DNA of 64,000 nt from Sedimentibacter sp. SX930 (GTDB taxonomy: Bacteria; Bacillota; Bacilli; Lactobacillales; Aerococcaceae). The stretch is taken from assembly GCA_002155105.1 (NCBI GenBank), contig MUZD01000001.1:496001-560000 (forward strand). The letters are read 5' to 3'. Position numbers and translations under genes: made by a program. This document shows positions 1-64,000 of the stretch, piece after piece. The notes below the pieces were generated by a model. The model saw nothing but the letters and a program-made list of their open reading frames with translations. It did no database searches and was not told where the DNA came from. How positions within the stretch are numbered: position 1 is the stretch's first letter; the number at the start of each line of letters is the position of its first letter.

Positions 1-352
1 AGCATCACCGGAAGTCGACAAAGTCGTGGAAGCTACAAGAATCGCTAAAGAATTGGCGCCCCAATACAACATCGACGGCGAATTGCAATTCGATGCTGCC
101 TTTTCTGAAATTGTCGCTAAACAAAAAGCTCCTGGCTCAACTGTAGCTGGTCAAGCTAAAGTATTCATTTTCCCTGAAATCCAATCAGGAAACATCGGCT
201 ACAAGATCGCACAACGTTTCGGCGGGTTCGAAGCGGTAGGCCCAATCTTGCAAGGCTTGAACAAACCGATTTCCGATTTGTCGCGCGGATGTAACGAGGA
301 AGATGTCTACAAAACAGCCATCATCACAGCAAACCAAACATTACTTGATTAA
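1..352 (+). CDS. pta: Phosphate acetyltransferase, C-terminal part
   Basis: The gene is cut by the window edge; about 116 C-terminal residues are visible, read from base 2. Pta interconverts acetyl-CoA and acetyl phosphate in the cytoplasm, and with acetate kinase makes ATP in fermenting Firmicutes. Family-typical stretches are visible: SPEVDKVVEATRIA, DGELQFDAAFSEIVA, GSTVAGQAKVFIFPEI, GNIGYKIAQRFGG and GPILQGLNKPISDLSRG close to the end. The reading frame is open from the edge to the TAA at 350-352, and a strong hairpin terminator follows nine bases later. The N-terminal half is not visible, so its start and promoter cannot be judged. The assignment is confident because the C-terminal phosphotransacetylase block is highly conserved. 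Confidence 0.93.
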   Translation, partial: ASPEVDKVVEATRIAKELAPQYNIDGELQFDAAFSEIVAKQKAPGSTVAGQAKVFIFPEIQSGNIGYKIAQRFGGFEAVGPILQGLNKPISDLSRGCNEEDVYKTAIITANQTLLD

Positions 353-360
353 TGAAATAA

Positions 361-396
361 TGGAAAGCCTGGATCAACCCGGCTTTCCATTTTTTG
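361..396 (+). terminator. Intrinsic terminator after pta
   Basis: TGGAAAGCC at 361-369 pairs with GGCTTTCCA at 381-389, and a T-rich run follows. It ends the pta transcript. Confidence 0.88.
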
Positions 397-505
397 TTGT
401 GCTTGAAAATGATGCATCCGCAGAAAAAAGGTGCATTCCGGAGTGAATATTCCTATAATAAGGAATGTAATCAAATAAATCGGTGAAGATGGGAGCAGAT
501 TCAGA

Positions 506-988
506 ATGTTCACCTTACTAGCAAAGAATGAAGAAGAAACGATGGAGATAGCCGCGCAATTGGCGCAACTATTGGAACCGAAAGATGTCATCCTCCTTGA
601 AGGAAATTTAGGTGCAGGTAAAACCACCTTTACAAAAGGATTGGCAAAGGGTCTGGGCATTGACACGGTCATAAAAAGCCCCACGTATACTTTGATCAGA
701 GAGTACACAAAGGGCAGGTTGCCGCTGTACCATATGGACGTCTATCGTTTGGAGGATGTCGGCGGGGATGAACTGGGCTTCGAAGAATATCTCTACGGGA
801 ATGGCGTTTCCGTAATCGAATGGGCAAAGTTCATCGAAGAAGAATTGCCGGATGCATATTTGACAATCCGCTTGGTTCCTACTGGGGAATTTTATGAAAA
901 CCGGGAAATCACTTTTCTGCCGACCGGCGAACGTTATGCCACTTTAGTCGAAACACTACAGGGAATACTCATGAAAGAAGGACAATAG
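506..988 (+). CDS. tsaE: tRNA threonylcarbamoyladenosine biosynthesis ATPase TsaE
   Basis: TsaE is the small ATPase that cycles the TsaD-TsaB complex during t6A modification of ANN-decoding tRNAs. The 160-residue product has the family length. A Walker A motif GNLGAGKTT lies at residues 33-41, followed by the family motifs SPTYTL (58-63), HMDVYRL (76-82) and VIEWA. A GGGAG ribosome binding site lies about 10 bases before ATG 506. The next gene starts one base after the stop codon, so the two are cotranscribed. In many Firmicutes tsaE, tsaB, rimI and tsaD are neighbours; here only an acetyltransferase follows. Confidence 0.94.
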   Translation: MFTLLAKNEEETMEIAAQLAQLLEPKDVILLEGNLGAGKTTFTKGLAKGLGIDTVIKSPTYTLIREYTKGRLPLYHMDVYRLEDVGGDELGFEEYLYGNGVSVIEWAKFIEEELPDAYLTIRLVPTGEFYENREITFLPTGERYATLVETLQGILMKEGQ

Positions 989-989
989 C

Positions 990-1520
990 ATGCGCAAAAG
1001 AGAGAAAGTCGAAATCATGATCCGGGAAGCCATCCCGGCCGATGCGAAGGACATCATTGCTTTCAGCAGAAAAACCGGCGCCGAAACGCCTTATTTGGCA
1101 TATGGGGCTGAAGGTTTGGAATTGTCCGAAGCCTTCGAAGAATTATATCTGGAAGATTTGATGGAGAAAGACAACAATGTGATGCTGATTGCGACGATAA
1201 ACAACAAACAATTGATAGGGTTGGCGTCCGTCGGGGCAACAGATAAACCGAAGCTTAGGCATGTAGGAGAAGTCGGTATCACCGTCGAGAAGGATTATTG
1301 GGGATTCGGAATCGGCTCGGTTCTGATGGAAGAAATCGAAACATGGGCAATCGAGAGCGGCGTGATCCGCCGCTTGGAGTTGACAGTACATGGAGAAAAC
1401 GAACGGGCCATCCATCTCTATGAGAAAATGGGATATCAGCAAGAAGCGGTGATGCCGCGTGCCATGCTGATCGATGGGGAATTTATCGATGGCGTATTGA
1501 TGAGTCTGATGATCGATTAG
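990..1520 (+). CDS. GNAT family N-acetyltransferase
   Basis: A 176-residue acetyltransferase of the GNAT fold, which moves an acetyl group from acetyl-CoA to an amine. The acetyl-CoA binding region reads EKDYWGFGIGSVLMEEIETWA (split: EKDYWGFGIGSVL then MEEIETWA), a version of the Q/RxxGxG/A loop, and the C-terminal LTVHGENERAIHLYEKMGY is the typical beta6-alpha4 segment. ATG 990 is favoured because AGAAGGA precedes it; ATG 1017 has a weaker site. It directly follows tsaE, the position where rimI is often found, but the sequence is longer than RimI and closer to the general RimL/YhhY-like acetyltransferases. The substrate is unknown. Confidence 0.85.
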   Translation: MRKREKVEIMIREAIPADAKDIIAFSRKTGAETPYLAYGAEGLELSEAFEELYLEDLMEKDNNVMLIATINNKQLIGLASVGATDKPKLRHVGEVGITVEKDYWGFGIGSVLMEEIETWAIESGVIRRLELTVHGENERAIHLYEKMGYQQEAVMPRAMLIDGEFIDGVLMSLMID

Positions 1521-1590
1521 CGTACAGGGACGGAATGACGTTTGAGGCAAAAAAAGTTTAAATTTTTTTGTTGAAATCGGCATTTCCTAC

Positions 1591-1619
1591 TTGACGTGTT
1601 AGCGCTTACATGTTAATAT
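1591..1619 (+). promoter_or_regulatory. Sigma-A promoter with cre operator in the spacer
   Basis: TTGACG (1591-1596), a 17-bp spacer and TAATAT (1614-1619) form a good promoter. The spacer carries TGTTAGCGCTTACA (1597-1610), which matches the cre consensus TGWNANCGNTNWCA at every fixed position. CcpA bound there would block RNA polymerase, so the downstream RNA is predicted to be repressed by preferred sugars. Confidence 0.85.
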
Positions 1620-1625
1620 AACTAT

Positions 1626-1994
1626 ACAAAGAGAAACATACTAAGTTAAACAAAGAAACACAGAAGAGTATGCTGCTCTTTCAGGAAAATCCTTCAAAAA
1701 GATTTTCCGGTTAACAGCTTTTCAGTTAAGCTGTTAATGCAAAGTCTTAGATGGTTCGGAATTTGTGTTCTAGATGCATTTCTAAGACATGAAAACTTGA
1801 ACCATTCTAAGATTAATAAACAGTAGATTTCATTCAAGCAGCTAGAAGCGAAAGCTTACATGACTTGCCTGAAAGACAAGCATAACTAGTATTGAAAAGT
1901 TCGTAGATCATTAAGATTGAACAATCAATGAAGCGAGGATGAGCCTACTGATTTAGGAGGAAGTGTTCCGATTTTTGGAGCACTTCCTTTTTTG
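1626..1994 (+). ncRNA. Stand-alone structured RNA under CcpA control (candidate sRNA)
   Basis: About 370 nt lie between a cre-containing promoter and an intrinsic terminator, with no convincing coding sequence. Several strong stems are visible: GGAAAATC/GATTTTCC (1684-1691/1701-1708), TTAACAGCTT/AAGCTGTTAA (1711-1720/1728-1737), and a long-range stem TCTTAGATGGTTC with GAACCATTCTAAGA (1745-1757/1799-1812, one bulge). A GGAGG-like segment lies just before or inside the terminator stem. No tmRNA tRNA-like end, RNase P core or 6S bubble was recognised. Staphylococcal RsaI is a known CcpA-repressed sRNA with a similar promoter arrangement, but no sequence kinship is claimed. A 14-codon reading frame (ATG near 1670) has a poor ribosome binding site and overlaps a hairpin. 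Confidence 0.7.
1959..1993 (+). terminator. Intrinsic terminator of the cre-controlled RNA
   Basis: GGAAGTGTTCC (1959-1969) pairs with GGAGCACTTCC (1977-1987, one G-T pair), followed by a T run. Confidence 0.9.
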
Positions 1995-2054
1995 CGTTGT
2001 AAAGGGAATAAAAATTTGCATATATGAAGAAATAAATTATTGCACACAAATGAC

Positions 2055-2106
2055 TTGCATCAGTTCAATCTTTACGTTATTCTTTAAAACGTAATCGTTA
2101 CGATTT
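2055..2106 (+). promoter_or_regulatory. Promoter and Zur-like operator of the zinc-binding lipoprotein gene
   Basis: A promoter is visible as TTGCAT (2055-2060), 17 bp, TATTCT (2078-2083). A 21-bp near-palindrome at 2086-2106 has the core CGTAATCGTTACG. It differs at about two positions from the Bacillus Zur box (AAATCGTAATnATTACGATTT as known). It covers the expected transcription start, so zinc-loaded Zur should repress the gene. The box fits the protein's predicted zinc ligands. Confidence 0.75.
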
Positions 2107-2168
2107 GTAATGAGAAATCATTATCCGATTTCGGATAGTCCATAAAGAGAAGGCGGAGGGAAAAACAA

Positions 2169-3137
2169 ATGAATAAAAAAAAGTGTACGAAGTGGGCATT
2201 GTCGCTATTGGGGACAGCAGCACTGTTAGCTGGTTGCGGAGCAGTAGGGAGCACAACAGAAAATACGGAGTCGGACAAGCTGCAGGTTGTCACGACCTTT
2301 TATCCGATGTACGATTTTACGAAACAGGTCGCGCAGGACGATGCCGACGTGAGCATGCTTTTGGAAGCCGGAATGGAGGTCCATTCCTTTGAGCCATCGA
2401 GCCAGATGATCGCTGAAATACAGGACGCGGATGTTTTCATCTACAATAGTCCTGAGATGGAGACGTGGGTACCGGATGTGCTGGCATCCATCGACACATC
2501 AGATATGGTGGTCATCTGTGCAAGCGAAGCAATCACCTTATTGGAGTACGAAGGTGAGGCGCATGCGCATGAGCACGAATCCGACGTAGAAGAGTCGGAG
2601 ACCGGACATACCCATACTGTCGATCCGCACGTTTGGTTGGACCCTGTGCTGGCGCAGACGGAGGTTACGACGATTGCGGAAGGGTTGGCAGAAGCAGATG
2701 CAGATCATGCTGAAAATTATCTGAAGAATGCCGAAACGTATATCGGACAACTGAACGAATTGGACGAAGCCTACCGTGCTGCTTTTGAGGGAGCGGAAAA
2801 CCGTACTTTCGTAACACAGCATGCTGCTTTCGCTTATTTGGCGGCCCGCTACAATCTTGTTCAAATGTCCGTAACGGGTCTGAATGCTGAAACTGAACCG
2901 AGCGCGGCTGCTCTGGCAACACTTTCTGATTACGTTAAGGTGAACAATATTTCGCACATTTATTTTGAAAAAAATGCCTCTTCGCAGACTGCGGAGACGC
3001 TTTCGGAAGAGGTTGAAGTGGAATTAGCGGTGTTGAGTCCTCTCGAAGGGATCACCGAAGAGGACCAGGAAAGTGGTTCGGATTATATTTCGGTCATGCT
3101 TGATAATCTTGAGGCATTGAAGCAAAGCATCAAATGA
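2169..3137 (+). CDS. znuA: Zinc ABC transporter substrate-binding lipoprotein (ZnuA/AdcA type)
   Basis: A 322-residue cluster A-I metal-binding protein that captures Zn2+ outside the cell for an ABC importer. The N-terminus is a lipoprotein signal with lipobox LLAGC (Cys23). The mature part begins VVTTFYPMYDFTKQVA. A His/acid-rich loop (HAHEHES...GHTHTVDPHVWLDP) lies around residues 127-155. The third ligand position reads TQHAAFAYL, with His, as in zinc-binding family members; manganese binders have Glu there, as the paralogue at 32023-32967 does. The C-terminus lacks the extra ZinT domain found in AdcA. No permease or ATPase gene is adjacent, so it must use a transporter encoded elsewhere. 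The Zur-like box upstream supports the zinc role. Confidence 0.9.
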   Translation: MNKKKCTKWALSLLGTAALLAGCGAVGSTTENTESDKLQVVTTFYPMYDFTKQVAQDDADVSMLLEAGMEVHSFEPSSQMIAEIQDADVFIYNSPEMETWVPDVLASIDTSDMVVICASEAITLLEYEGEAHAHEHESDVEESETGHTHTVDPHVWLDPVLAQTEVTTIAEGLAEADADHAENYLKNAETYIGQLNELDEAYRAAFEGAENRTFVTQHAAFAYLAARYNLVQMSVTGLNAETEPSAAALATLSDYVKVNNISHIYFEKNASSQTAETLSEEVEVELAVLSPLEGITEEDQESGSDYISVMLDNLEALKQSIK

Positions 3138-3295
3138 TTCGGAAGTGTTATTGCTCCTCCTTGTGACATTTGCGTGCTATGATTTGGTTGAGAAAAGAAT
3201 GCAGAAAAAACTTGCAGTGAAAGTCGGAAAACAGTCGAACAACATGCACTTGTTTCAGTCAATGAGAAGGTATTGTCGGACAAGGAGGAAAAGAT

Positions 3296-3949
3296 ATGTT
3301 ATTTAACGATCGGAAAGAGGCCGGCATCCTGCTGGCTGAAGCCTTGGAAAAGTACCGCGGAGAAGATATCGTCGTATTTGCTTTGCCGCGAGGCGGGGTT
3401 CCTTTGGGGGTTGAAATCGCCAAAAAATTGGCGGCACCGCTGGATTTGCTTATCACGAAAAAAATCGGACACCCGTTCAATCCTGAATATGCCATTGGGG
3501 CCATCACAGAGGATGCGGACCCAATCTTCAATCCGGGAGAGCATGGGGTGTTGGACCAAAATTGGCTGGAATGGGAGCTGAAGCGGCTTCGCCAGGAAAT
3601 CAAAAGGCGCAGGGAAACGTATGTCGGCGCTGCGAACATCCAGTCCTTGGAAGGCAAAACGGCCATCATCGTGGACGACGGCATCGCGACCGGCTTCACG
3701 ATGTTCGCCTCGATTGCGGCCCTCAAAAAGCGGAATCCGAAACGCATCATCGTGGCAATCCCGGTCACGCCGGAGGATACCGCGAAAAAGATGGACCAAA
3801 TGGTGGATGCAGTCATTGCCTTGGAGCGGACGGATGACTACCTCGGCGCTGTAGGTGCCTATTATGTCCGTTTTGATCAGCTCGACGACGCGGAGGTCGT
3901 CGAGCTGCTCCGAAGCATGAACGTGAGGGAGGAGAAGGCAGATGAGTGA
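3296..3949 (+). CDS. Phosphoribosyltransferase-fold protein
   Basis: A 217-residue type I phosphoribosyltransferase-like protein. FALPRGGVPLGVEIAKKL near residues 27-44 and the PRPP-loop version AIIVDDGIATGFTM near residues 123-136 are visible. ATG 3296 follows a strong AGGAGG. The gene overlaps the following hydrolase gene by 8 bp, so translation is probably coupled. Proteins of this class, often encoded with an alpha/beta hydrolase, have no assigned substrate; a nucleobase is only an inference. The helical insertion LEWELKRLRQEIKRRRETY in the middle is typical of the family. Confidence 0.85.
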   Translation: MLFNDRKEAGILLAEALEKYRGEDIVVFALPRGGVPLGVEIAKKLAAPLDLLITKKIGHPFNPEYAIGAITEDADPIFNPGEHGVLDQNWLEWELKRLRQEIKRRRETYVGAANIQSLEGKTAIIVDDGIATGFTMFASIAALKKRNPKRIIVAIPVTPEDTAKKMDQMVDAVIALERTDDYLGAVGAYYVRFDQLDDAEVVELLRSMNVREEKADE

Positions 3950-4586
3950 TCCAGAAAAGGCAGTTAAGATAACCGGTGCTGGCGTCACATTGAATGGTGA
4001 TTTGGCCCTGCACAGAGATCCGAAAGGGCTTGTCATTTTTGCCCATGGCAGCGGCAGCAGCCGACATAGTGTGCGCAACAAATACGTGGCTAGTGTACTG
4101 AGGGCGCATGGACTGTCCACTTTGTTGCTGGATCTGTTGACGGAAGATGAAAGCGAGTGGACCGACAAGCGTTTTGACATCGATTTGTTGACCCAACGGT
4201 TGACACTTGCGGAAAACTGGCTGAAGCAACAGGATGAAACAAAACGGTTACCGATCGGGTATTTCGGATCGAGCACCGGAGCGGCAGCTGCTTTGCAATC
4301 GGCAGCTGCGTTAGGCGATGAAATAAAGGCCATCGTATCAAGGGGAGGGCGTCCGGACTTGGCGAAAGCATATTTGGCTAAGGTCACAGCCCCGACGCTG
4401 TTGTTGGTGGGCGGCTATGATGATGGCGTGATCGAACTGAATGAGCAGGCCTACGCGTTGCTGAACTGCGAGAAGGAAATGAGCATCATCCCGGGAGCTA
4501 CCCATCTGTTCGAAGAAGCCGGCACACTGGAACAAGTCGCCGAGTTGGCTGCGCAATGGTTCGTGAAGCAGCTTCCGGGGAAATAA
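3942..4586 (+). CDS. Dienelactone-hydrolase-like alpha/beta hydrolase
   Basis: A 214-residue alpha/beta hydrolase. VIFAHGSGSSRHS near residues 31-43 forms the oxyanion region, GYFGSSTGAAAAL carries the nucleophile serine, GGYDDGVI the acid and GATHLFEE the histidine. It starts inside the last codons of the phosphoribosyltransferase gene (8-bp overlap), which implies a shared operon and probably a shared pathway. The substrate is unknown. A strong terminator at 4621-4668 ends the pair. Confidence 0.85.
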   Translation: MSDPEKAVKITGAGVTLNGDLALHRDPKGLVIFAHGSGSSRHSVRNKYVASVLRAHGLSTLLLDLLTEDESEWTDKRFDIDLLTQRLTLAENWLKQQDETKRLPIGYFGSSTGAAAALQSAAALGDEIKAIVSRGGRPDLAKAYLAKVTAPTLLLVGGYDDGVIELNEQAYALLNCEKEMSIIPGATHLFEEAGTLEQVAELAAQWFVKQLPGK

Positions 4587-4620
4587 GACCAGCCAGACTA
4601 ATTTCAAACCGGATAACAAA

Positions 4621-4668
4621 AATAAGCAGGATGCCTTTCAATGTGAAGGTATCCTGCTTATTTTTTTA
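4621..4668. terminator. Bidirectional terminator between convergent genes
   Basis: AATAAGCAGGAT pairs with ATCCTGCTTATT around a short loop, followed by seven T on the plus strand. It lies between the hydrolase gene and the convergent dehydrogenase gene and can serve both. Confidence 0.88.
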
Positions 4669-4721
4669 GGTGAAACGTCGGGAGTGTTGTGCCTTGCTCC
4701 CGAAGGTATCGATCACTTGGA

Positions 4722-5498
4722 TTAAGGATTGTAGGTCCAGCCGTGGTCATTGTGGTAAATCATCAGTTTGGACATCCCGCCGTCGACGGTGAAATTCTGC
4801 CCGGTGATGAAGCCGGCTGCGTCGCTACAGAGGAAACGGATCGTCTGTACGATGTCATCAGGCACACCAACACGTCCGACAGGATGCTGCAAGAGGTCAG
4901 CGGGTTCGTAGTCAGGCTGGTAATTCTCATCTTTATGGAAAGAACCCGTGTCGATCCAACCAGGGCTGATGGAATTGACGCGGGCTTTCCCGGCCAATGA
5001 AATGCTGAGGGCGTGCGTCAGTGAAAGGATGCCGCCTTTAGCTGCTGAGTAGCTTTCGGTATCCTTTTGCGACATGAAACCGCGGCTTGATGCGATGTTC
5101 ACGACTGAAGCGTCAGCTGTGAACACCGGCAAAAATAAACTTGTCAACTGGTACGGAGCCGTGACGCCCAAAGCCAGGACATAATTGAAGTCCTGATACG
5201 AACACTCCGACAGGATGCCTTTTTTGCTGATGCAGGCGTTGTTCACCAGATAATCAACTTTGCCGAAGCGTTGCTTGACAGCTTCCGCAAAAGCATGCAG
5301 GGTAGTTTCCTCCGCGATGTCCCCGTGATGAAAATACACGTCGTTCGCTTCAAAGCGTGAAACGATTTTATCCCCTGCTTCCTTATCCGTATCCACGAAT
5401 GCGACAGCGGCACCCGATGACAAAAAAGATTCCACAGTGGCCCGGCCGATGCCGTTCGCTCCGCCAGTCACCACAACCAAACGATTTTGATAATCCAT
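4722..5498 (-). CDS. Short-chain dehydrogenase/reductase
   Basis: A 258-residue classical SDR oxidoreductase using NAD(P). The cofactor motif TGGANGIG lies near residues 11-18, the structural NNA motif appears as NNACISKKG, and the catalytic Ser-Tyr-Lys set is IASSRGF with YSAAKGG. The C-terminus FITGQNFTVDGGMSK is typical. FVDTD at the end of beta2 suggests a preference for NAD. ATG 5498 has AGGAGGA 7-8 bases upstream. The substrate cannot be deduced; neighbours give no pathway hint. Confidence 0.9.
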   Translation of the reverse strand: MDYQNRLVVVTGGANGIGRATVESFLSSGAAVAFVDTDKEAGDKIVSRFEANDVYFHHGDIAEETTLHAFAEAVKQRFGKVDYLVNNACISKKGILSECSYQDFNYVLALGVTAPYQLTSLFLPVFTADASVVNIASSRGFMSQKDTESYSAAKGGILSLTHALSISLAGKARVNSISPGWIDTGSFHKDENYQPDYEPADLLQHPVGRVGVPDDIVQTIRFLCSDAAGFITGQNFTVDGGMSKLMIYHNDHGWTYNP

Positions 5499-5530
5499 CT
5501 TCTATTCCTCCTGAATGATTTATGTTTCGA

Positions 5531-6304
5531 CTATCCCGCGTTCTGCAACGAAAGTTTAAGCGAGACCGGACAATGATCGCTGCCGAAGATATTTTCATGG
5601 ATATCCGCGTCGACCAAGGAATCCTTCAAAGCATCCGATACAAGGAAATAGTCGATCCGCCAACCTGCATTGTTTTTGCGGGCGTTGAAGCGGTAGCTCC
5701 ACCAGGAATATCTGCCTTCCGCATCCGGATGGAAGTAGCGGAAAGTATCGATGAACCCGTTGGCGACCACTTCGCTGAACTTGGCGCGTTCCTCGTCCGA
5801 AAAGCCCGCGTTCTTGCGGTTTGTTTTCCAATTCTTCAAGTCGATGTTCTCGTGGGCAACGTTGAGGTCGCCGCAGACGACAACCGGTTTTTCTGATTCC
5901 AGAGCTTTCAGATAAGCCAAAAAGTCCGTCTCCCAATCCATCCGGTAGTCCAACCGTTTCAGTTGTTCCTGTGAATTAGGGGTGTAGACGTTGACCAGAA
6001 AGAATTCAGCGTATTCCAAGGTGATGACGCGTCCTTCCAAATCATGTACGGCAGCGCCGATGCCCAGCCGAACCGAAAGCGGGGTGTGCTTCGTGAAAAT
6101 AGCCGTGCCGGAATAACCTTTGCGTTCCGCGTAATTCCAGTAGGATTCATACCCAGGGAAAGCAAGCTCGATCTGGCCTTCCTGCAATTTCGTCTCCTGC
6201 AGACAGAAAAAATCGGCATCGAAGTCCGCAAAAATATCTGCAAAATTCTTGTTTACGATGGCCCGCAAGCCGTTGACGTTCCATGAGACAAATTTCAAAT
6301 CCAT
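5531..6304 (-). CDS. exoA: Exodeoxyribonuclease III
   Basis: A 257-residue member of the exonuclease-endonuclease-phosphatase family that cuts DNA at abasic sites and removes 3' blocking groups in base excision repair. Visible motifs are [11 protein letters not shown] at the start, [13 protein letters not shown] (metal-binding Glu), [39 protein letters not shown] and the terminal GSDHCPVSL with the catalytic Asp-His. The start is set at ATG 6304 because AGGAAGGTGG lies just upstream and the family begins MKFVSWN; an upstream in-frame start would add 28 unrelated residues. The small membrane protein gene upstream ends 14 bases away, so the two are probably cotranscribed. Confidence 0.95.
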
Positions 6305-6318
6305 TTTGCCCACCTTCC

Positions 6319-6567
6319 TTAACGCAACGCGATTGTATAGTAAAGGAACAGTATGAAGAGGATCAGATTGATGGCGGCCAATGTCCACTTCATTTTCGGC
6401 TCTGGGATGTTCAGGGCAAAGATCGTTCCAACAATCGGTAAAAACAGCGCCAATATCAACGAGGTAGTGGATACGGAACCAGGATCTTTGGTAGTGAAGA
6501 GGTAAAGCGGATATAGGATGGATAAGAGTGTGAATGTGATGCCGTTTCTGGTTTGTTTCGGTTGCAT
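6319..6567 (-). CDS. Small membrane protein of unknown function
   Basis: An 82-residue protein with about three hydrophobic segments: near residues 10-24, 32-50 and 60-80. A polar start, MQPKQTRNG, precedes them. The start codon at 6567 is chosen because AAGGAGG lies at the right distance; an upstream start would add 47 residues of poor composition. It sits directly before exoA on the same strand. I do not recognise a family; length and topology suggest a small integral membrane protein. Confidence 0.65.
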
Positions 6568-6903
6568 AGAGCAGCCTCCTTTTTCTGTTATCTGTAATAT
6601 TTTACCATACTGGAGCGAGCGAATCACAAGGAAGAGGGCCGGAATGCGTGTCCAAAAAATGAAGAAGGATTCTTTCCGGCAGACAGATATGTAACAAAGC
6701 TCTTGCAAATTGATTAAATTGTAAATTTTTTCATAAACTTGTGTTAAAATAGCATGAACAGGTGCGGAAACGCTTTTGGTTAAATTTTGATTAGTTAATG
6801 ATTAAAAAAATATAATTAATTGCTGCCGCTTACTTATTTGATACAAATCGGCATCAAGTGATGTTAGAATGGACTACATAAATAAAATTAGTGGGTGAAA
6901 TGC
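6568..6903. other. Intergenic region between divergent genes
   Basis: It separates the small membrane protein gene (minus) from murB (plus). A TGNTAAAAT extended -10-like element lies at 6742-6750 on the plus strand. GGAAACGCTTTTGG just downstream resembles a cre site with about two mismatches. No RNA gene or terminator is recognised. Confidence 0.4.
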
Positions 6904-7818
6904 ATGTTGGGGACGGAAATAAAACAACAGTTTCCTGAAACGATCGTTAAAGAGAACGAAAAATTATCACATTATACATATACAAAAACAGGTGGCCCGG
7001 CGGATGCGCTGGTCTTTCCGAAAACAAAAGATGAAGTTGCGGCAATCGTCGCCTGGGTGAATGAAAAGCAAATACCTTTGACGGTATTGGGAAATTCCAG
7101 CAATGTCATCATTAAGGATGGCGGCATCCGCGGTATCGTCATGATCCTGACGGAAATGAACCACATGGAAGTGAAGCGCCATAGGTTGATCGTCCAGAGC
7201 GGCGCACGCTTGATCGATGCTTCGCGGATGGCCTTGGCTGAGCGGTTGAGCGGCTTGGAATTCGCATGCGGTATTCCCGGCAGCGTCGGCGGAGCGGTCT
7301 ACATGAATGCCGGAGCTTATGACGGTGAAGTCGAAGAAGTCATCGAATCCGTAGTGGTGATCACGCGCGAAGGCAAAATCAAAAATTACGAGAAGAATGA
7401 ACTTGAGTTTTCCTATCGCCACAGCAAGCTGCAGGAAACGAATGAAATTGTTCTGGAAGTCGTCTTCCATCTGGAAAAAGGCAAGCAGGAAACAATCAAA
7501 GCCCGAATGGATGACTTGACGGCTTTGCGCGAATCGAAACAACCCTTGGAATATCCTTCATGCGGTAGCGTCTTCAAACGGCCGACCGGGTATTTCACAG
7601 GCAAATTAATCCAAGAAGCGGGTCTGCAAGGTTTGATTTGGGGCGGGGCACAGGTGTCGATGAAGCATGCAGGCTTTATCGTGAACATCAATAGTGCCAC
7701 AGCGACCGATTACATTGAACTGATCGCACATATCAAAGAAGTCATAATGGAACATTATGGGGTGCCATTGGAAACGGAAGTCCGGATCATCGGAGAAGAT
7801 ACAGTGGGAAGCGTATAG
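6904..7818 (+). CDS. murB: UDP-N-acetylenolpyruvoylglucosamine reductase
   Basis: MurB reduces UDP-GlcNAc-enolpyruvate to UDP-MurNAc with NADPH and FAD, the second committed step of peptidoglycan precursor synthesis in the cytoplasm. About 304 residues match the family. The FAD-binding PCMH region shows TVLGNSSNVIIKDGG and GIPGSVGGAVYMNAGAYDGE, followed by EFSYRHSKLQ and PLEYPSCGSVFKRP, with Ser as the proton donor. The end HAGFIVNINSATATDYIELI is typical. ATG 6904 is preferred, with GTGGGTG upstream; GTG 6895 would add three residues and has no ribosome binding site. Confidence 0.95.
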   Translation: MLGTEIKQQFPETIVKENEKLSHYTYTKTGGPADALVFPKTKDEVAAIVAWVNEKQIPLTVLGNSSNVIIKDGGIRGIVMILTEMNHMEVKRHRLIVQSGARLIDASRMALAERLSGLEFACGIPGSVGGAVYMNAGAYDGEVEEVIESVVVITREGKIKNYEKNELEFSYRHSKLQETNEIVLEVVFHLEKGKQETIKARMDDLTALRESKQPLEYPSCGSVFKRPTGYFTGKLIQEAGLQGLIWGGAQVSMKHAGFIVNINSATATDYIELIAHIKEVIMEHYGVPLETEVRIIGEDTVGSV

Positions 7819-7917
7819 GTGAAAAGAAGGCTGGGTGCGAACATTCAGCTCTTTTTTGAATAGCACTTAATTATTTTTTTATTATTTTTTTGAATATATA
7901 ATGAAGGAGGATAGTCC

Positions 7918-9621
7918 ATGCGAAGACCACTGATATCTTTTCAGAACTTTAGTTTCACCTATTCAGATCAAAAGGAACCGACGTTGGAAGAACTGAATGT
8001 CACCATCTACGAAGGAGAAAAAATACTTGTGCTCGGCCCTAGCGGCTCCGGGAAAACGACCTTTGCCCGCTGCCTCACTGGCGTATTGCCGAGTGAAGAG
8101 AACGGCGATGCAAGCGGAAACATCCTCTTTCACCATCAGATCAATCAAACGGTTGCCCCCTTTGAAGATTTTCTTCCGAATGAAATGAAACTGGTCAAGA
8201 ACAGTCTGATTCCCCACGCGGATCAGATGGGAAAATTTGGAGTGAAGCAACACGTCCCGTTCCGTACAGCGGATGATGTGAAAAAAATGGACAATTGGCA
8301 TGATTTTTTGAAGAAACGCCCTTATCTGAAGCGCAGTTTCATGAAATTGTCGGAACAGCAGTTGGGTGACATCACGATGGCCGGCATCTCCTTGGATGGC
8401 AAGCCAGTGATTCTATTCGATGAGCCATTGGCGAATCTGGACCCGAGTTCCGGGGATTTGGCCATGAAATTCATCGATGATCTGCATCGCGTCAGCGACA
8501 CGACCGTCCTCATCATCGAACATAGGTTGGAAGATGTATTGGCGCAACCGATTGATCGTATCCTGCTGTTTTCCGGCGGGCGGATCATCGCCGATGCGAC
8601 GCCGGAGGAGATACTCCGCACCGAAATTTTGAGCGATATCGGCATCCGGGAACCGCTTTACATCACGGCCATGCGCTATGCCGGAGTCGATCTGGACAAT
8701 GTCCGGGAACTGGCGAACGCCAAGAAAGTGAACGGGCCGCAATTAAAGGAACAGATGGAGAGTTGGCTGAATTATCTGCCGCAATTCAGGTATCCCGATT
8801 ATGATGAAGTGCTTCTGGAACTGGATGGCTTATCGTTCAAATACCCTTGGAACGACAAGGACATCGTCGACGGTGCCTTTCTCCGCATCTACAAAGGAGA
8901 AATGATCAGCTTGGTCGGTGCGAACGGCGCCGGCAAATCGACGCTTTCCCGTTTGATGACCGGAGAGGAAAAACCGCAGAGTGGCCATATCTACTGGAAA
9001 GGCCATGAAGTCAGCGACATCGATGCGGATGAAGCGGAAAACTTTGTCGGCTACGTCCCGCAGAACCCGAAAGACAGCCTGTCACAGGAAACCGTATATG
9101 AAGAGATTGCCTTAAAACTGAAACAGCGCAACTTGCCGGATGAAGAGATCCAAAGGAAAGTCGATGAAGTTGCGAAAGTTTGTGGACTGCAGTACATCAA
9201 AGACTTGCCGTTATCAATGCTGAGCTTCGGCCAATTGAAACGGGTGTCTATAGCAGCCGTCTTGGCACTTGATCCGGAGTTGATCATCTTGGATGAGCCG
9301 GCAGCCGGGCAGGATTTCAGCCATTATAAGGACATCATGCATTTCCTCCAGCGGATCCACCAGAACGGTGTGACCGTCGTGATCGTAACGCATGACATGC
9401 ACCTGATGCTGGAATACACCCGCAGAGCGGTCGTCATGGCCAAAGGGAAGATCGTGGCCGATACGAGTTCCGCTTTTGTCCTCATCAATCCGAGGCTGAT
9501 CCAGATCGCCTCATTGAAAGAGACCACCTTGTTCACCTTCGCCAATCAGATCGGAATGACGGATCCGTATTCCTTTACGGAAAAATTCGTCTACTACGAT
9601 CGGGCAGCGCGGCTATTCTGA
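7918..9621 (+). CDS. Two-domain ECF-type ABC transporter ATPase, orphan
   Basis: A 567-residue protein with two fused ATP-binding domains, as in YkoD-like ECF vitamin transporters that power uptake through an EcfT and an S component. Domain 1 has Walker A GPSGSGKTT (40-48), Walker B VILFDEP (164-170) and a switch His202. However, its signature is LSEQQ (144-148) instead of LSGGQ, and no Q-loop is recognisable in the unusual stretch between residues 65 and 143. Domain 2 looks complete: Walker A GANGAGKST (334-342), Q-loop VGYVPQNP, signature LSFGQ (435-439), LIILDEPAAGQD and VTHDMH. No EcfT or S gene is adjacent. AAGGAGG precedes ATG 7918 and a terminator follows. Confidence 0.85.
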   Translation: MRRPLISFQNFSFTYSDQKEPTLEELNVTIYEGEKILVLGPSGSGKTTFARCLTGVLPSEENGDASGNILFHHQINQTVAPFEDFLPNEMKLVKNSLIPHADQMGKFGVKQHVPFRTADDVKKMDNWHDFLKKRPYLKRSFMKLSEQQLGDITMAGISLDGKPVILFDEPLANLDPSSGDLAMKFIDDLHRVSDTTVLIIEHRLEDVLAQPIDRILLFSGGRIIADATPEEILRTEILSDIGIREPLYITAMRYAGVDLDNVRELANAKKVNGPQLKEQMESWLNYLPQFRYPDYDEVLLELDGLSFKYPWNDKDIVDGAFLRIYKGEMISLVGANGAGKSTLSRLMTGEEKPQSGHIYWKGHEVSDIDADEAENFVGYVPQNPKDSLSQETVYEEIALKLKQRNLPDEEIQRKVDEVAKVCGLQYIKDLPLSMLSFGQLKRVSIAAVLALDPELIILDEPAAGQDFSHYKDIMHFLQRIHQNGVTVVIVTHDMHLMLEYTRRAVVMAKGKIVADTSSAFVLINPRLIQIASLKETTLFTFANQIGMTDPYSFTEKFVYYDRAARLF

Positions 9622-9641
9622 TGATAATCCCTTTAAGCTCC

Positions 9642-9674
9642 AAACGCCGGAATGATCATTTCTGGCGTTTTTTG
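9642..9674 (+). terminator. Intrinsic terminator after the ECF-type ATPase
   Basis: AAACGCC pairs with GGCGTTT around an inner palindrome AATGATCATT, followed by T residues. It makes the ATPase gene monocistronic. Confidence 0.85.
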
Positions 9675-9821
9675 TTCGTATTTTTGCTGAAAATGATGCT
9701 ACTTCTTATATAATAATAGTGTTTTGTGCTAACATAATAGTGATGAGTGAATATCCGATTGCCTATCCGCAATCGGAGTGATCGTTCAGCGCCCACAAAT
9801 AAACGATAAAGGCGGGAGAAA

Positions 9822-10910
9822 ATGACTGACAAACCGATCATTACTTTAGAGAATGTAAAAAAAGTATACGATGATGAAACTGTATTGCACGATATTAGCT
9901 TTGAACTTGAAAAAGGTAAATTTTACACACTTTTGGGACCATCCGGCTGCGGGAAGACGACTATTCTGCGTTTGATTGCCGGCTTCGCGGACGCTACGGA
10001 AGGCATCATCAAAATCAATGGCGAAACGGTGAATGACATACCGGCGAACCGTCGCAAAGTCAATACCGTTTTCCAGGACTACGCATTGTTCCCCCATATG
10101 AATGTTTTCGATAACATCGCATTCGGGCTGACGATCAAAAAAATGCCCAAGGACCAGGTCAAGCTGAAAGTTGAGGAAGCCCTGAAAATGGTTCAACTTG
10201 AGGGCTATGAGAACCGTGAAATCAGCGAAATGTCGGGCGGCCAGCAACAGCGCGTTGCAATCGCCAGGGCCATCGTCAACGAACCGGATGTGCTGCTGTT
10301 GGATGAACCGTTGTCGGCTTTGGACTTGAAGCTGCGCACGGATATGCAGTACGAACTGAGGGAACTGCAGCAGCGTCTGGGCATCACCTTCATTTTTGTT
10401 ACGCACGATCAGGAAGAGGCGTTGGCCATGAGCGATTGGATTTTCGTCATGAACAAAGGCGAGATTGTCCAGAGTGGCACACCTGTGGATATTTATGATG
10501 AACCGATCGACCGTTTCGTCGCAGATTTCATCGGCGAAAGCAATATCGTTCCGGGGAAAATGGTTGAAGATTACAAAGTCAGCTTCGTCGGCAAGGAGTT
10601 CGAATGTTCCGATGCGGGAATCACGCCGGGCGAAAAAATCGAAATCGTCATCCGTCCGGAAGATCTGGAGTTGACGACTGTCGAAAACGGCAAACTGGTC
10701 GTGAACATCGATACGCAGCTGTTCCGCGGTGTCCACTATGAGATCATCGGCTACGACAAGGACGGAAACGAGTGGATGATCCATTCCACCAAGCGTGCGG
10801 AAATCGGCAAGGATGTCGGGCTCCATTTCGGTCCGCAGGATATCCATGTCATGCGTCTGGGCGAATCCGAAGAAGAATTCGATGCCCGTCTCGAAAGTTA
10901 TGAAGAGTAG
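9822..10910 (+). CDS. potA: Spermidine/putrescine ABC transporter ATPase PotA
   Basis: PotA energises polyamine import by the PotABCD complex at the membrane. The 362-residue product has Walker [10 protein letters not shown] near residue 38-46, Q-loop [11 protein letters not shown], signature MSGGQQQR, Walker [13 protein letters not shown] and switch THDQEEA. A C-terminal TOBE domain, with the [11 protein letters not shown] signature, matches the family. The gene starts a four-gene run: potA ends 12 bases before potB and the later genes overlap by 4 bp. Upstream, about 150 bp separate it from a terminator and hold its promoter. Confidence 0.95.
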
Positions 10911-10922
10911 GGGGGAAGAGAC

Positions 10923-11738
10923 ATGACGAAAAATTCTAGAGCGTTTTATTCTGTTCCTTACGTGCTGTGGTTGGGGTTGTTTGTCCTCGCGCCGATGCTG
11001 TTGATCCTGTATCAGTCCTTTTTCGACATCACCGGGTCCTTAACGTTTGCCAACTACGCGACCTATTTCAGCTCGGGAAATTATCTGCGGATGACGATGA
11101 ATTCGTTCCTTTATGCGTTCATCATCACTCTCGTGACGTTCCTGATCAGTTACCCGACGGCGCTGTTCCTGAGCCGGACGCAGCACAAGCAACTTTGGCT
11201 GTCCTTAATCATTCTGCCGACATGGATCAATCTCTTGCTGAAGGCGTATGCATTCATCGGTTTGTTCAGTCAGAGTGGTACGGTCAATCAATTCCTTGGC
11301 TTCATGGGCATAAGTCCCCAACAGATCCTGTTCACGGACTTCAGTTTCATTTTCGTGGCGGCCTACATCGAGCTGCCTTTCATGATCCTGCCGATCTTCA
11401 ATTCGATCGAAGAGCTGAACCCGTCCTTGATCGTAGCAAGCGAGGACTTGGGTGCGACAAGGATGCAGACTTTGACTCGGGTCATCTTTCCTTTGACGAT
11501 GAGCGGCGTGCGCAGTGGCTTTCAGGCCGTCTTCATTCCGTCGTTGTCGCTGTTCATGCTGACGCGTCTGATCGGCGGAAACCGGGTAATCACGCTGGGA
11601 ACCGCAGTTGAGCAGCATTTTCTCGTCACCCAGAACTGGGGGATGGGATCGACGATCGGCGTCATTCTGATCATCAGCATGATTGCCATCATGTCCCTGA
11701 CGAGTGACAAAAAGAAGAAAGGCAGGCGAGCCAAATGA
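10923..11738 (+). CDS. potB: Spermidine/putrescine ABC transporter permease PotB
   Basis: A 271-residue inner-membrane permease with about six hydrophobic helices; the first begins near residue 10 (VPYVLWLGLFVLAPMLLILY). The cytoplasmic EAA loop that docks PotA reads ASEDLGATRMQTLTRVIFP around residues 175-193. ATG 10923 follows a GGGGGAAGAG site. The stop codon overlaps the potC start by four bases (ATGA), which implies coupled translation. Confidence 0.94.
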   Translation: MTKNSRAFYSVPYVLWLGLFVLAPMLLILYQSFFDITGSLTFANYATYFSSGNYLRMTMNSFLYAFIITLVTFLISYPTALFLSRTQHKQLWLSLIILPTWINLLLKAYAFIGLFSQSGTVNQFLGFMGISPQQILFTDFSFIFVAAYIELPFMILPIFNSIEELNPSLIVASEDLGATRMQTLTRVIFPLTMSGVRSGFQAVFIPSLSLFMLTRLIGGNRVITLGTAVEQHFLVTQNWGMGSTIGVILIISMIAIMSLTSDKKKKGRRAK

Positions 11739-12586
11739 AGACAACAGCCAACACGAAGTGGAACAATGCCTTCCTTGCGCTTGTTTTCGCCTTGCTGTAC
11801 CTGCCGATTTTTTATCTGATTTTTTATTCGTTCAATGCCGGCGGGACCATGAACAGCTTCACCGGCTTCACCTGGGAGCATTACCAAGCCGTTTTTGAGG
11901 ATACGCGCTTGATCGGCATCGTCTTGAACACATTTTTGGTGGCTTTGCTTTCGGCCCTCAGCGCGACTGCAATCGGTACGATGGGTGCAATCTTCATTTA
12001 TTACACAAAAAAACGCAGCACCAAAAATGCGCTTCTGAGTCTTAACAACGTGTTGATGGTTTCCCCTGACGTCATCATCGGGGCGAGCCTGTTGATCCTT
12101 TTCACGTTGCTCGGCTTTTCGCTGGGATTCTCTTCGGTGCTGCTGTCGCACATCGCTTTTTCGATTCCGATCGTCGTGCTGATGGTACTGCCGAAGCTTT
12201 ATGAGATGAATGATTCGATGATCAGTGCGGCCCAGGATCTGGGCGCCAGCTCCGGCCAAGTGTTCAGCAGAATCCTGATCCCGAGTATCACTCCAGGGAT
12301 CCTGAGCGGTTTCTTCATGGCCTTCACCTATTCCTTGGATGATTTTGCGGTGACCTTTTTCGTGACGGGGAACGGCTTCACCACTTTGGCGGTGGAAATC
12401 TATTCGCGGGCCCGCCGTGGTGTCAGCCTGGAAATCAATGCGCTCAGTGCGCTGATGTTCCTGTTCACGCTGCTGTTGGTCTTGGGCTACTATTTCATTC
12501 AACAATACGGGCACAATAAACGGGCGCAACAATTAAAGGCGATTGGAAAACGCGCCGGTTCGGATAAGGCGGTGAAGCGCGGATGA
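11735..12586 (+). CDS. potC: Spermidine/putrescine ABC transporter permease PotC
   Basis: The second permease, 283 residues, forms the heteromeric channel with PotB. Six hydrophobic segments are visible from NAFLALVFALLYLPIFYLIF on, and the EAA loop reads AAQDLGASSGQVFSRILIP. The C-terminus is basic and cytoplasmic. It overlaps potB and potD by four bases on each side (ATGA). Confidence 0.94.
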   Translation: MKTTANTKWNNAFLALVFALLYLPIFYLIFYSFNAGGTMNSFTGFTWEHYQAVFEDTRLIGIVLNTFLVALLSALSATAIGTMGAIFIYYTKKRSTKNALLSLNNVLMVSPDVIIGASLLILFTLLGFSLGFSSVLLSHIAFSIPIVVLMVLPKLYEMNDSMISAAQDLGASSGQVFSRILIPSITPGILSGFFMAFTYSLDDFAVTFFVTGNGFTTLAVEIYSRARRGVSLEINALSALMFLFTLLLVLGYYFIQQYGHNKRAQQLKAIGKRAGSDKAVKRG

Positions 12587-13653
12587 AAAAATTAATGGGA
12601 ATGGCGGTTGCTGTGCTGCTTGCTTGTGCAGTCATCGCTTTCGGAATAAACTCCTTGAACAGATCGCAAGGTTTTTCGGATGGGAATACGCTGACGATTT
12701 ACAACTGGGGCGATTATATCGAACCGGAGCTGATCACAAAATTCGAAGAGGAGTCCGGGTATAAAGTTTCTTACGAAACGTTTGATTCGAACGAGGCGAT
12801 GTACACCAAAGTCAAACAGGGCGGAACGGCCTACGATCTGAGTATCCCTTCGGAGTACATGATCGACAAAATGGCTGAAGAGGGCTTGCTGATCGAACTG
12901 GACCATTCGAAGATCGATGGTCTGGAGAATATCGATCCGCGCTTCCTGGATTTGCCGTTCGACGAAGGCAACAAATACTCTATCCCTTATTTCTGGGGAA
13001 CCTTGGGCATCATCTACAACGACAAAATGGTCACGGAAGAGATCACTTCCTGGTCCGATCTGTGGGATCCGAGCTATGCGAACAGTCTGCTTCTGATCGA
13101 CGGGGCGCGTGAAGTAATGGGGCTGGGCCTCCAAAGTGAAGGCTACTCGCTGAACGAAACCGACCCGATGATCTTGACTGAGATTGCGGAGAAATTGAAG
13201 GACATTACGCCGAACGTCAAAGCGATCGTTGCCGATGAAATCAAGATGTACATGATCCAGGAGGAGGCGGCCATCGCCGTGACTTTCTCCGGAGAAGCCA
13301 GCGAGATGCTCTGGGAAAACGAAAATCTCCATTATGTGATCCCGGAAGAAGGCTCCAATCTGTGGTTCGACAATATCGTCATACCGAAGACCGCAAGAAA
13401 TATCGATGGCGCTTATGCCTTCATCAATTTCATGCTGGAACCTGAAAATGCTGCAATCAATGCGGAATACGTCGGCTACGCCACGCCGAACCAAACCGCC
13501 ATCGAGCTGATGGATCCCGAGATCACCAGCGACGAACAGTTTTATCCTTCCGACGAAATCATGGACAAACTCGAGGTCTACGAAAACCTGGGCGCCAAAA
13601 CCCTGGGAACGTACAATGATCTATTTCTTGAAATCAAGATGTTCCGGAAATAG
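12583..13653 (+). CDS. potD: Polyamine-binding protein PotD
   Basis: A 356-residue periplasmic-type binding protein that delivers spermidine or putrescine to PotBC. One hydrophobic N-terminal segment (residues 5-22) contains LLAC, a possible lipobox. Because hydrophobic residues continue after the Cys, an uncleaved membrane anchor is also possible. The mature part opens with TLTIYNWGDYIEPELI, and FDSNEAMYTKVKQGG, DLSIPSEYMIDKM and PYFWGTLGIIYN are family hallmarks. It is the last gene of potABCD. Downstream hairpins at 13688-13773 and a terminator at 13906 end the operon. Confidence 0.94.
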   Translation: MKKLMGMAVAVLLACAVIAFGINSLNRSQGFSDGNTLTIYNWGDYIEPELITKFEEESGYKVSYETFDSNEAMYTKVKQGGTAYDLSIPSEYMIDKMAEEGLLIELDHSKIDGLENIDPRFLDLPFDEGNKYSIPYFWGTLGIIYNDKMVTEEITSWSDLWDPSYANSLLLIDGAREVMGLGLQSEGYSLNETDPMILTEIAEKLKDITPNVKAIVADEIKMYMIQEEAAIAVTFSGEASEMLWENENLHYVIPEEGSNLWFDNIVIPKTARNIDGAYAFINFMLEPENAAINAEYVGYATPNQTAIELMDPEITSDEQFYPSDEIMDKLEVYENLGAKTLGTYNDLFLEIKMFRK

Positions 13654-13687
13654 AGGAAACGATGAATCCCACTCTAGAAATCGAGCA

Positions 13688-13773
13688 CTAAGAGGATATT
13701 ACGAGAACGGTCGCTTTTTGACCGTGACGTAATATCAGCTTAGGCACTCAAACGTCACAGTGCGACGTTTGAG
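13688..13773 (+). other. Two strong hairpins in the potD 3' region
   Basis: Hairpin 1 (13688-13743) is a three-tier stem: CTAAG/CTTAG, ATATTACG/CGTAATAT and ACGGTC/GACCGT, separated by small internal loops. Hairpin 2 is CTCAAACGTC/GACGTTTGAG (13747-13773). Neither has a long T run. They could stabilise the pot mRNA or belong to a small RNA ending at the terminator near 13933. Confidence 0.6.
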
Positions 13774-13905
13774 GTCTTTAACATTCTTTGTACCAAGGCT
13801 AGAGATGCATGTTCTATTAGGGATTCAGAGTTCGACTATAAGGATACGATGAATTGCGGGTAGGGGATAAGCTAACATTTTTAGTGTCAGTATTCTAATT
13901 TTCTT

Positions 13906-13933
13906 CAAAAAGCGGCTGAGAAGTCGCTTTTTG
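13906..13933 (+). terminator. Terminator-like hairpin downstream of potABCD
   Basis: CAAAAAGCG (13906-13914) pairs with CGCTTTTTG (13925-13933). The T-rich 3' arm supports termination. Confidence 0.7.
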
Positions 13934-13947
13934 TGTGGAGAAAAATA

Positions 13948-13978
13948 TTGACTTAATCTTAAGGTTAAGAGGTAAGCT
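13948..13978 (+). promoter_or_regulatory. MerR-type promoter with 19-bp spacer and internal dyad
   Basis: TTGACT (13948-13953) and TAAGCT (13973-13978) are 19 bp apart, too far for ordinary sigma-A use. The spacer holds the near-palindrome CTTAATCTTAAGGTTAAG (13952-13969). This is the layout of MerR-family activators, which twist the DNA to align the two boxes. No merR gene is nearby. Confidence 0.65.
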
Positions 13979-14021
13979 TGCATAGAAACATACTAGAATT
14001 TCATTTAAGCGAGGCGGGATA

Positions 14022-14525
14022 ATGAGAAAGAGAATCTTGCTAACTTTCATGCTCTTCGCAGTTGGTCTATTAGCCGCTTGCTTTAGACAAACTTTTGAAA
14101 GAGGTGAGATAGATTTGAACTCAGGACTACAGATTAACCAATCGTCAGAAAATGGTATTGAGACTGGAGGAGATAAAATGCAGATACAAATTCAAGATAA
14201 CGCGCATACTGTTGTATTTATGCTAAATAATAGTGTTGCGGCAGGATCACTCTATAAGCAGCTTCCGTTGAAAATAATGGTGGAGAATTATGGGAACAAC
14301 GAAAAAATATTTTATCCGCCAACGAAACTGAATACCAGTAACACTCCAAGTGCAGAAGGCCCCGCTGGGACACTTGCGTATTTCGAACCATGGGGAAATG
14401 TTGTCATGTATTATGGCAGCTTTGGACGTTATCGGGGGTTGTATGATTTGGGAATAGCTGTTTCAGGGGGAGAACATATCAGAGAATTGACAGGGGAAAT
14501 ATCTGTTACCAAGGTTTCTGATTGA
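14022..14525 (+). CDS. Cyclophilin-like fold lipoprotein
   Basis: A 167-residue exported lipoprotein: signal MRKRILLTFMLFAVGLLAAC with lipobox LAAC and Cys20. The mature part from about residue 53 (MQIQIQDNAHTVVFMLNNS) through PEGPAGTLAYFEPWGNVVMYYGSF-like text (seen as EGPAGTLAYFEPWGNVVMYY) and LYDLGIAV matches the cyclophilin-like fold family. Its members often occur beside MerR-regulated oxidoreductases. True prolyl isomerase activity is not established for this family. The MerR-type promoter just upstream suggests stress- or effector-dependent expression. Codon use is somewhat more AT-rich than neighbours. Confidence 0.75.
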   Translation: MRKRILLTFMLFAVGLLAACFRQTFERGEIDLNSGLQINQSSENGIETGGDKMQIQIQDNAHTVVFMLNNSVAAGSLYKQLPLKIMVENYGNNEKIFYPPTKLNTSNTPSAEGPAGTLAYFEPWGNVVMYYGSFGRYRGLYDLGIAVSGGEHIRELTGEISVTKVSD

Positions 14526-14660
14526 AATCAGTTGGAGTGTATTGGTTTGGCAGCCGCACTCACAATATACTCAAAAAGTCTGTCGAAGAAATTCCGCTTC
14601 ACAATCCGCGCAAGGTTGTGCTATCATTAAAATAAGATTAAAAAGAAAGAAGGTAATCTC

Positions 14661-15038
14661 TTGACTAAATTCATCAGTACGGAAAAAGCGCCTGCAGCGA
14701 TCGGGCCTTATTCGCAAGGAACAAGAAAGAACGGCTTCATCTTCTCATCCGGACAATTACCGATCGATATGGAAACGAAAGAGCTTGTGACTGACCCTGC
14801 AGCAGCGACAACAGCCAGCCTGAACAATGTTTTGACGATCGTCAAAGCAGGCGGCGGATCGTTGGAATCGATCGTGAAAGTCAACGTGTTCGTGAAGGAC
14901 ATCAATGATTTTGACGCCATCAACGGCGCTTACACTGCATTCTTCGGCGAACATAAACCAGCCCGTTCATTGGTGCAGGTGGCCGCTTTGCCGAAAGATG
15001 CCATCATCGAAATCGAAGCCATCGCAGGAAAAGACTGA
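14661..15038 (+). CDS. ridA: RidA family 2-iminobutanoate/2-iminopropanoate deaminase
   Basis: RidA hydrolyses reactive enamine/imine intermediates released by PLP enzymes such as serine and threonine dehydratases. The 125-residue product shows the family start KAPAAIGPYSQG, SGQLPID, the internal KVNVFVKDINDF and the end PARSLVQVAALPKDAIIEIEA, including the substrate-binding Arg. The start is TTG 14661, with AGAAGGT upstream. It lies beside the serine dehydratase genes on the opposite strand, a functionally sensible neighbourhood. Confidence 0.95.
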   Translation: MTKFISTEKAPAAIGPYSQGTRKNGFIFSSGQLPIDMETKELVTDPAAATTASLNNVLTIVKAGGGSLESIVKVNVFVKDINDFDAINGAYTAFFGEHKPARSLVQVAALPKDAIIEIEAIAGKD

Positions 15039-15046
15039 TACTAATA

Positions 15047-15094
15047 AAGAAGAACGGCTATCTCACCTTTGGAGAAAGCCGTTCTTCTTTTATT
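15047..15094 (+). terminator. Intrinsic terminator after ridA
   Basis: AAGAAGAACGGCT pairs with AGCCGTTCTTCTT and is followed by T residues. Confidence 0.88.
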
Positions 15095-15114
15095 TGACAG
15101 GACTGTGTTCGGGA

Positions 15115-15245
15115 TGTCCGATTCATGCGGGTTATCGGACAAGTTTAGATCTGGACGTGTTCGGGATGTCCGATTCATATGAGATATCGGACAACAATCG
15201 ATCTGAATGTGTACTGTATGTCCGATTCTTCCGCTTTATTAGACA
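15115..15245. repeat. Tandem hairpin array, TGTCCGAT family (3 units, 52-bp period)
   Basis: Three 27-bp hairpin units begin at 15115, 15167 and 15219, exactly 52 bp apart. Each has TGTCCGAT at the left and ATCGGACA at the right (third unit ATTAGACA). Spacers of 25 bp share GATCTG and TGTTCGGGA-like text. The same family occurs at 55316-55394. Confidence 0.8.
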
Positions 15246-15311
15246 TTCCTAGCATTGATGTGGATGCAGCACGATGAATCTCAGGTCAATCAATTAGGAG
15301 AGAGGCGCCCG

Positions 15312-16250
15312 CTATTCGAATGGATTCGCTTTGACCGGTGGCTGATCATCCACCCATTCCGGCTTGACCTCCAGCTGCTGCCCGAAGATCATCATTTTCA
15401 GGCGGACGCCTTCACGGGTGGCTGCAAGGCCGCCCAAGCCGGTTTCGCGCAGGGAGGCCGGAAGGGTTTTCCCGACTTTGCGCATCGCTTCGATCACATC
15501 GTCGGCGGGGATTTTGTTCGTCAGCCCGGCCAAGGCCATATCGGCGCTGATCAAGGCGTTGACTGCACCGATCGCATTGCGCTTGACGCAGGGTATTTCC
15601 ACCAGTCCGGCAACCGGGTCGCAGACGAGGCCGAGCAGATTGCTGATGGCCATCGCCATCGCTTCCGATGCCTGCTCTGGCGTGCCACCCGCGATTTCGA
15701 CGGCCGCGGCTGCTGCCATCCCGGATGCACTCCCGACTTCGGCCTGGCAGCCTCCAGCGGCTCCCGCGATCATGGCATTGTTGGCGATCACCATGCCGAA
15801 CCCGCTGGCGCAGAAGAGCATTTGGACCATCTGCTCCTCCGTCAGCCCAAGCTTGTCCTTGATCGCGAACATCACACCGGGCAAAGTCCCCGATGAACCG
15901 GCAGTCGGAGTGGCGCAGATGATGCCCAACGAAGCGTTGACTTCGTTCGTGGCGATGGCGCTCTCCACTGCGATCAGCAGGTCATCGCCTGAAAGGGTAT
16001 TGCCGCGTTGGCGGTAGTTCCGCAGTTTCACGGCTTCGCCGCCTGTCAAACCAGTGGGGGAAAATACGCCATCGCCAGTTAAGCCTTTTTCGACTGCGGC
16101 TTTCATGACGTGGTAATTGTTGCGCATCTGTTCCCAAATATCCTCGCGCGTCCGGTGGCTCTTGGCCATTTCCTGCAGCAGCATCAATTCGGAAATCGGT
16201 TTGCCGCTTTCCTCCGCGGCAGTAACCAGTTCTGCAATCTTATTGTACAA
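15312..16250 (-). CDS. sdaAA: L-serine dehydratase, iron-sulfur-dependent, alpha subunit
   Basis: SdaAA and SdaAB form the [4Fe-4S] enzyme that deaminates L-serine to pyruvate and ammonia. The 312-residue alpha subunit has the cluster cysteines and neighbours in ICATPTAGSSGT, GGCQAEVGSASGMAAA and VCDPVAGLVEIPCVKRN. It starts at TTG 16250 with AGAAGGA upstream. It lies 18 bases after sdaAB on the same strand, forming an operon. RidA, which removes the iminopyruvate side product, is encoded nearby on the other strand. Confidence 0.95.
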   Translation of the reverse strand: MYNKIAELVTAAEESGKPISELMLLQEMAKSHRTREDIWEQMRNNYHVMKAAVEKGLTGDGVFSPTGLTGGEAVKLRNYRQRGNTLSGDDLLIAVESAIATNEVNASLGIICATPTAGSSGTLPGVMFAIKDKLGLTEEQMVQMLFCASGFGMVIANNAMIAGAAGGCQAEVGSASGMAAAAAVEIAGGTPEQASEAMAMAISNLLGLVCDPVAGLVEIPCVKRNAIGAVNALISADMALAGLTNKIPADDVIEAMRKVGKTLPASLRETGLGGLAATREGVRLKMMIFGQQLEVKPEWVDDQPPVKANPFE

Positions 16251-16268
16251 AGCCGTATTCCTTCTTTC

Positions 16269-16949
16269 CTAACTTATCAATATCGCCTTTTCGATGAAAG
16301 GCAGCTCGTTGATTTCGTAGATCATTTCTTTGGTGGGGACCGTATCCAGATAGAGGATGACCCATTCGGTATCGCTCTCCCTGAAAATGCGGATATCATT
16401 CAGGGGATAGCCTTTGAATGCGAAATAATTCTGCCATTCCGCTTCGCTGTAAAGATGGTATTGGAGCGTATTCTGATGGATGAAATAGATAGGCAGATGC
16501 GCATCCAAACGCATCGAAAAGTTGTCGATGGCAACATGGTTCAGGACGATCGAGCCTCCCCCGATAGAACTGCCCGTAACGGATATTTTTTTCTTGTCCC
16601 GTTCCAACACCATCGTGGCTGTGTTCGGGTGGCCGACGGGGGAGTCGCCGATCTCTTCGATGAATGTCACGGCTATCTTTTGGGATTCGGCCATCTTTAG
16701 GGATTGCGGAATCATCGGATCATCCGCCGCAAAACCGAGTATGCCGCCGAGGATTGCAAAATCGGTGCCGTGCCCGAGATGGGTATCCGCGAAGGATTCG
16801 TAGTAATGGATCGTGACCTTTTTAGGCTTGACCTCGAACAGCTGCGCCGCCGCTTTCCCCAATGCCAGGGCGCCGGCAGTATGCGAACTGGAAGGGCCGA
16901 CCATCACCGGTCCGATGATGTCGAATATGCTTCTGAATGTATGGCTCAT
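16269..16949 (-). CDS. sdaAB: L-serine dehydratase, iron-sulfur-dependent, beta subunit
   Basis: A 226-residue partner of SdaAA. FDIIGPVMVGPSSSHTAGA near the N-terminus is the family signature, followed by ESFADTHLGHGTDFAILGG. A C-terminal ACT-like domain (about residue 150 on, VILYLDTVPTKEMIYEINEL) may sense serine. ATG 16949 follows AAGGAAAGGGGA. Confidence 0.95.
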   Translation of the reverse strand: MSHTFRSIFDIIGPVMVGPSSSHTAGALALGKAAAQLFEVKPKKVTIHYYESFADTHLGHGTDFAILGGILGFAADDPMIPQSLKMAESQKIAVTFIEEIGDSPVGHPNTATMVLERDKKKISVTGSSIGGGSIVLNHVAIDNFSMRLDAHLPIYFIHQNTLQYHLYSEAEWQNYFAFKGYPLNDIRIFRESDTEWVILYLDTVPTKEMIYEINELPFIEKAILIS

Positions 16950-17240
16950 GACGATCCCCTTTCCTTATCGATTCGTGAAAGCTTGCATTTCATTATAGCG
17001 AAAAGGCTGTAGGAATGACAGGACGCCAACACGCTTTTTAGCAGATTCTAATGGCACATGAATAATAATCGAGAAATTAAATTACCTGGACAATGTGTGT
17101 GTGTCTTTCTGATTCATCCATAAAATGAAATTTTCATGTGGTATTGCAAAAGCTCTCTCATTATCGGCATTCCGGCATAGTAACGCTTCCTTTTCATATG
17201 ATATAATGACCTCATCATCCTGAAAGGAACGCGTGAGAAA

Positions 17241-17918
17241 ATGGAACTAAAAGAACTGGTTGGATTAAAAGCTGCAGAATACATCAAAGACGGTATGACA
17301 GTAGGTCTGGGGACGGGCTCGACTGCCTATTATTTTGTGAAGGAAATCGGTAGACGTGTGAACGAGGAAGGATTGAAGATCACTGGGGTGACGACTTCTA
17401 TCCAAACGAAGGAATTGGCTGAGTCGTTAGGGATTCCGTTGAAGAGTGTGGATGAAGTTACTTGCATCGACATCACAGTGGACGGAGCCGATGAAATCAG
17501 CGAAGATTTCCAAGGGATCAAAGGCGGCGGCGGAGCCTTGCTGTTCGAAAAGATCGTTGCCGATAATTCCAAGAAAGTCATCTGGATCGTCGATGAAAGC
17601 AAAATGGTGAAACATCTGGGAGCATTCCCGCTGCCAGTGGAAGTTGTCTGCTACGGATCGATCCAACTGTTCAATAAATTCAACGAAAAAGGCTACAATC
17701 CGGAATTCCGCAAGACAGCAACCGGGGACTATTATTTGACTGATGAGAAGAATAACATCATCGATCTGCATCTGGGTGAAATTTTGGATCCGAAGGCACT
17801 TGCCGAGGACCTGATCCATCTGACCGGTGTCGTGGAACATGGTTTGTTCCTGGATTGTGTGGATACCGTTTTGGTCGGTACAAAAGACGGCGTGAAAGTG
17901 ATCGAAGCGAAAAGATAA
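17241..17918 (+). CDS. rpiA: Ribose-5-phosphate isomerase A
   Basis: RpiA interconverts ribose-5-phosphate and ribulose-5-phosphate in the pentose phosphate pathway. The 225-residue protein shows [14 protein letters not shown] (phosphate loop), [10 protein letters not shown] (catalytic Asp region), [13 protein letters not shown] and the C-terminal [25 protein letters not shown] precedes ATG 17241, and a TATAAT box lies near 17201. pdp follows after 78 bp on the same strand; the pair joins nucleoside breakdown to sugar phosphate metabolism. Confidence 0.96.
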
Positions 17919-17996
17919 GCTTCACCTCAGATGCACAAAAACGTTTTGCGCTGTGCTTGATATTCGAAAAGTCAGATTCAGATGGAGGAAAAGCCT

Positions 17997-19298
17997 ATGA
18001 GAATGGTAGATTTAATTATCAAGAAACAAGAAGGCAAAGCATTGACGAAAGAAGAAATCCGTTTCATCATCGATGGCTACACGGATGGGTCGATCCCTGA
18101 TTATCAGATGAGCGCCTGGGCGATGGCCGTATTTTTCCAGGACATGACCGATGAAGAGCGGATGGAATTGACGATGGCCATGGCTGAGTCCGGCGATCAG
18201 ATCGATCTTTCCGCCATTGAAGGAATAAAAGTCGACAAACATTCAACCGGTGGCGTCGGCGACACGACGACGTTGGTTTTGGCTCCATTGGTCGCCAGCT
18301 GCGGCGTGCCGGTAGCGAAAATGAGCGGACGCGGACTGGGGCATACAGGCGGAACGCTGGATAAACTGGAATCGATCCCCGGCTTCCACGTGGAGATCGA
18401 CGAAGCGACCTTTGCGTCCATCGTGAATGAAAACAAGGTCGCCGTAATCGGGCAATCCGGCAACCTCTGCCCTGCAGACAAAAAATTATATGCGCTGCGG
18501 GATGTGACCGGAACCGTGAACTCATTGCCGCTGATCGCAAGTTCGATCATGTGCAAAAAAATCGCAGCCGGTGCGGATGCGATCGTGCTCGATGTGAAAA
18601 TCGGAGCCGGAGCGTTCATGAAGACGGAAGAGGATGCGCGGGCACTTGCCCATGCGATGGTCAAAATCGGCAATCTGGCCGGCCGCAAAACGATGGCGAT
18701 CATTTCCGACATGAGCCAACCTTTGGGTGTGGCTGTAGGGAACGCCTTGGAAGTTGAAGTGGCGATCGAAACGTTGAAGGGCAACGGGCCGAAAGACCTG
18801 GAGGCGCTCTGTATCGAATTGGGAAGCCAGATGGTCTATCTGGGCGGAAAAGCGGCTGATTTGGCTGAAGCCCGTGCACTTGTGACAGAAAACCTCCGCA
18901 ACGGCAAAGCCTTGGAGAAATTCAAAGTTTTTGTAGCCTCCCAAGGCGGGAACCCGGCAGTCGTGGATGATTATTCATTGATGCCGCAAGCCTCGCGCCA
19001 ACATGATGTTTTGGCAGAAGCATCCGGGTATGTGACGGAAATCATTGCGGATGATATCGGAGTGGCCGCTATGCTTTTAGGGGCTGGACGCGCCACCAAA
19101 GAAAGCACGATCGATCTGTCGGCTGGACTGAAGATTCTTAAAAAAGTCGGTGATCCGGTCCAAAAAGGCGAAGCAATCGTCAAGATGTTCGCCAACAAAG
19201 CAGATTTCAGTCAGGCCGAAAAACTGATCCAGGAAGCCTATTCCATCGGGGAAGAACAAAAAGAAATCACGCTGATCCACAGTGTCATCTTAGATTGA
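17997..19298 (+). CDS. pdp: Pyrimidine-nucleoside phosphorylase
   Basis: Pdp cleaves uridine and thymidine with phosphate, releasing the base and (deoxy)ribose-1-phosphate. The 433-residue product has the family start [17 protein letters not shown], the phosphate-binding [33 protein letters not shown] and the C-terminal alpha/beta domain. ATG 17997 is chosen because GGAGG lies 8 bases upstream and Bacillus Pdp begins at the same residue; ATG 17982 would overlap that site. With rpiA upstream, nucleoside sugars can feed the pentose phosphate pathway. Confidence 0.95.
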
Positions 19299-19303
19299 AC
19301 ACA

Positions 19304-19354
19304 AAAGCATCCGAGCCGCACACGATAAAATGTGTGCAGTTCGGATGCTTTTTA
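19304..19354 (+). terminator. Intrinsic terminator after pdp
   Basis: AAAAGCATCCGA pairs with TCGGATGCTTTT through an inner CACAC/GTGTG stem, followed by T residues. Confidence 0.88.
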
Positions 19355-19446
19355 AATATTAGGCAAGTATAAAACATTTTCAATCCAAAGGTGCATCACT
19401 GTAGATGTTTTACGGGTTTGTAAAATATTTTATGCATCAAAAATGA

Positions 19447-19567
19447 TGTCTAGCGGTACAAGCCTGCCTCTCGGAAATTAGATAAATCTGACCCATTGCG
19501 CTCTGCGATGCTCATTCAGGGCCAGATTTCCTAAATTTCTTTCGAGGCAGAGCGGGCTTGTACCGCT
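19447..19567. repeat. Long stem element, copy 1 (3' of the mgtC-like gene)
   Basis: AGCGGTACAAGCC at 19452 pairs with GGGCTTGTACCGCT ending at 19567. Inner arms are GCCTC/GAGGC, GAAATTAG with TAAATTTC, and AAATCTG/CAGATTT. The apical part contains ATTGCGCTCTGCGATGCTCA. A conserved flank TGTCTAGC precedes the stem. It ends five bases before the stop codon side of the minus-strand gene at 19572. A related copy lies 3' of pyc. Confidence 0.75.
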
Positions 19568-19571
19568 TTTC

Positions 19572-20276
19572 CTATTGGTCGAAGGTTACGTTCGTGATGT
19601 CCTTGCTCATGTTCAGCAGATCGTTCACCAGATCCTTTTTCTTATAGTAATGCGGTAATCCAATCCCGTAGATGACGATATATTTCGGGTAATCGCTCTC
19701 CGGATTCTCGATCAGAAACTTCATATCCGAAGTCTCGATGTTGTTTTCGGAAAGGAACAATTCGATCGCTTTCTTCAAATCCTGGTGGCGATAATGGATT
19801 TCCACATGCAGCCCGCCGATGGAAGTCCTGAGTTTTTTGATGATATGCAGAACGACATAAAGAATCAGGCAGCCGATGAAAGATAGGAAATAATAACCCA
19901 TCCCGACGGCAATCCCGAGACCGGCGACCGTCCAAATCGTTGCTGCCGATGTCAGGCCGGTGACCGTATCCCGTTTGGTGATGAGGATCGTGCCGGCGCC
20001 GAGGAACCCGATACCGCTGACGATCTGGGCGATGATGCGCGTGAAGTCGACCGTGATGCTGGATGCGATATCCGGATTCGCAATCGCCAAGTTCAGACTG
20101 TAAAAAGCGATTTCGAGCTGAATCAATGTGATGAGGCAAGCTGAAACGGAAACGATGATGTTCGTACGCAGACCCGCTGCTTGACGATTCTCTTCGCGTT
20201 CATAGCCGATGATGCCACCGACAAATACCGCCGCAAGCAAGCGCATCGTTATTTCCAATGTGCTGATGGAATACAC
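19572..20276 (-). CDS. MgtC/SapB family membrane protein
   Basis: A 234-residue membrane protein. Four to five N-terminal helices carry the family signature AAVFVGGIIGYEREENRQAAGLRTN, then SGIGFLGAGTI and GLTSAATIWTVAGLGIAVGMGYY. A soluble ACT-like C-terminal domain follows (from about residue 150, GGLHVEIHYRHQ). Members influence magnesium homeostasis and membrane potential; the exact role here is not known. GTG 20276 is preferred because AAAGGGGGG lies 7 bases before it. Confidence 0.88.
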   Translation of the reverse strand: MYSISTLEITMRLLAAVFVGGIIGYEREENRQAAGLRTNIIVSVSACLITLIQLEIAFYSLNLAIANPDIASSITVDFTRIIAQIVSGIGFLGAGTILITKRDTVTGLTSAATIWTVAGLGIAVGMGYYFLSFIGCLILYVVLHIIKKLRTSIGGLHVEIHYRHQDLKKAIELFLSENNIETSDMKFLIENPESDYPKYIVIYGIGLPHYYKKKDLVNDLLNMSKDITNVTFDQ

Positions 20277-20444
20277 AGCAGTCCCCCCTTTCAAAATAGA
20301 GCATTTCTTCCATTTTAAAGCATCTGCAGTATTCTGTAAAAGGAAATGACGATTTTCTGAAAATATGCAGAATCACGCCGATTCTTCCTTCCTCATGTGA
20401 TAAAATGGGAATTAACATGAATTTTTGATTAGAGGAGGGACAAT

Positions 20445-21149
20445 ATGTCGAAAAAAGAGTGGCTGGCTGGGATGAAAGCCATCTATCCGGTTTGTTTCGG
20501 TTACATTCCGATGGGTTTGGCCTGCGGGGTGCTGCTGCAGCAAGCCGGCTATCATTGGTTGGCTGTCATGCTGATGAGCCTGATCATCTACGGGGGCGCT
20601 TCGCAGTTCATGATCGCTTCGATGACTGCGGCGGGGGCAGGCCTTCTGGAAATGGTGATCATGATTTTTTTCATCAATCTGAGGCATCTCTTGATGAGTT
20701 CCAGCCTGGCCCACAGAATCCGCGAGAAGAGCACGGTTTTCAGCATATTCTTTGCCCAGACGATCACCGATGAATCGTTCGCCGTCAACACGCTGTATTT
20801 CAAAACCGAAGGCATGTGGAATCCAACGAAAGCAATTGCCGCAAATGTCACGGCCTACGCTACCTGGATTTTGAGCACCGGGATCGGGGCGATGGCCGGT
20901 AAGAGCATCGCTTTGTCGCCGGTTGTGATGAATTACATCCTCATTGCGATGTTCATCTTCCTGCTCATTTCCCAGATTGAGAACCGTATCGTGTTCTGGA
21001 CGGCTGTATTTTCCAGCATCACAGCAGTCCTGTTGATGAGTCTGCTGCACCATAACATCGCCATCGTCCTGACGTCGATTCTGGCCTCCGGATTTGGGCT
21101 GTACCTTCAGAATAAGAAAGACGAAAAGGAGGGGATTTTGCGTGGATGA
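20445..21149 (+). CDS. azlC: AzlC family branched-chain amino acid exporter, large subunit
   Basis: A 234-residue membrane protein of the LIV-E exporter family. It starts with MSKKEWLAGMKAIYPVCFGY, then IPMGLACGVLLQQAGY, and contains GGASQFMIASM and NLRHLLMSSSLAHRI, typical of AzlC. About six to seven hydrophobic helices are visible. AGAGGAGG precedes ATG 20445. It overlaps azlD by 8 bp. In Bacillus AzlCD exports leucine analogues. Confidence 0.92.
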   Translation: MSKKEWLAGMKAIYPVCFGYIPMGLACGVLLQQAGYHWLAVMLMSLIIYGGASQFMIASMTAAGAGLLEMVIMIFFINLRHLLMSSSLAHRIREKSTVFSIFFAQTITDESFAVNTLYFKTEGMWNPTKAIAANVTAYATWILSTGIGAMAGKSIALSPVVMNYILIAMFIFLLISQIENRIVFWTAVFSSITAVLLMSLLHHNIAIVLTSILASGFGLYLQNKKDEKEGILRG

Positions 21150-21465
21150 TAAAGCATTATGGCTCATTTTGGGTGGCGGTTTGGTGACTTTTCTGCCCAG
21201 ATGGCTCCCGATTGTTGCCTTGAAGAACGCGCGGATTCCAATCTGGTTCCAGAAATGGATGAGCTTCCTGCCGGTTTCCATCTTTTCGGCATTGATCGCT
21301 TCGGATATCTTTTTCTGGGAAGGCAATGTTTCCTTTAATATATTGGAAAACGCCAAACTATTACCGTCGCTTGTGACTGCAGTGGTGGCTTATTATTCGA
21401 AAAATATGATTCTCTCCGTCATCGTCGGCATCGTGGGCATCAGTCTGATGGTGTGGGCACTTTGA
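21142..21465 (+). CDS. azlD: AzlD family exporter, small subunit
   Basis: A 107-residue membrane protein that partners AzlC. GGGLVTFLPRWLPIVALK at residues 11-28 and FLPVSIFSALIASDIFF are family features, with four helices. GTG 21142 is chosen as start because AAGGAGGGG lies upstream; an earlier start would add 16 residues out of keeping with the family. Confidence 0.9.
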   Translation: MDDKALWLILGGGLVTFLPRWLPIVALKNARIPIWFQKWMSFLPVSIFSALIASDIFFWEGNVSFNILENAKLLPSLVTAVVAYYSKNMILSVIVGIVGISLMVWAL

Positions 21466-21515
21466 TTTTACTTTCCTTTTTTTAATTGTTTTGCCATCAT
21501 ATTTTCATTATTGTG

Positions 21516-21544
21516 TTGACATGCTTTTGTTTGTTGATTATGAT
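21516..21544 (+). promoter_or_regulatory. Promoter of the trpX-type leader transcript
   Basis: TTGACA (21516-21521), a 17-bp spacer and TATGAT (21539-21544) form a near-consensus sigma-A promoter. Transcription should begin near 21551, about 24 bases before the leader peptide ATG. Confidence 0.85.
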
Positions 21545-21574
21545 GAATGCATACAAGCAGAGGAGGCAGTCGCG

Positions 21575-21637
21575 ATGCAAACAATCACACGTGTAACAGC
21601 AACGAACGGAAAAAGCTGGCAAAGCCGCATAGTGTAG
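21575..21637 (+). CDS. Putative 20-residue leader peptide with one Trp codon
   Basis: ATG 21575 follows GAGGAGG at good spacing and opens a 20-codon frame: MQTITRVTATNGKSWQSRIV, then TAG. The single Trp codon is at 21617-21619. The last codons contain CCGCATAG (21625-21632), which can pair with CTATGCGG (21697-21704) in the 3' arm of the following terminator. A ribosome on the peptide would therefore decide which structure forms. This is the layout of ribosome-mediated attenuation; TnaC of E. coli is a known leader that senses tryptophan with one Trp codon. Translation has not been shown. Confidence 0.65.
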   Translation: MQTITRVTATNGKSWQSRIV

Positions 21638-21660
21638 GTTGATCGTGTGACAGGACTGTC

Positions 21661-21710
21661 CATAGATGCAACCTCAGATTTAATCTGGATTAGCGTCTAT
21701 GCGGATTTTT
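21661..21710 (+). terminator. First terminator (attenuator) in the trpX leader
   Basis: CATAGATGC (21661-21669) pairs with GCGTCTATG (21693-21701), with an inner CAGATT/AATCTG hairpin, and T residues follow. Its distal arm can instead pair with the end of the leader peptide frame. Confidence 0.75.
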
Positions 21711-21739
21711 CCTTCTTTTACTTATTCAGGAAACCATCA

Positions 21740-21774
21740 CCGCAAAGACTATCAGGGTCTCTGCGGTTTTTTTT
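21740..21774 (+). terminator. Second terminator in the trpX leader
   Basis: CCGCA-A-AGAC pairs with GTCT-C-TGCGG (one mismatch), followed by eight T. It still precedes the structural gene, so readthrough of two terminators is needed for expression. Confidence 0.8.
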
Positions 21775-21848
21775 GTATCCAAAAACGCTTTTTTATCCGG
21801 ATTAGGATGTGTACGGAAAATGAAATTTCAAAAAATGGAGGAGTTTTG

Positions 21849-22874
21849 ATGATGAAAAATGGGATGAAAAATATGTTGCGATTGAGCTCGGTAGTGGCGA
21901 TCGGGTTGTTGGCTGCTTGCGGAAACACAGCGTCGGAAAATGATTCTTCTGCGGCTACAAATGAAAGCGAACAGGAACAGGTTTATATCGGCATCCTGCA
22001 GTTGACGACGCATCCGGCCTTGGATCAGATCACGGAAGGCATCCTGGATGAGTTGGCGTCTGCCGGCTATGTCGACGGCGAGAATGCCACCATCGATTTC
22101 CAGAATGCGCAAGGCGACCAAGCGAACATGAAATCGATCGCTGAAAGCTTCGTCAGCCATGACGCAGACATCATGATCGGCGTCGCGACGCCAGCCGCGC
22201 AAGCGCTGAAGAATGCCTCAGATGAGATTCCGGTGATCCTTGGCGCGGTCCAGGATCCAGTCGGCGCTGGACTGGTTGAATCCTTGGAAATTCCCGGCAG
22301 CAATGCAACGGGGCTGTCGAACCGGACACCTTCGAACGAGCAGATGGCTTTGATCAAGCAATTCCTGCCGGAAGCCACAACAATCGGCGTCATGTACACG
22401 ACTGCCGAAGACAATGCGATCATCTCCGGCCAACGCGCTGAACAGGCGGCAGCGAATCTTGGATTTGAAGTCGTGACAAGAACGATCACTACTTCGAACG
22501 ATATCGCCCAAGCAGCGGAAAGTCTGGCCAAAGAGGTGGACGCGATCTATGTACCGAATGACAATGTCATCGCGAGCGGGATGGCAACCTTGGTGGATGC
22601 GGCCGATGCGTTCGGCATCCCGGTTTTCCCGGCTGCTGATACGATGGTGAAAGACGGCGGCGTTGCGACTTTCGCGCCAAGCCAATACGGCATGGGTACG
22701 CAGATCGGCCAAATTGCGGCCGACATCCTGAAAGGCGCTGACCCGGCGACTTATCCGGTCCAACTTGTCAAAGAGAATTCCGTTTACATCAACCAAGCCA
22801 AAGTGGACGAACTGGGCTTGACGATTCCGGAAGACGTCAAAGCCGATGCGGTGTTTGTGGAATTGGCTGAATAA
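21849..22874 (+). CDS. trpX: ABC transporter substrate-binding lipoprotein (TrpX type)
   Basis: A 341-residue lipoprotein of the ABC_sub_bind family (PF04392), related to streptococcal TrpX, the predicted tryptophan-binding component. Lipobox LLAAC places Cys24 at the mature start. Family motifs: VYIGILQLTTHPALDQITEG, LVGVATPAAQ-like text (seen as MIGVATPAAQALKNA), ILGAVQDPVGAGLVESL, TGLSNRTPSNEQM, YVPNDNVIASGM and ATFAPSQYGMGTQIG. GGAGGAG precedes ATG 21849. No permease or ATPase gene follows; a terminator stands directly downstream. The leader peptide with a Trp codon supports a tryptophan link, but the ligand is inferred. Confidence 0.82.
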   Translation: MMKNGMKNMLRLSSVVAIGLLAACGNTASENDSSAATNESEQEQVYIGILQLTTHPALDQITEGILDELASAGYVDGENATIDFQNAQGDQANMKSIAESFVSHDADIMIGVATPAAQALKNASDEIPVILGAVQDPVGAGLVESLEIPGSNATGLSNRTPSNEQMALIKQFLPEATTIGVMYTTAEDNAIISGQRAEQAAANLGFEVVTRTITTSNDIAQAAESLAKEVDAIYVPNDNVIASGMATLVDAADAFGIPVFPAADTMVKDGGVATFAPSQYGMGTQIGQIAADILKGADPATYPVQLVKENSVYINQAKVDELGLTIPEDVKADAVFVELAE

Positions 22875-22888
22875 TAGTCATATATGGG

Positions 22889-22922
22889 GGGCTCATCCAA
22901 TTGCGGATGAGCTTCTTTTTTT
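22889..22922 (+). terminator. Intrinsic terminator after trpX
   Basis: GCTCATCC pairs with GGATGAGC, followed by a T run. Confidence 0.88.
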
Positions 22923-22994
22923 GGAGTGGCACTGGGTAGGCGTGAGCTGAGGTTACCGGATGCGGAGAAAAACTGATCTGTCGGTCGAACGGAT

Positions 22995-23052
22995 CAAAAA
23001 AACAAAAACGCGCCAACGATCAGTATCTTCCTACCGTTCGCTGGCGCGTTTA
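22995..23052 (-). terminator. Terminator of the mevalonate operon
   Basis: AAACGCGCCA pairs with TGGCGCGTTT around 26 bases. On the minus strand the stem is followed by T-rich sequence (reading 23006 down to 22995). Confidence 0.8.
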
Positions 23053-23060
23053 TATTATAT

Positions 23061-24128
23061 TCAACTTTTTACTGAACGATTGGCGTACTGACGGTAGTCG
23101 ATCCCGCGCATCTCGCACCAGTCGATGATGTCCCTTTGGAAGATGAGATCCGTCCGAGCCAGATCGGCAACCGATGTTTTGCCAAGCATCGCCATCACCG
23201 TCGTGATCTGTTCCTTCCAAGCTTCGACCGTTTCGGCAGTCTTCTCCGGTCCATTGCTCAGTACCATATGCAGGAACTGGCCGGAAAGTCCGACAGCCTT
23301 CGCGCCCAAGCTCAAAGCCTTGACGATGTCCAGCGGTGTTTTGATGCCGCCTGATGCAAGGAACTCCGCTTTTCCGCGGTGAGCATCGGCTTCCAACAGC
23401 GAAATCAAAGTCGATTGGCCCCAGTTTTCCAACTCATCATAGGCTAGTGCTGTCCGCCTTGCGTTTTCGATAGCCGCAAAGTTCGTGCCACCTTTGCCGG
23501 AGACATCGATCGTCCGGACACCTACAGCAATCAGTTGTCCGATCGTTTCCCGACTCATGCCGAAACCGACTTCCTTCACGATGACGGGGACGCCGACATG
23601 CGCTGTGATTTCCTCGATCTGGCGCAGCCACATCGTGAAATCACGGTCGCCTTCGGGCATGATCATTTCCTGTGGCGCGTTTATGTGGATCTGCAAAGCA
23701 TCGGCCTCGAGAATATCCACGGCGCGTTTGGCATTTTCGAGCGAATGGTGGGCGCCGATATTCGCCATTATCTGGCCGCTCGGGTTAACTTTGCGGATGA
23801 CCGAAAAGCTGTCGCTTACGCTGGGGTCCTTCAACGCCGCACTGACCGAGCCGGAAGCCATCGCCAAGCCGGTCATTTTTGCGACAGTCGCCAGATCTGC
23901 ATTGATCTGTTTGGTACGTTCGCTGCCGCCGGTCATGCCGTTGATGTAGAAGGGCGCAGCTAGGTTCATCCCTGCCATCTCCGTCTGCAGCGAAATGTCC
24001 GCAACTTTCAGATTGGGTAAAGAGTGATGAATAAAGCGCATCTTCCCGAAATCGGACTGATTGCTTGGCTCATATTGTTTTTCGGCCAAATCGACGTGCT
24101 GGTCTTTTCTGTTTGAATCAAGCGTCAT
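23061..24128 (-). CDS. fni: Type 2 isopentenyl-diphosphate delta-isomerase
   Basis: This FMN- and NADPH-dependent enzyme interconverts IPP and DMAPP, the last step before prenyl chain synthesis. The 355-residue product contains AAPFYINGMTGGSERTKQIN, VIVKEVGFGMSRETIGQL, VSGKGGTNFAAIENARR and LASGGIKTPLDIVKAL (FMN phosphate site). ATG 24128 overlaps the mvaK2 stop codon in the ATGA manner and has AAAGGAGC upstream; TTG 24146 would add six residues. It is the last gene of the mevalonate operon. Confidence 0.95.
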   Translation of the reverse strand: MTLDSNRKDQHVDLAEKQYEPSNQSDFGKMRFIHHSLPNLKVADISLQTEMAGMNLAAPFYINGMTGGSERTKQINADLATVAKMTGLAMASGSVSAALKDPSVSDSFSVIRKVNPSGQIMANIGAHHSLENAKRAVDILEADALQIHINAPQEMIMPEGDRDFTMWLRQIEEITAHVGVPVIVKEVGFGMSRETIGQLIAVGVRTIDVSGKGGTNFAAIENARRTALAYDELENWGQSTLISLLEADAHRGKAEFLASGGIKTPLDIVKALSLGAKAVGLSGQFLHMVLSNGPEKTAETVEAWKEQITTVMAMLGKTSVADLARTDLIFQRDIIDWCEMRGIDYRQYANRSVKS

Positions 24129-25240
24129 TCGGATGCTCCTTTCCAATCGATGGCTGCTGCACTTCTAACGTAGCTGAAGACATGCAGCGGCAAGTTCATG
24201 ATCCCGACTTTTTCCCATTCGGAAATCAAGGGGATGATGCCCGATTGCCTATCGATGATGACGATGCCGCAGTCTCCGCCGCCAGCACCTGATGATTTTG
24301 CCGCACCCAGATTCTTTTCGGCCAAGTCGCATAACTGCGTCAAAGGAGGCGTTTCGATGACGACGCCTGTGTGCGCAGTCAATTGTTGGAGCAGCAAACG
24401 GTTCTCGCGGATGCCTACCTGAATCGCCTGCAGATCGCCTTGTTCGAAAGCGGCGATCATGGCGTTCACGCACTTTTTGCTGGCTTCCAGGAATGTTTTG
24501 TAATAATCGTCGATGCCGCCGCGGACATCGTTGACGCGGTCGACAAGATGGGTGGTCGAAGCCGGCGAGCCGGTCCAGCCGATCACCAACCGCAGATTGG
24601 CTGGTGGTGTCAAGGGCCGGATCATCAATTGCGGCCAGGGTGATTCCAACAACTCGGTGAGCGTCAACTCGGCTGCTTGTTTCATTACCCATTCCCTGTC
24701 GAAACAGGCATAAGCGATCCAGCCGCCGTAGGTGCTTGCGGCAATGTCACCGAAAGAGCCGTTGCTTTTGACGGACAGATGCGCCAATGCGGCCAATTTG
24801 TAGACCAATTCAAATTCCGGATCGATCGCATAAAATTTCAGCAACGCTTTGATTGTCGCGACCGTCACTGCACCGCTCGATCCCAGTCCATATTTTTTCC
24901 CGCTGGCGTTGTCCAACTCGCTCTTCACGGACAGATGGAAATAGGATAACGGTACCCCGGTTTCTTTGATATAGCGTTCCGTCACCTTGACAGCTTCGGT
25001 GATGTAGAGGAACGGATTTTCGCGCTGGTCGATGACCAACTGATCTTCTTCGCGGGTCCAAGGAATAGGCAAACCGCCATACTGCGCCGACCGGATCGTT
25101 CCGGTCGTATCGGCTTCTTCCAAAGACACTGTAATGAACTGATCCAAGGCGACCAAAATCGATGGATGGCCCGGCGTCACTACCGCATATTCTCCGGCGA
25201 TGAACAATTTACCCGGAGCACTTGCTTCTGTTACAGTCAT
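24125..25240 (-). CDS. mvaK2: Phosphomevalonate kinase
   Basis: A GHMP kinase of 371 residues that phosphorylates mevalonate-5-phosphate. The N-terminal APGKLFIAGEYAVVTPGHPS, the ATP loop KKYGLGSSGAVTVATIKAL and a C-terminal GAGGGDCGIVI are typical. It lies between mvaD (24 bp spacing) and fni (4-bp overlap) in the usual Gram-positive order. Confidence 0.95.
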   Translation of the reverse strand: MTVTEASAPGKLFIAGEYAVVTPGHPSILVALDQFITVSLEEADTTGTIRSAQYGGLPIPWTREEDQLVIDQRENPFLYITEAVKVTERYIKETGVPLSYFHLSVKSELDNASGKKYGLGSSGAVTVATIKALLKFYAIDPEFELVYKLAALAHLSVKSNGSFGDIAASTYGGWIAYACFDREWVMKQAAELTLTELLESPWPQLMIRPLTPPANLRLVIGWTGSPASTTHLVDRVNDVRGGIDDYYKTFLEASKKCVNAMIAAFEQGDLQAIQVGIRENRLLLQQLTAHTGVVIETPPLTQLCDLAEKNLGAAKSSGAGGGDCGIVIIDRQSGIIPLISEWEKVGIMNLPLHVFSYVRSAAAIDWKGASE

Positions 25241-25264
25241 ACGTTCAACCCTCTCTATTCCTGA

Positions 25265-26272
25265 TTAATCGTTCCAATTGTAGACAGCGCGTTCGGCTGC
25301 AGTCAATTCCCGTATTCCTTTTCCGGGCTTGGTGATGATCAATTTATCCTCTGTGAAATGCTCCAACAACGCTTCTTTTATCGTTTCGGCTTGCGAAAGG
25401 CGGCACAGCACCTTCACATTCGGACCGGCATCCATTGTGACATAACAGGCAATGCCTTGCTTGCGCAAAGCCTGAGCGGTCTTGATGGCGACGATGCTGT
25501 CCGGTTCCCAATAGGAAAAAGGTGGTTCCGCACCCAACATGGTTCCGTGCATCTTCATGCCATTCGCTTCGGTGATTTCACCCAAGCGGATGAAATCCTT
25601 CGCGGCGATGGCTGCTTTGATGTCCAGGATATCTCTTTTCGCCGATTCCACCCAAGCGGGATAGAAGGGCGAAGTCTCGACAGTCCGCTTCATTCCGATG
25701 CGGCTGGAGACTTCCTTCGCTTTCTGGTTGACCGCAACGATGACCATGCCGATATCCCAGCCGGCATCGTCGACCGGTACCGCGAAGGAATCATCGGAAC
25801 AAGTCCCCATATCCCATTCCACAAAACCGCCGTAGATGCTGCGCGTCGCACTGCCGCTTCCGCGTCTTGCGAAGGTTGACAATCGCTGCGGATCCAAATC
25901 AAGACCCAAGGCCAAGTTGGCAGCTCCTGCCAAAGCAGCGAAGGCGGAGGCGGAGGATGCCAATCCGGCTGCGGTAGGGACATGGTTGATGCTTTCAACG
26001 CGTGCACGCATGGCTGTGTTTTTTTCTTCACGGAACAGATCAAGGAAGTTGGATATTTTTTGCGTCTCTTTTTCGCCTTGCTTCTCGCCGTTCAGATAGA
26101 AGGAATCCTGCGGGAGGGCTTCATCGAAGACGATCATCGTATCCGTGTAGAGTTTATCCAAGGTCATGGAAAGGCTGCTGTTCATAGGAAGAAAGTCGGT
26201 TTCGTCCCGCTTCCCCCAATATTTGATCAGCGCGATGTTGGTATGCGCTCGGACATAAGCTTTCTTAGGCAT
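25265..26272 (-). CDS. mvaD: Diphosphomevalonate decarboxylase
   Basis: MvaD converts mevalonate diphosphate to isopentenyl diphosphate using ATP. About 335 residues. AHTNIALIKYWGKRD at the N-terminus, PTAAGLASSASAFAALAGAA (ATP loop) and RRGSGSATRSIYGGFVEW (catalytic region) are diagnostic; MDAGPNVKVL lies near the end. ATG 26272 is preferred, with GGGAGGA 8 bases upstream; ATG 26278 is too close to that site. It overlaps the mvaK1 stop by 8 bp. Confidence 0.95.
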   Translation of the reverse strand: MPKKAYVRAHTNIALIKYWGKRDETDFLPMNSSLSMTLDKLYTDTMIVFDEALPQDSFYLNGEKQGEKETQKISNFLDLFREEKNTAMRARVESINHVPTAAGLASSASAFAALAGAANLALGLDLDPQRLSTFARRGSGSATRSIYGGFVEWDMGTCSDDSFAVPVDDAGWDIGMVIVAVNQKAKEVSSRIGMKRTVETSPFYPAWVESAKRDILDIKAAIAAKDFIRLGEITEANGMKMHGTMLGAEPPFSYWEPDSIVAIKTAQALRKQGIACYVTMDAGPNVKVLCRLSQAETIKEALLEHFTEDKLIITKPGKGIRELTAAERAVYNWND

Positions 26273-27218
26273 CTTCATTTCCTCCCATTTGATAGATCCA
26301 AGTCCGGATTGCCCCGGCTTGGCGTATAGCTTCTTCCACTTTTTCCGCTTCGGAGCGGGTACTCGCCAATGCGATCATGCAACCGCCGCGTCCACCGCCT
26401 GTCAGTTTGGCGCCCAGTGCTCCAGCCGAAAGGGCGGCTGATACGAGTCTGTCCAGATCAGGACTGGATACTTCCAGAAAAGACAACACCTCATGGGCTT
26501 GGTTCATCAATTGCCCCAATTGTTGCGGATCATTCGCTTCGATCGCGGACTTCGCCGTTTGAGCAAGACCGCCCAAACGGGTGATGGCGTCTCGGTAAGG
26601 TTGCGGATTTGCTCCGTTCAGTTTCATGGCGATGCTGGCTACTGCTTCCTTTGTTTGGCCGGTCACGCCGGTATCGCCGACAATCATGTAAGCCTTCAGG
26701 TTCAAAGGGAAAGCTTCGAAAGGCTGGCCTTTGATGTAAAAGAGCGGTGCCTCGCCGCTTGCCGTGGCGGCATCCAGACCGCTTGGGTTTCCGTGTGCGA
26801 CCATCTCGGATATGTTAACGAGCCGCAGCAAAGTCGCTTGGTCCAGCGGCTTATCGAAGTAAGCGAAAAGGGCGCGGGTCAAGGCCACTGACACGGCAGC
26901 GCTGGAACCCATGCCTCTTTCGGCCGGGATGGTGCTCGCGAGAGAAATCGCCAAATCCTTGTCTGAAACCTGCAGTTCGGCCAAAGCCGATTGGATGGCT
27001 GTCCGCATGCTTTCCAGGATTTCAGGCATTTCTGCAGCGATGCCGTTATAATATGAACAATCAATGGTCAAGGGACCTTCCGCTTCGCATACGGTCGCGG
27101 TCATTTCGACTGCCGGGAAGGGCAGGGCAATGGATGGCTCCCCGTGGACGACGGCATGTTCACCCATCAGGATGATTTTGCCGTGAGACTTGCCGGTTGA
27201 GCAACGAGTTTTTATCAT
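26265..27218 (-). CDS. mvaK1: Mevalonate kinase
   Basis: The first gene of the operon, 317 residues, phosphorylates mevalonate. GKIILMGEHAVVHGEPSIALP at the N-terminus (shown here as GKIILMGEHAVVHG), the ATP loop IPAERGMGSSAAVSVAL, NPSGLDAATASGEAP and the C-terminal KLTGGGRGGCMIAL are visible. ATG 27218 has AAAGGAC upstream. The promoter at 27290-27318 drives the whole set. HMG-CoA synthase and reductase are not in this window. Confidence 0.95.
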   Translation of the reverse strand: MIKTRCSTGKSHGKIILMGEHAVVHGEPSIALPFPAVEMTATVCEAEGPLTIDCSYYNGIAAEMPEILESMRTAIQSALAELQVSDKDLAISLASTIPAERGMGSSAAVSVALTRALFAYFDKPLDQATLLRLVNISEMVAHGNPSGLDAATASGEAPLFYIKGQPFEAFPLNLKAYMIVGDTGVTGQTKEAVASIAMKLNGANPQPYRDAITRLGGLAQTAKSAIEANDPQQLGQLMNQAHEVLSFLEVSSPDLDRLVSAALSAGALGAKLTGGGRGGCMIALASTRSEAEKVEEAIRQAGAIRTWIYQMGGNEDA

Positions 27219-27611
27219 ATAGGATCGTCCTTTACTGGTTATGAATCAAGCGGAAAAGTCGTACTGTCGCTGATTCTTACGCGTCTTCTATTATGCTTGC
27301 TGTACATGGATTTTGCAAATCGGCATGATTTCGCCGGGGCATTCGCTTTATAAATTCTTTTTTAAATAAAATTTGACAAATTCAGCACATATTTTTCGCT
27401 ATTTTCTTTCATCATTTTCATTGTATCGGAGCAAAAATGCAAAGTAAATCAAATCTTTGGGATTTTACGGAAACTTAAAAAGCTATCCTGTCGCAGAATG
27501 CAAAGATTAGGTTTCAATTAAAATTAAATGTTCGTATTTGATGGGGGTTAAATTTTCAGAAAAGTGTGATACAATTACCAAAAGTTTGATTATTTCCAGA
27601 AGGGAAAAGCT
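27219..27611. promoter_or_regulatory. Divergent promoter region mvaK1 / coaA
   Basis: On the minus strand, TTGCAA (27313-27318), a 17-bp spacer and CATAAT (27290-27295) make a good promoter for the mevalonate operon. For coaA a TACAAT box lies near 27570, but no clear -35 is seen. The rest is AT-rich with no recognisable RNA or terminator. Confidence 0.65.
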
Positions 27612-28535
27612 ATGATAGAAGATAGAAACTACTACGAAATCCATCGTGAAGAATGGCAAACTTTTCATCAAGATTCCATTCCGACAATCACGGAAGAGGA
27701 ACTGAAGGAATTGACATCATTGAATGATAGGCTTTCATTGGAAGATGTTAAGGATGTCTATGTGCCTTTGGTGCATATGTTCGATATTTACTTGCAGCAG
27801 TACCGGAATCTTCAGAGGGATAAAAGCAGATTTCTTGGCAGATCCTATGAACCGTCTCCGCTCATCATCGGTGTTACGGGTAGTGTCGCAGTCGGGAAAA
27901 GTACGACAGCACGTGTCCTGCAGAATCTTTTGAAACGGGCCTATCCTACAAAAGCAGTCGAATTGGTGACGACGGATGGATTCCTGTATCCGAACCGGAT
28001 ATTAAGGGAACGCAACATCATGGATCGCAAAGGATTCCCGGAAAGCTATGATATGGAAAATTTGGTGCAATTCCTGTTGGATGTGAAGACAGGCAAGCCG
28101 AATGTCCGGTTTCCGGTTTATTCCCACCGGATCTATGATATCGTCCCTGGCGATTATGAGGAAGTGAATCATCCGGATATCCTGATCGTGGAAGGGATCA
28201 ATGTGCTGCAGTTGCCGAGCAATCAACAGATTTACGTCAGCGACTTCTTTGACTTTTCCATCTATGTGGATGCCGAGGAAGAGATGATCGAAAAATGGTA
28301 TATCGAACGTTTTGAAATGCTGATGGACTTGGCAATCGATCAACCGGACAATTATTATTACAACTATGCAATCGGCAAACGCGAGGATGCCATCGAGATG
28401 GCCAGAGGCGTCTGGAAAAGGGTCAACCTCAAAAACCTTCGGGAGTATATCTATCCCACAATCACACGGGCAAATTTAGTGATTCACAAAACAACAAATC
28501 ACTTTATTGATGAATTGTACATAAAAAAATATTAA
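27612..28535 (+). CDS. coaA: Pantothenate kinase, type I
   Basis: CoaA phosphorylates pantothenate, the first step of coenzyme A synthesis. The 307-residue protein shows Walker A GVTGSVAVGKST (87-98), VELVTTDGFLYPN, KGFPESYDMENLVQFL, PVYSHRIYDIVP and VEGINVLQ, all typical of the bacterial type I enzyme. AGAAGGGAAAAG precedes ATG 27612. guaA follows 21 bp downstream. Confidence 0.96.
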   Translation: MIEDRNYYEIHREEWQTFHQDSIPTITEEELKELTSLNDRLSLEDVKDVYVPLVHMFDIYLQQYRNLQRDKSRFLGRSYEPSPLIIGVTGSVAVGKSTTARVLQNLLKRAYPTKAVELVTTDGFLYPNRILRERNIMDRKGFPESYDMENLVQFLLDVKTGKPNVRFPVYSHRIYDIVPGDYEEVNHPDILIVEGINVLQLPSNQQIYVSDFFDFSIYVDAEEEMIEKWYIERFEMLMDLAIDQPDNYYYNYAIGKREDAIEMARGVWKRVNLKNLREYIYPTITRANLVIHKTTNHFIDELYIKKY

Positions 28536-28556
28536 AGAAATTGGAGAGATTATTAG

Positions 28557-30110
28557 ATGATAGAGCAATTTACCGAGTTGGAAAAAATCGTCGTACTGGA
28601 TTTCGGTAGTCAATACAACCAATTGATTACACGACGCATCCGTGAATTCGGCGTATTCTCAGAGTTGGTTTCACACCGCACAACTGCTGAAGATATCAAA
28701 GCGATGGGGAACGTCAAAGGGGTTATATTCTCTGGCGGCCCGAACAGCGTCTATGAAGACGACGCTTTCAAAGTCGATCCGGCTATTTTCGCTTTGGGCA
28801 TCCCTGTATTGGGAATTTGCTACGGCATGCAATTGATGACCGACCATTTCGGCGGAAAAGTCATTCCTGCTGATGAAAGAGAATACGGACGTTCCGACAT
28901 CCAAATCCTTGATTTGGATACGCCAATGTTCAAAGGCCTTTCCGACATCGAGACTGTCTGGATGAGCCATGGTGACAAAATCACTGAAATCCCTGCTGGC
29001 TTCAAAGTGACTGCGACAAACGACAACTGTCCCGTTGCGGCCTTCGCCAATACAGCAGAAAAATTCTACGGTGTCCAATTCCATCCGGAAGTACAGCACT
29101 CTGTACACGGCAATGAAATGCTGAAGAACTTCGCCTTCGAAGTCTGCGGCTGCTCAGGCAACTGGTCAATCGCCAACTTCATCGAAATCGAAACCAAAAA
29201 AATCAGAGAAACTGTCGGCGACAAAAAAGTCTTGTTGGGACTGTCCGGCGGGGTTGATTCAAGCGTAGTCGGCGTACTGCTGCACAAAGCGATCGGCTCG
29301 CAATTGACTTGTATCTTTGTTGACCACGGCCTGTTGCGCAAAGGCGAAGGCGATCAAGTTATGGAAAGCCTTGTAGGCAAATTCGGCTTGAACATCATCC
29401 GCGTTGATGCGAAAAAACGTTTCATGGACAAACTGGCAGGCGTCAGCGATCCGGAACAAAAACGTAAAATCATCGGTAACGAATTCGTTTACGTATTCGA
29501 CGATGAAGCTACGAAATTACAAGGCATCGACTTCTTGGCGCAAGGAACGCTTTACACCGACGTGATCGAAAGTGGAACGGAGACTGCCCAAACAATCAAG
29601 TCCCACCACAACGTAGGCGGACTGCCTGAAGATATGCAATTCAAATTGATCGAACCATTGAACACATTGTTCAAAGACGAAGTCCGCGAATTGGGAACAC
29701 AACTTGGCATGCCTGACAGCATCGTTTGGCGTCAACCATTCCCGGGCCCTGGTTTGGGTATCCGCGTCATCGGCGAAATCACCGAAGAAAAATTGGAGAT
29801 CGTCCGCGAATCAGACTACATCCTGCGCGAAGAAATCGCGAATGCTGGTTTGGACCGCGATGTATGGCAATATTTCACTGTCCTGCCAGGCTTCCGCAGC
29901 GTAGGCGTAATGGGCGACGGCCGCACGTATGATTACACAATCGGTATCCGCGCCGTGACATCGATCGATGGCATGACGTCCGACTGGGCTCGCATCCCTT
30001 ACGAAGTGTTGGACAAAATTTCCCGACGCATCGTAAATGAAGTGAAGCACGTCAACCGCATAGTGTACGACATTACGAGCAAGCCACCATCGACCATCGA
30101 GTGGGAGTAA
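28557..30110 (+). CDS. guaA: GMP synthase (glutamine-hydrolysing)
   Basis: GuaA aminates XMP to GMP. The 517-residue protein has an N-terminal glutamine amidotransferase domain with the nucleophile Cys88 in GICYGMQ and VQFHPEV, an ATP pyrophosphatase loop [17 protein letters not shown], and the C-terminal dimerisation domain ending [11 protein letters not shown]. The last 14 coding bases, ATCGAGTGGGAGTA (30096-30109), recur exactly at 33268-33281 in a decayed copy of the 3' end. The guaA 3' end is a known integration site for genomic islands. Confidence 0.97.
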
Positions 30111-30170
30111 ACTTTCACATATAGAACCCTGTAAATACTGATTTAACGGGCTGTATGGTGTAATAAAACA

Positions 30171-30241
30171 GAAATCATCTTTTTAAGTTGTAACATGAAT
30201 GAACTTCATTCATGTATATGACCTAAAAAGGTGATTTTTTT
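30171..30241 (+). terminator. Terminator after guaA
   Basis: An outer stem AAATCATCTTTTTA with TAAAAAGGTGATTT encloses an inner hairpin ACATGAATGA/TCATTCATGT; a T run follows. Confidence 0.8.
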
Positions 30242-30292
30242 GCATTCATATGAAAGCAACTTTAGAACAGGCATGTGGGAAATGTGAAATAC

Positions 30293-30358
30293 TTGCTCAT
30301 TTACATGTAATAAGCTAAACTTAAACATATTGTTAGGCATACCTAACAATATGTTTAA
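30293..30358 (+). promoter_or_regulatory. Promoter and palindromic operator of the manganese-type ABC operon
   Basis: TTGCTC (30293-30298), a 17-bp spacer and TAAACT (30316-30321) form the promoter. Directly on the start site lies a perfect inverted repeat with 17-bp arms: TTAAACATATTGTTAGG (30321-30337), CATA, then the complementary arm to 30358. The core TTAGGCATACCTAA resembles operators of the DtxR/MntR family. Mn- or Fe-dependent repression is the likely function. Confidence 0.75.
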
Positions 30359-30436
30359 TTAAACCATATGCATGGTGGGCGCTCGATATAAATTCGGTTC
30401 CCAGAAAATATATAAACGAGAAAGGAACAATACATC

Positions 30437-31186
30437 ATGGAAAATCTAAAAATCCAGAATATGAACATAGCCTATCAGGGGCAGTCTGCAATCAAAAATG
30501 CAACGCTTGCGTTTGAGCCGAACAAATTAACAGGGATCATAGGACCAAATGGAGCCGGGAAATCAACCTTGTTGAAAGGGATCATGGGCTTGACGCCGTT
30601 AAATACTGGATCAGTAAGTCTTTTCGGCAAACCGCTGAAAGACATGATAAACAAGATAGCTTATGTCGAACAAAGACAAGAAATCGACCTCTCATTTCCG
30701 ATAGATGTTTTCGGAACCGTACTTTTTGGCACCTACGCCAAATTAGGTTTTTTCCAGAGACCAAAACAAAAAGAAAAGGATTTGGCATTGAAAGCTTTAG
30801 AGAAAGTCGGTATGGCAGCTTTTAAAGATCGGCACATCAGTGAATTATCCGGTGGGCAGCTGCAGCGTGTTTTTATTGCGCGAGCATTGGCACAGGAAGC
30901 GGAATGGTTATTGCTTGACGAACCTTTTGCCGGGATTGATGCTACCAGCGAGAAAATCATCATTGAGCTGTTGAAACAACTTCGCGATGAAGGCAAATCA
31001 ATCGTGATCGTGCATCATGATTTGCATAAAGTACAATCTTATTTCGATAATATTGTCCTGATCAATAAAGAAGTGGTTGCCTTTGGTACGGTATCTGAGG
31101 TATTCACTGCCAATAATATGGGAAGGGCTTATGGGGAAGCGATTTCCGAAATGATCAGTCTAGGGGGTGGAACAAATGTTAAATGA
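30437..31186 (+). CDS. Metal ABC transporter ATPase (Mn/Fe type)
   Basis: A 249-residue ATPase of a cluster A-I metal importer. Walker A is GPNGAGKST near residue 38, the Q-loop IAYVEQRQEIDLSFPIDV is typical of manganese/zinc transporters, the signature is LSGGQLQR, Walker B WLLLDEPFAGID and the switch VHHDLHK. It opens a three-gene operon; its end overlaps the permease gene by 11 bp. The DtxR/MntR-like operator and the Glu ligand in the binding protein point to manganese. Confidence 0.9.
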   Translation: MENLKIQNMNIAYQGQSAIKNATLAFEPNKLTGIIGPNGAGKSTLLKGIMGLTPLNTGSVSLFGKPLKDMINKIAYVEQRQEIDLSFPIDVFGTVLFGTYAKLGFFQRPKQKEKDLALKALEKVGMAAFKDRHISELSGGQLQRVFIARALAQEAEWLLLDEPFAGIDATSEKIIIELLKQLRDEGKSIVIVHHDLHKVQSYFDNIVLINKEVVAFGTVSEVFTANNMGRAYGEAISEMISLGGGTNVK

Positions 31187-32033
31187 TTTTATACAAGGAC
31201 TCTTGGATTTCCAATTCCTGCAGAATGCTTTGATCACTTCCGTCATGGTCGGGATATCTGCCGGAATCATCGGTTCCTTCATCATCCTGCGAGGGATGTC
31301 TTTGATGGGGGATGCCATCTCGCACGCAGTATTACCGGGAGTGGCGCTTTCTTACATGCTGGGGAGCAGCTATATCATCGGAGCCACAGTTTTTGGGATG
31401 GCATCGGCCGCTCTCATTGGTTTTGTCACGAAACACAGTCGTTTAAAAAACGATACGGCAATCGGAATCGTCTTCAGCACATTTTTTGCGCTAGGGATCA
31501 TCTTGATTTCCTTCGCAAGAAGTTCCACGGATTTGTATCACATCCTCTTCGGGAATGTTCTCGCAGTCCGGGACTCAGACATGTTCTTGACAGCCGCTGT
31601 CCTTATCATCGTCTTGATCTCAGTGCCGCTTTTCTATAAACAACTCAAACTGACTTCTTTTGCGCCGACGATTGCAAAATCATATGGTTGGAACATCAGT
31701 GCCATCAACTATGGCTTGATGTTTTTGCTGACACTTGTGGCGGTGACTTCGCTACAAACAGTCGGGACGATTCTGGTGATCGCAATGCTGATCACACCGG
31801 CTGCGACAGCCTACCAACTGACCGATAAATTGCTCGTTATGATTGTCCTGTCGACAGTGTTTGGAACCCTCAGCTCTATCGTAGGGCTTTACTTCAGCTA
31901 TAGCTACAACTTGCCGTCTGGGGCGACGATCGTCATGGCAGCGGCTATATTTTTCATTGTTGCATTCATTTTTGCACCGAAGAAGGGACTTGTTGGTCAA
32001 TTAAGAAAGGAGAATTTACATTATGAAGAATAA
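31176..32033 (+). CDS. Metal ABC transporter permease
   Basis: A 285-residue ABC-3 family membrane protein with about eight to nine helices. FIILRGMSLMGDAISHAVLPG near residues 30-50 (here FIILRGMSLMGDAISHAVL) is the family motif, and MLITPAATAYQLT lies late in the sequence. ATG 31176 is chosen because AGGGGGTGG lies at proper distance; GTG 31167 falls inside that site. It overlaps both neighbours, so translation is coupled. Confidence 0.9.
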   Translation: MLNDFIQGLLDFQFLQNALITSVMVGISAGIIGSFIILRGMSLMGDAISHAVLPGVALSYMLGSSYIIGATVFGMASAALIGFVTKHSRLKNDTAIGIVFSTFFALGIILISFARSSTDLYHILFGNVLAVRDSDMFLTAAVLIIVLISVPLFYKQLKLTSFAPTIAKSYGWNISAINYGLMFLLTLVAVTSLQTVGTILVIAMLITPAATAYQLTDKLLVMIVLSTVFGTLSSIVGLYFSYSYNLPSGATIVMAAAIFFIVAFIFAPKKGLVGQLRKENLHYEE

Positions 32034-32967
32034 ATTACGGCTGCTTGCTGCAGTGCTGTTTGTCGGTATTTTGGGAGGATGCGGAAATTCTCCGGAAGAT
32101 GATAAAGGAAGGACGGATGCAACAGACACATCCGAAACCAAGCTTAAAGTGGTTTCCACCAATTCCATTATCGGCGACATGGTAGAAAAAGTTGGAGGGG
32201 ATCTGATCGATGCGCACAGTATCGTGCCTGTCGGGACCGACCCGCACGAATACGAACCCTTGCCGGAAGACATTCGAAAAGCCAGCGAAGCCGATGTCGT
32301 GTTCTACAACGGTTTGAATTTGGAAACAGGCAATGGCTGGTTTGATAAATTGATGGAAACTGCGGGTAAAGCAGAAGATGAGGACTACTTCGTTGTCAGT
32401 AAAAATGTCGAACCAATCTATCTGACAGGAAACAGCTCGCAGCAAGATCCGCATGCCTGGTTGGACATTTCAAACGGCATTCAGTACATCACCGAAATCT
32501 CTCGTGTCATGAGCGAAAAAGATCCTGAAAATAAGGAAGCATATGAAAAAAATGCGGATACATACATTGCCGCTTTGACGGAACTGGACAGCGAAGCAAA
32601 AAAAGAATTTGCTGATATTCCAGAGGAAAAGAAGCTGTTGGTGACCAGCGAAGGAGCTTTCAAGTATTTCTCAAAAGCATATGAATTACAAGCCGCCTAT
32701 ATTTGGGAAATCAATACCGAAGGGCAAGGTACGCCTGACCAGATGAAGCAAATCATTGAAAAAGTCCGAAATTCAGAAGTTCCGGTTCTCTTTGTGGAGA
32801 CGAGTGTCGATCACAGAAGCATGGAACGATTATCAAATGAGGTGGATCTTCCAATTTTTGGCAACCTGTTCACGGATTCCATCGCAAAAGAAGGGGAAGA
32901 CGGCGACAGTTATTACGATATGATGAAATGGAATCTAGAAAAGATTCATGAAGGATTGAGTCAGTAA
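32023..32967 (+). CDS. Manganese-type substrate-binding lipoprotein
   Basis: A 314-residue cluster A-I metal-binding lipoprotein (PsaA/MntA/EfaA type). Lipobox ILGGC gives Cys20. Metal ligands can be placed: His in VGTDPHEYEP, His in DPHAWLD, Glu in LVTSEGAFKYF and the C-terminal Asp in GNLFTDSIAKEG. Glu at the third position is typical of manganese (or iron) binders; the zinc protein at 2169-3137 has His there. The gene ends the operon. Confidence 0.9.
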   Translation: MKNKLRLLAAVLFVGILGGCGNSPEDDKGRTDATDTSETKLKVVSTNSIIGDMVEKVGGDLIDAHSIVPVGTDPHEYEPLPEDIRKASEADVVFYNGLNLETGNGWFDKLMETAGKAEDEDYFVVSKNVEPIYLTGNSSQQDPHAWLDISNGIQYITEISRVMSEKDPENKEAYEKNADTYIAALTELDSEAKKEFADIPEEKKLLVTSEGAFKYFSKAYELQAAYIWEINTEGQGTPDQMKQIIEKVRNSEVPVLFVETSVDHRSMERLSNEVDLPIFGNLFTDSIAKEGEDGDSYYDMMKWNLEKIHEGLSQ

Positions 32968-33129
32968 TATAGAATAAATTTCGCGATGAAATGGATGCCA
33001 GAAAATCAGCCGCAATCGAATGATAAATTACAGATTGTTTATTGATATGCTTAGAATATAGGCCAGTATGACACCTTTGCACTTAGGATTGCGGAAGCGA
33101 TTCGGAATAATAACGCAAAATTATTTGGT

Positions 33130-33281
33130 AAAGAAATCGCTTGATGCCTGCTTGGGCACTTATCGCTTATGATGTATTGGACAATAATATTGTCCGACGT
33201 ATTATAAATGAAATGACAGCACATCAACCGTGTAGTATATGACATTTCGATCACGCCACCAATGACTATCGAGTGGGAGTA
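33130..33281 (+). pseudogene. guaA: Decayed duplicate of the guaA 3' end
   Basis: The stretch reads like the last ~50 codons of guaA with frameshifts. One frame gives YDVLDNNIVRRIINEM, matching [15 protein letters not shown]; a shifted frame gives HINRVVYDISITPPMTIEWE, matching [20 protein letters not shown]. The final 14 bases repeat exactly those of intact guaA. It lies 3.2 kb downstream of guaA, just beyond the manganese operon. The likely origin is a displaced chromosomal 3' end left by integration of an element into guaA, now degenerate. No integrase gene remains. Confidence 0.8.
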
Positions 33282-33345
33282 TAACAGAATGAATTGCGAT
33301 TCTAACTTATACGCATAGATAAAATCTTCAAAATATAATGCTCTC

Positions 33346-33387
33346 AACCCCTGTCAAACTTAAATCAATTTGACAGGGGTTGTTTTT
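33346..33387 (+). terminator. Hairpin terminator beside the reverse transcriptase gene
   Basis: AACCCCTGTCAAA (33346-33358) pairs with TTTGACAGGGGTT (33369-33381), followed by GTTTTTA. A plus-strand terminator; on the minus strand it follows the large RT gene but lacks a long T run. Confidence 0.8.
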
Positions 33388-35404
33388 AATATTCACTAGT
33401 GCTATCTATTTTGGCCATGTTTGAACTTTTCTTTACTATTTTTCTAATGAAAGTATCCGTTTGGGTATTCCAATCATAATAAGAATAGCGAGTAATAGAT
33501 TCCCACATTTCAAGTTGAGCATGTCGAACTTCTGGTGTTCCTTTTATCGTTGATTTGTATTCTCTCATCAATAATTTGTTGTATTTGGTAATCTGACTAT
33601 TTCTAAACCCTGGATATTTTGAAAAATCATTCAAAAAATAGAAAAATTCTCCTTCTAATATACGGTGCGTTGCTCCTTTTTCACTATAATTATTAATATT
33701 AGAATCTATTATTGAACTTAGTTTGTTAACAACTGTTATATATTTATTATCAATACTATTCAATTTTTCATCTAAGATGTAGTATGCAATGCTACAACAA
33801 ACAAAATATGACTCCTTATGCATAGTTAAAATTTCACAAAGAAAATTGGCAGATAATTTTTTTTCAAATAGTTTCATAAAAATTAGAATATCATACATAC
33901 TGTCAATTGAAATCATATTATTTTTGAGAACACTAAATAAATGTTGGAACATTTTTTCATTTAAATATTCAATAGACTCCAGTTTCTTTTTTTGTAACAA
34001 TAAATCTCTGATGTCTGTTTCATCTTTATGGGTTTTTAAATCAATAAGAGCAATACTTAATTCAAGTTCTTTCTTCTGACTTTCCATTTGCTTAAACAAT
34101 TTGATGTAAATAGAAATCAAATAAGATGTACTTTTCGAGTTTATCTCTAAAGTAAAAATATTTGAAACAATTTCTAAAATATTAGCGATTATAAATTTGT
34201 GTTTGGGGTTACCGTCAAAAAAAATAGATGAACGAATGGTTTTTAAAAAATAATTAATTATTCTCGTCTTAGATTCATTATGATTCGAAATTAAGTTTTC
34301 CATTTTGTAAAAAAGGTCATCCCACTGACTTAATTTCCCTTTATACTTATCATAATCTATTCCAATTTTCATAGATGCCAACATTTTATCAAATTCAAAT
34401 TCTTTTAATATTTTTTTTAATGAAATGATAGAATTGTCATATATTTCAAAAGGTTTTTCTTGTAAGGCTGTTTTCCCGATGTTTAAAGCTAAATTATACT
34501 TATCTAATTCAATTTTTAAAAATTGTTCGATTAATTCTATATCTTTTTTATTCTTTGCGAATATAAAGTAATCATCAATAAATCTGTAGAGAGAGTAATC
34601 TTTCTTGTGCTCTAAATTTTGCTCCTTTGTGAATTGATAAAGATTCACATCTATTCTAGTGAGTAGTAATTCTGCAATTACACGTGAAAATTCGGGTCCC
34701 ACAACTAGTCCGTGTGTTTCATTGAAGTTAATTCTTTGGGAAATGGAATCACTTGCATTTGGAAAGGTATATTTATATTTTTTTTCTTTATACTTTTTAG
34801 CTAAAGATTTTTCTCCAAAAATAGCCCAAGCAAGAGAATGAGTATATATACTCGGAAAACACCTTTGAATGTCTAATTTTAGGAAATAGTTGTACTTGTA
34901 TTTGTCTCTGTTAAATTTTATAGAATTATATAAACCTGTAATTTTTTTGTGTTTATTATACGAAAAATAATTATAAAATAATATTTGATCCTCATCGCTG
35001 GTCACTGATAATTTATCAGAGAAATTGTACTCTTCCTCTATTTTCTTTATTTCTTTCTTCTTCAGAATAACATCTTTGAATTTTGGGATATTTCTCTTAA
35101 TTGGTGATCGAACACTGTATGGGGAATTTTTACAAAAAGAAATAATCAATTGTTCATATCGTAAAATGTAGTTAAATGCTTGGATTTGAGCTATAGGGTG
35201 AAGTAAACCAATCTTCCTTTTTTCATCTTTTGATTTTGGTATATAAAAGAAAAATGGTACGGTAACAAAATTCAAGACATTATCTATATTTAATATTTCA
35301 TCCATTCTTTTTTTTGTAAAATTCAAATATACAGCTTTATTTGAAAAAAGAACTGGTATCTCTTCAGGAAGTGTGTCTGTTCTCAAAAATAAATTCTTTT
35401 TCAT
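33386..35404 (-). CDS. Large reverse transcriptase, DRT type 3 (Drt3b/UG8-like)
   Basis: A 672-residue AT-rich gene for a reverse transcriptase. Motif A is FLKLDIQRCFPSIYTH with Asp178, a motif B-like HGLVVGPEFSRVIAELLL lies at 231-248, and motif C is YRFIDDYFIF with Asp277-Asp278, so the catalytic aspartates are kept. The C-terminal ~350 residues are Lys/Ile-rich and helical, without a known domain; no integrase, maturase-HNH or nitrilase part is seen. A second RT is encoded divergently 0.3 kb away. Two RTs plus a structured RNA is the composition of defence-associated RT type 3 (UG3 + UG8). The large one fits UG8/Drt3b by length. An Abi-type RT is the main alternative. The promoter is at 35482-35511 (minus). 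Confidence 0.78.
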   Translation of the reverse strand: MKKNLFLRTDTLPEEIPVLFSNKAVYLNFTKKRMDEILNIDNVLNFVTVPFFFYIPKSKDEKRKIGLLHPIAQIQAFNYILRYEQLIISFCKNSPYSVRSPIKRNIPKFKDVILKKKEIKKIEEEYNFSDKLSVTSDEDQILFYNYFSYNKHKKITGLYNSIKFNRDKYKYNYFLKLDIQRCFPSIYTHSLAWAIFGEKSLAKKYKEKKYKYTFPNASDSISQRINFNETHGLVVGPEFSRVIAELLLTRIDVNLYQFTKEQNLEHKKDYSLYRFIDDYFIFAKNKKDIELIEQFLKIELDKYNLALNIGKTALQEKPFEIYDNSIISLKKILKEFEFDKMLASMKIGIDYDKYKGKLSQWDDLFYKMENLISNHNESKTRIINYFLKTIRSSIFFDGNPKHKFIIANILEIVSNIFTLEINSKSTSYLISIYIKLFKQMESQKKELELSIALIDLKTHKDETDIRDLLLQKKKLESIEYLNEKMFQHLFSVLKNNMISIDSMYDILIFMKLFEKKLSANFLCEILTMHKESYFVCCSIAYYILDEKLNSIDNKYITVVNKLSSIIDSNINNYSEKGATHRILEGEFFYFLNDFSKYPGFRNSQITKYNKLLMREYKSTIKGTPEVRHAQLEMWESITRYSYYDWNTQTDTFIRKIVKKSSNMAKIDSTSEY

Positions 35405-35431
35405 AATTACCTCACTATCTTAATAGCTTTC

Positions 35432-35460
35432 TTGATATAAGAAACAAATTAGTATAGAAT
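35432..35460 (+). promoter_or_regulatory. Plus-strand promoter of the RT-system RNA and small RT
   Basis: TTGATA (35432-35437), 17 bp, TAGAAT (35455-35460). The start would fall near 35467, just before the structured RNA. Confidence 0.7.
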
Positions 35461-35466
35461 TCTATA

Positions 35467-35660
35467 TATAATATGTTTCATATTATACACTAGCTTCCTT
35501 GTAGTGCTCAATGAGCATTACAATTCCAACCTTGATGAGAAATCAGAAAGCGGGACGGAATACACACACGATGGCTACTCAACTTATTTGTAGCCAAATG
35601 CCAGTTATTGGCATTCACTCCTCATCTTGCTCTGCAGATGAGGAGAAGGAAGCAAGTAAT
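35467..35660 (+). ncRNA. Structured RNA of the two-RT system with ACACACAC tract
   Basis: The stretch between the plus promoter and the small RT is more GC-rich than both RT genes and packed with stems. A long-range closing stem GCTTCCTT/AAGGAAGC (35493-35500/35646-35653) encloses TGCTC/GAGCA, GGCTAC/GTAGCC (35573-35595), AATGCCA/TGGCATT (35597-35615) and CTCCTCATC/GATGAGGAG (35618-35645). ACACACAC (35562-35569) lies in an unpaired segment before the three hairpins. DRT3 systems are described as carrying a non-coding RNA with an AC-repeat template copied into poly(GT). This segment fits that role. The reading frame through it (from ATG 35511) has no ribosome binding site and no resemblance to RT N-termini. 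Confidence 0.75.
35482..35511 (-). promoter_or_regulatory. Minus-strand promoter of the large RT
   Basis: On the minus strand TTGAGC (35511-35506), an 18-bp spacer and TATAAT (35487-35482). It overlaps the transcribed region of the divergent RNA, so the two promoters may interfere. Confidence 0.65.
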
Positions 35661-35675
35661 AGAGGTGATATCGTA

Positions 35676-36797
35676 TTGAAAAAAATACCAAATTTAAATA
35701 AAATAAACGACGGAAAACGACTTTATTACAATCCAAATTCAAATGAAAAAGCAGTGTTTAATAATATTAAAAAAGAATTTGAAGGAAAATTTAATATCCA
35801 ATTAACTAGTAGGGACCTTATTATTAAACAACTTATTGCCACTCTGACTCATGGAGACTACATAAATTATTCTATTCCAGATATCAATCTGGTTATTATC
35901 CGCTCTGATATCAAAAATTTTTACCCTTCAATTAATAAACATGAACTATATAGAAAAATATCCAGAACCAATATCTTATCGAATTCTACAATTGAAATAC
36001 TCAAGCCTATGTTTTTTTCTAAATCAGTTCTTGGGGTGCCCTTAGGACTACCTTTTTCTAGTGTTTTAGCAGAAATATATTTAGAACGCTTCGATCTTGA
36101 TATATATTCTAATTTTACTCCAACTTTCTATTTTAGATATGTAGATGATTTAATAATTATCAAATATGACATGATAACAAAGTTGGACCTTGAAACTGAA
36201 CGGAAATGTTTGGAAGGAATTTTTGCGAAACATTCATTAACAATTAATCGTTCAAAAACAAATGTTACCAGCTATTTTGGTAATAGCGAGTTATCTTTTA
36301 ACTATCTTGGATATCAATTTAATTTAAGGGGTGGCAAATTAATAATAAGTATCTCTGAAGAAAAAATTTTAAAAATTGAGAACAAAATAAAACAGCACTT
36401 TTATACTTTTAAGAAAAGTAATCGTTCGAGGAAACAGTTTTGGATACTTTATTACAAGGTTATGAATAGCATATACGGAATAACATCAGTCGATAAAGGC
36501 GGCAAAATTATGCATTTCGGCCTAGGCTATTCCTACCGATTTATAAATGATGAAAACCAGGTGATAGAACTAATTAAACTAGTAAAAGGGTTAATTTTTT
36601 CTTGTAAATTATCTTCAAACCAAACATCAACTTTATTGCATCTTGTCTCTTATGAAGGTGAAGCTATAAAAATTCTCCAGAAAAGATATGATTATACCGC
36701 TTTATCAGCAAAACAAATGTCGAAAATAAAAAATAGATTATGTTTAGGGACTAAAAGCTGTAATATAAGCCGGATATTTTATGTAATATATAAATAA
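35676..36797 (+). CDS. Small reverse transcriptase, DRT type 3 (Drt3a/UG3-like)
   Basis: A 373-residue reverse transcriptase. Motif A is IRSDIKNFYPSINKHE (Asp78), motif B GVPLGLPFSSVLAEIYL (120-136), motif C FRYVDDLIII (Asp157-Asp158), followed by INRSKTNV and a motif D/E region FNYLGYQFNL. TTG 35676 is preferred as start: AGAGGTGAT lies upstream at proper distance, and the 55 codons before it coincide with the structured RNA. The gene is very AT-rich, unlike neighbours, which suggests horizontal transfer. It is transcribed away from the large RT, with the RNA in front of it. A UG3-type (Drt3a) role, copying the RNA template, is inferred. Confidence 0.78.
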   Translation: MKKIPNLNKINDGKRLYYNPNSNEKAVFNNIKKEFEGKFNIQLTSRDLIIKQLIATLTHGDYINYSIPDINLVIIRSDIKNFYPSINKHELYRKISRTNILSNSTIEILKPMFFSKSVLGVPLGLPFSSVLAEIYLERFDLDIYSNFTPTFYFRYVDDLIIIKYDMITKLDLETERKCLEGIFAKHSLTINRSKTNVTSYFGNSELSFNYLGYQFNLRGGKLIISISEEKILKIENKIKQHFYTFKKSNRSRKQFWILYYKVMNSIYGITSVDKGGKIMHFGLGYSYRFINDENQVIELIKLVKGLIFSCKLSSNQTSTLLHLVSYEGEAIKILQKRYDYTALSAKQMSKIKNRLCLGTKSCNISRIFYVIYK

Positions 36798-36997
36798 GAA
36801 TTCAATGCATCCAAATAATGTTTGGTGATTATTTTATGGCTAAAATTTACTTTTGTCTGTGATTATAATTAAATTTCGGCAAAAGCATTTTTATATGTAT
36901 GCTAATGACAATTAAATTAGTAAATATAAAAGTTAATAGAAAGGAGATCTCTTTTTGACATCTTCTGAAATTATCGTCGATATGAAAGGAACCTGCA

Positions 36998-37942
36998 ATG
37001 ATCTCATCAACGGAATTCAGATACCCATCAGGTGATGAAAGGAAAATTTTCGCGATGAAATGGTCGCCGGAAGGTCTTCAGAAACCGAAAGCGGCCGTCC
37101 AGATTGCGCATGGTTACGCAGAACATATCGGACGCTATGATGCTTTTGCAAGCAAACTGGCGGAAGCAGGGATAGTCGTCTACGGAAATGATCATCGTGG
37201 CCATGGCAAAACGAACAGGAATTTAGGCGAAGCAATCTGTTTTGCGGATGAGGCTGGATTCGATAAGGTCGTCGCGGATATGCGAGCGCTGGCTGAAATC
37301 ATCCAAACAGAAAATCCCGGCATTCCGCTGTTGCTTTTCGGCCACAGCATGGGCTCGATGTTGACCAGACGCTACATCCAACTGTACGGGGGAGATCTTG
37401 CTGGCGCAATTCTGTCAGGTTCAGGTGTGTTTTCGAATGCCTTGCTGAAACTTGGGACAGTCGTGGCAGTTTCGGAAATCAAAAGAAATGGTCGCGCCCA
37501 TCCAAGTCGTTTGCTGGACAAACTGGTCTTCCAGAACTTCAACCGGGGTTTCAAGCCCGCTCGGACGGATTTGGATTGGATCAGCCGGGACCCAGTGGAA
37601 GTGGATAAATTTCTGGCGGATCCGTTGCGCGGAAAGATCGGTTCGGCCGGTTATTTCCATGATTTTTTCAGCGGATTGCTGGTAATGAATAACGTCGATA
37701 ACATCCAATCGACACCGAAAGACCTGCCCCTGCATTTCATTTCAGGCACCGCTGATCCGGTTGGAGGCAAGGACGGAAAAGGTATCGTCCAAATATGCAG
37801 GGCCTATCAACAAGCTGGCCTTCTGAATGTAAGCTGCAAACTATATGAGGGTGCCCGCCATGAACTGCTGAACGAGATGAACAAAGACGAAGTAGCGCAA
37901 GACATAATCGAGTGGATTTTTGCTCGTTTGGAATCCCTTTGA
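36998..37942 (+). CDS. Lysophospholipase-like alpha/beta hydrolase
   Basis: A 314-residue serine hydrolase of the monoacylglycerol lipase/lysophospholipase group. AHGYAEHIGRYDAFASKL and VYGNDHRGHGKTN are characteristic. The nucleophile is in GHSMGS, the acid probably in GTADPVGG and the His in GARHELLNE. AAAGGA precedes ATG 36998. It lies just beyond the AT-rich RT genes with normal base composition. The substrate is not known. Confidence 0.88.
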   Translation: MISSTEFRYPSGDERKIFAMKWSPEGLQKPKAAVQIAHGYAEHIGRYDAFASKLAEAGIVVYGNDHRGHGKTNRNLGEAICFADEAGFDKVVADMRALAEIIQTENPGIPLLLFGHSMGSMLTRRYIQLYGGDLAGAILSGSGVFSNALLKLGTVVAVSEIKRNGRAHPSRLLDKLVFQNFNRGFKPARTDLDWISRDPVEVDKFLADPLRGKIGSAGYFHDFFSGLLVMNNVDNIQSTPKDLPLHFISGTADPVGGKDGKGIVQICRAYQQAGLLNVSCKLYEGARHELLNEMNKDEVAQDIIEWIFARLESL

Positions 37943-37958
37943 TCGGCATAAAAATTTT

Positions 37959-38007
37959 AAGCTTGCCTGATTTTTCCGGAATTGGAGAAACCAGGTAAGC
38001 TTTTTTT
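37959..38007 (+). terminator. Intrinsic terminator after the hydrolase gene
   Basis: AAGCTTGCCTG pairs with CAGGTAAGCTT, followed by seven T. Confidence 0.88.
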
Positions 38008-38033
38008 ATTTATATGTGTTAGGAGGTAATTCG

Positions 38034-38087
38034 TTGACAAATACATCGGGAGGCGATATATTATATATAACGATACACGATATATCG
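38034..38087 (+). promoter_or_regulatory. Promoter and inverted repeat upstream of the padR-like gene
   Basis: TTGACA (38034-38039), 17 bp, TATATT (38057-38062). An inverted repeat CGATATAT (38054-38061) / ATATATCG (38080-38087) overlaps the -10 box. PadR regulators usually repress their own operon through such AT-rich dyads. Confidence 0.72.
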
Positions 38088-38103
38088 GAAGGGGAGATAT
38101 GTG

Positions 38104-38424
38104 ATGGGGGTACCACTGACGGAATCGATGTTTTACATCCTGCTTTCTTTGCTGCAGCCGAACCACGGTTACGGCATTATGCAACAGGTTGAGGAGCTGA
38201 CGAAGGGCAGGGTCGCTCTGGGAGCAGGTACGCTGTATGGCGCATTGAATACGCTGTTGGAGAAAAAATGGATCATGTTGCACAGCCAGGACGACCAATC
38301 TCGCAAAAAGAAGGAATATCTGATAACGGCACTTGGGAAAAAAGTTCTGAATGAGGAAATCGCCAGACTGGGCGAACTTCTCGAAAATGGCAGAAAGGCG
38401 ATGGAAAATGATGAAAAAATTTAG
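38104..38424 (+). CDS. PadR family transcriptional regulator
   Basis: A 106-residue winged-helix repressor. MFYILLSLLQPNHGYGIMQQV (shown in part: ILLSLLQPNHGYGIMQQV) and GALNTLLEKKW are the family's N-terminal and wing regions. ATG 38104 has GGGGAG at good spacing; GTG 38101 is an alternative. Its stop codon lies inside the next gene. The dyad over its promoter suggests autoregulation. Confidence 0.9.
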   Translation: MGVPLTESMFYILLSLLQPNHGYGIMQQVEELTKGRVALGAGTLYGALNTLLEKKWIMLHSQDDQSRKKKEYLITALGKKVLNEEIARLGELLENGRKAMENDEKI

Positions 38425-38917
38425 GCTCTACTACGACAAAGATAAGGAAGAAGCATTCCTGAATGAGATGTCCGCAAAAGGCTACGCCATGAAACGTTTT
38501 TTCTTGGGATTGTATACTTTCGAAAAATGCCAGCCGGGGGAATATACCTACCGGGTGGATCTGATCAGCGATAAGACGGTCGAGCAACGCAATGAACTTT
38601 TCGATCTGATACGTGACTCCGGCGGGGAACTTGTGCAGACTTGGGGAATATGGGCAATCTTCCGGAAAAAAGGGAACTTTGAATTGTATACGGATCCGGA
38701 AAGCCAAATCAAACAATTCGAACGCATCCGTAAGATATTTATCCGAGTGGCCATTGTGGAATTCCTGCTTTCCATCCCGCAGTGGTACAATTCAATCCAA
38801 ACAAAGGAGCCGATGCTCCTATTCATGTCTTTGCTTTTGACAATGCTTGCATTTGTTTTTCTTAAGCAGGCTATGGCATGCAACAAGAAAATCGACGAGC
38901 TCCATAATTTGACTTGA
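38408..38917 (+). CDS. DUF2812 membrane protein
   Basis: A 169-residue protein with an N-terminal DUF2812 domain (KFRLYYDKDKEEAFLNEMSA... FEKCQPGEYTYRVDL) and two hydrophobic helices near residues 115-155. The gene overlaps the padR-like gene by 17 bp. DUF2812 genes are commonly paired with PadR regulators in Firmicutes; the protein is thought to be a membrane-associated partner or target, with unknown function. Start 38408 or 38411. Confidence 0.8.
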   Translation: MMKKFRLYYDKDKEEAFLNEMSAKGYAMKRFFLGLYTFEKCQPGEYTYRVDLISDKTVEQRNELFDLIRDSGGELVQTWGIWAIFRKKGNFELYTDPESQIKQFERIRKIFIRVAIVEFLLSIPQWYNSIQTKEPMLLFMSLLLTMLAFVFLKQAMACNKKIDELHNLT

Positions 38918-38962
38918 TGATTGTTTGACAGAGACCGATTCCTGCTTATCCTGAAAATAAGG

Positions 38963-38992
38963 TTGCTTACATTTTTACTCTTGTGCTATGAT
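38963..38992 (+). promoter_or_regulatory. Promoter of putP
   Basis: TTGCTT (38963-38968), 18 bp, TATGAT (38987-38992), preceded by TG of an extended -10. Confidence 0.72.
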
Positions 38993-39066
38993 GGCGTAGT
39001 GCATTCATTAAATTTTAATTAAATTAGAATGAAGAAACATGTCATTATTTATTTTGGAGGGTAATT

Positions 39067-40620
39067 ATGGATAAAGCATTAATTTTTATGGCGATGGCAG
39101 GCTATATGTCGATCATCATCGGTATCGGTTTTTATTACTACAAGCGGTCGAACGAAAGTTCCGATAATTTCTTTTTGGGCGGACGCAGTCTGGGTCCCTG
39201 GGTTGCCGCCATCAGTGCGGGAGCTTCGGACATGAGCGGTTGGCTCTTGATGGGACTTCCGGGCGTAGCTTATTGGTCGGGATTGTCAGACGCATTCTGG
39301 ACAGCAATCGGCTTGGCACTGGGAACAGCGCTGAACTGGATCATCGTCTCAAAACGGTTGCGTCATTATTCCGAATCAGCGGAAGCAATCACCTTGCCGG
39401 AATTCTTCAGCAATCGATTCCATGAGGACAAGCGCGTTATTTTGACGGTATCGTCGACGTTCATTTTCGTCTTCTTTTCTGTCTATGCAGCCAGCTGTTT
39501 TGTGACGGTAGGAAAGCTCTTCGCAACCTTGTTCGAAGTGCCTTACATCCCGGTTATGATTGCCGGAGCGGTGTTCGTCGTGTTCTACACGTTCATCGGC
39601 GGATTTTTGGCGGAGAGTGTCTCCGACTTTATGCAGGGCATCATCATGATTGCTGCTTTGGCTGTTGTTTTGGTCGGAGGCGTATTGCATGCAGGGGGTC
39701 CCGGAGCGGTCATTGATAACCTGAAAGGCATCCCCGGATTTTTGGATTTCTTCGGTATCGCGACACCGACATTGGTCGATGGGGTGCAACAGGCTGACGG
39801 CGCGATGGCTGCCTTTGGACCTGCAGGCAAATACGGGCTGATAACAATTGCTTCCAGCATGGCTTGGGGTCTCGGCTATTTTGGTATGCCACAAGTGTTG
39901 TTGCGTTTTATGGCTATCCGTTCTGCTGAAGATATCAAACAATCACGCCGCATCGGCATCATTTGGTCGACCCTTTCCTTGACCGCTGCAGTCCTGATCG
40001 GTCTGATCGGGCGCGCGATGTTCCCGATGGCGTTGACGACAGCAGCAACTTCGGAAACAATTTTCATCGAAATGGCGACACTGTTGTTCCCGCCGCTATT
40101 GGCCGGAATCGTCATGTCAGGCATTTTGGCAGCTACTATCAGTTCTGCGGATTCATATCTGCTGATTGCCGCAAGTGCTTTTTCAAAAAATATCTACAAA
40201 GGCGTATTGCGCAAGGATGCATCCGATCAGCAAATCATGGCAATGACGCGGATGATTTTGATCGTATTGGCGATCGTAGGCATCATCATCGCTTTGGATG
40301 AGAACTCCGTCATCTTCACAATCGTATCTTTCGCCTGGGCGGGCTTCGGTGCGACATTCGGACCGTTGATGCTGTTCTCCTTATTCTGGAAAAAAACAAC
40401 GCGTCAAGGCGCTATCGCCGGTATGATGACAGGCGGAATCGCTGTTTTCATCTGGAAACTTCTGATCAAACCGATCGGCGGCGTATTCGGCATCTACGAA
40501 CTGTTGCCGGCATTCATCCTTTCCTGCGTGGCAATCGTGATCTTCTCCTTGATCGGGGAAAAACCGTCCGCTGCGATGGAAGAGGAATTCGAAATGGTGA
40601 AAAGCCAGTCGAAAGCCTAA
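39067..40620 (+). CDS. putP: Sodium/proline symporter
   Basis: A 517-residue solute:sodium symporter of the SSS family that imports L-proline with Na+. About 12-13 hydrophobic helices. Family motifs are FFLGGRSLGPWVAAISAGAS and DMSGWLLMGLPG near residues 37-68 (Na+ site), GLGYFGMPQVLLRFMAI and ISSADSYLLIAASAFSKNIY. TGGAGGG precedes ATG 39067. A terminator follows, so it is monocistronic. Confidence 0.94.
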   Translation: MDKALIFMAMAGYMSIIIGIGFYYYKRSNESSDNFFLGGRSLGPWVAAISAGASDMSGWLLMGLPGVAYWSGLSDAFWTAIGLALGTALNWIIVSKRLRHYSESAEAITLPEFFSNRFHEDKRVILTVSSTFIFVFFSVYAASCFVTVGKLFATLFEVPYIPVMIAGAVFVVFYTFIGGFLAESVSDFMQGIIMIAALAVVLVGGVLHAGGPGAVIDNLKGIPGFLDFFGIATPTLVDGVQQADGAMAAFGPAGKYGLITIASSMAWGLGYFGMPQVLLRFMAIRSAEDIKQSRRIGIIWSTLSLTAAVLIGLIGRAMFPMALTTAATSETIFIEMATLLFPPLLAGIVMSGILAATISSADSYLLIAASAFSKNIYKGVLRKDASDQQIMAMTRMILIVLAIVGIIIALDENSVIFTIVSFAWAGFGATFGPLMLFSLFWKKTTRQGAIAGMMTGGIAVFIWKLLIKPIGGVFGIYELLPAFILSCVAIVIFSLIGEKPSAAMEEEFEMVKSQSKA

Positions 40621-40637
40621 AAATAGTGCGCATAAAG

Positions 40638-40667
40638 AAACACAATCCATACGGGTTGTGTTTTTTT
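40638..40667 (+). terminator. Intrinsic terminator after putP
   Basis: ACACAATCC pairs with GGGTTGTGT around ATAC, followed by T residues. Confidence 0.85.
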
Positions 40668-40715
40668 ATGGCGTAGTGCCGGGTGTGCAAGTAAAATCCG
40701 ATAACCAGACCTGAT

Positions 40716-40841
40716 CTCCGGTGAATCGAGTTTTCACCGGAGGCCAACAGAAATCCGGACCGCAACTCCGACGAGGTGAGGTTCGCCGGAGGACAGGGGA
40801 GAAATCGACCTTCAACTCCGGTGAGGATCTTCTCGCCGGAG
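40716..40841. repeat. Tandem hairpin array, CTCCGG family, locus 1 (3 units)
   Basis: Units begin at 40716, 40766 and 40816, exactly 50 bp apart. Each is a 26-27-bp hairpin: CTCCGGTGAA/TTCACCGGAG, CTCCGACGA with TTCGCCGGAG, CTCCGGTGAG/TCTCGCCGGAG. The 24-bp spacers share GAAATC-GACC and end in CAA. Confidence 0.82.
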
Positions 40842-40980
40842 CAGGAATGTAGGAAAGGCGAATACAACTTTTTCAGAATACGAGGGCGTTCACAGTGATT
40901 CATGAATGTTGCGAAACAAATGTTTAAGTATCGTTCGGAAAAACCGTTTGAAAAAAAATATAAATTTATGTCCAAAATCA

Positions 40981-41009
40981 TTGACATATACAGTATATTT
41001 GTATAGAAT
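40981..41009 (+). promoter_or_regulatory. Promoter of the speA leader
   Basis: TTGACA (40981-40986), 17 bp, TAGAAT (41004-41009). Transcription would start about 16 bases before the aptamer-like fold. Confidence 0.85.
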
Positions 41010-41031
41010 TTAGCTTGCATAAATTGAATAT

Positions 41032-41167
41032 CTCTTATTAATAGCCGTTGAGACGAGGGGTCGAAGATACGGTGGCAAACCAATCAATCTAATTTTTTTT
41101 CAGTACAGATTGATATTGGGTGCCCAACCTGAGCGTAGGATTATCCAAGTCCTATGAGCAATAAGAG
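41032..41167 (+). promoter_or_regulatory. SAM-I-like riboswitch candidate upstream of speA
   Basis: A four-helix fold is visible: P1 CTCTTATT/AATAAGAG (41032-41039/41160-41167), P2 CCGT/ACGG with inner GAC-GAGGG-GTC, P3 CCAATCAATCT with AGATTGATATTGG (41080-41090/41107-41119) and P4 TAGGA/TCCTA. The joining segments TGGCAAACC and GGTGCCCAACC stand where SAM-I aptamers have CGGCAACC and GGTGCCAATTCC. The P2 loop GGG could pair with CCC at 41123-41125 as a pseudoknot. Because P2 details differ from SAM-I, it may be a variant with another ligand. The 3' strand of P1 can compete with the terminator, which predicts ligand-induced shut-off. Confidence 0.62.
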
Positions 41168-41189
41168 GAAAAGCAGCTGATAGATATCG

Positions 41190-41219
41190 AAGCTTTCCTT
41201 TGGTTGGAGAGCTTTTTTT
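41190..41219 (+). terminator. Riboswitch-controlled terminator before speA
   Basis: AAGCTTTCC (41190-41198) pairs fully (one G-T) with GGAGAGCTT (41206-41214), followed by T residues. GAGGAAAAGC at the end of P1 could pair with GCTTTCC and form the antiterminator. Confidence 0.8.
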
Positions 41220-41253
41220 ATGCCCATTTTTTATATCAAAGGGGGAAATCTAT

Positions 41254-42795
41254 TTGGCTGAAAAGGTTTTATTCAATTCAGACACTTATTTGGAAGGTCA
41301 TTCCGATAAAATTACTTACCAAATTTCTAACGTTAAAGCAAAAAATATTACACATATCAAAATGCCGCTTTTCGAAGCGCTTGTTAAATATGCGAAACAG
41401 GACGTTACGCCTTTCGATGTCCCTGGACATAAAATGGGTGCGCAGATGACGCCATTTAAAATGGCAGTCGGTGATATGACGATGCAGATGGATGTCAACT
41501 CCATGAAAGAATTGGACTTGTTGAGCCATCCGCAATCCGTCATAAAAGAAGCACAGGAATTGGCTGCAAAAGCATACAATGCCGATCAAGCCTTTTTCTT
41601 GGTGAACGGCACGACAGTTGGCATCCAAGCGATGATCATGAGCGTTGTGGGACCGAACGATACAATCTTGGTTCCCCGCAACTGCCATAAATCAGTAATG
41701 AACGGGTTGATCCTGAGCGGCGCAAAGCCGATCTTCATCCAGCCCGAAATGGATTTGGCCTTCGGAATTTCCCATGGCATCTCCGTGGAACGCATCATCA
41801 AAGGCTTGGATGAAAATCCTAAAGCGAAAGCTCTTTTGGTCACTTATCCGACTTATTTCGGTTCTTTGAACGATTTGGAAACGATCTGTGATATCGCGCA
41901 CGAACGCGGTGTTGTGGTCATCGTCGACAGTGCGCACGGAGCGCATTTGCCGTTCATGCCTGGAAAAATGAAGGATCCGATGAAAGCAGGAGCCGATGCG
42001 GTGACTTATTCCATGCACAAAACCGGCGGATCCTTGACGCAAAGTTCCTTGATGGTGATGCAAGGGGATCGCATTTCCGCTACAAAATTACAAAAAGTGC
42101 TGAACATGCTGCAATCGACCAGCGCGAATTACTTGTTGATGAGCTCCATCGATGCTGCACGCAGCGAATTGGCGATGTACGGCAAAGACCGCTACAAGAA
42201 ACTGCGCCCGATCGTCAGCGAAGCGATTGAAGCGATCGAAGCATTCGGCGACTATGAAGTATTGAAATCCGACTACATCAAAGATAAATTCTACCAAACT
42301 TATGACTGGACTAAATTAGTGATCCGTGTCAATGATATCGGCCTGACCGGCTTCGAAGTCTACACGATCATGAAGGAAGAATATGGCATCCAATTGGAGC
42401 TGGCTGAAGGCTACGTCGTGATGGCAGTCATCAGCACAGCAGATACGCGCGAATCGATCGGAAGACTGGTTGATGCCTTGATGGATGTCCGCAGATGCTA
42501 CAAAAAAGAAAGCCAACATTTCGATGCGCACGTGATGACTTGCAGCATCAATGAATTGGCCTGCAGCCCGCGCGATGCCTTTTATGCCGACAATGAAGTG
42601 GTCAGCATAGATGACGCGATCGGCCGCATCAGTGCCGACTCGATCATGATCTACCCGCCAGGAATTCCGTTGATCATTCCCGGTGAAGTGATTTCTGAGG
42701 CAGTCGTGCAGCATTACCACTACTACAATGAAACCTTAGGCAACGTCCTGACTGAGGAAAAAATGCCTCATCAGATTAAAGTCCTGAAAGACTAA
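41254..42795 (+). CDS. speA: Arginine decarboxylase (aminotransferase-fold, PLP)
   Basis: A 513-residue Orn/Lys/Arg decarboxylase of the short, wing-domain-free group to which Bacillus SpeA belongs. FDVPGHKMG near residue 53 and SMHKTGGSLTQSSLMV with the PLP lysine are diagnostic; VDSAHGAHLPF holds the cofactor Asp. The adjacent agmatinase gene (47 bp later) makes arginine the likely substrate: arginine to agmatine to putrescine. TTG 41254 is the likely start, with AAGGGGGAA upstream. An extra ~40 residues precede the usual SpeA start. Expression is probably set by the leader fold and terminator upstream. Confidence 0.88.
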   Translation: MAEKVLFNSDTYLEGHSDKITYQISNVKAKNITHIKMPLFEALVKYAKQDVTPFDVPGHKMGAQMTPFKMAVGDMTMQMDVNSMKELDLLSHPQSVIKEAQELAAKAYNADQAFFLVNGTTVGIQAMIMSVVGPNDTILVPRNCHKSVMNGLILSGAKPIFIQPEMDLAFGISHGISVERIIKGLDENPKAKALLVTYPTYFGSLNDLETICDIAHERGVVVIVDSAHGAHLPFMPGKMKDPMKAGADAVTYSMHKTGGSLTQSSLMVMQGDRISATKLQKVLNMLQSTSANYLLMSSIDAARSELAMYGKDRYKKLRPIVSEAIEAIEAFGDYEVLKSDYIKDKFYQTYDWTKLVIRVNDIGLTGFEVYTIMKEEYGIQLELAEGYVVMAVISTADTRESIGRLVDALMDVRRCYKKESQHFDAHVMTCSINELACSPRDAFYADNEVVSIDDAIGRISADSIMIYPPGIPLIIPGEVISEAVVQHYHYYNETLGNVLTEEKMPHQIKVLKD

Positions 42796-42842
42796 GCAAT
42801 CGAATCAACAATAAATAGCATACAGTTGGAGGACGGCAGAAA

Positions 42843-43700
42843 GTGAAAAATAACATGAACATCCAGACCTTTATCGGCTGCGAATCTTCATTTGAAGAAG
42901 CAACTACCGTATTATTCGGGATCCCATTCGACGGAACAACCAGTTTCCGGCCAGGCACGCGTTTTGCCATGCAGGCAATCCGCCAAGATTCATTCGGCTT
43001 GGAAAGTTATTCCCCTTATTTGGATCGTGATCTGGAAGAAGAAGCCATCCATGATGGCGGAGATCTGGATCTGCCTTTCGGCAACACAGAGCGCGTATTG
43101 AGCGATATTGCAACCTATACAAAAGAAGTATTAGACAATGGCAAGAAATTTCTGATGGTCGGCGGCGAGCACCTCGTGAGCCTGCCTACCATCGAGGCTG
43201 CCTATGAAAAATACCCAGATCTGCATGTCATCCATATCGATGCCCATACAGATCTGCGTGAAGACTACATGGGAGAATCCTTGTCGCATGCTTCGGTCAT
43301 CCGCCGCTGCTTCGACTTCCTGGGAGACGGCCGCATTTTCCAATTCGGCATCCGTTCCGGTTTGAAGGAAGAATTTGAATGGGCGAAAGAGCACACTTAT
43401 ATGGAGAAATTCACCATCGATACGTTGCCGCAGATAGTGCAGCAATTGAAGGATGTTCCCGTTTATGTGACAATCGATCTGGATGTATTGGACCCAGGCA
43501 CTTTCCCTGGAACAGGCACACCTGAGCCGGGCGGCATCACCTACAAGGAATTGTTGGCGGGTATCGTTGCGTTGCAGGACTTGAACCAGATTGTTTCAGC
43601 CGACGTCGTGGAGCTTTCTCCGCAATACGATCCGTCAGGTGCTTCGACTGCTATGGCCTGCAAGACCGTCAGAGAAATGCTGTTGACACTTACTAAATAG
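42843..43700 (+). CDS. speB: Agmatinase
   Basis: A 285-residue binuclear manganese ureohydrolase that splits agmatine into putrescine and urea. Metal-binding motifs are GGEHLVSLP, HIDAHTDLR and TIDLDVLDPGTFPGTGTPEP. GTG 42843 is the start, with GGAGG upstream. It follows speA in the same operon and is closed by a terminator. The putrescine made can also be imported by PotABCD encoded earlier. Confidence 0.94.
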   Translation: MKNNMNIQTFIGCESSFEEATTVLFGIPFDGTTSFRPGTRFAMQAIRQDSFGLESYSPYLDRDLEEEAIHDGGDLDLPFGNTERVLSDIATYTKEVLDNGKKFLMVGGEHLVSLPTIEAAYEKYPDLHVIHIDAHTDLREDYMGESLSHASVIRRCFDFLGDGRIFQFGIRSGLKEEFEWAKEHTYMEKFTIDTLPQIVQQLKDVPVYVTIDLDVLDPGTFPGTGTPEPGGITYKELLAGIVALQDLNQIVSADVVELSPQYDPSGASTAMACKTVREMLLTLTK

Positions 43701-43713
43701 AACAAAATCATTT

Positions 43714-43751
43714 ACCCGACCTTAAAAATAATCAAGGTCGGGTATTTTTTA
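43714..43751 (+). terminator. Intrinsic terminator after speAB
   Basis: ACCCGACCTT (43714-43723) pairs with AAGGTCGGGT (43734-43743), followed by T residues. Confidence 0.9.
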
Positions 43752-43977
43752 ATAAAAATCAGCTATTTTCTATCAGAATGTCATGATGAAGGCATCTTGC
43801 ATTAAAAAGTAATGAAAACGGTAATTGTTTACATGGTGATGTTATGAAATCTATCACAAGTCAGTAACCGGTCGTCAGGTTGTATAATTGTGTTATATCA
43901 AATGTTTTTTCCAAAGTTAATATTGTTACTATCAAAAAAAAGATGCAACTAATTGTGAAAAAATGAATGAAAATGGA

Positions 43978-44006
43978 TTGTATTTAAATTAGAGTTTGAT
44001 TATAAT
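43978..44006 (+). promoter_or_regulatory. Promoter of gltBD
   Basis: TTGTAT (43978-43983), 17 bp, TATAAT (44001-44006). The ~230 bp between the speB terminator and this promoter are AT-rich; a cre-like TGAAAACGGT at 43814-43823 matches only half the consensus. Confidence 0.78.
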
Positions 44007-44041
44007 ATCAGAATAACATAATAGAAAGTAGGGACGCCGAA

Positions 44042-47000
44042 ATGAATAGTTACACTCCTCCAAAAAAACAAGGAATGTATGATCCCGCCTACGAGCATGA
44101 TGCATGCGGTATGGGATTTGTCGTTGATATCAATGGTAATGGCTCTTATAAATTAGTCTCTGATGCGTTGGATTTATTGGAAAACATGGAGCATAGGGGT
44201 GCTTCCGGCGCTGATGCCAAAACAGGTGACGGAGCAGGTATCATGGTGCAGATTCCTCATCATTTTTTCAGCAGGGAGTGCGACGTCCTGGGAATCCATT
44301 TGCCTAAAAAAGGCGATTATGGAGTAGGGATGCTCTTTGCCCATAAATACGAAGATCTACGTCAGGAACAAATGAGAATGGTGGAAGAGATTATCACTTC
44401 CGAAGGTCAAAAAGTGTTGGGTTGGCGTGAGGTTCCGATCGACAGTTCCGAAATCGGTGTGACTGCCAAAGCAGCCATCCCGCGTTTTATCCAGGTCTTT
44501 GTCGGTAAAGGAAATCCTGAAATGACTGAAATGGATTTCGAACGCAAATTGTTCGTCATCCGTAAATTATCCGAAAAACAAATCGTTCCGATGAGCGAAA
44601 AAAGAGGCGGCTCGTTCTATTTTGCCAGCTTCTCTTCGAAAACGATCGTCTATAAAGGGATGTTGACTGCAGAACAATTGCGCAGCTTCTATCTTGATTT
44701 GACTGATTTGGACTTCACATCCGCTTTGGCGATGGTCCATTCCCGTTTCAGTACGAATACCTTCCCGAGCTGGGAAAGAGCCCATCCAAACCGCTATTTG
44801 ATCCACAATGGCGAAATCAACACAATCCGCGGTAACATCAACTGGATGCGCGCCCGCCAAGGCAGCATGTCCCAGGATCTGTTGGATGCCAGCGAAAAGA
44901 TCTATCCGATCGTCGACGAAACAGGGAGTGACTCTTCCCAATTCGACAACAATCTGGAATTCTTGTATCTGAACGGCCGCTCCTTGCCGGAAGCTGTCAT
45001 GATGATGGTTCCTGAGCCTTGGGAAAAGAACAAAACAATGTCGAAATCCAAAAAAGATTTCTATAACTTCAACAACTTCCTGATGGAACCATGGGATGGC
45101 CCTGCAGCAATGGGCTTCACGGATGGCGAAATCGTCGGAGCGGTGTTGGACAGAAACGGTTTGCGTCCGTCCCGTTACTATGTGACGAAAGATGATCGCG
45201 TAATCCTTTCATCCGAAGTAGGTGTCGTGAATGTGCGTCCGGAAGATGTAGCCTATAAAGGCCGTCTGGAGCCAGGCAAGATGCTGTTGATCGATACGAA
45301 GCAAAAACGTATCATCTCGGATGAAGAAATCAAAGAAACTGTAGCTGCTAAACAACCTTACGGAGAATGGGCTGAGAAGCACATTTCCAAGATGAAGGAC
45401 TTTGCGCCAGCTCCGTTGACCGCAACGGTTGAACCTGAAGAATTGCTTCACCAACAGAAAGCTTTCGGTTATACGTTCGAGGACATCCAGTTACTGATCA
45501 AACCGATGGCCGTCACAGGTGGCGATTCAGTTGGAGCGATGGGGATCGATTCTCCATTGGCAGTCTTATCTGACAAACCACAGATGCTGTATCTGTACTT
45601 CAAACAATTATTTGCGCAAGTTACGAACCCTCCGATTGATGGGATCCGTGAGGAGATCGTTACTTCCGATACCATGCTTGTCGGAAATTGCGGTAACCTT
45701 TTAGATCCGGATAATGCGGACACGCATGCCATCTACTTGGATAGCCCGATTTTGACGGATGCTGAATTAGCGAAAATCAAAGCGTTGCAGGACGATAAAT
45801 TCAAAACAGTCACGCTTTCCCTGCTTTACCGCGTCGAAGAAGATGCAAAAGGGATGGAAAAAGCTTTGGAACGTCTTTTCAGTGCTGCGGACAAGGCAAT
45901 TGACTCAGGCGCCAACATTTTGGTCCTTTCCGACCGTGGTGTGAACGCTGAATGGGCAGCCATTCCGGCTTTATTGGCTGTTTCCGGTCTGCATCATCAC
46001 TTGATCCGCGAAGAAACACGCACAAGCGTCGGCCTTGTGCTGGAATCCGGTGAACCAAGAGAAGTGCATCATTACTGTACATTAGTAGGATATGGCTGTA
46101 ACGCGGTCAATCCTTACTTGACTTATGCGACCATCCGCGAACTTGCTGAAGAAGGATTGTTGGACGGACTGGATGCTGAAGCAGCGGAAGCGAACTACAT
46201 CCACGCAGCTGTCCACGGTATGTCCAAAGTATTGACAAAAATGGGTATTTCAACAATGCGCAGTTATCATGGGGCACAAATTTTTGAAGCATTGGGAGTC
46301 AACAGCGAAGTTGTCGCTAAATACTTCACAGGCACGCCTACCCGTATCGAAGGTATCGGTCTGCAGGAAATTGCTACAGAAAACAGAATGCGTCATGACA
46401 GTGCCTATAAAGCTACAGCGCCTTACAGCGAAACGCTGGGAGTGGGCGGTCATTTCCAATACTCGGCAATGGGTGAAGAACACTTGTACAATCCGAGCAC
46501 GATCTACCGACTGCAGCAAGCGACTCGCCAAGGGGACTATGAGCAATACAAAGAGTTCTCTCGCGAAATCAATGCTGATACGAAGGCGTACACACTGCGT
46601 CAACTGATGCAATTCAAGCCAAACGCACAAGACGCGATTCCGATCGAAGAAGTCGAATCGGCTGAAAGCATCGTGAAACGCTTCAAGACCGGAGCGATGT
46701 CTTACGGATCGATCAGTATCGAAGCACACCAAACCTTAGCGATCGCTATGAACCGTCTCGGCGGGATGAGCAACTCTGGTGAAGGTGGAGAAGATCCAAG
46801 CCGTTATGAATTGGATGAAAACGGAGATTCCCGCAACAGTGCCATCAAACAAGTCGCTTCCGGACGTTTCGGCGTTACGAGCCATTACTTGGTGAACGCG
46901 AAGGAAATCCAAATCAAGATGGCCCAAGGTGCAAAACCGGGTGAAGGCGGACAATTGCCAGGACCGAAAGTGTATCCTGAAATCGCTAAAACACGTGGCT

Positions 47001-48619
47001 CCATCGCGGGTGTAGGCCTGATTTCACCACCTCCGCATCACGATATCTACTCCATCGAAGATTTGAAAGAATTGATCTTCGACTTGAAGAATGCCAACCG
47101 TCATGCGCGCATCAACGTGAAATTGGTTTCCGAAGCCGGCGTTGGTACGATCGCAGCAGGTGTTGCGAAAGCAAATGCCGATACGATCCTGATCAGCGGG
47201 TATGACGGCGGTACAGGTGCAGCACCAAGAACCAGCATCCGTAATACCGGGTTGCCGTGGGAACTTGGCTTGGCTGAAGCGCACCAAACATTGGTGTTGA
47301 ACAAATTGCGTGACCGTGTCCGCGTCGAAACGGATGGTAAATTATTGACTGGCCGCGATGTTGCGATCGCCTGTATGTTGGGTGCCGAGGAATTCGGCTT
47401 TGCGACAACACCGCTAGTGGCTATCGGCTGCGTCATGATGCGTGTCTGCCACTTGAACACATGTCCAGTGGGTATCGCAACGCAAGATGAAACATTGCGC
47501 AAAAACTTCCAAGGAAAACCGGAATACGTCGTGAACTTCATGATGTTCGTTGCCGAGGAATTGCGTGAAATCATGGCGAAATTAGGCTTCCGCACGATCA
47601 ATGAAATGGTCGGACGCAGCGACAAGCTGAAGATGAAAGAAAATGTGAAGCATTGGAAAGCGAAGACAGTCGATCTGTCCAGCGTATTGTACCAACCATA
47701 TGCAGCACCGAATGTCGGCAGATACAACATGACGGAGCAAGACCATGAATTAGAGAAAACATTGGATATGCGTCGTCTGTTGAGAATCGTGAAACCGGCA
47801 ATCGACTCCAAGAAACGCATCGTAGCGAAATCAGCCATCCAGAACATCGACCGCGTTGTCGGAACCATCATCGGCAGCGAAATATCGAAAAAATATGGTG
47901 CTGAAGGCTTGCCTGAAGATACGATCCAATTGACATTCGTGGGCTCGGCAGGACAAAGTTTCGGCGCATTCATTCCGAAAGGGATGACATTGACGCTGGA
48001 AGGCGATTCGAATGACTACATCGGTAAAGGCTTGTCCGGTGGTAAAATCATCGTACGCGTACCGAATGAAGCTACATTCGCACCTGAAGAAAACATCATC
48101 ACAGGTAATGTCGCTTTCTATGGCGCAACCAGTGGTAAAGCATACATCAACGGAATCGCCGGAGAACGTTTCTGCGTCCGTAACAGTGGCGTGGATGCTG
48201 TTGTTGAAGGAATCGGTGATCACGGTTGTGAATACATGACTGGCGGAACGGTTCTGATCATCGGAAAAACCGGTCGTAACTTCGCTGCCGGGATGTCGGG
48301 CGGGGTAGCTTATATCCTTGATTTCGACGAAAACAACCTGAACATGGAAATGGTCAGCGCAACGACAGATTTGAATGACACAGAGCATGACACAATCAAG
48401 CGCATGCTGCAGGAGCATATGATCTTTACGGGAAGTCCAAAAGCGCAAAATATCTTGGCTAACTGGGATCAAATGAAATCCCGCTTCACTAAGGTCATCT
48501 CCAACGACTACAAGTTCATACTGGAAAACATCGAAATAGCGAACCAGATGGGCATCACTGGTCAAGACGCAATGCGTTATGCCTTTGATGAGCGCTACAA
48601 ACCAGTTGTGACAAACTAA
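44042..48619 (+). CDS. gltB: Glutamate synthase, large subunit
   Basis: GltB makes two glutamates from glutamine and 2-oxoglutarate. The 1525-residue protein has an N-terminal Ntn amidotransferase domain; the nucleophile is probably Cys22 ([10 protein letters not shown]) after cleavage of a short propeptide. The synthase region contains [14 protein letters not shown], the FMN-binding [15 protein letters not shown] and the [3Fe-4S] motif [13 protein letters not shown]. The C-terminal beta-helix domain has the repeated [11 protein letters not shown] and [11 protein letters not shown] pattern. gltD follows after 14 bp. Confidence 0.97.
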
Positions 48620-48633
48620 GGAGGAGGGATAAG

Positions 48634-50115
48634 ATGGGAAAAGTTACTGGATTTAAGGAATATAGCCGTTCCAATTATGAAAAGATTTCTCCGGAAGTCC
48701 GTATCAAAAATTGGGGCGAGATGCGTGAAGAAACATCAGAAGAAAAAATTCGGACTCAAGCGTCCCGTTGTATGAGCTGTGGCATTCCGTTCTGTTCAGC
48801 AGGCATCATGTTGCCGAACGGTGCGTCCGGTTGCCCTCTGCACAATCTCATCCCCGAGTGGAATGACATGGTGTATCGCGGTCAATGGAAAGAAGCGTAC
48901 GAACGTTTATCCTTGACCAATCCGTTTCCGGAATTTACAGGACGTGTCTGTCCTGCTCCTTGTGAAGGGTCTTGTACAGTCGGACTTATCGGTGAACCCG
49001 TTACGATCAGCAGCATCGAATACGAAATCATCGAACACGCTTTCCAGAACGGTTGGGTAAAACCGGCTAAAGCTCCGGCTACCGGCAAACGCGTTGCGGT
49101 TGTCGGCTCCGGTCCTGCCGGCCTTGCGACTGCGCACTATTTGACTTCAGTCGGGCATGCGGTCACTGTCTTCGAAAGAAGCGACCGTCCGGGTGGTTTG
49201 TTGATGTACGGTATCCCGAACATGAAATTGGACAAGGATATCATCCAAAGAAGATTGGACATCCTGGAAGAAGCTGGCGTGGCATTTGTCTGCAACACCG
49301 AAGTCGGCAAAGACATCACAGCCCAGGAATTGGTTGATACGTATGATGCGGTCGTTCTGTGCGGCGGCGCAACCCGCGCGCGCGGCATCAATGTCGAAGG
49401 CAATGACGCAAAAGGTGTGCACATGGCTATGGACTTCCTGACTGCAAACACACAAAATATCCTTGCAGGCGAACCGCAGGAAAGCAAAATCTCTGCCAAA
49501 GACAAACACGTCATCGTAATCGGTGGTGGGGATACCGGTACCGACTGTGTCGGCACATCCATCCGTCATGGCGCGAAGAGCGTGCATCAATTCGAAATCA
49601 TGCCGCAAGCTCCGGAGAAACGTGATGCAGATACGAACCCTTGGCCAGAATGGCCTAAAAAGCTGAAAACGGACTACGGCCAAGAAGAAGCGATCTACTT
49701 GACCGGCTCCGATCCGCGCAACTACGAGATCAACACGACGAAAGTCGAAAAGAATGAGGCAGGCGAAGTTACGGCTGTCCACACTGTACAGATCGAATGG
49801 AAACGTGATGCGTTAGGCAGAATGAATCCAGTACCCGTCGAAGGAACCGAAAAAGTCTGGAAAGCGGACTTGGTTCTGCTGGCGATGGGCTTCACCGGTC
49901 CAGAAGATACGATTCCGGATGAATTAGCTTTGAAACGCGATCTGCGCAGCAATATCCAAGCGACAGAGACCGACTACAAAACAAACGTGGAAAAAGTCTT
50001 TACATGCGGCGACATGCGCCGTGGACAAAGCTTGGTCGTGTGGGCTTTGCAAGAAGGTAAACTAGCCGCAGGCGAAGTGGACCGTTTCTTGTCAGGCGAC
50101 ACTGACATCTACTAA
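48634..50115 (+). CDS. gltD: Glutamate synthase, small subunit
   Basis: A 493-residue FAD/[4Fe-4S] protein that passes electrons from NADPH to GltB. N-terminal cysteine clusters are seen in RCMSCGIPFCSAG and CPAPCEGSC. The first nucleotide-binding site is VAVVGSGPAGLATAHYL, the second VIVIGGGDTGTDCVGTS. The C-terminal VFTCGDMRRGQSLVVWA is typical. It forms the gltBD operon, ended by a strong terminator. Confidence 0.96.
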   Translation: MGKVTGFKEYSRSNYEKISPEVRIKNWGEMREETSEEKIRTQASRCMSCGIPFCSAGIMLPNGASGCPLHNLIPEWNDMVYRGQWKEAYERLSLTNPFPEFTGRVCPAPCEGSCTVGLIGEPVTISSIEYEIIEHAFQNGWVKPAKAPATGKRVAVVGSGPAGLATAHYLTSVGHAVTVFERSDRPGGLLMYGIPNMKLDKDIIQRRLDILEEAGVAFVCNTEVGKDITAQELVDTYDAVVLCGGATRARGINVEGNDAKGVHMAMDFLTANTQNILAGEPQESKISAKDKHVIVIGGGDTGTDCVGTSIRHGAKSVHQFEIMPQAPEKRDADTNPWPEWPKKLKTDYGQEEAIYLTGSDPRNYEINTTKVEKNEAGEVTAVHTVQIEWKRDALGRMNPVPVEGTEKVWKADLVLLAMGFTGPEDTIPDELALKRDLRSNIQATETDYKTNVEKVFTCGDMRRGQSLVVWALQEGKLAAGEVDRFLSGDTDIY

Positions 50116-50123
50116 TTCAGTTT

Positions 50124-50165
50124 AAAAAACCGAAGCAGCGGACATTCGCTGCTTCGGTTTTTTTG
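50124..50165 (+). terminator. Intrinsic terminator after gltBD
   Basis: AAAACCGAAGCAGCG pairs with CGCTGCTTCGGTTTT, followed by T residues. Confidence 0.92.
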
Positions 50166-50185
50166 TGTCGCGGCAACATTAAGTG

Positions 50186-50378
50186 CCCACCTCCGGCCAA
50201 GAGCGCTTGGCCGGAGGTGGGGATCGGATAAAAGGGTGAACTCCGGTGAAGCCGCGGCGGCCGGAGGAGGAGGTCGGAAATGGATGCCAACTCCGGCGGG
50301 CATCCGCCTGGCCGGAGCAGCCGCTCATCCCGGAGTGCCGTCCTCCGGTGAACCCGAATTTCTGCATTCGCCCGGAGT
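50186..50378. repeat. Tandem hairpin array, CTCCGG family, locus 2 (4 units)
   Basis: Units begin at 50191, 50241, 50291 and 50343. The first has the longest stem (ACCTCCGGCCAAG/CTTGGCCGGAGGT). The next two are CTCCGGTGAAGCC with GGCGGCCGGAG and CTCCGGCGGG with CCTGGCCGGAG; the last is degenerate. Spacers of about 24 bp carry GGTCGGAAATGG-like text and end in AA before CTCCGG. Confidence 0.82.
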
Positions 50379-50529
50379 GCTGATCCAGAGTCCTAATTTT
50401 TCCCGACAGCCTAAATAATCCCATATATTGAAATTCGAAATATACCTCAAAAAAATGGTATAATACTAGCAACAAATCCTTAAGTGATTTATCAAGGAAG
50501 ATTCACAGGAAAAGAAAGGGTGTAGAGTT

Positions 50530-52107
50530 GTGAAAAATTGGAAAAGTGTGGCGATTGCCTATGGCCTACCAGCAATCGTTCTTTTAGGATATTGGTATTC
50601 GGCGTTGACCCCAGTGTCGATCCAGTCACCGGAATTTTGGACGAATATGTTTTTGTATTTGGTCGCAAGTGCAGCATTGATGAACGTCTTGGATCGATCG
50701 AAAGCTGATAAAGTCAACAAAGTTTCCGGAGCCATCATCGGAATCAGTATTGTCTTCATAATCGGAGGGATGCTTTTTGGCTCTCAAATTTTCAGGGCAA
50801 AAGATTACGCCAGCCTGATTACGCATACGGAAGGCAATTTTGAGGAGGACCTGACCATCACAGATCCTTCACAGATCCCGACGATCGACCGCGATATGGC
50901 GGAGCGTCTGGGAAGCCGTAAGCTTGGGGAAGTCCTCAACTTGGTTTCGCAATTCGATGTCAGCACGGAATACACACAGATCGCTTATAAAGGTGATTCG
51001 GTCCGCGTTTCGCCATTGGAATACGTCAGCTTTTTCCGTTGGTTGAACAACCGCGCAGATGGCATTCCGCATTATGTGACCGTCGATATGGTGACGGGGG
51101 ATTCTGAATTGGTGAATCTGGAAAAGAATATCCGTTATTCCCATTCCGGCTTTTTCGGGGATGATATCACGCGGCATATCTTTTTCAACTATCCGACAGT
51201 GATGTTTGAAAATCCGGTCTTTGAATTGGACGAAGAGGGCAATCCGTATTATATCGCGCCTATCGTTGAAAAGAAATTCAGCTTCATGGGGCCTAAGGAA
51301 GTCGTCGGTATTTTCGTTGTGGATGCTTCCTCTGGTGACATCACGCGCTATAGTGTTGCCGATGTGCCTGATTGGGTAGATCGCGTGTTCCCGGCGAATA
51401 TGGTGATGACGCAGATCAATTACAACGGGCAATACCAAGGCGGATACCTGAACAGCGTCATCAGCAAGAAGGGTGTCATCCAAAATGCGGATGGCTACAA
51501 CTACATCGTGCTGAATGATGATCTGTATCTGTATACCGGTTTGACTTCCGTCGCTGCAGATGAATCGAATATCGGTTTTGTGCTGGTCAATTCAAGGACC
51601 AAGGAATCGAAACGATACAACATCAGCACAGCGACCGAATGGAGTGCCATGGAGAGCGCGCAGGGATCGGTTCAGGAAAAAGGCTACATCAGCACATTCC
51701 CGCTTCTGTTCAACATGGAAAACAAACCGGTTTATCAATTGTCCTTGAAGGATGATGCCGGGTTGATCAAAATGTACGCCTTTGTGAATGCGACGAACTA
51801 CCAGAAAGTCGGGACCGGCAATTCCTTGGCTGCTGCGTGGAACGCTTATACCGGCGGCGTAGTTTCCACAACAACCGATGAGGAGGAAGAAGTCGTCGAA
51901 ACCGAAACCATCAGCGGTGCCATCACTGCACTGGAATCAGTCGTAATAGACGGCGAAACGACTTACTACTTCACGCTGGAAGGCGATGCAGAAACCATCT
52001 ATATCGCTAAAGTGTCAATCGACAAGCAGTTGCCGTTCATCAAAGCCGGCGACAGCGTGACGATAGAAGTGGACGGCGCTCGCGTCGTATCAATCATCAA
52101 ACAATAA
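50530..52107 (+). CDS. Membrane-anchored protein of unknown function
   Basis: A 525-residue protein with three hydrophobic N-terminal helices (about residues 5-24, 36-54 and 65-86), followed by a large, probably extracytoplasmic part rich in beta-strand motifs such as HYVTVDMVTGDSELVNL and YYIAPIVEKKFSFMG. An acidic linker TDEEEEVVETET near residue 455 leads to a small C-terminal domain (SGAITALESVVIDGETTYYF... DSVTIEVDGARVVSI) that resembles an OB-like fold. The start is GTG 50530 with GAAAGGGTG upstream. A TATAAT box lies at 50459. I do not recognise a named family. Confidence 0.75.
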   Translation: MKNWKSVAIAYGLPAIVLLGYWYSALTPVSIQSPEFWTNMFLYLVASAALMNVLDRSKADKVNKVSGAIIGISIVFIIGGMLFGSQIFRAKDYASLITHTEGNFEEDLTITDPSQIPTIDRDMAERLGSRKLGEVLNLVSQFDVSTEYTQIAYKGDSVRVSPLEYVSFFRWLNNRADGIPHYVTVDMVTGDSELVNLEKNIRYSHSGFFGDDITRHIFFNYPTVMFENPVFELDEEGNPYYIAPIVEKKFSFMGPKEVVGIFVVDASSGDITRYSVADVPDWVDRVFPANMVMTQINYNGQYQGGYLNSVISKKGVIQNADGYNYIVLNDDLYLYTGLTSVAADESNIGFVLVNSRTKESKRYNISTATEWSAMESAQGSVQEKGYISTFPLLFNMENKPVYQLSLKDDAGLIKMYAFVNATNYQKVGTGNSLAAAWNAYTGGVVSTTTDEEEEVVETETISGAITALESVVIDGETTYYFTLEGDAETIYIAKVSIDKQLPFIKAGDSVTIEVDGARVVSIIKQ

Positions 52108-52122
52108 GAACAATCGGAAGAA

Positions 52123-52159
52123 GGGTCCACCTCACATTTTGGAGGCGGGCTCTTTTTTT
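52123..52159 (+). terminator. Intrinsic terminator after the membrane protein gene
   Basis: GGGTCCACCTC pairs with GAGGCGGGCTC (one mismatch, two G-T pairs), followed by T residues. Confidence 0.78.
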
Positions 52160-52224
52160 GTTGTTCGGTTGCTGGTGACTGCGATGGTGCTCTGCCGGAG
52201 GAGGAAAGCCAAAAAGATCATCAC

Positions 52225-52351
52225 CTCCGACCACGGCGGCTTCGCCGGAGTACAGTCGTCCGCTATACAGTCAACTCCGGCGAACATTCGCTCACCGGAG
52301 TTGAGCTCACTGGCGCAATACCGTTCTCCGATGAGGGCACTCTCATCGGAG
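52225..52351. repeat. Tandem hairpin array, CTCCGG family, locus 3 (3 units)
   Basis: Units begin at 52225, 52275 and 52326. CTCCGGCGA with TCACCGGAG and CTCCGATGAG/CTCATCGGAG are clear; the base changes are matched on both arms. Spacers are 24-25 bp. Confidence 0.82.
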
Positions 52352-52476
52352 CTGACATTCAAAAACAACCGGATAAAAAGAAAAAATGACCCTCCCGTAA
52401 ATGCAAAAAATTGACGGAACAAGGGCTGTTGTTGCATAGTAAAGATAAGAATGCATGCGAAAGGAAGAGCTGCGCC

Positions 52477-53445
52477 ATGGCGAATAAAGTGACCCATCCG
52501 ATCATGTTTCAAGGCGACCTGAAAAAGCAAGGCCCATATTTTGAAGGGTGGTATTTCAAGAGTGTATCGGCAGATGAAAAGACCGTCCTCAGCCTGATTC
52601 CCGGCATTTCGCTCACAGAGGAAGACCCGCATTGTTTTATCCAATATTCCTATGTCCACAGCGGAGAAGCGCTTGAAAAAGAGTTGCGGACCGGCTATAT
52701 CCGCTTTCCATTGTCTGCGTTTCAATACAACCAAACGCCATTTGTGCTGAAAGTCGGCAACAGCGTCTTTTCGGAAACGCTCGTCAGTGTGCATCTCGAA
52801 GAGGATGATTTCCGGATAGAAGGCATACTGAAACTAGGGCCATTCCAAGCGGTCAAACGCACACCGATGTCGCCATCCATCATGGGTTTCTTCGCCTACA
52901 TCCCGAACATGGAATGCTACCACGGCGTCATCAGCATGAATCACGCCATCGACGGAACTGTGGCGATTGGAACCAAGACCCGCGATTTTACAGGGGGCAA
53001 AGGCTACCTCGAAAAGGACTGGGGGACGTCTTTTCCGGAAGAGTATGTCTGGATCCAGTGCAATCATTTCCGGGACGAGGGCACCAGCCTTTTCTTCTCG
53101 GTGGCGAAAATCCCTTTTCGCGGATCCTCATTTGAGGGTTTCATCTGCAACTTTATCGTGGAAGGAGAGGAATACCGATTTGCGACCTATAACCGCAGCA
53201 CATTCACGTTGGGATTGTTGACCGATGACCGGATCGAAATCGAAGTTTCGCATGCCTCCGCTTCCCTTACCATCTGTGCGGAAGTGCTCCACGGCGGGGC
53301 TTTACTGGCACCGACCGAACAGGGAATGAATAAGTTAATCAAAGAAGGACTGTCCGGCATCGTCACTGTTGACTTCACCGATAAGAAAACCGGGAAAAAT
53401 TATCACGATGTCGGGAATGTAGCCGGCATCGAAGTCGTGCGCTAA
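52477..53445 (+). CDS. Tocopherol-cyclase-like family protein
   Basis: A 322-residue protein resembling the tocopherol cyclase family: QGPYFEGWYFKSVSADE at the N-terminus, HCFIQYSYVHSG, the central KGYLEKDWGTSFPEEYVWIQCNHF and the final NVAGIEVVR. Plant and cyanobacterial members close the chromanol ring of vitamin E, but Firmicutes do not make tocopherol, so the biochemical role here is unknown. ATG 52477 is chosen because AAAGGAAGAG lies upstream; an earlier in-frame start adds 22 unlikely residues. YjbQ follows 32 bp later. Confidence 0.8.
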   Translation: MANKVTHPIMFQGDLKKQGPYFEGWYFKSVSADEKTVLSLIPGISLTEEDPHCFIQYSYVHSGEALEKELRTGYIRFPLSAFQYNQTPFVLKVGNSVFSETLVSVHLEEDDFRIEGILKLGPFQAVKRTPMSPSIMGFFAYIPNMECYHGVISMNHAIDGTVAIGTKTRDFTGGKGYLEKDWGTSFPEEYVWIQCNHFRDEGTSLFFSVAKIPFRGSSFEGFICNFIVEGEEYRFATYNRSTFTLGLLTDDRIEIEVSHASASLTICAEVLHGGALLAPTEQGMNKLIKEGLSGIVTVDFTDKKTGKNYHDVGNVAGIEVVR

Positions 53446-53477
53446 ACGTTTTATCGAACGTAAGGGAGGGGAAGCAA

Positions 53478-53885
53478 TTGAGCCAAAATCTGTTCACGTA
53501 CCGCATCCAAACGAGCGGCAAACAGTCGCTGACGAACATCGATGTCTACCTCGAGGGTGCTTTGGCAAAAAGCGGCGTGAAGGACGGCATTCTGGTCGTC
53601 TTCTGTCCGCATACGACAGCCGCCATCACGATCAATGAAAACGCTTATCCGGATGTGCAGAAGGACCTGAATTGGGGTTATACTGACACGTTTCCGAACA
53701 AGGGGAGCTACAGGCACGTCGAAGGCAATTCTGATGCCCACATCAAGTCTTCTTTGACAGGCGTCAGCGAAACGATCATCTTGACGGAAGGAAAGATGCT
53801 GTTGGGGACTTGGCAAAGCATCTACTTCTGGGATTATGATGGCCCGCGCAACCGCAAATTCCACGTGAAGATCATCGCTGGATAA
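53478..53885 (+). CDS. YjbQ family protein (secondary thiamine-phosphate synthase enzyme)
   Basis: A 135-residue UPF0047/YjbQ protein. Conserved stretches: GILVVFCPHTTAAITINENA, SYRHVEGNSDAHIKSSLTG and LGTWQSIYFWDYDGPRNRK. His residues in HTTAAI and RHVEGNSDAH form the putative metal/active site. The E. coli protein has weak thiamine-phosphate synthase activity in vitro; the real role is unclear. TTG 53478 follows GGGAGGGGAAG. Confidence 0.88.
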   Translation: MSQNLFTYRIQTSGKQSLTNIDVYLEGALAKSGVKDGILVVFCPHTTAAITINENAYPDVQKDLNWGYTDTFPNKGSYRHVEGNSDAHIKSSLTGVSETIILTEGKMLLGTWQSIYFWDYDGPRNRKFHVKIIAG

Positions 53886-53913
53886 GTTTAAAAAAATGGT
53901 CCGAGCATATTAT

Positions 53914-53942
53914 TTCGAATTCGAGATAAAATTGTGTATAAT
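53914..53942 (+). promoter_or_regulatory. Promoter of the NUDIX gene
   Basis: TTCGAA (53914-53919), 17 bp, TATAAT (53937-53942). Confidence 0.6.
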
Positions 53943-53973
53943 GTAAGAAAAACAAGCGGTAGGTGATGGCATA

Positions 53974-54597
53974 ATGCTGGAGGATATCAAAAAAATATTG
54001 GCGGAACACGAACCCGAGCCGATCGGGGAACAGCGCTATTTCTCCGTCCTGCTCCCTTTGATCAGGGTGGACGGGGCGCTGCATGTCCTTTATGAGGTGC
54101 GGGGCGAGCATATCTCCCAACCGGGGGATACCTCATTCCCGGGCGGCGCAGTGGAGGCTGGGGAGAGCTTTGAAGAAACGGCGATCCGCGAAACAATGGA
54201 AGAGTTGAACATAAAAAGGGACAATATCAATATTTTGGGGGAAATGGACTATATCATGAACGAGCGCGCGATCATCCACTGCTACGTCGGGGAAATCGTC
54301 GGCGTGGACAAGGATGATATCCGCTTCAATAAGGAAGTTCAGGAAATTTTCACGGTGCCGCTCCAGTATTTCATGGACAACCGGCCGACCTATTATTCCT
54401 CGACGGTTCGGCTTGAACACCCGGATGATTTCCCGTTCGAACTGATTCCGAACGGCAGGGACTACAAATTCAGGATCGGCGTCCATAGCGTCCCGTTCTA
54501 CCATCTGGAGACCCATCGACTCTGGGGATTCACCGCGAACCTGACCGACCGCTTCGTGAGCATATTGGAACAAAATGAAAATCAGAACGCAGAATAA
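53974..54597 (+). CDS. NUDIX hydrolase, CoA pyrophosphatase type
   Basis: A 207-residue NUDIX protein. The box GGAVEAGESFEETAIRETMEEL occupies residues 57-78 (quoted here as GGAVEAGES then REtMEEL), with the metal-binding REXXEE. The preceding SQPGDTSFPGG matches the YeaB/CoA diphosphatase signature, so hydrolysis of coenzyme A to 4'-phosphopantetheine is the best guess. A strong terminator follows the stop. Confidence 0.86.
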   Translation: MLEDIKKILAEHEPEPIGEQRYFSVLLPLIRVDGALHVLYEVRGEHISQPGDTSFPGGAVEAGESFEETAIRETMEELNIKRDNINILGEMDYIMNERAIIHCYVGEIVGVDKDDIRFNKEVQEIFTVPLQYFMDNRPTYYSSTVRLEHPDDFPFELIPNGRDYKFRIGVHSVPFYHLETHRLWGFTANLTDRFVSILEQNENQNAE

Positions 54598-54637
54598 AAA
54601 GCATGAGCCCATTCATTTGAGGGCTCATGCTTTTTGC
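54596..54637 (+). terminator. Intrinsic terminator after the NUDIX gene
   Basis: AAAAGCATGAGCCC pairs with GGGCTCATGCTTTT. Confidence 0.9.
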
Positions 54638-54789
54638 GATAGATAAAGACACCTTGCTGGCATGTTCTGGTGATGAGTATATTGGCGCATCCGAAACAGG
54701 TTTAACTCTTAAAGGCCGCTTTTACGAAGCTGAGAGGCTGTTAGATGCTTTTGTCAGTTCTTTTTCTGGCAGCTGCCTAAAACACCTGA

Positions 54790-55227
54790 TCAGATGCTGA
54801 AAATATGATCCCGATACTTTTCGAAGCTAGCATGTACATGTGGTTGGACTTTCTTCAACGAAACAGGTCGGCCAGTCTCGTTCAGGAAACAATGCTTGCT
54901 TTTGCCGGTCGTGCGCAACTCGCCAGTTGCGACATCGATGACACGGTAGGTTAGGCCCAATTTAACCCCACTGTATGAATCGATTTCGGTCAGGACATAG
55001 ACGGAGTCCCCGAAACGGACCATCGTTTTGTAATGCGCTTCGACGGAAAGGACAGGGCTGATGATGCCGACCTCTTCCAATTTCGCGTAGTTCGCGCCGA
55101 TCTGGTCAAGGAAGTCCACGCGGGCTTCCTCGAACCAACGAATGTAATTGGAGTGGTGGATGATCTTCATCTGATCCGTTTCGTAGTATTGGGCGACGTG
55201 AACATAGGGCTTTAATTCATTTTTCAA
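54790..55227 (-). CDS. Acyl-CoA thioesterase, hotdog fold
   Basis: A 145-residue 4-hydroxybenzoyl-CoA thioesterase-like protein. ETDQMKIIHHSNYIRWFEEAR near residues 17-37 (quoted partly: TDQMKIIHHSNYIRWFEEAR) is the family's catalytic segment, with Asp and His; FLDQIG and GKSKHCFLN follow. Such enzymes release free acids from CoA thioesters. AAGGAGG precedes the ATG at 55227. The gene stands alone; the substrate is unknown. Confidence 0.88.
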   Translation of the reverse strand: MKNELKPYVHVAQYYETDQMKIIHHSNYIRWFEEARVDFLDQIGANYAKLEEVGIISPVLSVEAHYKTMVRFGDSVYVLTEIDSYSGVKLGLTYRVIDVATGELRTTGKSKHCFLNETGRPVSLKKVQPHVHASFEKYRDHIFSI

Positions 55228-55315
55228 AAAAGGTTCCTCCTTGGGCAGTTCATTACGGATATGAAAGAGCTATCCCGAAATGAGCTGTCTTTCTTCTTGC
55301 TGATAGGTCGCTAGT
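55228..55315. other. Short leader/intergenic segment of the thioesterase gene
   Basis: It holds the ribosome binding site (AAGGAGG on the minus strand) and leads into the TGTCCGAT array. No promoter is clear. Confidence 0.4.
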
Positions 55316-55394
55316 TGTCCGATTCCTTGCGGTTATCGGACAACGCTCGAAGCGTGTGGAAGCTGGTTGTCCGATTCATTATGGTTATCGGACA
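55316..55394. repeat. Tandem hairpin array, TGTCCGAT family, second locus (2 units)
   Basis: Two 27-bp units begin at 55316 and 55368, 52 bp apart. Both are TGTCCGATTC...GGTTATCGGACA. The family matches 15115-15245. Confidence 0.82.
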
Positions 55395-55474
55395 TTTACT
55401 GATATGACTCTAGGGAAAGCGGCACGAAAGGGAGGTCTCCTTTGGAGCCTCCCCTTCTTGTGCTTATAATAAGT

Positions 55475-55592
55475 TGTCTAGCTACACGGGTAAGCCCTTC
55501 GGAATTTAGATAAATCGTACCTATTGCGCTCTACGATGCTCAGTCGGCACGATTTCCTAAAATTCTTTCAGGGCTGAACGAACCCGTTCCGC
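55475..55592. repeat. Long stem element, copy 2 (3' of pyc)
   Basis: TGTCTAGC leads into ACGGGT...AACCCGT outer arms, GCCC/GGGC, GGAATTTAG with TAAAATTC and AAATCGT/ACGATTT. The apex holds ATTGCGCTCTACGATGCTCA, nearly identical to copy 1 at 19447-19567, while the arms differ but remain paired. It ends 13 bp from the pyc stop codon. Confidence 0.75.
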
Positions 55593-55604
55593 TTTTCTAT
55601 TTTT

Positions 55605-58600
55605 TTATTTTGCTTCGATTTCGATCAATAGGTCTCCGGCTTCGATCTGATCGCCGTCGATGACGTAGATCTGATCGACGACACCGTTGATTGTGGAACG
55701 GATCATCGTTTCCATTTTCATCGCTTCGGTGATCACGACTGGATCGCCTTGCGAAACGCGGTCGCCGCGTTTGACGAGAACTTCCAATACAGAACCCGGC
55801 ATTGTTGCGCCGACGTGTTCTTTGTTTGTAGGTTCCGCTTTTTTGCGGATCGCTTTCGTGCTGGTGATGGACATGTCTTTGACTTCAATTTCACGGCCTT
55901 GGCCATTCAGGTCGAAGTAAAGGATGCGCATCCCGTCCGAATCAGGTTCCCCGATCGAGTTCAATTTGATGATCAAGGTTTTTCCTTTTTCGATCTGAAC
56001 TTCGATCTGCTCGCCCATACGCATGCCGTGGAAGAAAGTAGGGGTATCAAGTTTTGTGACATCGCCGAACTTATCGTAGACTGCGATATAATCCAGGAAG
56101 ATTTGCGGGTACATCAGGTAGCTGATGACATCCTCATCGCTGGCTGGGCGTTGGATTTTCTCCTCCAACTCGGCCTTCAAGGCAACAAAGTCGATCGGTT
56201 CACGCAGGCTGCCAGGTCTTACTGTGATGGCTTGTTTGCCTTTCAGGATGATCTCCTGCAATCTTTCAGGGAATCCGCCTGTCGGTTGACCCAAGTCGCC
56301 TTTGAAGAAGCTGATGACGGATTCAGGGAAGTCGATGGTATCGCCTTTTGCGTAGACATCTTCTTCATTCAGTTTGTTTTGGACCATGAAGAGGGCCATA
56401 TCGCCGACAACTTTTGAGGATGGCGTCACTTTCACGATGTCGCCGAACATTTTGTTCACGTCAGCGTACATTTCTTTGACTTTATCCCACTCGTCGTTCA
56501 AGCCGACAGCATTCGCCTGTTGTTGCAGGTTCGTGTATTGTCCGCCCGGCATTTGGTGGTCGTAGACTTCTGTCGAAGTCGTTTGGATGCCGCCTTCGAA
56601 TTCTTCGTAGTAATCACGGATATCTTCCCAATAGCGGTTGATTTTGTGCACGTTGTGGATGTTGATTTCCGGCTCGTGCTCAGAACCTTCCAATGCATAG
56701 TACAAGCTGCTCATGCTCGGTTGGCTGGTCGTACCACTCATGGCACTCATGGCCACGTCTACGATGTCGACGCCGGCTTTGATCGCTTCTGAGTATGTGT
56801 AGATGCCGTTTCCGCTTGTATCATGCGTATGCAGATGGATCGGCAGATCGACGGTATCCTTCAACTCGCTGATCAGACGGTAAGCCGCTTGCGGTTTCAA
56901 AAGGCCTGCCATATCCTTGATCGCGATGATGTGTGCGCCCAGTGATTCAAGCTCTTTAGCCATCTCTTTGTAGTATTGGATCGTGTATTTCGTTTGTGTC
57001 GGATCATTGATATCGCCTGTGTAACAAATGGCTGCTTCAGCGATCTTATCGTTATCGCGTACGTACTGGATGCTTCTTTCCATTTGCTTCGTCCAGTTCA
57101 AGCTGTCGAAGATACGGAAAACGTCGATCCCGTTTTTAGCGGCAAGTCTGATGAACTCTTCCAAACCGTTATCCGGATAGTTTTGGTATCCGACTGCATT
57201 CGATCCACGGAACAGCATCTGCAATAAAGTATCCGGCATTTGCGAGCGCAGTTTCTTCAATCGTTTCCAAGGATCTTCGCTCAGGAAGCGGTAGGCAACG
57301 TCGAAGGTTGCGCCTCCCCACATTTCCGAAGAGAACAATTGCGGAATTGCTGCTTGCGTTTCGGCTGCGATGGCTTGCATCTCGTTTGTGCGGATACGGG
57401 TAGCCAACAAACTTTGGTGCGCGTCACGGAAAGTCGTATCCGTCAAGAGCACACGGTTTTGATTCTTGATCCATTGGCTGACGGCTGCAGGGCCTTTTTC
57501 ATCCAAAATGTTTTTGGCTGTGATGATTTTTTGTTCCGGCACGACAATGTCAGTCGGAATTCTAGGCTTATCATAGAATTTCTTGTGGCCTTTTTGGATG
57601 CCCGGGAAGCCGTTGACTGTGATGTTTCCGATGTATTGCATCGTTTTGTTACCACGGTCGCGCGTTTTAGGGAATTCGAACAATTCCGGCGTCGTATCGA
57701 TGAATGTCGTTTTCGCATCGCCTGATACAAAAATCGGGTGCGTAATGACATTGAACATGAACGGAATGTTCGTTTTCACGCCACGGATACGGAATTCGAT
57801 CAGGGAACGTTCCATTTTGCTGACGGCTTGATCAAATGTCGAAGCGTGTACGCATAATTTAACCAATAAGGAGTCGAAGAACGGTGTTACGACCGTACCT
57901 TGGAATCCATTACCCGCATCCAATCGGATTCCGAAGCCGCCTGGAGAACGGTAAGTGTTGATTTTTCCGGTGTCAGGGAAGAAATTGTTCAACGGATCTT
58001 CCGTCGTGATTCGGCATTGGATAGCAGCGCCGATCAATGGGATATTTGCCTGTTGTGGGATGCCGATTTCTTTATGCAGATCTTGTCCTTGGGCGATCAG
58101 GATCTGTGATTGCACGATATCGACTCCTGTGATCAATTCTGTGATTGTGTGCTCCACTTGGACACGCGGATTCACTTCGATGAAGTAGAATTGGTCGCCT
58201 TCCAAAAGGAATTCTACAGTTCCGGCATTCACATAGCCGACGTGTTTCATCAATTGAAGTGCAGAGTTGCAGATTTCATGGCGGACTTGATCCGACATGG
58301 AAACGCATGGTGCCACTTCGACAACTTTTTGATGGCGGCGTTGCACGGAGCAGTCGCGCTCGTAAAGGTGAACGATGTTGCCATGCTCATCCCCTAAAAT
58401 CTGGATTTCGATGTGCTTAGGATCCTGGATGTATTTTTCGACATAAATTTCATCGCTGCCGAATGCTGCCAAAGCTTCACTGCGGGCTCTTTCGAAACCT
58501 TCGCGGGCTTCTTGTTCATTGAAGGCCATACGCATGCCGCGTCCGCCGCCGCCTAAAGCCGCTTTGATCATGATCGGGTAGTTGTAGGTTTCCGCAAACT

Positions 58601-59036
58601 CGATGACTTCGTCGATGTTTGCGACTGGACCGTCCGAACCAGGGATTGATTGGATGCCGGCTTCCACAGCTGCAACTTTTGCTTTGATTTTATCGCCAAA
58701 AATGTCCAGATGTTCCAAAGAAGGGCCAATGAATTTGATGCCTTCTTCTTGGCAACGTCTAGCGAAGTCGATATTTTCAGATAAGAAACCATATCCAGGA
58801 TGAATGCCGTCTGCACCGGATTCTTTAGCGATGCGGATAAGGTCTTCGATGTCCAGATAGGCGTCGATAGGCTTTTTGCCTTTTCCGACCAAATAGGCTT
58901 CATCTGCTTTAAAACGGTGCACAGAACCTTCATCCTCTTGCGCGTAAACGCCAACAGTAGGGATTTTCAGTTCAGTCAGTGCACGAAATACACGTATCGC
59001 GATTTCGCCGCGATTTGCAACCAAAACTTTTTTCAA
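55605..59036 (-). CDS. pyc: Pyruvate carboxylase
   Basis: Pyc carboxylates pyruvate to oxaloacetate, supplying aspartate and 2-oxoglutarate for biosynthesis. The ~1143-residue single-chain enzyme has the biotin carboxylase domain (KVLVANRGEIAIRVFRAL, the ATP-grasp loop GGGGRGMRMA), the carboxyltransferase domain (DTTFRDAHQSLLATRIR, metal-binding HLHTHDTSG) and a C-terminal biotinyl domain with the modified Lys in EAMKMETM. TTG 59036 is preferred, with GAGGTGG upstream; GTG 59045 is an alternative. It is transcribed alone, and the long stem element follows directly. Confidence 0.96.
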   Translation of the reverse strand: MKKVLVANRGEIAIRVFRALTELKIPTVGVYAQEDEGSVHRFKADEAYLVGKGKKPIDAYLDIEDLIRIAKESGADGIHPGYGFLSENIDFARRCQEEGIKFIGPSLEHLDIFGDKIKAKVAAVEAGIQSIPGSDGPVANIDEVIEFAETYNYPIMIKAALGGGGRGMRMAFNEQEAREGFERARSEALAAFGSDEIYVEKYIQDPKHIEIQILGDEHGNIVHLYERDCSVQRRHQKVVEVAPCVSMSDQVRHEICNSALQLMKHVGYVNAGTVEFLLEGDQFYFIEVNPRVQVEHTITELITGVDIVQSQILIAQGQDLHKEIGIPQQANIPLIGAAIQCRITTEDPLNNFFPDTGKINTYRSPGGFGIRLDAGNGFQGTVVTPFFDSLLVKLCVHASTFDQAVSKMERSLIEFRIRGVKTNIPFMFNVITHPIFVSGDAKTTFIDTTPELFEFPKTRDRGNKTMQYIGNITVNGFPGIQKGHKKFYDKPRIPTDIVVPEQKIITAKNILDEKGPAAVSQWIKNQNRVLLTDTTFRDAHQSLLATRIRTNEMQAIAAETQAAIPQLFSSEMWGGATFDVAYRFLSEDPWKRLKKLRSQMPDTLLQMLFRGSNAVGYQNYPDNGLEEFIRLAAKNGIDVFRIFDSLNWTKQMERSIQYVRDNDKIAEAAICYTGDINDPTQTKYTIQYYKEMAKELESLGAHIIAIKDMAGLLKPQAAYRLISELKDTVDLPIHLHTHDTSGNGIYTYSEAIKAGVDIVDVAMSAMSGTTSQPSMSSLYYALEGSEHEPEINIHNVHKINRYWEDIRDYYEEFEGGIQTTSTEVYDHQMPGGQYTNLQQQANAVGLNDEWDKVKEMYADVNKMFGDIVKVTPSSKVVGDMALFMVQNKLNEEDVYAKGDTIDFPESVISFFKGDLGQPTGGFPERLQEIILKGKQAITVRPGSLREPIDFVALKAELEEKIQRPASDEDVISYLMYPQIFLDYIAVYDKFGDVTKLDTPTFFHGMRMGEQIEVQIEKGKTLIIKLNSIGEPDSDGMRILYFDLNGQGREIEVKDMSITSTKAIRKKAEPTNKEHVGATMPGSVLEVLVKRGDRVSQGDPVVITEAMKMETMIRSTINGVVDQIYVIDGDQIEAGDLLIEIEAK

Positions 59037-59490
59037 TATTTCCACCTCGCCAGTTTTATTAAATTCAGAAACATTTCTTATACAATGATTAAAAATGATT
59101 CGTGATTTCCGCCAAAGATGAAAATTTGGCGAGAGAAATCAATTATATCTTTTTAATTATTCATTTTACACATTATTCTGCTTGTTTACAACTACCTTTT
59201 TAAGAATTGATTAATAATTGAGTAAAATGTCATTTTTAGACAAAATACGAACTATTTAAAATATAGGTCTTCATAACGTAAGCATATTTTTCGTAATTTG
59301 AAATGAACCATGCTATTGTGAGGATGGATTTGCGTTTAATGCGAACGATCTATTATGAGAGTATATTGCCCGTTTTCTGTGCTAAAATAGATAACAAAGG
59401 GACGTGAAGCGGTTACACGTTAATGTGACGGAAAGCCGAATAACAGTCGTAAAAAATGCGGAATCCAGGAAAGAAAAGGGGGATTTGTAC
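59037..59490. promoter_or_regulatory. Divergent region pyc / gcvT
   Basis: Upstream of gcvT a TGCTAAAAT extended -10 lies at 59382-59390. The expected transcript then begins with a hairpin ACGTG...CACGT near 59402-59420. I looked for glycine riboswitch motifs and did not recognise them. The rest is AT-rich. Confidence 0.45.
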
Positions 59491-60606
59491 GTGAGTGAAC
59501 CAACGATAGGCAAACGCACGCCATTATTTGATTATTATAAAGCGAACGGCGTGAAGCTGATTGATTTCGGGGGCTGGGAGATGCCAATCCAATTTACCGG
59601 TATCCTAGCCGAGCATGAGGCGGTCCGTGAACGCGCCGGACTGTTCGATTGTTCGCATATGGGGGAGATCGAAATTAATGGTAATGAAGCGGAAAGCTAC
59701 CTGAACGGTCTGCTGACGAATGATGTCAGCGTGATGAGCATCGGACAAGCCCAATACAATATCATGTGTTATCCGGATGGCGGGGCAGTGGATGATGTCA
59801 TCCTGTTCAAAATGGACGAAGAGCGCTACCTATTGGTCTGCAATGCTTCCAACACGGATAAAGTCTATGCATGGATGCAAGAGAACAATGGATCGGAAGC
59901 GATCCTCAACAATATTTCCGACAGCATCGGCCTGCTCGCCCTGCAGGGACCGGCAGCCATCAAAATCCTGAAGGAACTGACGGAAGCCGATCTGGATGCC
60001 ATCGGAAATTACCATTTCATCGCGGACCAGGAAGTGGCGGGCATTCCGCATGTCCTGATTTCGAGGACGGGCTACACCGGCGAAGATGGCTTTGAATTGT
60101 ATCTGGCGAGCGAGCAGACCGCTTCCTTATGGGAAAAACTGTTGGCCGCCGGAGAAGCCTACGGGGTGTTGCCTTGCGGACTCGGTTCGCGGGACACGCT
60201 GCGCCTGGAAGCAGGGATGCCGCTCTACGGGCATGAATTGTCCGAGGAAATCAATCCGTTGGCGGCCGGGCTGGGATTTGCGGTCAAGACGAAAAAAACG
60301 AGCGATTTTATCGGAAAAACTGCCTTGACGGCAATCCGCGAAAACGGACCAACCGAAAAGATCATCGGTTTCGAAGCAACCGAAAGAGGGATCCCGCGCG
60401 AAGGATACAAAGTTTTTTCTTTGGACGGTGAAGAAATCGGGATCGTCACTTCCGGTACGCAGTCGCCGACTCTGAAGAAAAGCATCGGAATGGCTTTGGT
60501 GAAGTCGGAAGCGGCCGCCATCGGCACAGAAATCCAGATCGAAATACGCAACAAACGCATCCAAGCGACAATCATTCCAAAATCTTTCTACAAAAGAGCG
60601 AAATAA
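59491..60606 (+). CDS. gcvT: Glycine cleavage system aminomethyltransferase (T protein)
   Basis: GcvT transfers the methylene group from the H protein to tetrahydrofolate, releasing ammonia. The 371-residue protein has [56 protein letters not shown] and [23 protein letters not shown] 59491 is preferred, with AAAGGGGGA upstream; the frame is open further 5' but lacks family similarity. It is first in gcvT-gcvH-gcvPA-gcvPB. Confidence 0.95.
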
Positions 60607-60676
60607 AAAAACTAATAAGCAATCATACTAATGAAAAAAATAATAAACCAGCGCACCGCGCGGAAGGATGATCAAA

Positions 60677-61072
60677 ATGGCAGACCACAAAAATTTTTAT
60701 TACACAAAAGAGCATGAATGGGTAGAAAAAATCACGGAAGATACGGTACGCATTGGCATTACGGAACATGCGGCGGAACAATTGGGCGACATCGTGTTCG
60801 TGGATTTCGTGGCCGATCTGGATGCGGAATTGGCCAAAGGGGACGAAGCGGTCACTGTCGAATCCGTAAAATCAGTATCGGAAGTGTATGCGCCTGTGTC
60901 CGGAACGGTGATCAAGCAAAATGAAGCTTTGGCTGATGCGCCGGAAACCGTCAATGCGGAAGCTTTTGCAGGCGGCTGGATGTACGAAATGACCTTGAGC
61001 GATGCCAGCGAATTGGATGAATTATTGAGCTACGACGAATATGAAGCTTTCGTGGCCGAGGAGGAAGCGTAA
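60677..61072 (+). CDS. gcvH: Glycine cleavage system H protein
   Basis: The lipoyl carrier shuttling the aminomethyl group between P, T and L proteins. 131 residues; the lipoylated lysine is probably Lys65 in VESVKSVSEVYAP. The start KNFYYTKEHEWVE is typical. ATG 60677 has GGAAGG upstream; ATG 60668 is too close. The stop is one base before gcvPA. Confidence 0.95.
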   Translation: MADHKNFYYTKEHEWVEKITEDTVRIGITEHAAEQLGDIVFVDFVADLDAELAKGDEAVTVESVKSVSEVYAPVSGTVIKQNEALADAPETVNAEAFAGGWMYEMTLSDASELDELLSYDEYEAFVAEEEA

Positions 61073-61073
61073 A

Positions 61074-62429
61074 ATGACTGAGGAGCCATTCCGTTATCTA
61101 CCGGATACAGCCGAAGATGAAAAGGAAATGCTGGCCGTAATCGGGGTCGAGAGCATGGAGGACCTGTTCACGGATATCCCTGAAGAGATCCGCCTGAAGG
61201 AAGAACTGGCGATTCCGGCTGCCGTTTCCGAATCGGAACTATTGAAACAAATGAAAGATTTGGCCGAAAAAAACGTCAGCGCCGGGCAGATGCCGATCTT
61301 CATGGGCGCCGGTACTTATGATCATTACATTCCGAGCGTGGTCGATGCAGTGATTTCGCGCTCCGAATTCTATACGGCCTATACCCCTTATCAGGCGGAA
61401 GCCAGCCAAGGGGAACTGCAGGCGATTTTCGAATTCCAATCGATGATCAGCGAATTGACCGGAATGGAAGCGACAAACTCTTCCTTATATGATGGTTTCG
61501 CTTCCTTGAGCGAAGCAGTCGGTTTGGCAGCGGCAGTCACGAAAAGGAACGAAATCGTCCTCTCGCAGTCAGTCCACCCGAACGCTCGTGCAGTCGTCCA
61601 TGCTGCTGCAAAAGGCCGCGGACTGGATGTGATCGAAGTGTTGATGGAGAAGGATGTCACCAACTTCAATGTGACGCGATGCCTGACTACGCCGGATACC
61701 GCGGCGATTGTCGTCCAGTATCCGAATTTCTTCGGATCGGTCGAAGATTTGGCTGTCGTCAAAAAAATCGCCGAAGACAAAGGCGCGCTGTTGATCGTGA
61801 TGGCCAATCCATTGGCGCTGGGAATCCTCGAAGCGCCCGGCAATTTGGGTGCGGATATCGTCGTCGGCGACACGCAGCCGTTCGGTTTGCCGATGTCATT
61901 CGGCGGCCCTCACTGCGGTTACTTCTCCGTGAACCAGAAGCATATCCGCAAAGTTCCCGGCAGAATCGTCGGGGAAACGCTTGATGCCGATGGAGAGCGC
62001 GCGTTTGTCCTGACGCTCCAGAGCAGGGAGCAGCATATCCGCCGCGAAAAAGCGACTTCCTATATGAGTTCGAACCAAGCCTTGAATGCCTTGGCCTCCG
62101 CCGTCTGCATGGCAGCCCTCGGGAAACAGGGTGTCCAGGAAATGGCGCAACTGAACGTCGACAAAGCGGCTTATCTTGCCCAAGCTTTGCAGGATAAAGG
62201 CTTCGCGATCCTGAACCAGTCGCCGTTCTTCAATGAGTTCGTCATCGATCTGCCTTTCCCGGCCGAAGAAGCCAACCGCGCTCTGCTGGAGGCGGGCATC
62301 ATCGGCGGCTACAGCTTGGCGGAAACCTATAAAAAACCAAATCAATTGTTGGTTTGTGCCACCGAAAAACGCACGAAGGAAGAAATCGACCGATTCATTG
62401 CGGTATTGGAGGGTATGAATCATGCGTAA
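61074..62429 (+). CDS. gcvPA: Glycine dehydrogenase (decarboxylating) subunit 1
   Basis: The N-terminal half of P protein as a separate subunit, 451 residues. [18 protein letters not shown] at the start, [37 protein letters not shown] (in part) and [12 protein letters not shown] are characteristic. AGGAGGAAG lies in the gcvH end before ATG 61074. It overlaps gcvPB by 8 bp. Confidence 0.95.
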
Positions 62430-63870
62430 AACGAAAAATGTGATCTTTGAATTAAGCCGTCCGGGTCGCGTCGGCTACAGCTTGCCGAAGAGCGATGTCC
62501 CGAAAACGGACTTCAAAGCCAGACTGCCGGAGCATCTCGTCCGCAAACAACCTGCAGAACTGCCTGAAATCAGCGAACTGCAGCTGATGCGCCATTACAC
62601 CAACCTTTCCCAGGACAACTTCGGTGTGGAAAACGGCTTTTATCCGCTGGGTTCCTGCACAATGAAATACAATCCGAAAATCAATGAGGTGACCGCCCGC
62701 TTGGACGGCTTCGCCAATATCCATCCTTATCAACCGGTGGAGACCGTCCAAGGCGCGTTGCAGTTGATGCATGAGTTGCAGGAAGATCTGGCCGTCATCA
62801 CCGGCATGGACGACGTTTCCCTGCAACCGGCAGCCGGTGCGCACGGCGAATGGACCGGCCTCATGATGGTGCGTGCTTACCATGAAAAGAATGGCGATCT
62901 CCAGCGCACGAAGGTTTTCGTGCCGGATAGTGCCCATGGAACCAACCCATCCAGTGCCCATATCGCGGGGTTCGATGTGGTAAGCATCCCATCGACCGCT
63001 GAAGGTTTGGTCGATCTCGAAGCCTTGCGCAATGCAGTTGATGACCAGACTGCCGCCTTGATGCTGACGAATCCGAATACGCTTGGCCTGTTCGAACGCG
63101 ACATCGTTCAGATCGCGGAAATCATCCATGGAGCCGGAGGATTGCTTTATTACGACGGAGCGAACCTGAACGCCATCCTCAGCAAAACGACGCCGGGCAC
63201 GATGGGCTTCGATATCGTCCATTTGAATCTGCACAAGACCTTCAGCACGCCGCATGGCGGCGGCGGACCGGGAGCCGGTCCGGTAGGCGTAAAAGCACAT
63301 ATCAAGGAGTTCCTGCCGATCCCGAGAGTGGAAAAGACGGAAGATGGCTATGTGCTTAACAGCAATCATCCCGCTTCAATCGGCCCGGTCAAAGGCTATT
63401 ACGGCAACTTCGGCGTCCTGGTGCGGGCCTACACCTACATCCGCACGATGGGTCCGGTCGGCTTGCGCAAAGTTTCCGAGAGCGCTGTGCTGCATGCCAA
63501 TTATCTGCGCAAGCTTCTCGAAAATGATTTTGACACGCCGTACCCGGTCATCTGCAAGCATGAATTCGTCCTCTCAGGAAACCGCCAGAAGAAAGGCGGC
63601 GTAAGGACTTTGGATATGGCCAAACGCTTGCTGGATTACGGTTATTACGCTCCGACCGTCTATTTCCCGCTGATCGTCGAGGAAGCCTTGATGATCGAAC
63701 CGACGGAAACCGAGAGCAAAGAAACGCTCGATGACTTCGCGGCCGCGCTGATCGCAATCGCCCGCGAAGCTGCCGAAACGCCTGAAACCGTCACCCAAGC
63801 GCCGCATCATACATCGGTCAGACGACTGGATGAAGTGCGCGCCGCTAGGGTGATCAAGGTGAAATACTGA
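62422..63870 (+). CDS. gcvPB: Glycine dehydrogenase (decarboxylating) subunit 2
   Basis: The PLP-binding half of P protein, 482 residues. It decarboxylates glycine with GcvPA and loads the H protein. The PLP lysine is Lys272 in [32 protein letters not shown] and [12 protein letters not shown] are further hallmarks. GGAGGG precedes ATG 62422. The operon ends with a long hairpin. The L protein gene is not in the window. Confidence 0.95.
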
Positions 63871-63888
63871 TTTATTTTCATAAAGAGA

Positions 63889-63934
63889 ACAGCCCCCGAT
63901 TATCCATTGATTAATGGATCGGCGGGGGCTGTTC
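63889..63934. terminator. Hairpin after the gcv operon
   Basis: GAACAGCCCCCG pairs perfectly with CGGGGGCTGTTC, with an inner ATCCATT/AATGGAT stem. There is no long T run on the plus strand; it may act between convergent genes. Confidence 0.65.
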
Positions 63935-63950
63935 GTTGTCTGCGCAGTGA

Positions 63951-64000
63951 TTATTGTGCGACAGTCTGTTCCAGCAACAGGTTCATGTTCAGGAAGCCGC
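63951..64000 (-). CDS. C-terminal end of an unidentified protein
   Basis: A minus-strand frame ends with TAA at 63953-63951 and reads GFLNMNLLLEQTVAQ before the window edge. Its position after a hairpin convergent with gcvPB suits the end of a real gene, but 15 residues are too few to name it. Confidence 0.35.
   Translation of the reverse strand, partial: GFLNMNLLLEQTVAQ

Follow-up and report, generated by a model that had tools for sequence, protein, structure and literature searches.

The analysed stretch of 64,000 nucleotides from Sedimentibacter sp. SX930 (the window) very probably carries a complete DRT3 anti-phage system in a divergent, Bacillota-type layout, with a noncoding RNA (ncRNA) between its two reverse transcriptase (RT) genes (Table 1). 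What was computed directly comprises the protein families, the open frames, the residues for catalysis, gating and priming, the conserved fold and the template of the RNA, the clade-wide divergent layout and the chromosomal insertion. DRT3 yields double-stranded repeat DNA from two polymerases that are templated differently, as described in mechanistic work on the E. coli system (PMC13174585), and what differs in the window from this studied system is the divergent gene order together with the relocated template RNA.

The two reverse transcriptases and their relatives

A preliminary description of this DNA had pointed to two back-to-back RT genes of 672 and 373 residues with catalytic aspartates in both, and our analysis bore this out. 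Both ORFs are intact and divergent, their products match Pfam RVT_1 over the cut-off, and the catalytic motifs are LDIQRCFPSI/YRFIDD in Drt3b and SDIKNFYPSI/FRYVDD in Drt3a. The genes are also AT-richer than their neighbours, as had been noted, with a GC content of 0.25-0.30 across drt3b and drt3a vs. 0.40-0.51 for the flanks. The host of the cassette is a relative of enterococci. The proposed pairing of a UG3 with a UG8 RT, as in DRT type 3, was upheld by the profile search, in which PADLOC assigned the first ORF to Drt3b (E = 1.9e-125; runner-up Drt6, 3.7e-48) and the second to Drt3a (E = 1.1e-74; runner-up RT_UG17, 6.3e-31), the latter in a scan of a 428-aa frame with a match that begins 10 residues before the TTG codon. 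In profile-to-PDB comparisons, the Drt3b profile A7 matched 9z6y_H (4.8e-208) and 26cz_A (6.7e-196), and the Drt3a profile A8 matched 9z6y_A (3.7e-121), followed by DRT9 (5.1e-24). The NCBIfam models Drt3b and Drt3a were likewise the top models for the two window proteins, yet their scores lie under the cut-offs (282.1 vs. 350 and 169.1 vs. 200, respectively). An earlier ATG at 35511, corresponding to the 428-aa frame, was rejected as the start of Drt3a because this codon would fall within the structured RNA and because relatives begin at the equivalent of 35676, where their start codon is TTG, GTG or ATG.

Drt3b of the window retains E15, R63, D178, F183, R241, D277 and D278 as well as the terminal Y672. 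According to an alignment to 26cz_A and relatives, E22, R241 and Y666 of the E. coli protein align with E15, R241 and Y672 of the window protein, which are those that published work ties to protein-templated synthesis of poly(CA) and to its priming. The seven internal residues are present in 16 of 16 divergent Drt3b proteins, and 13 of the 16 have a Tyr within the last two residues; this Tyr is missing from L181 and L182, while Drt3b of L019 is cut by a contig end. Since L181 and L182 are devoid of the C-terminal Tyr, some divergent members need not work in the way proposed below. AlphaFold2 monomer models reached a mean pLDDT of 86.3 for Drt3b, with a helical C-terminal half and values below 50 for the last ten residues, and of 88.4 for Drt3a. 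In Foldseek searches, the Drt3a model matched DRT9 best (query TM-score 0.58), and the best matches for the Drt3b model were UG15, DRT4, DRT6, AbiK and AbiP2 (0.38-0.48), with no DRT3 entry among the best 50 matches listed for Drt3b (library to 8 April 2026).

Relatives were searched with Drt3b alone, and Drt3a adjoins it in 119 of 134 loci, so the possibility raised in the preliminary description that relatives normally occur alone did not hold. The other 15 loci are without one of the two partner ORFs (minimum length 250 aa), in some cases owing to contig ends or broken frames. From genome contigs, the best 80 of 404 confirmed loci, those most like the window, were taken. A scan of viral contigs with a single protein gave zero loci and one with an alignment query gave 32, six of which (L121-L126) are weak RT matches without Drt3b. 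A lone 571-aa RT in G716 (L164), with a weak Drt3b match and no Drt3a, was not counted as DRT3. Of the 119 pairs, 17 are divergent, all from Bacillota, and 102 are on the same strand.

Table 1. Features of the DRT3 locus, with positions counted from the first nucleotide of the window.
Feature	Position	Strand	Basis or context
Inserted segment (approximate limits)	32968..37014		Comparison with relatives
Worn copy of guaA 3' end	33153..33281	+	78% to the window's own guaA
14-bp perfect hairpin, terminator-like by eye	33345..33382		Between guaA tail and drt3b
drt3b (UG8, Class 1 RT), 672 aa	33386..35404	-	PADLOC, profile-to-PDB, residues, AlphaFold2
AT-rich divergent promoter region (putative)	35437..35486		Inverted repeat, possible -10
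DRT3 ncRNA (predicted limits), closing helix 35489-35500/35646-35657 around five stem-loops	35489..35657	+	Folding, covariation, model R1
ACACACAC, predicted poly(TG) template	35562..35569	+	Unpaired (0.98), directly 3' of stem 35523-35527/35557-35561
GAGGTG, drt3a ribosome-binding site	35662..35667	+	In the 18-nt space between RNA closing helix and TTG
drt3a (UG3, Class 2 RT), 373 aa, TTG start	35676..36797	+	PADLOC, profile-to-PDB, AlphaFold2, Foldseek

The predicted intergenic RNA and its template

The preliminary description had pointed out that DRT3 includes an ncRNA, and a predicted RNA with a DRT3 template is indeed present between the genes. That this RNA is structured and holds an AC repeat goes beyond what had been observed earlier. 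The drt3a strand folds strongly (z = -8.47 for 35440-35680), which is the lowest z among the 15 divergent intergenic regions scored; the limits of the ncRNA and its helix ends were placed by eye. Covariation in four sequences was found at 12 of 52 pairs, a value as high as which occurred in 0 of 500 shuffles, and it rose to 24 of 52 pairs when L018 was added in an alignment fitted to the model. One of five covariation measures was weak, as the count of further pair types (19 vs. 16.0) was reached by 63 of 500 shuffles. Model R1 found the RNA of L018, which is outside its training set, at 1.8e-7 with the template in register. R1 missed the RNAs of L005, L019, L020, L160, L163 and L178-L182 and did not reach those of the lactobacillus and G711-type groups, and a MAFFT alignment of the lactobacillus-group RNAs was poor. 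Folding was weak (z = -2.0 to -2.9) in L182, L179, L018 and L160, and the template was less than 0.8 unpaired in 4 of the 15 regions.

All 15 hand-set intergenic regions of divergent loci contain an AC run of at least 5 nt (mean of shuffles 2.95, maximum 9), and 10 contain one of at least 6 nt (mean of shuffles 0.34, maximum 3). Five regions (L019, L020, L180, L181 and L182) have ACACA at most, and in L182 a longer run (7) sits downstream of drt3a. The run of the window is 8 nt long and surpasses those of all other regions among the 15 except L159 (9). In the divergent loci, ACACAC precedes drt3a in 12 of 17 cases and follows drt3b in 0 of 16. In contrast, the corresponding figures for same-strand loci were 6 of 102 and 87 of 100. 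Controls on the opposite DNA strand gave 1 of 17 and 0 of 16 for divergent loci and 4 of 102 and 5 of 100 for same-strand loci. These data suggest that the position of the template tracks the layout, with the RNA lying behind drt3b in same-strand loci vs. before drt3a in divergent ones, and that ACACACAC between the two genes of the window probably represents the known Drt3a template.

Alternatively, the structured RNA might be a mere regulatory leader of drt3a, such as a riboswitch-like element or an attenuator, with the real template RNA located elsewhere. Such a role would fit its location, as 18 nt separate it from the drt3a start and the ribosome-binding site adjoins the closing helix, and an Rfam scan of the window at gathering thresholds listed no family there. 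The closing helix ends 9-24 nt upstream of the drt3a start in all 12 loci measured, and in L163 the Shine-Dalgarno sequence is within it. However, the (AC)n run corresponds to the known Drt3a template and sits unpaired beside a stem, such runs occur in all 15 regions beyond chance, and the divergent loci lack ACACAC downstream of drt3b, which renders a leader without template function improbable. We thus favor a template function, and the intergenic RNA may be both template and leader.

Insertion site

Comparison with relatives revealed an empty site in eight of the nine read, which have matches to a substrate-binding-protein gene and a hydrolase gene 144-173 bp apart. The guaA scar of the preliminary description was recovered as a match to the final 129 nt of guaA in the window itself (E = 6e-23). 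Two related loci lie directly behind guaA; the window cassette is situated away from this gene, yet carries a piece of it. The empty sites in relatives and the two related loci at guaA support a mobile origin of the cassette, as had been suggested. A hydrolase-like scrap of 28 nt (86%, E = 1.4e-5) to the left of the guaA tail is tentative. The 33345..33382 hairpin is not listed by our hairpin scan, the limit of which is exceeded by its 10-nt loop; L015 and L159 have a similar hairpin, as judged by eye, between their guaA and drt3b.

The worn guaA tail and the absence of an integrase among the adjoining ORFs, as judged by eye, would also be in line with a dead or silent DRT3 relic of a past island. 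This is very improbable given that both frames are open, that Drt3b and Drt3a retain their positions for catalysis, gating and priming and that the RNA has the lowest folding z of the 15 regions.

The divergent layout in a branch of Bacillota

The preliminary description had considered the divergent order an unusual arrangement of DRT3. The assignment to a divergent DRT3 stands, but the arrangement is not peculiar to this genome; it is the layout of a Bacillota branch, common to relatives of the window. The 16 other divergent pairs come from Enterococcus, Lysinibacillus, Halobacillus, a Lactobacillus MAG, two plasmids and eight genomes of the same order. For the trees, nine rows that were truncated or duplicated were set aside and the same-strand rows were thinned, which left 66 of 110 pairs. 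In these trees 15 of 16 divergent loci formed one group for both Drt3b (support 100) and Drt3a (support 99), as determined by a quick method with SH-aLRT only. A clade of all 16 divergent loci was neither recovered nor rejected (AU p = 0.37); at its base, the tree program flagged the long branches of Halobacillus L020 and three same-strand phage-type loci. Identity between Enterococcus hulanensis and the window is 66% for Drt3b and 59% for Drt3a, and it falls to 18-27% between the window proteins and those same-strand rows that were compared.

With same-strand order in 102 of 119 pairs, the divergent order could have arisen in an ordinary same-strand DRT3 by a single inversion or by misassembly, and be without meaning, but this is hardly credible and is refuted by the relatives, namely by the 16 other divergent pairs, the intergenic AC runs in all 15 regions tested and the common grouping in both protein trees. 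That two unrelated RTs of retron, group II intron, DGR or Abi type are neighbours by accident has a negligible probability: weak general RT matches exist (e.g., group_II_RT_mat, 5.3e-18, for the Drt3a frame), but the best models in PADLOC and NCBIfam are Drt3a and Drt3b, each protein matches its DRT3 model better than the next family by over 40 orders of magnitude, and the adjacency of Drt3a to Drt3b and their shared divergent group refute this reading, so that a retron or group II intron origin, which the preliminary description had named as refuting, was rejected.

Proposed mechanism and host guard

A leftward transcript with drt3b and a rightward transcript with the ncRNA directly followed by drt3a would both arise from the intergenic region. 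An inverted repeat (GAAACA/TGTTTC) with arms at 35437-35451 and 35469-35483 is 87% complementary, and TATTAT at 35481-35486 is a possible -10 element of the ncRNA; the 28 promoter-like hexamers of this AT-rich region do not exceed the chance level (24.4 expected). If the system works like that of E. coli, the mechanism of which has been published (PMC13174585), the ncRNA-bound Drt3a would copy the unpaired ACACACAC repeatedly into poly(dTdG), while Drt3b, without a nucleic-acid template, would prime on its own Tyr672 and alternate dC and dA under the control of E15 and R241, and the two strands would anneal to a repeat duplex. With E. coli DRT3 as the model, the level of the repeat DNA would be kept low by an exonuclease of the host until a phage disables this enzyme, whereupon the DNA would build up and growth would stop. 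The repeat-DNA products, a 6:6:6 complex of Drt3a, Drt3b and ncRNA and abortive infection are thus carried over from the published E. coli system, whereas the promoters, the co-transcription of the ncRNA with drt3a and an AddAB guard are what we infer ourselves. The host has AddA (1414.7 bits), and in its genome (98% complete) no RecB over the cut-off was found, the best score being 240.2 bits vs. a curated 696.05 and falling on the AddA gene itself. Consequently, a RecBCD guard cannot apply unchanged, and the guard would be AddAB here.

A more speculative possibility, which we regard as rather doubtful, is that in the divergent clade the template RNA is the 5' leader of its own polymerase's mRNA, so that folding or Drt3a binding switches drt3a translation and autoregulates the RNA-to-enzyme ratio, with activation being AddAB-guarded. 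If true, this would define a DRT3 subtype that is regulated and triggered in its own way, with the window proteins under the standard NCBI model cut-offs. The Gram-positive branch offers a natural test of what is essential (template, gates and priming Tyr) and what is dispensable (gene order and RecBCD guard). Our analysis also yields a covariance model and a sequence set for such loci, the plasmid-borne ones of which are annotated solely as 'RNA-directed DNA polymerase'.

Comparison with known systems

Similar to the window, E. coli DRT3 (PDB 26cz, 9z6y/9z6z) comprises Drt3a, Drt3b and one ncRNA with ACACAC in a loop, and matching selectivity, priming and catalytic Asp residues. However, the E. 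coli genes form a drt3a-drt3b operon with the ncRNA downstream (PMC13174585; PMC13314766), an arrangement not found in the window, where the genes diverge and the ncRNA lies between them as a putative leader of drt3a; the window further differs in its AC run of 8 nt and in a host with AddA and no RecB over the cut-off. We treat the operon layout as typical of DRT3 but not as defining it. The gene order of the window and an intergenic AC run are shared by Lactiplantibacillus and Pediococcus plasmids (L005, L187, L188) and by E. hulanensis, E. dispar, E. canis and Lysinibacillus sphaericus (L015-L018). The Class 1 RTs DRT4, DRT6, AbiK and AbiP2 share the fold of the Drt3b model but are single-RT systems, and DRT6, AbiK and AbiP2 produce random-sequence DNA and are not known to use an ncRNA. 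For DRT4, synthesis of random-sequence DNA without an ncRNA is described in PMC13213688. DRT9 and DRT10 perform ncRNA-templated repeat synthesis with a Class 2 RT (PMC13174585), but, unlike the window system, they are without a second RT and form other products, such as poly-dA in the case of DRT9.

A divergent DRT3 system with its predicted RNA

The window carries an intact-looking DRT3 system in a divergent layout found in Bacillota, with a predicted template RNA borne in the drt3a leader (see the table below). Both open reverse transcriptase (RT) frames lie in an AT-rich stretch, with a GC content of 0.25-0.30 vs 0.40-0.51 in the surroundings. The preliminary description had likened the two RTs to the UG3-UG8 partners of DRT3, and the family searches bear this out: PADLOC assigned the 672-aa protein to Drt3b (1.9e-125; runner-up family Drt6, 3.7e-48) and the 373-aa protein to Drt3a (1.1e-74; runner-up RT_UG17, 6.3e-31), and NCBIfam agreed on both names with scores below its cut-offs (282.1 of 350 and 169.1 of 200, respectively). 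The PADLOC, Pfam and NCBIfam scans of Drt3a used a longer, 428-aa frame, in which the PADLOC match starts 10 residues ahead of the TTG; this TTG is preceded by a ribosome-binding site, and the equivalent starts in relatives are TTG, GTG or ATG. Likewise, profiles built from 32 sequences each matched the solved structures of Drt3b (9z6y_H, 4.8e-208; 26cz_A, 6.7e-196) and Drt3a (9z6y_A, 3.7e-121). The AlphaFold2 models were confident (mean pLDDT 86.3 for Drt3b and 88.4 for Drt3a), and in a fold library ending 8 April 2026 the modeled Drt3b appeared nearest to UG15/DRT4, DRT6, AbiK and AbiP2 (query TM 0.38-0.48) and the modeled Drt3a to DRT9 (query TM 0.58), with no DRT3 entry among the 50 fold matches listed. 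In the gene tables of related Lactiplantibacillus and Pediococcus plasmids the annotation is just "RNA-directed DNA polymerase". The genome of the window encodes a third RVT_1 protein (G000:C8:22001-22615).

Features of the DRT3 cassette in the window
Feature	Position	Strand	Description
Worn guaA tail	33153-33281		inside the insert, ahead of hairpin and drt3b
drt3b	33386-35404	-	open RT frame, 672 aa; divergent from drt3a
ncRNA closing helix	35489-35500/35646-35657	+	12 nt, 92% complementary; five stem-loops inside
AC run ACACACAC	35562-35569	+	unpaired (0.98); begins immediately 3' of a stem
drt3a	35676-36797	+	open RT frame, 373 aa, TTG start; divergent from drt3b

A structured RNA ahead of drt3a

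The region between the genes (35440-35680, drt3a strand) is predicted to fold at -83.7 kcal/mol (z -8.47), a value that none of 200 shuffles reached. In an alignment of the window with the loci of Enterococcus hulanensis (L015), E. dispar (L016) and genome G484 (L159), both sides had changed in 12 of 52 pairs (shuffle mean 5.9; 0/500 as high), and sliding the alignment left 1-5 such pairs; further pair types were unremarkable, 63 of 500 shuffles being as high. A covariance model built from these four sequences (R1) recovered the Lysinibacillus locus, which had been excluded from building, with an E-value of 1.8e-7 and the template in register; with this row added, both sides had changed in 24 of 52 pairs in an alignment fitted to the model. 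Model R1 found no RNA in the remaining divergent subgroups, for which the evidence consists of individual folds and the AC run, the stretch read as the Drt3a template. In hand-set regions, the longest AC run was at least 5 in all 15 distinct divergent loci (shuffle mean 2.95) and at least 6 in ten of them (shuffle mean 0.34), the template was at least 0.8 unpaired in 11/15, and fold z ranged across divergent loci from -2.0 to -8.0. Since the closing helix ends 9-24 nt ahead of the drt3a start in 12/12 divergent loci measured (L020, L180 and L182 outside the count), the ncRNA is in effect a drt3a leader; the window scan listed no terminator-like site between the two.

Gene layout and position of the AC run

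Among 134 loci, 15 were dropped because a partner ORF of 250 aa was missing, and in the remaining 119 pairs the gene order was divergent in 17 and same-strand in 102. A run of at least 6 lay upstream of drt3a in 12/17 divergent loci and downstream of drt3b in none of the 16 with enough sequence, while the corresponding figures for same-strand loci were 6/102 and 87/100, with the run at a median of 119 nt 3' of drt3b (87 loci). The opposite-strand control gave 1/17 (the window itself) and 0/16 for divergent loci, and 4/102 and 5/100 for same-strand loci. The same-strand arrangement corresponds to EcoDRT3, an operon in which the ncRNA is described 3' of DRT3b (PMC13174585).

All 17 divergent loci, which contain near-copies (L005/L187, L016/L017), belong to Bacillota, those without taxonomy of their own being assigned by membership in the window's order, that of Enterococcus; same-strand pairs also occur in this phylum, in G629 (same order) and an Erysipelothrix phage. 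Both quick protein trees united 15 of 16 divergent loci in one group (SH-aLRT 100 and 99); for the sixteenth, L020 from Halobacillus, the placement is unsettled, a single group of all 16 having an AU p of 0.37. In both trees the same-strand locus of G629 (L158; 85% complete genome) grouped with Bacteroides and Prevotella loci, a placement that may reflect transfer or contamination. The phage-type same-strand pairs L009/L120 (Erysipelothrix phage SE-1), L010 and L119 are without coding-strand ACACAC near the genes; on the opposite strand the motif occurs between the genes in L010 (3894, run 6) and L119 (4885, run 9) and about 0.1 kb 3' of drt3b in L009 (5987, run 7). Judged from sequence, these may represent a third arrangement, in which the ncRNA would be antisense.

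Our literature searches and the accessible parts of PMC13314766, PMC13213688 and PMC8934634 yielded no description of divergent DRT3, and an earlier mention is possible. The available text of PMC8934634 gives UG3-UG8 adjacency as 97% and 90%, with orientation unstated. The seed of the published covariance model (PMC13174585) was taken from the 250 nt that follow operons close to EcoDRT3, and a subsequent search with it extended 1 kb to each side of DRT3b homologues; divergent loci may therefore have been in the pool searched.

Conserved residues and host exonuclease

In EcoDRT3, as described in PMC13174585, Drt3a uses ACACAC as the template for poly(dTdG), and Drt3b, priming from Y666 and gated by E22 and R241, produces poly(dCdA); the duplex is kept down by RecBCD, and abortive infection is triggered by phage Gam. 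In a phmmer alignment to 26cz_A, whose tag offsets the numbering by 108 (775 less 667), E22 and R241 align with E15 and R241 of the window Drt3b, and Y666 with its Y672 in the final column. E15, R63, D178, F183, R241, D277 and D278 are present in 16/16 divergent Drt3b, and a Tyr falls within the last two residues in 13/16; L019 is cut by a contig end. The other two, L181 and L182, each from a different genome of f147, a family that is probably Lactobacillaceae, are without this C-terminal priming Tyr; their adjoining regions hold only ACACA, and in L182 a run of 7 lies 3' of drt3a. These two loci possibly use a different priming residue or RNA location.

The window's genome encodes AddA (1414.7 bits; cut-off 707.65) and no RecB over cut-off, the best score (240.2 of 696.05) falling on the AddA gene. 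Therefore, the E. coli RecBCD guard cannot apply unchanged, and we infer that AddAB might serve in its place.

Origin and spread of the cassette

Drt3b is rare and patchy. At E ≤1e-40 it was found in 1/398 genomes of a phylum sample, 1/76 of the window's family and 8/395 of its order (the window's genome is one of the eight, and G716, with a lone RT, is another), with no match at 1e-40 in 12 other genomes of the genus, two of them just 51-63% complete; at 1e-50, four related families gave 3/105, 1/29, 4/301 and 3/245, some genomes being shared with the order count. In eight of nine congeners read, the place of the cassette is 144-173 bp between a substrate-binding-protein gene and a hydrolase gene, compared with about 4 kb in the window; in the ninth (L173) the hydrolase start was unmatched. 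Within the insert, scraps are followed by the worn guaA tail, a 14-bp hairpin and drt3b. Similarly, in E. hulanensis (L015) and G484 (L159) an intact guaA is followed, about 0.15 and 0.3 kb later, respectively, by the drt3b end, and a similar hairpin separates the two; guaA was not found in the available flanks of the remaining divergent loci. In addition, two congeners carry guaA islands of about 12 kb (G457, L169 800-12900; G466, L166 4150-16200), each with a tyrosine integrase as first gene, adjoining the guaA 3' end, and a repeat of the guaA end, roughly 29 or 41 nt long, at the far side; six of eight L169 island proteins scanned had no Pfam match. The loci behind guaA and the congener islands thus suggest that guaA has served for integration in this genus; the cassette was most likely derived from such a site, in line with the mobile origin proposed earlier.

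Directly 3' of the substrate-binding-protein gene, a 28-nt scrap (32976-33003) is 86% like the downstream hydrolase gene start and may mark an earlier insertion. Elsewhere in the window, a SAM riboswitch (41032-41167) scoring exactly at the gathering threshold lies upstream of a 531-aa ORF (41200-42795), which we take to resemble Orn/Lys/Arg decarboxylase; the next ORF (43700 at its far end, from 42843) is presumably agmatinase-like.
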